Source: a virus. From it: DNA of 31,432 nucleotides. A program made the translations under genes and the position numbers. Shown here piece by piece: positions 1-31,432 of this stretch. The stretch lies in the IMG/VR virus record IMGVR_UViG_3300005253_000180, positions 1 through 31,432 of that record, one strand, 5' to 3'. Position 1 is the stretch's first letter. Each line of letters begins with the position of its first letter. Below the pieces are notes generated by a model. That model did no database searches. It saw only the letters and a program-made list of their open reading frames with translations, and was not told the DNA's origin.

Positions 1-442
1 ATCGTTCACTTTCTATCCATACATCACTTCCGGAAATAAATTGATTTCTAAACACCTTCATTCCATTACCCTGGCTAAATGCAAAATCTACACTAAATTC
101 ACCATCATTCGGTTTTAAATTTCTTGGGAATACTGCCTGATCTATAGCATCGGTTAAAGTTTGTTCAGTCCACCCATTGCTGTGCTCCATTAGACCAAAT
201 AGCCATTGCCAAGCATCACGCGGTATTTCATCATATCCTTGTAAAAACCCACTTACATCAACATTGATATTTTCTACTATTTTTCTATTTTCAAACGTAA
301 TTTCGGCTCGTTGTTGTATTACGGTTTTTAAGTGCTTATACATTTTTTTGGCCCAGCCACCATGATCTGGATCTATAATAATACCACTTGTTATTAAGCA
401 AAACTCAATATTTTCGCCAGAACCTTGATCGAAATTTACCAT
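1..442 (-). CDS. Hypothetical phage protein, 3' end cut off by the window edge
   Basis: An uninterrupted reading frame runs from an ATG at 442 leftwards off the window, giving 147 codons with no stop. The N terminus reads MVNFDQGSGENIEFCLITSG, followed by a charged region with several Trp residues (GGWAKKMYKHL, DAWQWLFGLMEH, NGWTEQ). I do not recognise the family. It lies 28 bases downstream of the preceding minus-strand gene and behind a late-type AATAAATA motif at 475-483, so it probably belongs to the late virion or morphogenesis genes. There is only a weak Shine-Dalgarno (GGATGATAG before ATG). Most of the C terminus is missing, so function cannot be inferred. Confidence 0.75.
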   Translation of the reverse strand, partial: MVNFDQGSGENIEFCLITSGIIIDPDHGGWAKKMYKHLKTVIQQRAEITFENRKIVENINVDVSGFLQGYDEIPRDAWQWLFGLMEHSNGWTEQTLTDAIDQAVFPRNLKPNDGEFSVDFAFSQGNGMKVFRNQFISGSDVWIESER

Positions 443-470
443 CTATCATCCAAATATTAAACTATATATT

Positions 471-890
471 TTACTTATTTATTCTTTTTCTTTTCTTCTT
501 TGGACGTAAATCAAAAAGAGCTGCTCCACAACTTATATTATTCTCAAGACCACCAATCCATTCTTGTGCATCTGGATTTGCATTTATTATCGGCCCACTA
601 AGATACATGTTTCCAAACGCCAGATTAAGCAAATGTGCTGTCCAAGAACTTCTTGTTTTATCTATTCCGAAAATGAAAACATAAATCTTAGTTTTCTTTT
701 TGTAAGCACCCAAATCAGAAGGAACTTCTTCGTATTCAAAAACTCTTTCTGCGATGTATTCTATTTCAGCACGCTGACCGATGGTTTGAAGAAGCTGATC
801 ATAGCGTGCCTGCGATTCTGGATTGCCGTCTTGTGATACTGGGCGTATATCAAGTCCTGTTCGGATTTTATAGAAATTAAATGCTAACAT
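471..890 (-). CDS. Hypothetical protein with basic C-terminal tail
   Basis: 139 residues, beginning MLAFNFYKIRTGLDIRP and ending in a strongly basic tail, PKKKRKRINK. The middle contains a beta-like stretch (TKIYVFIFGI) and GNMYLSGPIINANPDAQEWI. I do not recognise the family. It is preceded by a terminator at 914-932 and a late-type motif at 895-906, so it begins a new transcription unit separate from the RCC1 genes. The ATG at 890 is only about 5 bases from the promoter-like motif and no Shine-Dalgarno is visible. Either the mRNA is leaderless or nearly so, or the motif is not the promoter used. Confidence 0.7.
   Translation of the reverse strand: MLAFNFYKIRTGLDIRPVSQDGNPESQARYDQLLQTIGQRAEIEYIAERVFEYEEVPSDLGAYKKKTKIYVFIFGIDKTRSSWTAHLLNLAFGNMYLSGPIINANPDAQEWIGGLENNISCGAALFDLRPKKKRKRINK
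475..483 (-). promoter_or_regulatory. T4-late-type promoter motif (AATAAATAA)
   Basis: Minus-strand AATAAATAA, close to the T4 late -10 box TATAAATA. It lies about 33 bases before the ATG at 442, inside the last codons of the gene upstream. The same motif recurs in front of most virion genes in this window. Confidence 0.45.
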
Positions 891-894
891 AACT

Positions 895-906
895 GTATTT
901 ATTTAA
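895..906 (-). promoter_or_regulatory. T4-late-type promoter motif (TTAAATAAATAC)
   Basis: Minus-strand TTAAATAAATAC sits directly after the terminator at 914-932 and directly before the ATG at 890. Using T4 spacing, transcription would begin at about the start codon, which is odd and is discussed as a finding. Confidence 0.45.
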
Positions 907-913
907 GAGAAAA

Positions 914-932
914 CACGAGCAAATTGCCCGTG
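914..932 (-). terminator. Rho-independent terminator after the RCC1 genes
   Basis: On the minus strand, CACGGGC and GCTCGTG pair through seven bases with one G-U, around the loop AATTT, followed by TTTTCTCTT. It lies after the last RCC1 gene and just ahead of the next late promoter. Confidence 0.65.
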
Positions 933-963
933 ATTTTTAAATCTGTTAGATAATTTTGTCTAT

Positions 964-1002
964 TATGAGCTAGAAATTGCTACCAATATATCGTAGCTCA
1001 TA
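964..1002. other. Inverted repeat in the 157-base gap 891-1047
   Basis: Arms TATGAGCTA and TAGCTCATA (9 bases, perfect) are separated by 21 bases. A competing shorter pairing (GCTAC/GTAGC) lies inside. It sits in the 3' untranslated region of the RCC1 genes upstream of the terminator and may stabilise the 3' end. No long gene was found in this gap. Confidence 0.35.
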
Positions 1003-1047
1003 TAATAAGTGTTGGCGTGACGATTGCAGCTATTGTGATGATGTCCA

Positions 1048-2151
1048 TTATGACGATTTTGTTACAAGAGAATGATAGGTTCCAGCACTAGCACTGATCC
1101 AATTTATATCACTTCCAATTTGAACAGGAGAAGATCTATTAGTTTTTGTTCCATCGCCAATCTCACCACTGCCGTTACTACCCCACGCCCATAAAGTATT
1201 ATCAGTTTTCACCGCGAAATTATGAAAGGTGCCGGCACTAATATTATCCCAATTAGTCAAAGCACCAACTTGAACAGGAGAAGATCTATTTATGTTGTCA
1301 TTAAGTCCAAGAGAACCACCACCACTACTAGATCCCCACGCCCATAAAGTATTATCGGTTTTTACTGCAAGAGAATGTATATCTCCAGTACTAACACTAG
1401 ACCAATCAGTTAAAGATCCTACTTGAACAGGAGAAGATCTATCAATTAAATTGCCAAGCCCAAGCCGGCCGACCCCGCCTTCACCCCAAGCCCATAAAGT
1501 TCCATCAGTTTTTATTGCAAGATTGTGAACATTGTTACAATCAGCACTAGCCCAATCTGTCAAAGCGCCAATCTGAACAGGAGATGATAAACTAGTTATA
1601 TTTCCAAGTCCAAGTCTACCATTGAATCCATTACCCCAAGCCCATAATGTTCCATCAGTTTTTATAGCGAGAGAATGATTATAACCGGCACTAACACTGG
1701 CCCAGGTTGTTAAATTGCCAATCTGAACAGGGGAAGATTTGCTTACATATGTTCCGTCGCCGAGTTGGCCGGCGGTGCCCAATCCCCAAGCCCATAAGGT
1801 TCCATTAGTTTTTAATGCGAGAGAATGAGTACCTCCGGCTTTAACGGATGCCCAATCTGTTAAAGCACCAATCTGAACAGGAGAAGATCTATTAATAGCT
1901 GTTCCGTCTCCAAGTTTACCGTAGTAATTTCTACCCCAAGCCCATAAAGCTCCATCGGTTTTTACTGCGTGAGAGTGCTGACGACCGGCATTAACACTAG
2001 TCCAATCAAATAAAGCACCAACTTGAATGGGAGAAGATTTAGAAACAGTTGTTCCGTCTCCAAGATAACCATAACCTCCAGCACCCCATGCCCATAGTTC
2101 TAATGGAACAGTCGCGGAGCTGGCCCACATACCTAAAGGAACAGTAGTCAT
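1048..2151 (-). CDS. RCC1-repeat seven-bladed propeller protein, second copy
   Basis: 367 residues made almost entirely of seven repeats of about 50 residues, each with LWAWG, then LGDGT or LGLGN, then SSPVQ(I/V)GAL, then W.SV.AG..HS.A.KTD. This is the RCC1/RLD signature and seven copies make one closed propeller. There is no enzyme domain. The N terminus MTTVPLGMWASSATVP is nearly the same as in the gene just upstream. It starts with TAATG coupling to an 11-codon reading frame between the copies. Position directly after a fibre-like protein suggests a distal tail-fibre or receptor-binding adhesin, or a surface decoration protein. That role is inferred. Confidence 0.88.
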   Translation of the reverse strand: MTTVPLGMWASSATVPLELWAWGAGGYGYLGDGTTVSKSSPIQVGALFDWTSVNAGRQHSHAVKTDGALWAWGRNYYGKLGDGTAINRSSPVQIGALTDWASVKAGGTHSLALKTNGTLWAWGLGTAGQLGDGTYVSKSSPVQIGNLTTWASVSAGYNHSLAIKTDGTLWAWGNGFNGRLGLGNITSLSSPVQIGALTDWASADCNNVHNLAIKTDGTLWAWGEGGVGRLGLGNLIDRSSPVQVGSLTDWSSVSTGDIHSLAVKTDNTLWAWGSSSGGGSLGLNDNINRSSPVQVGALTNWDNISAGTFHNFAVKTDNTLWAWGSNGSGEIGDGTKTNRSSPVQIGSDINWISASAGTYHSLVTKSS

Positions 2152-2185
2152 TACGCCACCGTATCAGCTGTTGTGATGATATCCA

Positions 2186-3283
2186 TTATGATGATTTTAT
2201 TGCAAGAGAATGAGAACCGCCGCCACTAACACTGGTCCAAGCTGTTTCGGAACCTATCTGAACAGGAGAAGATTTATTAACAACTGTTCCATCTCCAAGT
2301 CTACCATAGGAACCTACTCCCCAAGTCCATAATGTACTATCGGTTTTAGTGGCAACAGAAAAAAAGAACCCACCACTGACATTATTCCAATCAGTCAGAG
2401 CTCCTATCTGAACAGGAGAAGATTTATTAACAACTGTTCCATCTCCGAGCTGGCCGTTATCTCCTAGCCCCCAAGCCCACAAAGTTCCATCGGTTTTTAC
2501 TGCATGAGAATGCGATGCACTAGCATCAACACTAGACCAATCAGTCAAAGCACCAATTTGAACAGGAGATGATTTACTAATAACTGTTCCATCTCCAAGT
2601 CTACCATTGGAACCTAATCCCCAAGCCCATAATGTACTATCGGTTTTAGTGGCAACAGAAAAACCGGACCCAGCACTAACACTAGACCAATCAGTTAATG
2701 CTCCGATTTGAACAGGCGATGAATAATTTGTAGTGTTCCCAAGTCCAAGCTTGCCGTTAGCTCCCTGTCCCCAAGCCCATAATGTACTATCGGTTTTAGT
2801 GGCGACAGAAAAATCGGACCCAGCACTAATGCTAGACCAATCAGTTAATGCTCCGATTTGAACTGGAGAAGATTTGCTAATAGCTGTTCCATCTCCAAGG
2901 GTACCATTAATATTATCGCCCCAGGCCCATAATGTTCCATCGGTTTTTACTGCAAGAGAATGGAACTCTCCACCACTAACATTAGACCAATTAGTCAAAG
3001 CTCCTATCTGAACAGGAGAAGATTTGCTAATAACTGTTCCATCTCCAAGTCTACCTAACGACCCGTAACCCCAAGTCCATAAAGTATTATCAGTTTTAGT
3101 GGCAACAGAATGGTAAAATCCACCACTAACATTATCCCAATTAGCCAAAGCACCAAGTTGAACAGGAGAGGATTTAGAAACAATTGTTCCATCTCCGAGT
3201 CTACCATAGAGACCTTGTCCCCAAGCCCATAGGAATGAAGGAGTCGCGGAACTGGCCCATATACCTAAAGGAACTGTAGTCAT
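2186..3283 (-). CDS. RCC1-repeat seven-bladed propeller protein, first copy
   Basis: 365 residues starting at the ATG at 3283, which overlaps the stop of the fibre gene as TAATG. An earlier in-frame start at 3319 exists, but the chosen one aligns with the paralogue (MTTVPLG.WASSAT) and is translationally coupled. It has seven RCC1 repeats (LWAWG or LWTWG, GRLGDGT, SKSSPVQIGAL). The blades resemble each other more closely than those in the downstream copy, for example FSVATKTDSTLWAWG recurs. Likely a tail-associated propeller displayed at the virion surface. The partner or ligand is unknown. Confidence 0.88.
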   Translation of the reverse strand: MTTVPLGIWASSATPSFLWAWGQGLYGRLGDGTIVSKSSPVQLGALANWDNVSGGFYHSVATKTDNTLWTWGYGSLGRLGDGTVISKSSPVQIGALTNWSNVSGGEFHSLAVKTDGTLWAWGDNINGTLGDGTAISKSSPVQIGALTDWSSISAGSDFSVATKTDSTLWAWGQGANGKLGLGNTTNYSSPVQIGALTDWSSVSAGSGFSVATKTDSTLWAWGLGSNGRLGDGTVISKSSPVQIGALTDWSSVDASASHSHAVKTDGTLWAWGLGDNGQLGDGTVVNKSSPVQIGALTDWNNVSGGFFFSVATKTDSTLWTWGVGSYGRLGDGTVVNKSSPVQIGSETAWTSVSGGGSHSLAIKSS

Positions 3284-5304
3284 TACGCCACTGTTCCGTG
3301 TGCGCCAATCATAAACCATGTATCTGTGGCGGCTTTTCTAATTGTAACACCTTTGAATTGGCCATCAATAGTAGCGCCGCCGGCACTTACTCCGTTAACT
3401 GTGACACCAGTATCTCCGGTGACAGTTGTCACTCCAGCGCCTTTCATAATAATATCAATTCTTGTCCCTGTTGGGAATGCTACAGAAGAATTGAGTGGAA
3501 TAGTTAAAGTATTAGCAGATACATTATCCATCGTAACAAGCTTTCCATCATCTGTGAGAACTAATATATATGTTGTTCCGGTTTGTGCGTTTATAGTATC
3601 GTGTAGCTGAGCATATGTATCATCACAGAATTTCTTATTTGGAATATCATCATCTTCTGTGACGTTGGTTTCATAATTTGTGGCTTCTGCGACACTGATG
3701 GCGCCAGTTCCCTTCGGTGTTAATTTTAAGTCTATATTGGTGTCTGCGCCAACGGCACGGATAATAGGTCCGGCACCGGTTAAAGAATTTGCAACATCAA
3801 CCCAATTTATTGCGAATTCGCCGGCTGATGCAAAGCTAAGTACCACATTACTATTTCTAGTAATACTGAAAATACCGCTTTCCAGATTTCCACCAAGTTG
3901 TGGAGAAAGATCTTCAACAACGTTTTGTAGAAATGCGGTCGAATTAATTCCATCAAGTAGATCAGCATCGAGTAAGCTTCCTGTGCCATCTACTGTAATC
4001 AAGGCAGCTAAAATTTCGACGGCTGTTTGATCAGCGGTAGCATTATTTTCAATGCCATCAAGCTTTGCTCCATCAACAGACAAATCACGTCCATCAACGG
4101 TTTCTGTTGTTGCCATTGTAATGTTACCAGTCATTTGGCCGCCTGCTTTAGGTAATGCAGCATCGGCTGTAACTCCTTGGGCAGCCGTAGCAAAAGCAGT
4201 TGCTTCATTCCCATCCAATAAATCAGCATCTAAGCCAGAACCTGTTCCGTCATTAGTTATGTCAAAGAACCCAAGTCCTCTGATATCAGCAGCGGTTTGA
4301 TCAGCAGTAGCACCTGCTTCGATACCATTAAGTTTAGTCTTATCGCTACCAGTCATAAAGCCAGACGCACCAGCAGCAATAACATCTGCATGTGCAGATC
4401 CACCCGCGCCAACGTGAGCAATAGGAGCAAAAGAAGAAGCATGTAATCCATCAAGTTTATCAGCATCTAAACCTGAAGTTGCTCCGTCATTTGATATATC
4501 AAAGAAACCAAGTGCTCTTATATCAGCAGCGGTTTGATCAGCAGTAGCATTATCTTCAATGCCATCAAGCTTTGATCCATCAACAGACAAATCACGTCCA
4601 TCGACAGTGCTCGAAACAATGACCGCACCTGTTATGTTAACAACGCCTGTGCCTTTTGATGTAAAGTTTAGATCAACATTTGTATCTGCGCCGACTGAAC
4701 GAATAATAGGACCAAAACTAGCAATGCCATTTACAACCTCAATATTGTTTACTCCAGTTTCTCCACCCGATGCAAAAGAAAGAACTACTTCTCCGCTAGT
4801 AGTCATAGCAAAAATATCAACATTTAGATCGCCGCCAAGTTGTGGAGATGTATCTTCAACAACGTTTTGTAGATAACGAACATCATTAAAGTCTCTATCT
4901 CCGACATGTGTTCCTAATGTTGGATCGGCAATGCCGCCAAGTAATTCTCCAAAGGATGTCCACATATCAGCAGTTTCATCCCAGCACCATTCAACATCTG
5001 TTTCTGATCCTCGATCGACTGTAATTCCGGCTGTCGTTCCTAGTGTTACAACACCGGCACCAATTTCTCCATCATTAATAACAATCTTATTGTCTGCGAT
5101 GACGTGAGTAGTACTATTGATTGTTGTTGTAGTACCATTTACTGTAAGATCTCCGTCGATTACAACATCGCCAGAAAACTGTCCATTAAACGAGATAATA
5201 ATTCTGTCATCAACTGTCTCGAAAAGATCAATACCGCTACCTTCGACTAATCTTCTAAATGTTCTTTCTCCGCGACGATTTCTAAATAATTTAACCGGTG
5301 TCAT
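3283..5304 (-). CDS. Large fibre-like virion protein with internal duplication
   Basis: 673 residues, Gly/Asp/Thr/Ala rich, no membrane segment. Residues 1-60 are a basic start followed by beta segments (GDVVIDGDLTVNGTTTTIN), a pattern common in marine phage fibre and appendage proteins. A module with LQNVVED.SPQLGG, then VVLSFAS.GE and GPIIR.VGADTN.DL appears twice, near residues 145-230 and 465-550. A second module, VDGRDLSVDG.KLDGIE and NATADQTA, repeats between them with variants. The C terminus is beta-rich (TIPLNSSVAFPTGTRIDI). It is followed directly by two RCC1 genes through a TAATG overlap. I infer a tail fibre or baseplate appendage that may carry the propellers. Confidence 0.82.
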   Translation of the reverse strand: MTPVKLFRNRRGERTFRRLVEGSGIDLFETVDDRIIISFNGQFSGDVVIDGDLTVNGTTTTINSTTHVIADNKIVINDGEIGAGVVTLGTTAGITVDRGSETDVEWCWDETADMWTSFGELLGGIADPTLGTHVGDRDFNDVRYLQNVVEDTSPQLGGDLNVDIFAMTTSGEVVLSFASGGETGVNNIEVVNGIASFGPIIRSVGADTNVDLNFTSKGTGVVNITGAVIVSSTVDGRDLSVDGSKLDGIEDNATADQTAADIRALGFFDISNDGATSGLDADKLDGLHASSFAPIAHVGAGGSAHADVIAAGASGFMTGSDKTKLNGIEAGATADQTAADIRGLGFFDITNDGTGSGLDADLLDGNEATAFATAAQGVTADAALPKAGGQMTGNITMATTETVDGRDLSVDGAKLDGIENNATADQTAVEILAALITVDGTGSLLDADLLDGINSTAFLQNVVEDLSPQLGGNLESGIFSITRNSNVVLSFASAGEFAINWVDVANSLTGAGPIIRAVGADTNIDLKLTPKGTGAISVAEATNYETNVTEDDDIPNKKFCDDTYAQLHDTINAQTGTTYILVLTDDGKLVTMDNVSANTLTIPLNSSVAFPTGTRIDIIMKGAGVTTVTGDTGVTVNGVSAGGATIDGQFKGVTIRKAATDTWFMIGAHGTVA

Positions 5305-5347
5305 TTTGTCCGCAAGCTCCTCTAAATAAAAATATATTTTATACCTC

Positions 5348-5355
5348 TATTTATT
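5348..5355 (-). promoter_or_regulatory. T4-late-type promoter motif before the fibre operon
   Basis: Minus-strand AATAAATA, 43 bases before the ATG at 5304 and immediately after the terminator hairpin at 5362-5400. It would drive the fibre and both RCC1 genes. A GAGGAG lies in the leader. Confidence 0.5.
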
Positions 5356-5361
5356 AAAAAG

Positions 5362-5400
5362 AGAAGTTCCAGCTGACTTTAAAAGTCAACTGGAACTTCT
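5362..5400 (-). terminator. Strong hairpin with U-run on the minus strand
   Basis: Nineteen-base arms AGAAGTTCCAGCTGACTTT and AAAGTCAACTGGAACTTCT differ at one position, a wobble pair in one strand. On the minus strand the hairpin is followed by CTTTTTAATAA. It separates the foldable interval at 5419-5556 from the fibre operon. Confidence 0.65.
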
Positions 5401-5418
5401 TACTGAAAATCAAAGAAA

Positions 5419-5556
5419 GCTAGGTATTTTAATTTATATACCGCTACAATCCTAGCCTTGGCTTTTTACAACTACACACTTATCAAACAATAGCAAGTAT
5501 ACGGCAATAACCATCTACTCTTTATGTCTATCGTAATAAGTGTAACCTCCAAGGCT
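5419..5556 (-). ncRNA. Candidate structured RNA between two terminators (strand uncertain)
   Basis: The 346-base interval 5305-5650 has no gene. Between its two terminators I see nested perfect pairings. AGCCTTGG (5454-5461) pairs with CCAAGGCT (5549-5556), and inside it ACACTTAT (5476-5483) pairs with ATAAGTGT (5536-5543). Beside them GCTAGG (5419-5424) pairs with CCTAGC (5451-5456). This could be a small RNA, a structured 3' end of the upstream virion gene, or a leader element. No clear promoter precedes it on either strand. Confidence 0.35.
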
Positions 5557-5607
5557 GGCTGTAGTTAAAATCGCCAATAAGCGGTGGAAAAATTCCAAAA
5601 ATTTCTA

Positions 5608-5635
5608 CCTAGGGCTCGTTTGAAGGAGCCCTAGG
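5608..5635. terminator. Strong bidirectional terminator after the virion gene
   Basis: Perfect 10-base stem CCTAGGGCTC / GAGCCCTAGG with an 8-base loop. Plus-strand reading is followed by ATTTTTT and minus-strand reading by TAGAAATTTTT. It starts about 15 bases after the stop of the minus-strand gene at 5651-6310, the normal place for a strong terminator after a highly expressed structural gene. Confidence 0.8.
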
Positions 5636-5650
5636 ATTTTTTACTCTAGA

Positions 5651-6310
5651 TTATAGAGATCCTGAGAAGACAACAGCGAAGTTATCGGCATTGCCGCCAA
5701 CATCACTATTCCAGGTGTTCAACCCTGATGGTTCTGCACCTTCTGTACGAAGCTTGTCACCAAGATCGTCAAGAAGTTCAGTAAGACCAACAGCTTTCAA
5801 GTCGGAAGCTAGTGGGTTACCAGAACCATTTGGAACATCTGCAAAAACAGCAGTGTGTTCAACAGCAAATCTGAAAACGGTGCCTTCGTGGTTAATAGTG
5901 GAACCGGCGCCAAGGAAGACATTGGCAGCAAGTACTACTGTAGAAGTGTCACTCATCAAGATTGGCTGTGCTTTTTGTGAGATAATTTCAATCATAAGAT
6001 CTAGATTTCTCTGTTGTGCATAAGCAAGATCGTATGCAGCATCTGCAGTATACACAGTATCTGCATTTGCTTTGTCACCAAACGCACCCGTTGGGTTTGT
6101 AATGGTAACGGAGTTTGTTGCGCTAAGAGTAGAATCACTTAATGATCCTGCTTCAACGAGTTCGTCACGAGTAGCAACAACTCCTGTATTAAAAAATGGC
6201 ATTCCAGGTCCACCGACTCCACCTTCTGTATAAACAGTAACGGTGAAAAAGTCGATATTACCAACTAGTTTCTCACCTAGAAAACCTGCGCCTGCAACTT
6301 TAGTAGTCAT
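5651..6310 (-). CDS. Probable virion structural protein, 219 residues
   Basis: Starts MTTKVAGAGFLGEKLVG behind a good Shine-Dalgarno (AGGAG, 9-10 bases upstream). The protein is Ala/Thr/Val/Gly rich with no membrane segment or enzyme motif. Residues 100-125 form a likely helix (AQQRNLDLMIEIISQKAQ) between beta-rich halves. Single-gene unit closed by a very strong terminator, which suggests abundant late expression. A capsid, decoration or tail-tube-like role is possible. I cannot assign a T4 counterpart. Confidence 0.72.
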   Translation of the reverse strand: MTTKVAGAGFLGEKLVGNIDFFTVTVYTEGGVGGPGMPFFNTGVVATRDELVEAGSLSDSTLSATNSVTITNPTGAFGDKANADTVYTADAAYDLAYAQQRNLDLMIEIISQKAQPILMSDTSTVVLAANVFLGAGSTINHEGTVFRFAVEHTAVFADVPNGSGNPLASDLKAVGLTELLDDLGDKLRTEGAEPSGLNTWNSDVGGNADNFAVVFSGSL

Positions 6311-6354
6311 AATTTATTTTCTCCTAAATTTAATAGCGATCTTTTTTCAGTATA

Positions 6355-6588
6355 TTAATCGCTAGCTTTCTTTTGTCGACCCTTCTTTTTATTAGCTTCC
6401 GCAGTAGGGCCTGGTCTGCGAATAATAGCAACGGGAGCTTTTTTATTATTGTAATAAATTGAAGCTTTTGGATCTCCACCAAAGAACGATTTACCATCTG
6501 AACGAAGTGGTTGTACTACTGTAGCAACGTTTCCTGCGGCTGTTGCGCCGCCAGAGGCATTTTCTTTAATAAATTCCGAAGCCTTCAT
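6355..6588 (-). CDS. Small basic protein with capsid-targeting-like N terminus
   Basis: 77 residues from the ATG at 6588 (MKASEFIKENASGG). An upstream in-frame ATG at 6600 overlaps the likely Shine-Dalgarno GGAG, which is spaced correctly for 6588. The N-terminal MK..EFI.E helix resembles the capsid-targeting peptide of T4 internal head proteins. The rest is Gly/Ala then Arg/Lys rich (IIRRPGPTAEANKKKGRQKK), suiting a DNA-associated head protein. A late-type motif lies 23 bases upstream. Function is inferred only. Confidence 0.62.
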   Translation of the reverse strand: MKASEFIKENASGGATAAGNVATVVQPLRSDGKSFFGGDPKASIYYNNKKAPVAIIRRPGPTAEANKKKGRQKKASD

Positions 6589-6610
6589 AAAATACTCCAT
6601 TTGCAGTAAG

Positions 6611-6618
6611 TATTTATT
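6611..6618 (-). promoter_or_regulatory. T4-late-type promoter motif (TTTAATAAATAC)
   Basis: Minus-strand AATAAATA in the context TTTAATAAATACTTAC. Start-site spacing would leave a leader of about 16 bases that includes GGAG before the ATG at 6588. Confidence 0.5.
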
Positions 6619-6640
6619 AAATATACCGAAATTTTTGGAT

Positions 6641-7408
6641 TTAAGAACTTTTTTTGCGACGTGTAAGGTGATATCCGGCTAAACCACCCGCAACACCAGC
6701 GGCAGCCCCTAATGCCAGACTTTTTATGAAACCCATCTTAGGTTTTGTTGGTGTTTTTTGTGCTTTTCGGTTATCTTCACCTTCTAATGGCTTCAGCGTT
6801 CTGTCTTCCATCTTTTGTTTTCTTGAAATTGCTTCAAGAATAGGTAATAGTTCCGAACGACGAGCTTTTGACCTTAAAATCTGTAGCAATCTTGTCATTA
6901 CAAGCTGTTTAGTGCTATGTGACTGTTTTGGCCATGTCATAACCAATCGTCTAATGGCACGATAGTTGCTATTACTAATCATTAAGCCATGTTCCAATCC
7001 TAGCAAAAATCTTCTTTCGAAACTTTCGTCGGTTTTGCCAGCTGCGATTAATCTAAGATATTTTCTTAAAAGTTGTTTGTCGATTTTTACTCTTTCAATA
7101 AACACTCTACTTGCTTCTTGATCTTTTAATAATCTTTGTTGCGGCTCGGCAAATCTACCAATAAGAACATGGATTAAAACATATAATTCGTTACGATGTG
7201 AACTCCAATAATCGAAATGGATAAGGTTTCCGGAATTTTTAATGTATTTTTGTGCTTCTGGAAGACCATAAAATTCATGTTTCATCATTTGTAGAGCACA
7301 GATATGGAGGAACAGAAGATCAGCAACGTCTCTGGCATTGTATTTCTTAAGGCCGGTTTTACCACCGCCTAATAATCTTGCTTCAGTAAGATTTTGTAAA
7401 AATTCCAT
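6641..7408 (-). CDS. Hypothetical protein with C-terminal hydrophobic segment
   Basis: 255 residues. The N terminus MEFLQNLTEARLLGGG contains LTE followed by Ala, matching the T4 gp21-protease cleavage pattern ([LI]xE then A/G/S). Residues 20-185 are largely helical and basic (RLVMTWPKQS, LLQILRSKARRSEL). A linker rich in Lys/Glu/Pro follows, then a Gly/Ala hydrophobic segment near 228-250 (FIKSLALGAAAGVAGGLAG) and a basic end (TRRKKSS). It is the last gene of the ligase block, starting three bases after the stop of the gene before it. The pattern would fit a head-internal or ejected protein that touches a membrane. No family recognised. Confidence 0.68.
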   Translation of the reverse strand: MEFLQNLTEARLLGGGKTGLKKYNARDVADLLFLHICALQMMKHEFYGLPEAQKYIKNSGNLIHFDYWSSHRNELYVLIHVLIGRFAEPQQRLLKDQEASRVFIERVKIDKQLLRKYLRLIAAGKTDESFERRFLLGLEHGLMISNSNYRAIRRLVMTWPKQSHSTKQLVMTRLLQILRSKARRSELLPILEAISRKQKMEDRTLKPLEGEDNRKAQKTPTKPKMGFIKSLALGAAAGVAGGLAGYHLTRRKKSS

Positions 7409-7411
7409 TTA

Positions 7412-7672
7412 TTAATCCAATTTTTTAAAAAATTCTTCGAGATGATCTTGTATTGAATATATTGCATAGTTCCAATGCGTTTTCGTATCTTCAGATCCTT
7501 CAAATTCATTAACCATTTTATTAAGTTTCTTTACTCTTGACATAAGCATATGCATACCCTGTTCGGCATGTCTATATGCTTCTTGTAATTGCCAATCTTC
7601 AGGAATAGGAGCTTCGTTTATTCCTTCCATTGCTTCAACTATTTTTCTCATTTCTTCTTTAATATTATTCAT
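7412..7672 (-). CDS. Small helical hypothetical protein
   Basis: 86 residues starting MNNIKEEMRKIVEAMEGINEA. An ATG two codons earlier (7678) is possible, but GGAA is spaced correctly only for 7672. It overlaps the end of the nucleotidyltransferase gene. The first 21 residues contain IVE-A and INE-A, both matching the [LI]xE then A pattern of T4 prohead-protease sites. The rest is an acidic amphipathic helical protein (HAEQGMHMLMSRVKKLNKMV, HLEEFFKKLD). No family recognised. Confidence 0.65.
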   Translation of the reverse strand: MNNIKEEMRKIVEAMEGINEAPIPEDWQLQEAYRHAEQGMHMLMSRVKKLNKMVNEFEGSEDTKTHWNYAIYSIQDHLEEFFKKLD

Positions 7673-8996
7673 TGCCATATTCCATTTCGATTAAACTAGC
7701 TAAAAAGCTTTCAGGCGTAATCTTCAATCCATAATGCTCAGATACAAAAAAGAAATGTTCTGGGCCCATCATTTCAACCAAATCTGTATAAAATCCTGAA
7801 AGATTACTTACACGATGATGATAATCTGTTCCATAATCTTTTTTATTTACTTCATCCCAGTCTCTTAGAAGACCTGTTTTGTTTATCATATAATTTAAAC
7901 CATCAAGCGGCATCAAATCAGCATTAGCTTTTGGTTTTGTAAAGTGATCAGCTTGAGCATAGCTGGGCAAACTCTCTAAACACTTTGCTCTAAAGTCTTC
8001 AAAGTTTTTCTGTTTAACAACGGATTCAGAAACTATATTCAAACTAACTTCACGAACTTCTTTTAGAACTCTGTTTCGTTCTACTTTGGCAATACTCTCG
8101 ACAACAAGTCCCTTAGGAACTTCTAAGCCTTGTTTTGTTAAAGAGGCGGCGAAACGATTAAAAATATCTTCTGCTTGATCCGGTTTATATTTGATAATCA
8201 AATCTCTTAACTTTTCATAACTGTCCAAATCATCAAGCTTAGCATTTGAACCCGGAAAAAGAAAGTTTACAATCTCTTGTGGGTTGTCTAATATTATTTC
8301 TTTTTCTTTTCCAACATGCTCGGGATACAATTCTCCAAATTCTCCACGACTTATTGTCTTCATAGTAGACAGACGACCCTTTCCATCTTTCCTCTGTGGA
8401 AAATGACGCCATTGTTGCATAACACCTTTGTTTAGCAACAAACTTGGACCAATAAGGGCCAAGATCTCTTTGGATTCGGAATCTCTTACTTGACGGCGCA
8501 TGTTTTGTAATACTGCGACTATCAAAATATTACGATATGTTCCGTTATGTTCACTAAATGATTCCGGATCGGGTGCATGGTAAGTAAATTTTAGCAAATC
8601 TGTTTTTCCAAGCATAAAATCTACTTGGACATAACCTCTGGACTCATCCCCGGCAACAGGAATTTTTGTAGGAATAACTCCCATCCCAGACATCGGACGA
8701 CCTACGTTTTCTGGGCCTAATCTTTGGACTAATCTCGAAACAAGTTGATCAAATTCATACTTTGAATCGTCTACTGCTATATCAATATCGCCAACAGTTT
8801 CTTTCTTTCCAAATGCCCCAGCATTTGTTTTTGCGGCGCTACCTAAAGTAAGATCTTCAAGACCTCTCCTTATAACCTTGCCCTTATCATTACGCTCTGT
8901 AGCGTAAGGAATGCCAACAATAGGAGAAACATATTGTAATGTAGCTTCAATATCAGAGCTACTCATTGGTCCTGTACTTAGTGCTTTACCACCCAT
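7665..8996 (-). CDS. Pol-beta-superfamily nucleotidyltransferase-like protein
   Basis: 443 residues. The N-terminal half carries the three-part signature of the DNA polymerase beta nucleotidyltransferase fold: LGSAAKT (Gly-Ser near 52-53), GDIDIAVDD (Asp70, Asp72) and YVQVDFML (Asp126). These acidic residues bind the two metals in the family. The C-terminal half (from about 180) is helical and unrecognised. It starts as TAATG overlapping the stop of the covalent ligase-like gene, so the two are translationally coupled. Together they suggest end-modification plus sealing of nucleic acid. tRNA-type or antitoxin-type nucleotidyltransferases are alternatives and the substrate is unknown. Confidence 0.72.
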   Translation of the reverse strand: MGGKALSTGPMSSSDIEATLQYVSPIVGIPYATERNDKGKVIRRGLEDLTLGSAAKTNAGAFGKKETVGDIDIAVDDSKYEFDQLVSRLVQRLGPENVGRPMSGMGVIPTKIPVAGDESRGYVQVDFMLGKTDLLKFTYHAPDPESFSEHNGTYRNILIVAVLQNMRRQVRDSESKEILALIGPSLLLNKGVMQQWRHFPQRKDGKGRLSTMKTISRGEFGELYPEHVGKEKEIILDNPQEIVNFLFPGSNAKLDDLDSYEKLRDLIIKYKPDQAEDIFNRFAASLTKQGLEVPKGLVVESIAKVERNRVLKEVREVSLNIVSESVVKQKNFEDFRAKCLESLPSYAQADHFTKPKANADLMPLDGLNYMINKTGLLRDWDEVNKKDYGTDYHHRVSNLSGFYTDLVEMMGPEHFFFVSEHYGLKITPESFLASLIEMEYGNE

Positions 8997-10492
8997 TAAA
9001 TTTTGTCTCCTATAAGAATCATTACAAGTCCTTCGGAACTATTTGCTTCATTTATTTCTGTTTTCCAATTAGAAAAATCCATAAACAAACCCGCAAACGT
9101 TTGAAGAGTCCTGTTATGTATGTCCTTATCGTATTTATGTGATCTCCCAATCTTATCAGTATATTCTTTGTCTTGATATTGATCTTTATATTGGTCGAGA
9201 ACGACTTTGAGTAATTTTTCAGCTTTGTCTATCAACTTTATCCATTCAACTTTTGTTATTTCTAAATCCATCTCTGAAGTTATTATTCTAACTATCTCTT
9301 GTCTTGAAGTTCCAAGCTTTTTCAACAGATTTTTCGCTTGATTAGTTCCTAGCTCGGGGTATCCTATAATTTCCGCCATATCTCTAAGTAGATTTCCTAA
9401 AATACCTGCCGTTTCTCTTGCAGTATTTACTCCTTTGTGTTTTGCTGTCAAAAATTTTCTTACTTGATGATTAAATTCATTAACTGTAGTAAAAATGTCC
9501 TTATCTACAACCTTATAAATCTCATCTTCACCATCTTCGCCGGTATTTTTGCTCTTTAAAACAACTCCTTCAACCCAACCACCTTCTTCTAATGATGGTC
9601 CCAACGATGACTCGGCTGTTCGAACCAACTTATCCAGCAAAATTTCTTTTATTTTGTATCTCAGACCTCCGCCTTTGTTTGATCTATTGCCTGTTATGGG
9701 GTCTCTCTCACCATCAATGACATCTTTTACTAGTTCTTTGACTTCTTTTACCTCGCTCACTCCACGCATTGCTAAAACTTCCAAATTTGTAGGAACTTTT
9801 TCTACTCCTTCTATGCTCTTAGCAGTAAAATTCGCAATATTTGGTGCGTAAAGAAACTCTTCTAGTATTTTTATGTCTTCGGATAGTTGTTTATTAAGTT
9901 CATCCACATCTACACTGAAATTTTGAACCTGCGAGAACGTCCAAGTATGATTTTCGTCAGTTCTTTCTATAGTTTCACCATCCAGTGTATAAGGAACGTC
10001 TTTGATTTCAACACTGGATTTTTGGCCTTCCAGAACATTAGCTATATTATCTATATCCGGGTCGCCGTGGATAGCCCTTAGAAAAATGATTTGATTTGGC
10101 CAATATGGAATAGCATTTGGTTTAGTTCCAAAAAGTATTTCCACTTCCACGATATCGCCTATTTCTAAGCCTGCTTTCATCATTTCATCGATCTGTTGCT
10201 CTAAAGCAAGATGAGCACTTCGAAAAGCAGTATCTTTAAATTCCTTTCCCCATTCTTCTTCGGAAAAGTATTCTTTTCCTTCTTTACCCATACGACTTGT
10301 AAAGAATCTTCCAGCCATATTAAGGCCAAACTTCAAATTTGCGCCGTCTACTTTTTCAGTGATTTCAAAATCTTTAAGATTTTTCAGAACATGTAAGAAT
10401 TTTTCAATAGGAAGTTTTTGGTCATCAATATGTGTGATGCCTTCTTTTAAAATAAGTTTAGCTTCATTTTGATTAACTTCGAAGAGTTTCAT
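8996..10492 (-). CDS. Covalent nucleotidyltransferase, RNA/DNA ligase-like
   Basis: 498 residues. Motif I, EKVDGANLKFG, places the predicted adenylated lysine at K47 and resembles the Rnl2-type RNA ligase motif (EK..GAN). Motif III-like GDIVEVEILFG is near 111-121, motif IV WVEGVVLKSK near 305-314, and motif V YKVVDK near 325-330. Between motifs III and IV is an unusually long insertion of about 180 residues. The C-terminal 170 residues are helical and unassigned. The N terminus includes LKE followed by Gly, a possible prohead-protease site. Upstream overlap is ATGA and the downstream neighbour is a nucleotidyltransferase. Ligase chemistry is well supported, but RNA versus DNA preference is not. 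Confidence 0.75.
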   Translation of the reverse strand: MKLFEVNQNEAKLILKEGITHIDDQKLPIEKFLHVLKNLKDFEITEKVDGANLKFGLNMAGRFFTSRMGKEGKEYFSEEEWGKEFKDTAFRSAHLALEQQIDEMMKAGLEIGDIVEVEILFGTKPNAIPYWPNQIIFLRAIHGDPDIDNIANVLEGQKSSVEIKDVPYTLDGETIERTDENHTWTFSQVQNFSVDVDELNKQLSEDIKILEEFLYAPNIANFTAKSIEGVEKVPTNLEVLAMRGVSEVKEVKELVKDVIDGERDPITGNRSNKGGGLRYKIKEILLDKLVRTAESSLGPSLEEGGWVEGVVLKSKNTGEDGEDEIYKVVDKDIFTTVNEFNHQVRKFLTAKHKGVNTARETAGILGNLLRDMAEIIGYPELGTNQAKNLLKKLGTSRQEIVRIITSEMDLEITKVEWIKLIDKAEKLLKVVLDQYKDQYQDKEYTDKIGRSHKYDKDIHNRTLQTFAGLFMDFSNWKTEINEANSSEGLVMILIGDKI

Positions 10493-11379
10493 CTTATCTT
10501 ATTCATAGAAATTAAAACAGTCAAGCCCATTTTTTCGATATCGCTTAATTGATCTATTGTTTTATTATCTTTTGCTTCTTTCCCTGCGACGATTGCTGAT
10601 TTTAAGGATGGCAAAAATTTTCCATACAGCTCTAAAGTAATTTCTGGAATATCGGAACCTCTTTCTTCATATGAACCAGCTTCAACGCCTTGTGTTACTT
10701 CTTTTGTTACTTCTTCCGCTGCGTCTTGTCCTATTGGTTCTTCCGTTCCGATATTTACACCAGCTTTTCTAGCAATATTTTCTGCTTCTTCGCGATCCAT
10801 TCCATATTCATCTTGAATATGCTGTATAATTTGATCAGCGGTTGCGTCTTCGGCTTTTTTATCTGGGCCGAGTTTATCGCTTAGACTTTTTCCTGATGCT
10901 TTTTTATCTTCCGGTTCTTTTTTAACATCTTCCGGTGATGGTTCTTGATCTTTATACTTAAATGCCGTCCTAATCATTTCTTCTTCTGTAGCATCCGCAC
11001 CCAAAACAGAAGAGGCTCGTTTAACAGCTACTTGCGATTCCTTTGCCCTGAGCCCAGTATTTTTTAATGCTGAAAAAGCAGCCCTTCGGACTTCATCGCT
11101 TGGTTCTCCAGAAACTCGTGGTTTTTCTAAAGATTCTCTCCATTTTCGTGTTGCAGCATTTTGTCGGTTGTCGGAAATTCTAACTCTTGTTCCTTCTTCC
11201 GTTGTTCCGCTCCATTTTTCACCATTAAAAATTAAAGTATATCCTTTAAATTTAAAAGAGTCACCTTTTTCGGGTATTTTTTCTATCTCTTCTTCGGTTA
11301 ATTTTTCCATCGAGTTTTGTGGATATTTTGCCCGATCTATGATATCTATGGATTGTCTTAGATAATCTTTTCTGTTCAT
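10489..11379 (-). CDS. Charged protein with RuvA domain-III-like segment
   Basis: 296 residues, rich in Lys/Glu/Asp. Residues about 93-141 (SDEVRRAAFSALKNTGLRAK, then ADATEEEMIRTAFK) follow the pattern of the RuvA C-terminal domain (repeated A.SAL..G....E..., then DA..E..IR.AL.), a UBA-like three-helix bundle that in RuvA contacts the RuvB motor. A second UBA-like stretch (ADQIIQHIQDEYGMDREEAE) lies near 180-205. Between them is a disordered acidic linker. ATGA overlap with the ligase gene suggests a shared complex, perhaps a scaffold or adaptor. The domain match is by eye and moderate. Confidence 0.6.
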   Translation of the reverse strand: MNRKDYLRQSIDIIDRAKYPQNSMEKLTEEEIEKIPEKGDSFKFKGYTLIFNGEKWSGTTEEGTRVRISDNRQNAATRKWRESLEKPRVSGEPSDEVRRAAFSALKNTGLRAKESQVAVKRASSVLGADATEEEMIRTAFKYKDQEPSPEDVKKEPEDKKASGKSLSDKLGPDKKAEDATADQIIQHIQDEYGMDREEAENIARKAGVNIGTEEPIGQDAAEEVTKEVTQGVEAGSYEERGSDIPEITLELYGKFLPSLKSAIVAGKEAKDNKTIDQLSDIEKMGLTVLISMNKIR

Positions 11380-11984
11380 TTTTCCAATCCATTAGCTTCA
11401 AGATACGCCCATCCCAATAACGCTAGTGGTCTATCTTTATACACTTTAGGATTTCTTCGAATCCTCAATGCTTCTTTTCTTAAATTTGCAGTATTACCAG
11501 AAAACTTCTGTTTAAAATATGTTACATTTGAATCGAGATCGGCACCAGTAGGACGGCCTTTTACTTCTTTGGTTTTTTTGGTTTTTTTGGTTTTTTTGGT
11601 TCCTGTGTCATTAATAGCTCCCATAAGTTCTGACACGACAGCGGCGCCACTTCTAAATGCTATCTTTAAATCAGCTCTTAGCCCGTCTAAGCCTTTTATT
11701 GAAGCAATATCATTATCATCTAAACCAACTTGTTTGAAAAACTCTTTAACTGCTTCAGGATCTTTTTTGTCTTTGTCTGTTTTTGCAGCGTATTTAACCC
11801 AAGTCCGTCTTAAAATTTTAGAAATATCTTTTGCTTCGACCCTGCCCTCAGCACCTGCTGCTATATCTGAGAGACCAGGAATCCCTCCCAGGTTAGATAT
11901 TATCTTGTCAAGAAAGCCGCCCGCTTCATCAAGCTGTTCTTTTGATTCGACAATTTGAATGTATTTTCGTAAATCATTTGTCAT
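11376..11984 (-). CDS. Hypothetical protein with capsid-targeting-like N terminus and KKT repeat
   Basis: 202 residues. The N terminus MTNDLRKYIQIVESKEQLDEA has an amphipathic helix followed by IVE-S and LDE-A, both matching the T4 gp21 cleavage pattern. A low-complexity basic segment near 130-140 (TKKTKKTKKTKE) is encoded by a perfect 9-base tandem repeat. The C-terminal part (FKQKFSGNTANLRKEALRIR) is basic and helical. It overlaps both neighbours (11 bases upstream, ATGA downstream). No family recognised. A head-packaged or virion-internal protein is a hypothesis from the N terminus and late promoter. Confidence 0.65.
   Translation of the reverse strand: MTNDLRKYIQIVESKEQLDEAGGFLDKIISNLGGIPGLSDIAAGAEGRVEAKDISKILRRTWVKYAAKTDKDKKDPEAVKEFFKQVGLDDNDIASIKGLDGLRADLKIAFRSGAAVVSELMGAINDTGTKKTKKTKKTKEVKGRPTGADLDSNVTYFKQKFSGNTANLRKEALRIRRNPKVYKDRPLALLGWAYLEANGLEK
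11571..11597. repeat. Three perfect copies of GGTTTTTTT
   Basis: A 9-base unit repeated three times in the plus-strand reading, with seven-base T runs. It encodes Thr-Lys-Lys repeats in the minus-strand gene. Such runs are prone to slippage. Confidence 0.85.
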
Positions 11985-12240
11985 TATCTCTTTCCTGGCT
12001 TTCTTTAAGCTGTTTTATTTTACGGGTAAATTTTTTAGGATCTCTACCTCGTAAAGAATTAAAAAGACGTCGAGTTAACTCATCAGCTTCAGTGGAAGAG
12101 AAGTTTTCTTCAATTAATTTAATAAGATTAATGCCACTCTGAATAAAATGGCTTGCTCTTGATTCCAGAACAGTATACTTATCCCGTTCGGGAATCATAC
12201 TGTCCAATTCGTCAAGCAGACTTCTGAATTTTTTGCTCAT
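11974..12240 (-). CDS. Small charged hypothetical protein, first gene of the ligase block
   Basis: 88 residues, MSKKFRSLLDELDSMIPERD at the start, mixed charge and helical, ending in a Lys/Arg/Glu-rich tail. It is the promoter-proximal gene behind the late-type motif at 12277-12285 and overlaps the next gene by 11 bases. No family or motif recognised. Confidence 0.62.
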   Translation of the reverse strand: MSKKFRSLLDELDSMIPERDKYTVLESRASHFIQSGINLIKLIEENFSSTEADELTRRLFNSLRGRDPKKFTRKIKQLKESQERDNDK

Positions 12241-12276
12241 TGAAGCTAATCCAACTCTCTATCTTTACAACTTTAC

Positions 12277-12285
12277 TTATTTATT
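12277..12285 (-). promoter_or_regulatory. T4-late-type promoter motif for the ligase block
   Basis: Minus-strand AATAAATAA, 36 bases before the ATG at 12240. An AT-rich inverted repeat (TATTAAAT / ATTTAATA, 12282-12306) overlaps it and follows the helicase stop. This single site appears to drive the overlapping genes from 12240 to 6641. Confidence 0.5.
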
Positions 12286-12321
12286 AAATCTTCAGCGAAT
12301 TTAATAGCTTATAAACTATAG

Positions 12322-13797
12322 TTACATCTTTCCACTCTGTTGTAGTCGCTTTAATCTTTCAGTTGGGGTTTCTGCTGGTGGTAATTCTTCTTTTTCTTCG
12401 ACGATTTCTTCTTTTTCTGGAGTTTGCGTTATTCCTGTTGTTGGGGTTCGCTTTGCTTTCTGTAAAATTTCAGCCGTTGTGCTTGGTTTGTTGCTTGATG
12501 TTTCGTCGTCTTTATTGTAATAATCTTCATCAAGATTGTAAATTCTTAAGCTTATACCATCAAATCCTAAATAAACTTTACTATCAACACCCGAACTTGA
12601 ACGTGTTTTCAAAAATTTACATTGATATTCACCGCGTTCTTTCATTGCTGGACTTGCATATATGGAAATAACATTATCCGCTGTCTGAATCTTGCTAAGT
12701 CCACCAGCAATCATTGCTTGACTTTGTTCGGATTCATCAATAGCAGTACGATTTAGTTGGGCAGCCGTAACACATAGAATATCAAGCTCGGTTGCTAATG
12801 CTCTTAATTCTTCTGTCACAAACTTATCCTTAACAAACAAGTCGCTGACATTAATACGTCGATTGATTGGATGTAAAAGATCCAGATAGTCAACAGCCAA
12901 AGCATCAGGAAGTTTATTCTTTTGTGCTTGATACTCCATTAAATATGCTTTCAAATCGTTAACCGTGCTACCAGCTGAAATATATTTTATTCTTAAATTA
13001 CCACATGCTTTACCTTTCATACGAACTTTAAGTTCAACTTCATCAATTTTCCTAAATATTTCTCTTGCATCTATTCCAGTAATCATTGTGTCAAGACGTT
13101 TTGACGTTAATTCTTCACTAAGCTCTAGAGTTATATATACTACATCTAACGGTTCATGTCTTTCTTCTTCCTGACTTAAATATTCAATATACGATGCTCC
13201 CTCAACCCAATTCAAACAAATATTCTGTAAAAACAAACTTTTTCCTGCTCCGGAGCTTCCTGTAAAAATTGTTAGTTCGCCTCTGTTTATTCCCCCATAC
13301 AATTTCTTGTCAATCATATGGAACCCAGTTGGAACGAGATTTTTTAGTTTCATTCTTTCTAATCGTCCACGCGGATCTTCAAAATAAGCTGTCCCTAAAT
13401 CTTTCTGTAATCCAACAATAACAGCTTTCTTTACTAAATCCTCAACTGTTCCATAGTCACCGTTGTCAATGTGATCAGGAGCACTTAATACAGCTTGAAT
13501 AATCGCTCCTCGTTGACAAAATCTTTCTATTTCTTTTAAGGTCCAATCTTTGTCGGATATTTTTATAGACGTGTTTAATTCTAGTTCTAAATCCGTCTCC
13601 ACTTTTATTTGTTTTATTGTTGGCAGAGAACTATATTCATCAGAGTATTTTAAAATATATCCAATGGTTTCTTGTAATTCTTTGTCAAAATAAATTGGTT
13701 TAAGTATATTTCTACAACGTTGAAAAATACTCTCATCTGACAAAATATATTCAACTAACAGTTTTTGTTTTTCTAATCTAAATTCATTATCACTCAA
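12322..13797 (-). CDS. 41: Replicative DNA helicase, T4 gp41/DnaB type
   Basis: 491 residues. Walker A is GSSGAGKS (180-187), preceded by TGFHMIDKKLYGGINRGELT as in the DnaB/gp41 RecA-like core. Walker B is near 300 (LAVDYLDLL). Conserved AQLNRTA and GLSKIQTADNVI follow. The N-terminal domain is the usual helical dimerisation region and the tail is Pro/Glu/Lys rich. It should unwind duplex at the fork as a hexamer, loaded with the primase encoded just upstream. The first usable codon after the in-frame stop is TTG at 13797, with AGGAG about 11 bases before it, so the gene appears to use a TTG start. Confidence 0.92.
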   Translation of the reverse strand: MSDNEFRLEKQKLLVEYILSDESIFQRCRNILKPIYFDKELQETIGYILKYSDEYSSLPTIKQIKVETDLELELNTSIKISDKDWTLKEIERFCQRGAIIQAVLSAPDHIDNGDYGTVEDLVKKAVIVGLQKDLGTAYFEDPRGRLERMKLKNLVPTGFHMIDKKLYGGINRGELTIFTGSSGAGKSLFLQNICLNWVEGASYIEYLSQEEERHEPLDVVYITLELSEELTSKRLDTMITGIDAREIFRKIDEVELKVRMKGKACGNLRIKYISAGSTVNDLKAYLMEYQAQKNKLPDALAVDYLDLLHPINRRINVSDLFVKDKFVTEELRALATELDILCVTAAQLNRTAIDESEQSQAMIAGGLSKIQTADNVISIYASPAMKERGEYQCKFLKTRSSSGVDSKVYLGFDGISLRIYNLDEDYYNKDDETSSNKPSTTAEILQKAKRTPTTGITQTPEKEEIVEEKEELPPAETPTERLKRLQQSGKM

Positions 13798-13811
13798 TTA
13801 ATTATCTACTC

Positions 13812-14822
13812 CTACAATCTCGATACTCCAAACGTATTCATTATTCTTAGTTTATTTGTTGTTGCGCTACTAAAGATGCTTTCCAATGTAAAAAGAACCC
13901 CGTAGCGTTTTGTTGCTTCGGCACAGTCGGAAATACCACTATCCCAATCTGGAACAGACACTTCCCAGCCATTATTCAATGCTTGTTCTAAAAGTGTTGC
14001 GCCGGCCTTGTTTCTATCTGGAACAAGTATAACATTTTTCCTACAAGTATTCAATAGGTTGATCTGTTTTTGTGTTAAAGAGTTTCCAAGACAAGCAATA
14101 CCTTTTACTGCTATTGCGTCTAATACTCCTTCGACCAATAGTACACGATCTACATCTGTTTCAAGTATATCCTGATTAAACAAATAATCTGCTGGCGTTT
14201 CTCCATAGTATTTAGAAAGTTTTTCATTGTCTGTAAATTTTCGAGCAGTATAACCTACAATCTTTCCATTATGGTAAAAAGGAATAATGATTCGTTGACG
14301 CATACTAAATTTTGTGTCATCACTCCAATAATAATTCCATCCATTAAAAACTGCTTCGCCACGTGAAGCAAGATATTCAAATCCTTCCAAGAACATTCCT
14401 GGAATTTCATCACCTTCAATCCAATAATTAAACGTATGTGCCTGTCGCGGTAGCTTAACTTCATCAAAATCTATTGCCACTTCTGGTACATTTATATCAA
14501 TAACTGTTTCGAGCTTCCGATCGGATGGAAGCAATCTAAGCGCAATTGGTATTTGTTTTGAATCAATACCAAGTGCTACCATAAAGTTCATCAAATTTTT
14601 ACTAACTCTGCCATTATGATCCCAACGGGTGGCGAATCCGCAGTTATGGCAATGCACCAGAATTCCTCCATCAGATTGTGGTGTCACTCCACAACGAAAT
14701 CTTGTATCATTTCTTGCTTCGCCGCGGGTCGTACACATCGGACAACAGATATAATGTCCGCCAGATGCATTACTTTTCTTTTTTGTTGGCAAGTGTCGGA
14801 TTATTAGTTGTGTGATATCCAT
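13812..14822 (-). CDS. 61: DNA primase, T4 gp61 type
   Basis: 336 residues, close to T4 gp61 in length. Residues 26-61 hold a zinc-binding module (CCPMC then CHNCG). A Toprim core near 218-250 reads VDRVLLVEGVLDAIAVKG, with the catalytic Glu in VEG. A later DRNKAG is the second Toprim acidic motif. It synthesises RNA primers for lagging-strand synthesis with the gp41-type helicase encoded 14 bases downstream. It is the first gene behind the sigma70-type promoter at 14845-14872, so primase and helicase form an early two-gene unit. Confidence 0.92.
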   Translation of the reverse strand: MDITQLIIRHLPTKKKSNASGGHYICCPMCTTRGEARNDTRFRCGVTPQSDGGILVHCHNCGFATRWDHNGRVSKNLMNFMVALGIDSKQIPIALRLLPSDRKLETVIDINVPEVAIDFDEVKLPRQAHTFNYWIEGDEIPGMFLEGFEYLASRGEAVFNGWNYYWSDDTKFSMRQRIIIPFYHNGKIVGYTARKFTDNEKLSKYYGETPADYLFNQDILETDVDRVLLVEGVLDAIAVKGIACLGNSLTQKQINLLNTCRKNVILVPDRNKAGATLLEQALNNGWEVSVPDWDSGISDCAEATKRYGVLFTLESIFSSATTNKLRIMNTFGVSRL

Positions 14823-14844
14823 CTATGCTTTCTCTTTATTTGTG

Positions 14845-14872
14845 ATTATAGCAGAAATAGAGAAAAAGTCAA
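14845..14872 (-). promoter_or_regulatory. Sigma70-type promoter for primase-helicase
   Basis: Minus strand TTGACT (14872-14867), 16-base spacer, TATAAT (14850-14845). The start site would be about 16 bases before the primase ATG. A near-consensus host-type early promoter. Confidence 0.8.
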
Positions 14873-14875
14873 GTA

Positions 14876-15727
14876 TTAGTTGCGATATAACACCTGGTCA
14901 AGAGTTCCTTTGTTATCCGCATCAGGAATATAACGGAATCGCACCCATCTAATACTTCCAGTAAAGTTAAATGCTTCAATACCTGTAAAAGTACAATCTG
15001 GATCTGGTGTATTACCAAATTCGTGAAACGTAAAAAACTCATTGAGTTTAATCTGGAACCAATCGTTTACATCAGACATTGGATTTTCTTCTAAGCTGCC
15101 TTCAGCAAAAAATTTGCCAGCAAAATCAGTCGTGTATACCGCTATAGTATGTAATCCATTACTTTCACACAATAGAGCATCGCCTGGTTGTGCTCCTGAA
15201 ATAAATTCTGTTGGCGTTGTAGTTGGTGGCGCAATATTTACCGGAGTAAAATCGCTCCCTAAAAGCCTTATACTTTCTACCAAATCCGGAAGAACTCCCT
15301 CGATAAGCTCAAAAAATCCAGCAGCATTATGATCACGATCAGTAAACAAAAGATTTGTTGTTCCGTCCTCATTTTCAACAAGAATAGAATACTTGTAGAA
15401 ACTAGCTTCAAGATCGGACAGTTCAAGAGGGGTAAAAGTGACACGAATATGCCCTTTGTGTGGGTCAATTGGTTCTACTTGCTTTTGTAAAACTGGAGTG
15501 CCACTGAAAAAATTTATCACAGTCATTGTTAAACATTTTCCAATCAAACTTACACGTTTACGATCATTATCTCGCACAATAAATTCTATAGGATTATGAG
15601 CGCCGCGGTATATACGAAAATCACTATCTCCAAAAGGCATATTATTATTCCCTATTCCATGGTCTATAGATGTCAGATGGATAACCTGTGGAAAACTAAA
15701 AAGTTTAACTGTATTTCTACCTGCCAT
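14876..15727 (-). CDS. Probable virion/baseplate protein
   Basis: 283 residues. Residues 35-150 are beta-rich and read FRIYRGAHNPIEFIVRDNDR, SLIGKCLTMTVIN, GHIRVTFTPLELSDL and FYKYSILVENEDG. This resembles the immunoglobulin-like N-terminal domains of phage baseplate or fibre adaptor proteins (BppU_N-like pattern). The C-terminal half is a second beta-rich domain (TDFAGKFFAEGSL, GSIRWVRFRYIPD). No membrane segment. It has its own late-type motif at 15790-15797 and stands alone between early genes. The structural role is inferred from composition and promoter class. Confidence 0.68.
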   Translation of the reverse strand: MAGRNTVKLFSFPQVIHLTSIDHGIGNNNMPFGDSDFRIYRGAHNPIEFIVRDNDRKRVSLIGKCLTMTVINFFSGTPVLQKQVEPIDPHKGHIRVTFTPLELSDLEASFYKYSILVENEDGTTNLLFTDRDHNAAGFFELIEGVLPDLVESIRLLGSDFTPVNIAPPTTTPTEFISGAQPGDALLCESNGLHTIAVYTTDFAGKFFAEGSLEENPMSDVNDWFQIKLNEFFTFHEFGNTPDPDCTFTGIEAFNFTGSIRWVRFRYIPDADNKGTLDQVLYRN

Positions 15728-15764
15728 AATCTAACGATCCCTAAAACTAAATAAAACTGTTGTT

Positions 15765-15772
15765 TATAAATA
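15765..15772 (+). promoter_or_regulatory. Consensus T4 late promoter (TATAAATA), plus strand
   Basis: Exact TATAAATA in the context TTATAAATAC, 30 bases before the ATG at 15803. It forms a divergent pair with the minus-strand motif at 15790-15797. Confidence 0.6.
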
Positions 15773-15789
15773 CAACCAGTTAACAATCA

Positions 15790-15797
15790 TATTTATT
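15790..15797 (-). promoter_or_regulatory. T4-late-type promoter motif, minus strand
   Basis: Minus-strand AATAAATA (context CTAATAAATATG), 62 bases before the ATG of the virion gene at 15727. Confidence 0.45.
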
Positions 15798-15802
15798 AGA
15801 AA

Positions 15803-16183
15803 ATGACTCCAGAAGAATTTGAAATTTTAAATAAAAAGCATCCATACCTTACGTATGTCAAATTCTACGAGACAGAAATCATCGGTATTATCCAAAATAT
15901 AGATAACCAAATGGTGAGTATCTATGACTATGGAAATATCACTAATAACGAACTGAAAAAGAAATTTGTTGATCTAGGCAAGCTCTGGTGGGAAGACAGT
16001 AATCAAAAAATACCAATAAACATTTTTCTACGAGAAGACTTCCTTATTTTCAGAAAAACATTAAAATGTTTACCTAAAAAAGATGTTAAAGAATTATGGG
16101 GTCCCACTTTAAGCTTAGAAGAGAATTTTCAGAAACGAATTAAGAGAAGAAGAATTCAACTGATAAGAACAGACGATAAGTAA
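15803..16183 (+). CDS. Small hypothetical protein on the plus strand
   Basis: 126 residues beginning MTPEEFEILNKKHPYLTYVK and ending with a basic helix (FQKRIKRRRIQLIRTDDK). The middle is mixed alpha/beta (IIGIIQNIDNQMVSIYDYG). No known family. A consensus TATAAATA lies 30 bases upstream. The 3' end overlaps the convergent minus-strand gene by 28 bases, so both stop codons lie inside the opposing gene. Confidence 0.68.
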   Translation: MTPEEFEILNKKHPYLTYVKFYETEIIGIIQNIDNQMVSIYDYGNITNNELKKKFVDLGKLWWEDSNQKIPINIFLREDFLIFRKTLKCLPKKDVKELWGPTLSLEENFQKRIKRRRIQLIRTDDK

Positions 16184-16368
16184 ATTTCCCCACCAAATTT
16201 TTTAGAGAATTTTTCAGCATCTTCCTTTATCGGCGAAAAAAAATAATAAGTTTCATCATTATACAGAATGGCCCATCCCGGACTACTATTTTTTGCTGCC
16301 CATTCTTGATAATAATCAAACCATTTATTTTCTTCTATTATAAACTTAACTCGATATTCTTCTGTCAT
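16156..16368 (-). CDS. Divergent eighth member of the small paralogue array
   Basis: 70 residues, MTEEYRVKFIIEENKWFDYY. It keeps the helix-strand-strand-helix layout of its neighbours (WFDYYQEWAAKNS, then WAILYNDETYYFFSPIKEDAEKFSKKF), but the final AFKLRW is replaced by KFSKKF plus a 10-residue tail. The 15 bases around its start are identical to those at the start of the gene at 16547. It is last in the operon and overlaps a convergent gene. Function unknown. Confidence 0.68.
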   Translation of the reverse strand: MTEEYRVKFIIEENKWFDYYQEWAAKNSSPGWAILYNDETYYFFSPIKEDAEKFSKKFGGEIYLSSVLIS

Positions 16369-16379
16369 TTATATCCACC

Positions 16380-16547
16380 TTAAAATAGTAACCAAATTGA
16401 AAACACTATAGTCCCCCAAAACACTAAATTAACAATTTGATTTAGAAGTGCCTGTAGCCATTCAGGCACTTTACTATTTTTGTCATAAAAAAACACATGC
16501 CAAAATAAAGCACCAGGTACATGGTAAAGGCCAATTAGCATATCCAT
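16380..16547 (-). CDS. 55-residue membrane protein inside the paralogue array
   Basis: Reading frame MDMLIGLYHVPGALFWHVFF, then a short charged loop (YDKNSKVPEW), then NQIVNLVFWGTIVFSIWLLF at the C terminus: two hydrophobic segments, so a small membrane protein. It begins directly after the stop of the paralogue at 16548 (TAA then ATG), with AGGTGG as ribosome-binding site. It lacks the array signature, but its 3' flank carries the same GGTGGATATAAATG that ends the preceding paralogue. No family recognised. A tiny holin-like or exclusion-type protein is possible. Confidence 0.65.
   Translation of the reverse strand: MDMLIGLYHVPGALFWHVFFYDKNSKVPEWLQALLNQIVNLVFWGTIVFSIWLLF
16446..16471. repeat. 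Perfect 9-base inverted repeat inside the 55-codon gene
   Basis: AAGTGCCTG and CAGGCACTT around an 8-base loop. The plus-strand reading is followed by TACTATTTTTG, so it could weakly terminate plus-strand transcripts from 15803. The minus-strand reading has no U-run. Confidence 0.45.
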
Positions 16548-16811
16548 TTATATCCACCTCAACTTAAAAGCCATCGCAGTGGCTTCATCTTTAAATCCCC
16601 ATATTAAATGTGAAGTATAACCAACGTGAACCCAAGATGTTGCATCGACATTATCAACAAGCCAATCGGTCATTATCTTAGCATCAATTTCCTCCCAAGT
16701 CCTTACCATCGCAAAATAAATAAATCCTTTTATAGTGATATATTTGTTCAAACCACCTTTATCATCTCCACAACAATAACTGAGATCATCTATTCCATGC
16801 AAAAAGATCAT
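16548..16811 (-). CDS. FKLRW-array paralogue 7
   Basis: 87 residues. C-terminal half: MTDWLVDNVDATSWVHVGY, then LIWGFKDEATAMAFKLRWI at the end. It shares with its neighbours a W[IL]..N helix, two short strands and the terminal AFKLRW. The N-terminal 40 residues (MIFLHGIDDLSYCCGDDKGG) are not shared. ATG follows the previous stop (AGTTAAATG) with AGGTGG, which encodes Arg-Trp of the previous protein, as ribosome-binding site. No family name known to me. Confidence 0.78.
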   Translation of the reverse strand: MIFLHGIDDLSYCCGDDKGGLNKYITIKGFIYFAMVRTWEEIDAKIMTDWLVDNVDATSWVHVGYTSHLIWGFKDEATAMAFKLRWI

Positions 16812-17216
16812 TTAACTCCACCTCAATTTAAAAGCAACTGCATCTTCTTCATCTTTAAAATAAAAAAGCCACACAATATCAAAAAATTGTTGGCCACTAG
16901 AACCATTGTTCTGATAAGTAGAACCACCATAACAATCAAGTGTATCAGTAGAAATATCAAAACTCCAAACACCAGTTGTATTTTCATGTATCCAATCTAT
17001 TCTTTTTTCTATTTTTAACCCTTTTATTACACCAATACTAAATTTATGTTCTGATGTTCCATATTTAAATCTTTCAAATCTGCCGCCAGCAAAATCAATT
17101 TCTTCTTCTGTAATCTTAAAAATAGGTGTATAAGATGGCTTATCATAGCCATCCCATTCTCTAACTATGAGATAATTGTAACCCAAATATTTTCTGGCGT
17201 CTATACTAATACTCAT
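16812..17216 (-). CDS. FKLRW-array paralogue 6
   Basis: 134 residues from the ATG at 17216, which overlaps the preceding stop as ATGA. The GTG two codons earlier lies within the ribosome-binding site and is unlikely. The longest member: an N-terminal region of about 75 residues (MSISIDARKYLGYNYLIVRE) precedes the shared domain RIDWIHENTTGVWSFDI, then LFYFKDEEDAVAFKLRWS. A Gly/Ser/Asn-rich insertion (GGSTYQNNGSSGQQ) separates the shared strands. Codons AGG TGG at the end provide the next gene's ribosome-binding site. Confidence 0.78.
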   Translation of the reverse strand: MSISIDARKYLGYNYLIVREWDGYDKPSYTPIFKITEEEIDFAGGRFERFKYGTSEHKFSIGVIKGLKIEKRIDWIHENTTGVWSFDISTDTLDCYGGSTYQNNGSSGQQFFDIVWLFYFKDEEDAVAFKLRWS

Positions 17217-17446
17217 AACCACCTCAACTTAAAGCCTACTGCATCTTCTTTATCTTCAAAAGCCATTGTACAATAGTCTATTAATAACCATTTTCTTCTT
17301 GAATTTTCATTGTTCCATTCTTCAATAGCAAAATATTTTGGTAACGATATGTTAGGAAATTCTACTGTATGTGGATATTTTTTTCTTCCAAAAAGTCCCA
17401 TCCAATAGAAAAAACTATTCCAAGTAAGTATGCTTTTATTTGTCAC
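17213..17446 (-). CDS. FKLRW-array paralogue 5 (GTG start)
   Basis: 77 residues. The likely start is the GTG at 17446, overlapping the previous TGA as GTGA with GAGGTGG just upstream. Two other in-frame GTG/GTC codons lie before it. Shared domain: AIEEWNNENSRRKWLLIDY, then MAFEDKEDAVGFKLRWL, with Gly replacing the usual Ala before FKLRW. The N-terminal 35 residues contain aromatic and Trp residues (LTWNSFFYWMGLFG). Function unknown. Confidence 0.76.
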   Translation of the reverse strand: MTNKSILTWNSFFYWMGLFGRKKYPHTVEFPNISLPKYFAIEEWNNENSRRKWLLIDYCTMAFEDKEDAVGFKLRWL

Positions 17447-17787
17447 GACCACCTCAACTTAAAAGCAACAGCATCTTCTTTATAATAAAAATCAAAACAA
17501 CGATGCATATGTGAAAAATATATTTTAGGAGTGAGATTCAAATTTTCATGAATCCATTTCTTTGCTTCTTTTGGATCAGTATCTATCATAACAGTCGTAT
17601 AAGGAAGTCTTTTTCTTCTTTCCGTTCCAGTTAAGCCGACCCATAACCAACTAGACCCATAATAAAAAGGAGAGGGCAACCCAAATGCTTCTGCTATCTT
17701 TATTGGACCTATTTGTAATAGATAAATTAATTGAACCGTTACACGGCCAATAAAATAATCTAAGTAGGGTTTTTTTATTATATCCAT
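17443..17787 (-). CDS. FKLRW-array paralogue 4
   Basis: 114 residues. The ATG at 17787 is formed inside the AGATGG codons that encode Arg-Trp of the preceding paralogue, so the two genes overlap by 10 bases. The N-terminal 60 residues are partly hydrophobic (TVQLIYLLQIGPIKIAEAFG). Shared domain: AKKWIHENLNLTPKIYF, then CFDFYYKEDAVAFKLRWS. A start further downstream cannot be excluded, as no good Shine-Dalgarno is visible. Confidence 0.75.
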   Translation of the reverse strand: MDIIKKPYLDYFIGRVTVQLIYLLQIGPIKIAEAFGLPSPFYYGSSWLWVGLTGTERRKRLPYTTVMIDTDPKEAKKWIHENLNLTPKIYFSHMHRCFDFYYKEDAVAFKLRWS

Positions 17788-18047
17788 CTTAACTTAAAAG
17801 CTACAGCATCCGCTTCCAGCTTGAAAAAATAATGACTGGCGCCACGTATGCTTGCATACGCAGACCATTTATCTTGAACAAACTCATCAATATCTCTTAA
17901 ATCTATGTGATGTTCTGTTGGTAGAATTATTTCGTATGGTAATACTGCTAGCAATTGCGGGCGAAGACTATATGTATTATCACTAGAAAATTTTTCTCTG
18001 TCTTGCCAATTTACATATTTTTTAAAAACGGGACTTTCTGTGACCAT
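17778..18047 (-). CDS. FKLRW-array paralogue 3
   Basis: 89 residues. The ATG lies inside the AAAATGG that encodes Lys-Trp of the preceding paralogue, giving a 37-base out-of-frame overlap. Shared domain: IDEFVQDKWSAYASI, then YFFKLEADAVAFKLRWI. The usual W[IL]..N is replaced by EFVQDK. The N terminus is unrelated to the other members (MVTESPVFKKYVNWQDREKF). Function unknown. Confidence 0.75.
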   Translation of the reverse strand: MVTESPVFKKYVNWQDREKFSSDNTYSLRPQLLAVLPYEIILPTEHHIDLRDIDEFVQDKWSAYASIRGASHYFFKLEADAVAFKLRWI

Positions 18048-18262
18048 TTTAATTCAAATGCTTCCGCATCTCCCCTTGTTTGAAACCAACATCCAGATGT
18101 TTTCATAACGTATCTTTTCTCACAGTTTTTTTTACACCATCTACTTGCTTTCTTTTTAGACTTACTATTAAAGTCATCCCCATGTACTACATAAAAACCA
18201 AATTCTTCTTTAGTACCTTTTTTATCAATTGACAATTCCAGAAATACAAATGCCAAAATCAT
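18011..18262 (-). CDS. FKLRW-array paralogue 2, with C-terminal read-on extension
   Basis: 83 residues. Shared domain: KASRWCKKNCEKRYVMKT, then CWFQTRGDAEAFELKW, here followed by 10 extra residues (SQKVPFLKNM) instead of a stop within two codons. The extension runs out of frame through the start of the next gene, which suggests a lost stop codon. Two Cys in WCKKNC match the WCEQNC of paralogue 1, so these two are the closest pair. The start TAA-A-ATG directly follows the previous stop. Confidence 0.75.
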   Translation of the reverse strand: MILAFVFLELSIDKKGTKEEFGFYVVHGDDFNSKSKKKASRWCKKNCEKRYVMKTSGCWFQTRGDAEAFELKWSQKVPFLKNM

Positions 18263-18263
18263 T

Positions 18264-18575
18264 TTACAACCATCTTAATTTAAAAGCCGCTGCATCTGTT
18301 TCTAAAAAGAAATAAATTTTATCTGTAAAATATGTTCCCATAGAATAACCTCTTTTTATTTCATACGCAACTGCGTCTTGACAATTTTGTTCGCACCATC
18401 TTTTTATCTGTGCATGTTCTTTAAAGTCTCTTGGCATATCGAACATATATTTTTTGCCTGTTATCCATATTATTGGGGCTGGATCAATATAACCTTTCTT
18501 ATTTTTATCTTCCCCTCCAAAAAGATGGAAACCAGGCTGTGGATCGAATTCATTTGTATCTTTTGTTTCTGTCAT
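18264..18575 (-). CDS. FKLRW-array paralogue 1
   Basis: 103 residues, first gene of the array, starting as ATGA over the stop of the DnaE-like gene. Shared domain: QIKRWCEQNCQDAVAYEI, then KIYFFLETDAAAFKLRWL at the C terminus. The N-terminal half (MTETKDTNEFDPQPGFHLFG) is unique, with a PAPIIWITGKKYMF stretch. Membership in the same transcription unit as replication-type genes suggests early expression. Function unknown. Confidence 0.77.
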   Translation of the reverse strand: MTETKDTNEFDPQPGFHLFGGEDKNKKGYIDPAPIIWITGKKYMFDMPRDFKEHAQIKRWCEQNCQDAVAYEIKRGYSMGTYFTDKIYFFLETDAAAFKLRWL

Positions 18576-19165
18576 CTTGCGTCTTCCACTATCAGATTCA
18601 TTTGAACAACTATTCCTATTGAATATGCGACGGCATGAGGCTTTTTAAAGAAATTCTTACCATATCCTTTGTCACCAATCTGTGGCTTCTCCCATACTGT
18701 TTTAGCTATCTCTGACCAAGATTTGTTTTGTAAGTGTCGCTTGGATGGTCTAATAACACCAAGAAGCATAGCAAGTTCGATGATACTCCTTGGTTTCATT
18801 TTTTTAACAATATCAAAATGATCGTGTATATGCCACAGTTGTTCAACAAAAAACTTATCATCGAGCATCTCCCAAATAGGCTCTTGTCCCATTAGTTTTA
18901 GAAGGTGTCCTTCACTCCTTACTCCATTGTATAAAGAAACGTTTAGAAAATCTACTTTAAAATAACCGCGATTTTCTGCCTCATCTGTGGTTATAGTTGT
19001 TAGGCCTGTTATTGGATCACTTGGGACATCTTGAAAATAAACTCCAACGTTGTGTGGTCGCACGTTGCCTGCGTCATCAATCATAGCTGCTCGTGTATAA
19101 TCAAGTCCCGCTAGAGCTAAATCTCTATCAGAAAAATCAATGTCAATATCAGGGGTTTTTTTCAT
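18572..19165 (-). CDS. Miniature DnaE-like (C-family polymerase palm/fingers) protein
   Basis: 197 residues from the ATG at 19165 (MKKTPDIDIDFSDRD), one base after the previous stop. An earlier start would overlap the upstream gene by 56 bases. Hallmarks of the bacterial Pol III alpha core occur in order: PDIDIDF (Asp6/8/10; palm acidic pair), PHNVGVYF (38-44; cf. HA.GVV), GYFKVDFLNV (Asp72; third palm Asp), MLLGVIRPSKRHL (cf. ALYRPGP) and FFKKPHAVAY (173-181; cf. KSHAAAY). It lacks the PHP, beta-binding and OB regions and most of the length. It may be an active mini-polymerase, a regulatory decoy, or a repurposed fold. Confidence 0.72.
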   Translation of the reverse strand: MKKTPDIDIDFSDRDLALAGLDYTRAAMIDDAGNVRPHNVGVYFQDVPSDPITGLTTITTDEAENRGYFKVDFLNVSLYNGVRSEGHLLKLMGQEPIWEMLDDKFFVEQLWHIHDHFDIVKKMKPRSIIELAMLLGVIRPSKRHLQNKSWSEIAKTVWEKPQIGDKGYGKNFFKKPHAVAYSIGIVVQMNLIVEDAR

Positions 19166-19166
19166 A

Positions 19167-19487
19167 TTAAGGCTTGTCCATCTTATTGACAAGACTCTCT
19201 TCAACGATAGTAAGGCCCGCATCTAATTTTTTAATGACTTCTGTCAACTTTTTTATATCAGTTAATGCTCTCTGTAAGTCAGTCTTACTTTTTTCATGTT
19301 CTCGAACTAATTTTTGATAGGCATTCATGGACGGCACTTGGTAACGTGTCCCTTCTTGTAGTATGATCACAGTATCAAATCCCGTTTTTATGTCTATTGT
19401 TTCTCTTGCTTTAGTTTTCTTTTTATTTTTTCCACCAGAATACATTATTGCTATTTCTTCGGAGGTAAGAGTACCATCTTTATTCAT
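19167..19487 (-). CDS. Coiled-coil hypothetical protein
   Basis: 106 residues. A basic N-terminal part (GGKNKKKTKARETIDIKTG) and a beta stretch (FDTVIILQEGTRYQVP) lead into a predicted coiled coil from about residue 55 to the end (YQKLVREHEKSKTDLQRALT and on). ATGA overlap with the zinc-finger gene upstream. It sits between the zinc-finger protein and the DnaE-like protein in the early operon. No family recognised. Confidence 0.68.
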   Translation of the reverse strand: MNKDGTLTSEEIAIMYSGGKNKKKTKARETIDIKTGFDTVIILQEGTRYQVPSMNAYQKLVREHEKSKTDLQRALTDIKKLTEVIKKLDAGLTIVEESLVNKMDKP

Positions 19488-20170
19488 ATTCCATAATCCT
19501 TTAAAATCTTATGAACGAAATCTACGTCATTAGGATTTTTTCTAAATTTTATTTTCCAGAGTCTTATATCGATAAAATCATCAACAATACCACGTTGTTC
19601 ATCCGACATGCGTTCAAACAGTTTATCTGCCGTAGTTGCATTAAGAAGGACCCATGGGCTAATTCTTCCAGTTCTAATACAATGTAATGCTGTACCTGGC
19701 TGTATCTTTTTAAAATAATCTATCCATTCTTCTTGATTTTCACTGGCCCATTGATCTATCAAATGGACAAATCTATTTAATGCTGTTTGAACATCTTCGT
19801 TTCGACAGATCTGCTTTGAATACATTTCAAAGACACTATCTCTCGTCCAATCCTTTAATTTATAGCCGTTTTTAATCACAAAATCTATAAATTGTTCTGG
19901 ATTTACTAACCTCGTATTCTCAACATGTCGTCCAAATTTAACAAAGGAAATGTATTCTTTGCTATCCATGAAATCTTTGTATGTTCGTTTCTTACTATTT
20001 GGCAGTGTTCGAGTAACTTCAAACCATCTAAGCCACGAGTTAAATGCAAGTCTTACATGCTTTTGATCTCGATTAAACCAGCGACGTTTTTTAGGACACA
20101 GATGATTGATTAGTGTCCGTTCCCTAATAAATCCTTTCTCGCAAAATTCACATTCAAATTTATCCGTCAT
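19484..20170 (-). CDS. Zinc-finger protein, unknown role
   Basis: 228 residues. The N terminus has a C2HC finger: CEFC (Cys7, Cys10), then H23 and C25 in INHLCPKKRR, followed by a basic patch suited to nucleic-acid binding. The rest is helical and Trp/Arg rich (FNSWLRWFEVTRT, DQWASENQEEWIDYFKK, WVLLNATTADKLFERM). Position among replication-type genes in the early operon suggests a DNA- or RNA-binding accessory factor. It overlaps the upstream gene by 11 bases and the downstream gene by 4. I cannot name a T4 counterpart. Confidence 0.72.
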   Translation of the reverse strand: MTDKFECEFCEKGFIRERTLINHLCPKKRRWFNRDQKHVRLAFNSWLRWFEVTRTLPNSKKRTYKDFMDSKEYISFVKFGRHVENTRLVNPEQFIDFVIKNGYKLKDWTRDSVFEMYSKQICRNEDVQTALNRFVHLIDQWASENQEEWIDYFKKIQPGTALHCIRTGRISPWVLLNATTADKLFERMSDEQRGIVDDFIDIRLWKIKFRKNPNDVDFVHKILKDYGI

Positions 20171-20498
20171 GATCTTGTACTAGTTTTTTAGTAAGTTCGT
20201 ATTCTTGTAGTGCTATAAGTAAAGTTTGCCAGGCATCTTCTAGCGGTGGATAAGCTTCTCTAAGATCTTTATCGTTGAACTTCTCCATTGGATTTGTCCA
20301 TTCGGCACTTCCTTTTTCATTTATCATTAAGATATCTCCGGGTTGTGCAATCTTTTCTGGTTCATAATATAATGAAGGTTGTTCGCATATATCTTTAATT
20401 CCATCTAACGATATTTCATAAATTGTTTCTTCTTCGCCTTCGAACCACATCTGTTTTTTATACATTTTTAATCCAGGACCCGTTCTTATTATGCTCAT
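20160..20498 (-). CDS. Hypothetical protein, early operon
   Basis: 112 residues: beta-rich N terminus (YKKQMWFEGEEETIYEISLD), a PGDILMINEKGSAEW stretch, and a C-terminal acidic helix (LEDAWQTLLIALQEYELTKK). ATGA overlap with the gp62-like gene and 11-base overlap with the zinc-finger gene. No family recognised. Confidence 0.65.
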   Translation of the reverse strand: MSIIRTGPGLKMYKKQMWFEGEEETIYEISLDGIKDICEQPSLYYEPEKIAQPGDILMINEKGSAEWTNPMEKFNDKDLREAYPPLEDAWQTLLIALQEYELTKKLVQDHDG

Positions 20499-20989
20499 TT
20501 TAACCTCTTTGCTTCTTTTTTTATTTCTTTGATTTGATCATCCTGATATCCAAGCGTTTTCGCAATCTCGATAAAATCATCGATGTCGTTCATTTCAAAA
20601 AACATTTCAAGTTCTTCAATATTTGCGGTTGGATAGTATTCCTTTAACATTTGGATTACTTTATTCTCTTTTTTCTTAGACGGACCTTTTATCCATTGAT
20701 GTCTAACTTTTTTCCCTATTCCTGCTACTGCTATTGTCAGATATTGAAGTTCAGGATGTTTTGCTATATCAGCGTTCCAAAAATGCTTATTTGCCTCATT
20801 TGTCGCACCAATATAGTATTCACACAGTTCTTTATTAGCATCAGAGGTCACACTTAACCAACGCATTGCTACAATGCCAGCAAATCCCTTCTTTTCTTCA
20901 TCGGTCAGCTTTGAATAAAACTTGAAGTCACGACGATCCATTGCATCAAGTAATCTAAATAAATCTAACTTGTATTTCTTGTCTTTCAT
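20495..20989 (-). CDS. Clamp-loader small-subunit (T4 gp62)-like protein, tentative
   Basis: 164 residues. The pattern F.GIVAMRWLS, then N.ANKHF, KHPELQYLTIAVAG, KKVRHQWIKG and a Lys/Glu-rich helical C terminus resembles the marine T4-like gp62 layout (F..F..NR.LS, N..N, LQYDFLLN.I, KKRF.KW.K, then KEYY). gp62 works with gp44 to load the gp45 sliding clamp, but neither of those genes is in the window. It is the first gene of the fourteen-gene operon behind the sigma70-type promoter at 21016-21044. The match is from memory and moderate. Confidence 0.6.
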   Translation of the reverse strand: MKDKKYKLDLFRLLDAMDRRDFKFYSKLTDEEKKGFAGIVAMRWLSVTSDANKELCEYYIGATNEANKHFWNADIAKHPELQYLTIAVAGIGKKVRHQWIKGPSKKKENKVIQMLKEYYPTANIEELEMFFEMNDIDDFIEIAKTLGYQDDQIKEIKKEAKRLK

Positions 20990-21015
20990 TATTGTCTCAT
21001 AATATTATTCTGCCT

Positions 21016-21044
21016 ATTATAGTAAAAAATAGCATCGAATTCAA
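21016..21044 (-). promoter_or_regulatory. Sigma70-type promoter for the fourteen-gene operon
   Basis: Minus strand TTGAAT (21044-21039), 17-base spacer, TATAAT (21021-21016), upstream of the ATG at 20989. It is back to back with the plus-strand late motif at 21043-21058. It appears to drive all genes down to 16156. Confidence 0.72.
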
Positions 21045-21058
21045 TAAATAAATAAATA
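21043..21058 (+). promoter_or_regulatory. T4-late-type promoter cluster (AATAAATA iterated)
   Basis: AATAAATAAATAAATA gives three overlapping AATAAATA registers, 44-59 bases before the ATG at 21102. It would drive the two MGRP virion genes and the two oxygenase genes. Confidence 0.5.
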
Positions 21059-21101
21059 AGCTTAGAAGTAATATTACCGGGCGATTTGAAGGAGATTTAT
21101 T

Positions 21102-21485
21102 ATGGGACGTCCAATCGACAAAAATTTTATTGGTGATCCGGCAGATGCTGGACTCCAAATTAACCTTACTACTGCTACACTTTTTGATGGTACCACTCTT
21201 ACAGGACCTTGGATTGTTAGACAGCGAACTAATCTTAAATATGAAATAACTGATGGAACAAACACAGGTGTATTAAGCCTTATCAGTGGAACAGGACAAG
21301 CTCCTGCGGGATTTGCTACTCTTCGCGTTGTTCCAGTTGGCGAAGGCCCTACCGAATATCTAAGAAGCCTCCATGGAAATACTGTTAAAACATGGCAAGG
21401 AAATATATATTCTTGGGTGCATCAACTTGAAGGAAAAACTGCTACCGAAAAAGGTCAGGCCGATTTTAGTCCTGCAATGTCATAA
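21102..21485 (+). CDS. MGRP-type virion structural protein (short copy)
   Basis: 127 residues with a strong ribosome-binding site (AAGGAG). The N terminus MGRPIDKNFIGDPADAGLQI and the late motif KTWQGNIYSWV match the neighbour at 21498 (MGRPLNKRNLGDPSDPGFQL and RTFQGNSYKWS), so the two are paralogues differing by a central insertion. Proteins starting MGRP.NK..G occur among structural genes of marine T4-like phages. Beta-rich, no membrane segment. Likely virion surface or appendage protein. Confidence 0.75.
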   Translation: MGRPIDKNFIGDPADAGLQINLTTATLFDGTTLTGPWIVRQRTNLKYEITDGTNTGVLSLISGTGQAPAGFATLRVVPVGEGPTEYLRSLHGNTVKTWQGNIYSWVHQLEGKTATEKGQADFSPAMS

Positions 21486-21497
21486 GGAGAAGAAAAA

Positions 21498-22334
21498 ATG
21501 GGAAGACCATTAAACAAACGCAACTTAGGAGATCCATCTGATCCTGGATTCCAATTAGTAATTAATATTAAAGGCGGAACGTCTTTTATATTAAATCAAA
21601 AAGGATCAAGTAGATTTACCGCAGATGATGACGGTTCTGGATCGCAAGGTTTAGTTACACTTGTTAACGAACAATTTCCAGATGCTGTTGGCGAAGCGTC
21701 AATTGAAATTCGTGTTGGAGAAAATCCGGGCGAAGATGCGGAAGCAACTTCTACACTAACAATAGTAAATGCAACTCTCATAGATGCTGGAACTGGTTAT
21801 ACTTTTAATGATAGTTTGACATTTGCTGAAGGCACATTTACTGAAGGTGCTGTTATTACTGTTACTTCAACAGTAGGAGAAGGCGCCGGACCAATAGCGA
21901 CGTTCAATGTTTCTACTCCTGGAACCTATACAGTCATTCCTCCTTCTGGAAATGCCCAAGGTGGTACTGGAACTGAAGGAGCATTTTCTCTTGAATGGGG
22001 AGTTGGTGGTATTATTGTAACTGCCGCAGGCACTGGTTATGTAAATCTACCATTAATGCAAATTGCTGCGCCCGGCGAAGGATCTACTGCTACTGGTGCT
22101 GTGACTTCCTTAGATAGTGGTACAGTCGAAGAAGCTTCTGTCACTGATGCTGGATCTGGATACACTACGTCTCCAACTGTAAGTATTATCCGTGCTATAA
22201 CTGGCGGATCGATCGAAATGGTTAAAATTTTACATAACCGTACAGCAAGAACGTTCCAAGGCAATAGTTATAAGTGGAGCCCTGGAGCAGGATTTTCAGG
22301 AGACGATAATGCAGGAAACATTACCGCAACATAA
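21498..22334 (+). CDS. MGRP-type virion structural protein (long copy)
   Basis: 278 residues, ribosome-binding site AAGGAG. Its ends are shared with the shorter upstream paralogue. The centre has repeated Gly-Tyr beta units: IDAGTGYTF, TAAGTGYVNLP and TDAGSGYTTSP, each followed by hydrophobic strands, as in beta-helical or repeat fibres. Thr/Gly/Ser rich and acidic, typical of exposed virion proteins. The 3' end overlaps the first oxygenase gene by 26 bases, with AGGAG for that gene inside this one. Confidence 0.77.
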   Translation: MGRPLNKRNLGDPSDPGFQLVINIKGGTSFILNQKGSSRFTADDDGSGSQGLVTLVNEQFPDAVGEASIEIRVGENPGEDAEATSTLTIVNATLIDAGTGYTFNDSLTFAEGTFTEGAVITVTSTVGEGAGPIATFNVSTPGTYTVIPPSGNAQGGTGTEGAFSLEWGVGGIIVTAAGTGYVNLPLMQIAAPGEGSTATGAVTSLDSGTVEEASVTDAGSGYTTSPTVSIIRAITGGSIEMVKILHNRTARTFQGNSYKWSPGAGFSGDDNAGNITAT

Positions 22335-22944
22335 AATAGACGTATCAAAACTATCAAACATAACTATTTTTCCTACACAAATACTAAGTTATACATGGAA
22401 AGATAGTGAAGAATTAAATAAAAAATTACGAGAAGCAATACTCGAAAAAGAAAAAGAAGGCGAAGGCCGTCAACAGAGTAATGTAGGCGGCTATCATTCC
22501 GAATGGGATATGTTAACCTGGGATTACCCTTGTATTGAAGAACTCATCAATCGAATTCATCAAATGTCAGGTTATATGGCTAAAATAAATGGTCTAAAAG
22601 ATGACGATACTGTTGATCTATCAATTACAGGATGGGCTAATGTTATGCGTTCAGGAAATTATCACTGTCCGCACAATCATCCTAATAACTTTTGGTCAGG
22701 TTGTTATTATGTAAATGACGGGGGCCCCGAAGAAAACATTCAATACAATGGATATTTTGAATTTTTAGATCCACGCGGAGGATCTGATATGCATACTTCA
22801 GAAAGTTTAGTTTCTCCGCGTTATCAAATTATTCCAAAAGCTGGAACAATGGTAATGTTTCCAGCATATGTACAACATTATGTTCATCCATATGTTGGCC
22901 CAAGAGAAAGAATTTCAATTTCTTTTAACGTCAGAATCGTATAG
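22309..22944 (+). CDS. 2OG-Fe(II) oxygenase-like protein, first tandem copy
   Basis: 211 residues. The core reads GWANVMRSGNYHCPHNHPNN (108-127), then FWSGCYYV, FLDPRGG, MVMFPAYVQHYVHPY (181-195) and RERISISFNV (199-208). This is the jelly-roll arrangement of the phage 2OG-Fe(II) oxygenase family (TIGR02466 type): H119/H122/H124 supply the first metal ligands, H190 or H193 the last, and R201 the 2-oxoglutarate salt bridge. Start ATG behind AGGAG within the upstream virion gene. Substrate unknown; a virion protein or nucleic acid could be hydroxylated. Confidence 0.82.
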   Translation: MQETLPQHKIDVSKLSNITIFPTQILSYTWKDSEELNKKLREAILEKEKEGEGRQQSNVGGYHSEWDMLTWDYPCIEELINRIHQMSGYMAKINGLKDDDTVDLSITGWANVMRSGNYHCPHNHPNNFWSGCYYVNDGGPEENIQYNGYFEFLDPRGGSDMHTSESLVSPRYQIIPKAGTMVMFPAYVQHYVHPYVGPRERISISFNVRIV

Positions 22945-22953
22945 GAGATGACA

Positions 22954-23598
22954 ATGCAGGAAATATTACCTCAACATAAAGTAGATGTATCAAAAATATC
23001 AAACACGACTATTTTTCCTATACAAATATTAAGTTATGCATGGGAAGACAGTGAAAAATTAAACAAAGAATTACGTGAAGTAATACTTGAAAAAGAAAAA
23101 GAGGGACCCGGCCTTCAACAAAGCAATGTAGGTGGCTGGCATTCTGAATGGGATGTGCTAACCTGGGATTATCCTTGTATTAAAGAATTTGTACAACGAA
23201 TTCAACAAATGTCATGTCATATAGCTAAGGTACATGGCCTAAAAGATGATGATGATGTTAACCTATCAATTACAGGATGGGCTAATGTTATGCATCCAGG
23301 AGGCTATCATTGTCCTCATACTCATCCTAATAACTTCTGGTCGGGTTGTTATTATATCGATGATGGAGATCCATATGAAGAAGAAAACGAATACAGCGGA
23401 AATTTTGAGTTTATAGATCCTCGAGCAGGATCTGATATGCATACTTACGACGGTTTAGACTGCTTTCCACGTTATCGTTATACTCCAAAATCTGGAATGG
23501 TATTAATGTTCCCATCGTATGTATCACATTTTGTTCATCCGTATGTTGGCCCTAGAGTAAGAGTTACAATTGCTTTTAATGTCAGAATTTTACAGTAA
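22954..23598 (+). CDS. 2OG-Fe(II) oxygenase-like protein, second tandem copy
   Basis: 214 residues. The ATG at 22954 is preferred because TAGGAG lies six bases upstream; an ATG at 22948 abuts it. Very similar to the upstream copy: MQEILPQHKVDVSK, SEWDVLTWDYPCIKE, GGYHCPHTHPNNFWSGCYY and RVRVTIAFNV. All predicted metal and 2-oxoglutarate residues are kept, so both copies look active. The most divergent stretch is just after the metal site (DDGDPYEEENEYSGN), where substrate contacts would be expected. It ends two bases from a convergent gene. Confidence 0.82.
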   Translation: MQEILPQHKVDVSKISNTTIFPIQILSYAWEDSEKLNKELREVILEKEKEGPGLQQSNVGGWHSEWDVLTWDYPCIKEFVQRIQQMSCHIAKVHGLKDDDDVNLSITGWANVMHPGGYHCPHTHPNNFWSGCYYIDDGDPYEEENEYSGNFEFIDPRAGSDMHTYDGLDCFPRYRYTPKSGMVLMFPSYVSHFVHPYVGPRVRVTIAFNVRILQ

Positions 23599-23600
23599 TA

Positions 23601-24101
23601 TTAGAACATCTGTCTGATATCTAAAATATCCGGAAGTTTATTTTTAGGATCTACGAAGAAAGCACACAATGGATTTTCTCCACCATCAAGAGGAATACAA
23701 AGCATATGTTCTGGTTTTATTGTTGGAACAGTCCATCGCACTTCTTGATAAATGTTTACTATGTCAATAGGAAGAAATGACGGCATATATCCAATACACG
23801 GATTAAATGTAAATACAGAAAAATCTCTTCCATTTAGACTTGTTATTGGCATTATTTCTAAGTCACCGAAATCACGGTCACCTAATAATACACACCAATG
23901 TAAGGGAACTTGAATTCTAAAATCTCCAATTTTTAATTCGGCGGCGGCCCTAGCAAAATCTTCAATAAAAACCATTGGGGCAAATTTATAGTCTACATCC
24001 TCAGGATCGGTATAATCTAAAATACAGTAATATAATGTTGTCGTTTCATTAGGAATACGATTTGTGTCAAAACTTTTGTTTTCTGGTGTTAGTATATACA
24101 T
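23601..24101 (-). CDS. Conserved-looking hypothetical protein next to UvsW
   Basis: 166 residues, beta-rich with no membrane segment: TTLYYCILDYTDPEDVDYKF, APMVFIEDFARAAAELKIGD, VLLGDRDFGDLEIMPITSLN, FTFNPCIGYMPSFLPIDIVN. Compact, well-ordered composition suggests a real folded protein, not a shadow frame. It starts nine bases after the UvsW stop in the same unit. I cannot assign a function. Co-transcription with UvsW hints at an early or middle nucleic-acid role. Confidence 0.7.
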   Translation of the reverse strand: MYILTPENKSFDTNRIPNETTTLYYCILDYTDPEDVDYKFAPMVFIEDFARAAAELKIGDFRIQVPLHWCVLLGDRDFGDLEIMPITSLNGRDFSVFTFNPCIGYMPSFLPIDIVNIYQEVRWTVPTIKPEHMLCIPLDGGENPLCAFFVDPKNKLPDILDIRQMF

Positions 24102-24109
24102 TAATTTCC

Positions 24110-25567
24110 TTAATAATTTACCTTAGTTACAGTAAACGGATACTGTACTTTACGATAAAACTTTTTTCTTTTAGTTAAGTGTCGTTTAGAATATTTCAGA
24201 GAACTTGTAAAATCCCATATCTCAACAAAATCTTTATCTTTTGCTTTTCTAATTCCACGTCCTATTGATTGAATTACTTTAACATAACTTTTTCCGGGTT
24301 CAATAATAACAAGATTAAAGATCCTTGGAATATTAATTCCTGTGGACGCAATGCCATACGTAGCAACGATTATCTTATTATCAGTCTTAGCAACTTCTTC
24401 GTAATGCTTCTTCCTTGTTTCAACTTTGTCACTTCCGCTTAGAAATATGGCATCCTCTAAGAAATCATCCAACAATTCTCCTGCTTTAATTCTATCAACC
24501 AGCACAAGAGTATTTCCAGTTTCACATAATTTTGTAATAGCTCCAGCAATATATTTCATTCTTGCTGGATTTGTCACAAGATGTTTAAGTTCTTCTTGAT
24601 AGCTTTTGTATCCACCCTTGTCTTGCACCTGAATAATATTGACATGACATTGCGCCAAATGCCCAAGTTCTTGTAGTTCTTTCGCTGTTAATTGATTGAC
24701 TGTTTCGCCAATGCTTACTAATAATGCAATTTCTTGAAAGTCGTGTTCGGGTATTGTTCCAGTCATTCCCCAACGAATAGGAATATGTGCTAAGGGGCCT
24801 GTTAATAGATTTTTCAAAATATCTGCTTTTGCTAGGTGAGCCTCATCAACAATAACACAATTTATCCCATCAAGAAACGCATCAATAACATTTAACCCAT
24901 CAATGTCTCCCATTTTATTAAGATTATTTAGGCTCTGCCATGTACAAATGGTATGTTGTAATCCTATATCTTTTCTATCTCCGTAATAGATACCAACATC
25001 TAATCCAACATTAAGATAATCTACTTCCGTTTGCTTCACCAAATCTTTATTGGGGACAATAACGATGGTTCTTCCGCCAGTTTCTTTTTCAACAATATAG
25101 CTAAGGGCTGCGGTAAGAATTGTCTTCCCCGCGCCAGTACTAATCTCTTGAACACATTGGTGATCTCTAAGATAATGGTTGATACATTCTACTTGATAAT
25201 CGCGCAGAATAATTGGTTGCCCTTCGAGCTCATGTCCTTCTGGCCAAACTTTTCCATCAAAAAGAGTAATATCTGCTTCGCTAAAATCAACGCCAAATGG
25301 GCTTCTTTGATCTTCTATTTCAATTTGGTATCCTGCTTCTTGAACAATAGGCAATAAGACAGGTAGTGCGTTAATAAAACTATTTCCGCCGACGCCACAA
25401 AAACTCTGTTTGCCGTCCCAGCGACCCATTCTAACGGATGGCATATATCTTGCGCCCGGCACTTCAAATTTAAGAGCATTTACCATCTCACGACGAACAA
25501 CGGGATCTAGTCCGTCGAACTTTATATTACACTCATCTTTTATTATTAGAGTACAGATTTTATCCAT
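24110..25567 (-). CDS. uvsW: UvsW-type superfamily 2 helicase
   Basis: 485 residues; T4 UvsW is about 500. Motif Q region LRDYQVECIN, Walker A STGAGKT (143-149), motif Ia VPNKDLVKQT, DEAH box VDEAHLAKAD (240-249), motif III GMTGTIP, and motif VI QSIGRGIRKAKDKD. The N-terminal 100 residues include FEVPGARYMPSVRMGRWDGK, the UvsW-type start domain. In T4 this enzyme unwinds R-loops and recombination intermediates and helps shift origin use towards recombination-dependent replication. Driven by the sigma70-type promoter at 25600-25629. Confidence 0.93.
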   Translation of the reverse strand: MDKICTLIIKDECNIKFDGLDPVVRREMVNALKFEVPGARYMPSVRMGRWDGKQSFCGVGGNSFINALPVLLPIVQEAGYQIEIEDQRSPFGVDFSEADITLFDGKVWPEGHELEGQPIILRDYQVECINHYLRDHQCVQEISTGAGKTILTAALSYIVEKETGGRTIVIVPNKDLVKQTEVDYLNVGLDVGIYYGDRKDIGLQHTICTWQSLNNLNKMGDIDGLNVIDAFLDGINCVIVDEAHLAKADILKNLLTGPLAHIPIRWGMTGTIPEHDFQEIALLVSIGETVNQLTAKELQELGHLAQCHVNIIQVQDKGGYKSYQEELKHLVTNPARMKYIAGAITKLCETGNTLVLVDRIKAGELLDDFLEDAIFLSGSDKVETRKKHYEEVAKTDNKIIVATYGIASTGINIPRIFNLVIIEPGKSYVKVIQSIGRGIRKAKDKDFVEIWDFTSSLKYSKRHLTKRKKFYRKVQYPFTVTKVNY

Positions 25568-25599
25568 TACTTCATTTATACTAAAATTACTTTATGTTT

Positions 25600-25629
25600 A
25601 TTATACTATACTTGATTTAATTAAGTCAA
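25600..25629 (-). promoter_or_regulatory. Sigma70-type promoter for uvsW
   Basis: Minus strand TTGACT (25629-25624), 18-base spacer, TATAAT (25605-25600). An inverted repeat ACTTGA / TCAAGT overlaps the -35 side and might be an operator. Confidence 0.72.
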
Positions 25630-25638
25630 GTTGTTTAA

Positions 25639-26199
25639 TTAGGGGTGCCTACTGGACCGACCTCCGGGTCGATCGCGAAATTGTAATGGAGCACCAGGAA
25701 CTGCTTTTAGGGGGAGCGTAGGCTGAGGTAGTTCATAAAACATTTGGCCGCGCCTATCAAGAGAATTTTCGAAAGAAAGTTTCATTCTTAATTTGCCGCC
25801 TTTTTCTCTAGCGTTTCTCATTCCCTCTTTAAGTCTTTTTGCTTGCTTTTTATTCCATGGTAAAACTATAGATAGAGGTTCTTTTTTATTTGGTAGAAGT
25901 AAATAAAGATAAATTCCTTCGTCTTCAGCAAAAGTATACCACAAAATTTCGGCATCTAATTCTTTAATGTCAGAAATAAGATGATTTTTCATCCATATTA
26001 ATGAAATGGGTCTTGGTCTTCCTGTTAATTCAGCTAATGAACTATATCCAAGAGGGAGAAATGAAGCAAACAGAATAACCAAAATAGTTCTAAACAAAAG
26101 AGATTTAACATGGCTAATAGAAACCCAAGTTAAAATCAAAACGAGTATTGCCATTATTCCAAATAAAAACATTACAGCTAAATCAATATTCGCAAACAT
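25639..26199 (-). CDS. Two-helix membrane protein of the envelope module
   Basis: 186 residues, good ribosome-binding site (AGGAGA). Two hydrophobic segments, near 7-27 (AVMFLFGIMAILVLILTWVS) and 33-55 (LLFRTILVILFASFLPLGYS), are followed by a soluble domain of about 130 residues containing DAEILWYTFAEDEGIYLYLL, VLPWNKKQAKRLKEGM and FYELPQPTLP. The tail is Pro/Arg rich. It lies eight bases after the ExbD-like gene, so it likely belongs with the channel pair. No family recognised. Confidence 0.72.
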   Translation of the reverse strand: MFANIDLAVMFLFGIMAILVLILTWVSISHVKSLLFRTILVILFASFLPLGYSSLAELTGRPRPISLIWMKNHLISDIKELDAEILWYTFAEDEGIYLYLLLPNKKEPLSIVLPWNKKQAKRLKEGMRNAREKGGKLRMKLSFENSLDRRGQMFYELPQPTLPLKAVPGAPLQFRDRPGGRSSRHP

Positions 26200-26207
26200 A
26201 ATTTCTC

Positions 26208-26822
26208 CTATCGGACTGAACGGCCGGATCGTAATGGTATATAAATATCATGTACGCTTTCTGCATCCAATTTTCCATCTTTATCTAAATCAAATCTAAA
26301 AACAGTTAATTCTTGGCCAACTGATGTTAGCTCTACTGTCCTTGCTAATATTCGTTTAGTCGTTGCATCTGGATTTTCTTTCACACTTACTACTACAATT
26401 ACCTCAATAGGAAGACTACCAGACCCATCTCTATATAAATGAAGATTAATTGTATATTCTCCTTCTACTATACCGCGCGAAAAAGAATTTTCATAATTAA
26501 CTTTTGATACATCACCTTGGTGTCCAATATCGTCTCTAAGCAAATTAAAAAGAACTCCGCCTTTATTGGAATATCCAACAGGAACATCTCCTGGACCTTG
26601 TACCCAAAGATCAACATCAGTATCCAAAATATCTGGCCATCGTATCTCAACGATAACGTTACCGGGAGGGTTAACATCAATATTTTCTTTAAGCTTAGAT
26701 GGATTAATGTGAGGAAGCAATAAAACAACAATAACAACAAAACCCATCAATGCCAGCATTATGACATCGCGAAAAATTGTTCCACCACCGTCATCACTAT
26801 TATCAAATGGATTATAAATCAC
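26208..26822 (-). CDS. ExbD/TolR-like membrane protein with DUF2135-like outer domain (GTG start)
   Basis: 204 residues from the GTG at 26822, which overlaps the end of the ExbB-like gene; GGAG lies about 10 bases upstream. A TTG at 26849 is less likely. Residues 12-40 have a short cytoplasmic lead and one transmembrane helix with a membrane-edge Asp (TIFRDVIMLALMGFVVIVVL), matching the layout of ExbD/TolR (..IDVMLVLLI..). The outer domain reads VEIRWPDILDTDVDLWVQGP, then GEYTINLHLYRDG, resembling DUF2135-type beta domains. No peptidoglycan-binding OmpA domain. It likely partners the channel protein encoded upstream. Confidence 0.72.
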   Translation of the reverse strand: MIYNPFDNSDDGGGTIFRDVIMLALMGFVVIVVLLLPHINPSKLKENIDVNPPGNVIVEIRWPDILDTDVDLWVQGPGDVPVGYSNKGGVLFNLLRDDIGHQGDVSKVNYENSFSRGIVEGEYTINLHLYRDGSGSLPIEVIVVVSVKENPDATTKRILARTVELTSVGQELTVFRFDLDKDGKLDAESVHDIYIPLRSGRSVR

Positions 26823-27435
26823 TCGATTTTGACTCCAATATTGATGCAACTAAATCTATCATTCCTTTTGCCAAAAAATGATAATTAAGTGTTAGCCAAA
26901 GATTAAGAACAGATCCAACTAAAGTAGTATAAAGAGCAACAGACATTCCTGTGATAAGTGTAGAAACCATAGGTCCAATAGCATTTACATCGGACACAAT
27001 AGATGGATCAACGCCGGAAAGTGCAATAATAAAACCAACCACCGTTCCAATTAGTCCAATAATTACCAAACTATTCGCTAGATATTTTACAAACGCAATG
27101 TTAGAAAAAAGTTTTATTTTAAGTGCTTCTATTAAACTTCCTCGTGCTGTCTCTTTTCGTTCTTTCTTGAGAAGATTATATTCTCTCCAATCAGAACATT
27201 TTGAAGGGTCACCATTTTTGATATGATTAAGATCCTGGTTTATATTCCAAAGCTTATATCCACAAATAAATAATCCCCAAACAAAAATAACACCGATAAT
27301 CATCACTATTCCTGTTGGATCTGCATTCATAGCCATTTGAACCCAGCCATTAATATAAGCAATACTAAGCAAAGCTACACCAAACAAATTCACACAAAGC
27401 CAGCGATAAAACAAAAGAAATTTAACATTATTCAT
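26812..27435 (-). CDS. MotA/TolQ/ExbB-like proton-channel protein
   Basis: 207 residues with four hydrophobic segments, near 10-30, 40-60, 118-142 and 152-182. The last two carry the family signature: SLVIIGLIGTVVGFIIALSG, then VSTLITGMSVALYTTLVGSV (compare GLLGTVxGM and GIxxALxTTAxGL in ExbB/TolQ/MotA). Between segments 2 and 3 is a charged cytoplasmic loop (LKKERKETARGSLIEALK). Such proteins form pentameric channels around a dimer of single-helix partners and convert proton flow into motion. It heads its own unit behind the sigma70-type promoter at 27482-27510. Confidence 0.85.
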   Translation of the reverse strand: MNNVKFLLFYRWLCVNLFGVALLSIAYINGWVQMAMNADPTGIVMIIGVIFVWGLFICGYKLWNINQDLNHIKNGDPSKCSDWREYNLLKKERKETARGSLIEALKIKLFSNIAFVKYLANSLVIIGLIGTVVGFIIALSGVDPSIVSDVNAIGPMVSTLITGMSVALYTTLVGSVLNLWLTLNYHFLAKGMIDLVASILESKSSDL

Positions 27436-27481
27436 TAGATACCTACCTTTTATTTGCGAATAATAAAATACTGTATTATTT

Positions 27482-27510
27482 ATTATAGTTCTTCAATAAC
27501 AAATAATCAA
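27482..27510 (-). promoter_or_regulatory. Sigma70-type promoter overlapping a late motif, for the ExbB-like unit
   Basis: Minus strand TTGATT (27510-27505), 17-base spacer, TATAAT (27487-27482) followed at once by AAATAA, so an AATAAATAA late-type motif (27484-27476) overlaps. Expression from both host and phage sigma factors is possible. Confidence 0.72.
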
Positions 27511-27513
27511 GTT

Positions 27514-27777
27514 TTATTTCTTTCGTTGTCTATATTCGGGAGGCGGAAGGCGGCTGCGTTTCTGCTCAAGCATTTTTTGTAGTTTTTCTAATTTTTTTTG
27601 AATACTCTCGATAGATTTTTGTTGTGGGATATACTGCTGTGGTGAAGATTTTTGTTCAGTTGCTATTTCTTCTTGCTCCCACCAGTCGTCAGACCACCAG
27701 TCGGAAGGAAAAAATTCTTCACTTGCGAGAGAAGATATTGGAAATAAAATAATAAGAGCGAATATTAATAGTCTCAT
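27514..27777 (-). CDS. Small secreted coiled-coil protein
   Basis: 87 residues. A clear signal peptide, RLLIFALIILFPISSLASEE, with likely cleavage after SLA, gives a periplasmic protein. No lipobox Cys. The mature part is acidic/aromatic (FFPSDWWSDDWWEQEE), then a coiled coil (SIESIQKKLEKLQKMLEQK) and a basic Pro-rich tail. TAATG overlap with the upstream TM/coiled-coil gene. The pair recalls inner/outer spanin gene pairs, but without a lipid anchor that is doubtful. Confidence 0.68.
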   Translation of the reverse strand: MRLLIFALIILFPISSLASEEFFPSDWWSDDWWEQEEIATEQKSSPQQYIPQQKSIESIQKKLEKLQKMLEQKRSRLPPPEYRQRKK

Positions 27778-28118
27778 TACAATGCATTCATTTGATTTTG
27801 TAGATCTATAACATCATTTTTTAATCGAAAAAGATAATCGTCTTCTGCGGCGCTGCGATTTTCAATCGATTCGAGTTCATCGATAACTCTGTTTAGGTTA
27901 GAGATTTCGCCTCTAAGAAATATTTTTGTGAGATTTGTAAGGCTAGATTCAAGAATGTCTAGTTTATCTAGTGTCTCGGTATATGCTTGTTGTGCTACAC
28001 TATATTCAGATCTTGGAACATAGAACATATCCAAAACAAAACCAACACCGGCAATAATAGTACCTAAACCTGCTATAACAGCGATTGCAGCGCCAACAGA
28101 TGTTAAACTTAAATTCAT
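27777..28118 (-). CDS. Small membrane-anchored coiled-coil protein
   Basis: 113 residues. One N-terminal transmembrane helix (VGAAIAVIAGLGTIIAGVGF), then a long helical, probably coiled-coil tail (QAYTETLDKLDILESSLTNL, LNRVIDELESIENRSAAEDD) to the end. Ribosome-binding site GAGAGG. The topology fits an inner-membrane spanin or an adaptor tethering something at the membrane. It is behind a late-type motif at 28145-28152 and coupled to the secreted protein downstream. Confidence 0.7.
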   Translation of the reverse strand: MNLSLTSVGAAIAVIAGLGTIIAGVGFVLDMFYVPRSEYSVAQQAYTETLDKLDILESSLTNLTKIFLRGEISNLNRVIDELESIENRSAAEDDYLFRLKNDVIDLQNQMNAL

Positions 28119-28144
28119 AATACTAAACCTCTCAATCTACAAGG

Positions 28145-28152
28145 TATTTATT
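28145..28152 (-). promoter_or_regulatory. T4-late-type promoter motif
   Basis: Minus-strand AATAAATA (context CATAATAAATACC), 27 bases before the ATG at 28118. Confidence 0.5.
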
Positions 28153-28200
28153 ATGATATTGCCTTCTTAAGATCTTATATATTATAATAAAACATGAAAT

Positions 28201-28374
28201 ATGACTTATCTTATGTACTATTTAATAAATACTATTGCTGGAACAACTACTAATGATGATACAATTATAGTTGCAAAACATAGACCAGAACATAGAGAAG
28301 AACATAGAGAAGAACAGAAAATGACCGGCAACGAAAATCTCAAATATAAATTAACAGGAGGCACTCCTGGATAA
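28201..28374 (+). CDS. Possible 57-residue protein (weak)
   Basis: Open frame MTYLMYYLINTIAGTTTNDD, then a repeat RPEHREEHREEQK and a Gly-rich end. The HREE repeat comes from a 12-base DNA repeat. No good ribosome-binding site is visible, and the minus strand here lies downstream of the RNA/tRNA promoter, so the frame may be accidental. Listed because the region between 28119 and 28400 has no other gene candidate. Confidence 0.22.
   Translation: MTYLMYYLINTIAGTTTNDDTIIVAKHRPEHREEHREEQKMTGNENLKYKLTGGTPG
28355..28369 (-). terminator. Possible weak terminator after tRNA-Cys
   Basis: Minus-strand CAGGAG / CTCCTG stem with a three-base loop, then TTAATTTATATTTG. It lies about 33 bases after the tRNA 3' end. 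The stem is short. Confidence 0.35.
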
Positions 28375-28401
28375 CCGATCCTTCTCTAATGAAATTAGCG
28401 G

Positions 28402-28474
28402 AGGCCCGAGCAGGAATCAAACCTGCGTATCCAAGATTGCAATCCCTGGCGCATAATCATTCTGCCACCGGGCC
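28402..28474 (-). tRNA. tRNA-Cys (anticodon GCA likely), atypical anticodon arm
   Basis: The 73-base minus-strand cloverleaf has acceptor GGCCCGG / TCGGGCC (one G-T), T8-G9, D-arm GCAG...ATGC, T-arm GCAGG-TTTGATT-CCTGC and discriminator T73, a Cys identity base. The anticodon arm is unusual: CCAGG and CTTGG close a nine-base loop, GATTGCAAT. If a seven-base loop is forced, the anticodon register shifts to TGC (Ala). D-loop, T73 and overall similarity to alphaproteobacterial tRNA-Cys favour GCA. CCA is not encoded (CCG follows). Confidence 0.75.
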
Positions 28475-28482
28475 TCATTAAA

Positions 28483-28602
28483 AGAACGTCTCCGGCTTTG
28501 GACACCGGGTACTTAACTTCAATCAAAGAATTATCGATTTTTGGACAGTCGATAATGTGGAACTTGATTTTAGTTATTCGATCTATTATACGGAGACGTT
28601 CT
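28483..28602 (-). ncRNA. Candidate phage structured RNA upstream of tRNA-Cys
   Basis: A 12-base perfect closing stem, AGAACGTCTCCG (28483-28494) with CGGAGACGTTCT (28591-28602), encloses a second helix (AACT..AATCAA at 28515-28526 with TTGATT..AGTT at 28564-28575) and an 8-base terminal hairpin (ATTATCGA / TCGATAAT, 28530-28556). A large internal loop separates stems one and two. TTTGGACA occurs both in the internal loop and the terminal loop. A sigma70-type promoter ends about 8 bases before the predicted 5' end, and the tRNA follows 8 bases after the 3' arm. I match it to no known RNA family. Confidence 0.6.
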
Positions 28603-28616
28603 CTACTGTGTTATTT

Positions 28617-28646
28617 ATTATAATCTATCAACTAGTGCTTGGTCAA
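28617..28646 (-). promoter_or_regulatory. Sigma70-type promoter for structured RNA and tRNA-Cys
   Basis: Minus strand TTGACC (28646-28641), 18-base spacer, TATAAT (28622-28617) continuing into AAATAA. The predicted start near 28610 falls just before the closing stem of the RNA. Confidence 0.75.
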
Positions 28647-28675
28647 GTTTATTTTTTTTCTTTATCTATATTCTA

Positions 28676-29605
28676 ATGAAACGACTTACTACTGAACAAT
28701 ACTTAAAAAGAGCAACTAAAAAATTTGGAAACATGTTTGACTACTCATTGGTTGAATATGTCAATGCTCATACGAAGATTTCTATAAAATGTAATAAACA
28801 CAATCATCTGTTTTCTGTCAGAGCATGTCGGCATTTGGATTCGAACACAGGGCGTTGTCCGAAATGTCGTGCTGAAGCTGTATCCAAAGCAAAGCTTATT
28901 AATCAAGAAGACTGGATTGCTAGAGCAATTAAAATCCACGGAAATACATACGATTATAGTAGAGTAAAGTATATTGGTAATGATGCCAAAGTAGAAATTA
29001 TCTGTTCTAAACATGGATCATTTTGGCAAATAGCTAACAACCATCTTCGTGGCGCTACCTGTTTCAAGTGCAGCAAAGAAGAATATGGTAAAAACAAGAG
29101 ATTAACGACATCAGAATTTATTCAAAAATCCATTACTACGCATGGAGATAAGTATGATTATTCAAAATCTGTATATACAATGGCTAATGATAAAATAGAA
29201 ATTATCTGCCCAGAACATGGATCGTTTTGGCAAAATGCATTTTCACACTACAACGAAGGTTGTGGATGTTTAGAGTGTTCATTTGGAAATTCATCCAAAG
29301 CAGAAAAAGAATGGCTTGATTCTCTTGCTATTCCAAAAGAATTAAGACACACAAGAATAGTTTTCTCTGATGATACTTATATATTTACAGACGCTTATAA
29401 TCCAAAAACAAACACGATATATGAATTTTGGGGTGATTATTGGCACGGAAATCCAGAAAAATTTAATTTAGACGATATTAATAAGCATACTAAACGCACA
29501 TTTAGAGAGCATTATGAACATACATTAAATAAAGCTCAAAAAATAAAAGAAAATGGCTATAATCTAATCGATATATGGGAAAATGATTGGATTAACGAAT
29601 CGTAG
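28676..29605 (+). CDS. Free-standing homing endonuclease with three zinc-ribbon repeats
   Basis: 309 residues. Three repeats of about 60 residues (1-63, 74-132, 141-200), each with a helix, FG.MFDYS or HG..YDYS, I.C..HG.F.Q, H, and C..C, form DUF723-like zinc-ribbon DNA-binding units. The C-terminal domain (205-309) has YEFWGDYWHGNPEKF and NLIDIWENDW, matching the Vsr/EDxHD-like nuclease fold of phage homing endonucleases. It lies on the strand opposite its neighbours beside a tRNA, as mobile endonuclease genes often do. No Shine-Dalgarno precedes the ATG, so expression may be low. The 3' end overlaps the convergent gene by 14 bases. Confidence 0.85.
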   Translation: MKRLTTEQYLKRATKKFGNMFDYSLVEYVNAHTKISIKCNKHNHLFSVRACRHLDSNTGRCPKCRAEAVSKAKLINQEDWIARAIKIHGNTYDYSRVKYIGNDAKVEIICSKHGSFWQIANNHLRGATCFKCSKEEYGKNKRLTTSEFIQKSITTHGDKYDYSKSVYTMANDKIEIICPEHGSFWQNAFSHYNEGCGCLECSFGNSSKAEKEWLDSLAIPKELRHTRIVFSDDTYIFTDAYNPKTNTIYEFWGDYWHGNPEKFNLDDINKHTKRTFREHYEHTLNKAQKIKENGYNLIDIWENDWINES

Positions 29606-30065
29606 AATCGTCGATTCCAGCGATCCGTAATTTTACAATATGACCTACCTGCCATCCTTTTTGATCCAAACTTGTCGTTACCCCAATAAATTGATCACGT
29701 ATCAGCATAAGACTATTAGTTGCTTGACTCCAGGCAACTACATCATCTTCACCATCGATATATTTTTCAATATCTCTAGCGATTAGTTCGGTATTATAAT
29801 GTTCTTTATATGTTTTGAAAAATACAGAACGAATTTTTTTTAATTCTGTATCCATATAGCGAAGAATGGCTTCAATTTCTTTTAATTGGGCATAACGATA
29901 TTCAAAATGTCCAGGAAGTCTGGCTGAGGCTTGCTCCAGACTTCCTTTAATAGCACATTCTTTTCTCGCTTCTTTTAATTCATCTTCAAAATACAGAATG
30001 GCTTCGTCCAAGCGTTCAACCTGTCCATGTGTCACAATTATTTTAAACCATTCATTCAAAATCAT
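29592..30065 (-). CDS. UvsY-like recombination mediator, tentative
   Basis: 157 residues from the ATG at 30065; earlier in-frame starts at 30083 (ATG) and 30086 (TTG) overlap the upstream gene more. The helical protein has AQLKEIEAILRYMDTELKKI, RDIEKYIDGEDDV and a C terminus KGWQVGHIVKLRIAG. The order (helix, Y.......RD.EKYI.GD..., long helix, ..K...I.H....R) resembles the marine T4-like UvsY pattern, and it sits two genes from uvsX. UvsY loads UvsX onto SSB-coated single-stranded DNA. The match is by eye; an unrelated helical phage protein is possible. Confidence 0.6.
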   Translation of the reverse strand: MILNEWFKIIVTHGQVERLDEAILYFEDELKEARKECAIKGSLEQASARLPGHFEYRYAQLKEIEAILRYMDTELKKIRSVFFKTYKEHYNTELIARDIEKYIDGEDDVVAWSQATNSLMLIRDQFIGVTTSLDQKGWQVGHIVKLRIAGIDDSTIR

Positions 30066-30279
30066 CTTCCTCGTAAAATTCATCAAGCTCTGGATGTAAA
30101 TCTATAAGAGCTTCGTCAACTATTTCTTCATGTCCATAAAACTTTTTGACATTATAACCCTGATCCTCTAGATAGCGCAAAATCCCCAAACACATGATTA
30201 CATGATCAGAGTCAGGAACAAATTCCTTCGTTACTTCTAGAAAATCAAAAAATAAATCTTCAAGATCTACTTTTGCCAT
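30052..30279 (-). CDS. Small acidic hypothetical protein between uvsX and the UvsY-like gene
   Basis: 75 residues, very acidic (LDEFYEEDDFE at the end), with DHVIMCLGILRYLEDQGYNV in the middle. It starts nine bases after uvsX and overlaps the next gene. Possibly an accessory factor in recombination by position. No family recognised. Confidence 0.7.
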   Translation of the reverse strand: MAKVDLEDLFFDFLEVTKEFVPDSDHVIMCLGILRYLEDQGYNVKKFYGHEEIVDEALIDLHPELDEFYEEDDFE

Positions 30280-30287
30280 GTTTTATT

Positions 30288-31364
30288 TTACTCCGTTTTG
30301 TCAGTCACTTCCTCATCCATTTTTCTACTTCTATCTTCTGCTTCAAGAATGTCTTCTCTTGAAATAGAATATGGATTTTCTTCCATAATTTGATCAAGAA
30401 GAGCAGTTGGAATGTTTTTTCGGAAGTATTTATGTTCTTGACTATTTTTATCGGTATAACGAAGCTTATTTCCGTCTTTTACCAATAAACCATCGGTTTC
30501 AAACATAGTAACCAATCCGGAATGCGGATCAATGCCCATAGACCATGGAATTTCAATAGTTGTTTTTTCAAATGGTTTATTGAATCTTGATTTATAAACC
30601 ATCGCTGTTGTTCTAACTCCATGAACGCCAGTTGAAGTGGCAACTTCATCTTCTGCGTGAACTTCTTTTAGTTTATATTTTCTAGTAGCAATAACGATAG
30701 ACGAAGCATATATAATTCCTGCTCCGCCAGTAATCTTTTGGTCGGGATTAAACATATCCATAGAATCGTATGTATGATTAGTCATTAAAAATCCTACATT
30801 CTTTTGCTCCACTAGATATACACAATTCTTCACGAATTTTTTTAGTTGTTTTGCCAATTGACCTTGGTCGCCTGGTGTTTTTCCCTTCATGAATTTTTCT
30901 TGGCCTGTTTCCGTTTCCAACATGCCTAACGAATCCATAACAACTAAGAATGTTCTTTCTGGATATTGTTCAGCTACTTCTTTAATAAATCTACTTACTA
31001 CTTGAGTACAATCAGAAACAGTAAAAACGGGTGCTCGAAGAAAGTTATCCTCAACATTGACACCCGCATTTATATACCATGTCTTATCGCCTGCTCCTTC
31101 GGAATCTAACAACAAAATAAAAGTGTCGTAATTTTGTTGTGCGTTTCTCATTACATTTGCTGCTAAGAGAGATTTTCCCGATCCTGATTCGCCAGCAAAC
31201 ATTGTCACCTTTCCTATAGGAACTCCATGATTATAATCACCACTTATAAGACGATTCAAAGCAAAGTTACCAGAATCTATCCATATTTTTGGATCGGAAA
31301 AACCAACAGGAATATTCAACTTGTTTAGTTGATTCAGAAATTTAGTCGTATTTACAGTCTTCAT
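30288..31364 (-). CDS. uvsX: UvsX, RecA-like recombinase
   Basis: 358 residues; T4 UvsX is 391. Walker A GESGSGKS (58-65) is preceded by GVPIGKVTMFA. Walker B is TFLVVMDSLGML. GQLAKQLKKFVKN and VGFLMTNHTYDSMDMFNPDQ follow, the L2-type region, then KITGGAGIIYASSIVIATRK, a RecA/UvsX hallmark. The tail is acidic (EAEDRSRKMDEEVTDK). It forms filaments on single-stranded DNA and drives strand exchange for recombination-dependent replication and repair. Ribosome-binding site GAGGAG. A terminator hairpin precedes it at 31387-31419. Confidence 0.95.
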   Translation of the reverse strand: MKTVNTTKFLNQLNKLNIPVGFSDPKIWIDSGNFALNRLISGDYNHGVPIGKVTMFAGESGSGKSLLAANVMRNAQQNYDTFILLLDSEGAGDKTWYINAGVNVEDNFLRAPVFTVSDCTQVVSRFIKEVAEQYPERTFLVVMDSLGMLETETGQEKFMKGKTPGDQGQLAKQLKKFVKNCVYLVEQKNVGFLMTNHTYDSMDMFNPDQKITGGAGIIYASSIVIATRKYKLKEVHAEDEVATSTGVHGVRTTAMVYKSRFNKPFEKTTIEIPWSMGIDPHSGLVTMFETDGLLVKDGNKLRYTDKNSQEHKYFRKNIPTALLDQIMEENPYSISREDILEAEDRSRKMDEEVTDKTE

Positions 31365-31386
31365 TTTTTACTCCTCTTTTAAGAAA

Positions 31387-31419
31387 AATATGGGGCACGC
31401 GCATGGCGCACCCCATATT
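31387..31419 (-). terminator. Strong terminator hairpin just upstream of uvsX
   Basis: Minus strand AATATGGGG..., five-base loop, ...CCCCATATT, a 14-base-pair stem with two G-U pairs, running into TTTCTT. It ends only 22 bases before the uvsX ATG, leaving no room for a promoter between. Confidence 0.75.
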
Positions 31420-31432
31420 CAAGTTTGTTATC

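Follow-up and report, generated by a model that had tools for sequence, protein, structure and literature searches.

The window, the whole 31,432-base stretch of DNA analysed here, is a virus contig whose replication genes are of T4 type and include UvsX, a DnaB-like helicase, a primase and a DnaE-like polymerase piece. Seven consecutive ORFs on its minus strand (g1 to g7, window positions 16548-18575) carry a C-terminal motif of the type DAxAFKLRW (Table 1). The array lies in a slot between the polymerase piece, which we call DnaE-like from reading its sequence and PHROGs labels DNA polymerase, and a divergent 126-aa gene. Counted from the first possible start, the seven proteins have 79-136 residues, which corrects the initial annotation (77-134), several starts being ambiguous by 6 nt. 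An alternative GTG at 17446 would give g5 a 4-nt overlap, and g6 could instead start at the ATG at 17216, with 134 aa and a 4-nt overlap with the g5 stop. A 4-nt overlap also joins the start of g1 to the stop of the DnaE-like gene before it.

Table 1. Array genes and their neighbours in the window (profile E, match to the family profile, on the nominal database size given in the text)
Feature	Window position	Strand	Description	Profile E
DnaE-like polymerase piece (phrog_11778)	18572..19222	-	upstream boundary of the array slot; start probably 19165	
g1	18264..18575	-	103 aa; end DAAAFKLRWL	1.8e-9
g2	18011..18262	-	83 aa; DAEAFELKW + 11-residue tail	1.8e-5
g3	17778..18047	-	89 aa; end DAVAFKLRWI	4.9e-7
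g4	17443..17787	-	114 aa; end DAVAFKLRWS; no L005 orthologue	1.4e-10
g5	17213..17452	-	79 aa from first GTG; end DAVGFKLRWL; no L005 orthologue	1.3e-7
g6	16812..17222	-	136 aa from GTG; end DAVAFKLRWS	3.1e-9
g7	16548..16811	-	87 aa; end TAMAFKLRWI	2.9e-12
g7b	16380..16547	-	55-aa hydrophobic ORF between g7 and g8	0.46 and 24
g8	16156..16368	-	70 aa; FKLRW absent; L005 orthologue 80% identical	0.0085 and 0.95
126-aa gene	15803..16183	+	downstream boundary of the slot; overlaps the g8 end; conserved in L204, L207 and L260	

The common ending, FKLRW plus one residue and a stop, holds for six of the seven genes; g2, to which it had also been ascribed, has FELKW and a longer tail. This tail is present because g2 lacks the stop of its orthologue in L005, a close relative whose array flanks are 84-88% identical to those of the window. 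The same missing stop accounts for the 37-nt overlap between g2 and g3, where the ATG start of g3 overlaps the W codon of the g2 motif.

That these genes form a family was confirmed with a profile of 386 members from which the window and L005 were excluded. It found all seven, at E 2.9e-12 to 1.8e-5 for a nominal database of 1000 sequences, and nothing among reversed ORFs fell below E 0.1. The shared part is a C-terminal module of about 55 residues that ends in the motif. The N-terminal halves are very divergent, as first described, but not all are unrelated: g4 and g5 match weakly immediately before the module (E 0.003), and g6 matches a protein at the same locus in phage L204 (26% identity over 103 aa, E 6e-8).

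The initial annotation counted g8 as an eighth gene with the layout of the others. Its AlphaFold prediction (mean pLDDT 70, from an input of only two sequences) has the order β-α-β-β-α-β, which adds a final strand to the family order. The sequence relation is borderline, the higher of its two E-values being a non-significant match to the profile built without the window and L005, and hhalign giving a probability of 17%. We treat g8 as a possible distant relative of the family. The ORF g7b is, by its profile scores, not a member.

The DAxAFKLRW pattern and its coupled variants matched dozens of IMG/VR contigs, and an iterated profile collected 704 ORFs (651 distinct) in 128 loci, with several loci on one contig in some cases. 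An earlier version of the profile had drifted after four rounds and was rebuilt with fixed trimming. The collected set is biased towards genes coupled to the next, since three of the four viral pattern scans demanded a coupled end. Most carrier contigs are metagenomic fragments, and some member lengths are inflated because ORF starts are uncertain in GC-rich contigs.

Copies in whole records were counted as places matching at E ≤ 0.01. The largest counts were 90 copies in a contig of 417 kb, 87 in 266 kb, 76 each in 462 kb and 436 kb, 66 in 608 kb and 53 in 75 kb. Among isolates, Sinorhizobium phage Phosso (PV764938; 735 annotated features) has 52 matching places, with an array at 3-14 kb, Pseudomonas phage Paride three copies, Pseudomonas phage PA5oct a few, and Agrobacterium phage Atu_ph07 five weak matches. 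Twelve unrelated phages served as controls; no match was found in ten (phiKZ, T4, G, S-PM2, P-SSM2, HTVC008M, phiM12, CcrColossus, RaK2 and XacN1) and only weak partial matches in the other two. A 33-base pattern run against 85,000 genomes of bacteria and archaea, 257 billion bases in all, gave four hits, about the number estimated for chance and none of them a member. On sequence evidence the family, here named FKLxW, is apparently restricted to phages, and the search of phage and metagenome proteins proposed in the initial annotation recovered it in arrays, as had been foreseen. A T4-type gp23 match exceeded the cut-off in 19 of 23 carrier records, including all three isolates checked, although in several records it covers a short N-terminal stretch only; the carriers would thus be mostly large phages with T4-type capsids.

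The densest examples are 18-kb stretches of three giant phages, in which members make up 42 of 57, 35 of 50 and 40 of 55 predicted genes, laid out as two convergent arrays. These super-arrays contain no close paralogues or recent duplicates.

The g7 protein was modelled with AlphaFold using 115 family rows. The model has a strand at residues 32-37, a helix at 41-54, strands at 60-64 and 68-73 and a helix at 76-86, with a block-mean pLDDT of 88-95 beyond residue 40. Residues 1-30 are uncertain, as are extra strands upstream of the module. The module is therefore predicted to be β-α-β-β-α, a ferredoxin-like arrangement minus its last strand. The common fold, which the initial annotation had proposed to look for by structure prediction, is in part assumed in this model, since its other rows are family segments. 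The best VIA match in the PDB had Z 6.0 over 57 residues and was of the common split β-α-β kind; no chain was listed at Z ≥ 8, though a listing of this sort does not prove absence, and Z below 8 may reflect no more than a common arrangement. In the viral structure library the nearest structures belong to small phage proteins yet to be characterised, several of which come from Atu_ph07.

In this model FKLRW, whose family form is (D)Ax.FK(L/M)xW, is the closing helix of the fold. Helical spacing puts its A, F and W on the same face, where they probably pack on the sheet. With the last strand missing, one edge of the sheet would be open, and could be filled by an upstream strand or by a partner.

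This placement bears on the layout first suggested, a constant C-terminal docking module joined to a variable effector or target-binding part. The upstream part is indeed divergent, but the motif lies inside the predicted fold, and a separate docking domain is only partly supported. A median of about 30 residues precedes the module, the figure falls to 15 or fewer in 13% of members, and the shortest proteins (49-65 residues) have almost nothing ahead of the fold, so many members would lack a separate effector domain. Longer members may still have such a layout. In its full form the docking explanation makes every member an adaptor, its FKLxW end binding one shared machine (a host protease, RNA polymerase, the ribosome or a phage hub) and its variable part bringing different targets to it. 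It gains from the last helix being by far the best-conserved part, with a K that hardly varies and has no need to be buried, and from the position of that helix, a few residues or fewer from the C-terminus in nearly all members. Besides the short leads and the place of the motif within the fold, at least 14 members that have a tail behind the module speak against it, and we think it unlikely. Candidate internal second modules numbered only three at E < 0.01, and at least one of these is an apparent fusion of neighbouring genes through loss of a stop.

The arrays change in content between close relatives. Orthologues of g1, g2, g3 and g8 are present in L005 (that of g1 78% identical), g4 to g7 correspond there to three different members, and two L005 members before the polymerase gene are cleanly absent from the window. 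The slot, from the polymerase gene to the divergent 126-aa gene, is kept in L204, L207 and L260 with varying numbers of members, and of 80 loci that share this polymerase gene, most lack a member nearby. Homing and diversity-generating elements were considered; the array surroundings gave no hint of either.

Orthologues of g1-g3 and g8 have dN/dS of 0.25-0.60, against 0.08-0.13 in most core neighbours; members evolve two to five times faster than most core genes, yet under purifying selection. Fast evolution is partly a trait of small accessory genes, since four non-family neighbouring genes have dN/dS of 0.21-0.30. Among the three giant phages, matched members have a median identity of 35-37%, while a peptidase-like gene inside the array is 78% identical in the one pair matched. 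Members are thus genuine proteins under selection; they change fast, and exchange moves entire genes.

The targets of members might be one another or phages infecting the same cell, with mixed oligomers that sense or exclude rivals as one example; the dozens of co-produced paralogues, the apparently open sheet edge, the missing recent duplicates in the super-arrays and the fast change between relatives would all suit such a role. Host targets fit these observations equally well, and we hold action among paralogues or phages to be distinctly improbable.

Gene coupling is frequent. Of 100 adjacent pairs in the 18-kb super-arrays, taken whole and not from the pattern-scan set, 47 have an in-frame 4-nt NTGA overlap of stop and start, and for this reason members are probably made together from one message. 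In R-type motifs the codons TTG AGG TGG contain GAGGTG, a ribosome-binding-like sequence placed just before the overlapping start, and AGG is commoner in coupled genes (35 of 63) than in uncoupled ones (19 of 64; p 0.004). Conservation of the end might thus serve the nucleotides, as ribosome-binding sequence and start for the next gene and as homology for exchange, with the proteins mattering little. In agreement with this, the last 33 nt of window and L005 paralogues have a median identity of 70%, against 39% and 30% further upstream, and synonymous motif codons are somewhat more alike than expected within most genomes. However, either codon is used freely for F (TTT 105, TTC 103) and for K (AAG 124, AAA 84), and uncoupled members keep the motif, from which we conclude that it is mainly the protein that is conserved; the FKLTW variant, moreover, lacks any GAGGTG-like sequence, and orthologue dN/dS is below 1 over the whole protein. 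A purely nucleotide-level explanation is very unlikely.

The initial annotation took the promoter class as a sign of early expression. The scans lent this no support: promoter-like sites numbered 21, fewer than the 30.5 in shuffled sequences, and a scan for late promoters gave nothing above chance. Because of the overlap between g1 and the gene before it, the array need not have a promoter of its own. The position of members among replication and tRNA genes is at most a hint of early timing.

A place for members in the virion, as small proteins of the head or its decoration that have diversified to serve packaging or display on the surface, is most improbable: large phages such as Atu_ph07 do have more than 100 virion proteins of unknown function (PMC6102473), but in Phosso the clusters of members are found close to genes for tRNA and nucleotide metabolism, outside the tail-gene cluster, and those of the window sit among replication genes.

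None of the libraries tested covers the family. Window proteins and 115 members had no match in Pfam, NCBIfam or the PDB sequence families, and PHROGs gave one stray hit (E 0.008) among the 115 members and no consistent one; the profile thus led to no well-characterised family, the outcome that the initial annotation had named as evidence against its proposal. The family is probably missing from Pfam, PHROGs and NCBIfam because its members diverge so fast. Searched as nucleotides, the array matched none of the phage records. Single-protein tblastn hits, including one in Dickeya AD1 inside a tail-region gene, were at chance level and were set aside; consensus queries did better. PADLOC, which covers defence and not anti-defence proteins, gave sporadic, chance-like hits among members, and the literature searched gave no description of the motif or family. 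Families of this kind, in which small and fast-evolving phage genes expand within a lineage, are already known.

We favour the reading, at a probability of about 0.45, that the array represents one local branch within a large phage-restricted family of swappable single-domain binders directed against host or competitor proteins. Core replication genes frame a fixed slot in which whole genes come, go and are replaced. FKLxW would chiefly lock the fold, and the fold, having no fourth strand, may leave one sheet edge free for a partner or for the variable segment upstream. Each paralogue would bind a different host or competitor protein and block or redirect it, and large T4-related phages would keep dozens of binders, replacing the repertoire as targets change. 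What the sequences show is the distribution, the coupling and the turnover; the fold is a prediction, and we infer the action and the targets, host or defence proteins among them. Counted against a binder repertoire is the generic nature of the ferredoxin-like fold, which also fits nucleic-acid binding, ligand sensing and structural roles. More doubtful is a narrower form of the proposal, a cassette-built repertoire of giant T4-related phages with tens of paralogous one-domain binders per genome, in which the last-helix codons also supply start signals for the next gene and whole genes are swapped in frame and co-expressed, so that every phage lineage would have a changing inhibitor set of its own against host and rival proteins.

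The nearest parallel in phages is the zinc-ribbon expansion of Bacillus phage G, with about 35 copies (Iyer et al. 2021, PMC7824862), the largest described phage paralogue expansion that we found. Both are lineage-specific expansions of a small protein in giant phages; that of phage G has a zinc-binding fold, whereas the FKLxW family has no conserved cysteine set, occurs in many phages and reaches about 90 copies, a higher number. No FKLxW member was found in the phage G record itself. Ferredoxin-like (split β-α-β) domains, such as the EF-G domain, ACT domains and the designed LHD29 (6wmk), have the β-α-β-β-α order and the size predicted for the module, but no sequence relation to FKLxW members, which in the g7 model lack the last strand.

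The small early proteins with which T4- and T7-like phages take over the host and counter its defences are very small, clustered and fast-evolving, and are mostly unrelated single genes. To judge by their sequences, FKLxW members resemble them in size, clustering and rate, but differ in that one recognisable family fills the arrays. Poxviruses are large viruses too, and their ankyrin-repeat proteins have many paralogues with a variable N-terminal part and a C-terminal F-box-like docking motif; this similar layout is not homologous, and the FKLxW end looks like part of a fold.

Giant phages consist mostly of genes without a known function, and the FKLxW family offers a common handle on a sizeable share of them. 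The cultured carriers Phosso, Paride and PA5oct allow functional tests. If the reading as a binder repertoire is true, natural inhibitors of bacterial proteins could be drawn from the family.

The array slot, which begins at the DnaE-like polymerase gene, is bounded at its far edge by a conserved divergent gene pair, in which a 126-aa gene faces one for a 254–295-aa protein (phrog_14467 in the window). Within the array lie small hydrophobic proteins, possibly membrane proteins, whose position and sequence differ between the window and its close relative L005. In the Sinorhizobium phage Phosso, three FKLxW family members immediately precede a gene annotated as DnaE-like DNA polymerase III alpha, an order resembling that of L005; blastp of this gene against the window polymerase gene gave no match at E 1e-5.

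Where two convergent super-arrays meet in giant-phage loci L259 and L262, a 147-aa gene is found (78% identity between them), whose product looks by eye like an M15-type peptidase.

Features noted in the window and in related or carrier phages
Feature	Source	Coordinates
Hydrophobic protein, 55 aa	window	16380-16547
Hydrophobic protein, 66 aa	L005	3136-3336
Divergent boundary pair	window	14876-16183
Divergent boundary pair	L204	6943-8203
Divergent boundary pair	L207	7739-8936
Divergent boundary pair	L260	14708-16087
Three family members, DnaE-like gene	Phosso, L018	19661-20945 (Phosso 96459-97743)
Junction gene	L259	9261-9704
Junction gene	L262	7263-7706
367-aa protein	window	1048-2151
Gp23 N-terminal match (example)	G001	C1:451487-451666
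Gp23 N-terminal match (example)	G009	C1:176017-176145
Gp23 N-terminal match (example)	G018	C1:252116-252265

Elsewhere in the window, a 367-aa protein encoded next to tail-fibre-like genes matches, in five stretches, PHROG families that bear the name "regulator of chromosome condensation"; the strongest of these matches has E 1.5e-49.

Several phages carrying family members have ORFs of 113–192 aa whose match to the T4 capsid protein Gp23 is limited to its N-terminal ~45 positions, in some cases alongside a full gp23. These ORFs may be split capsid genes, or may encode proteins with a capsid-targeting N-terminus.
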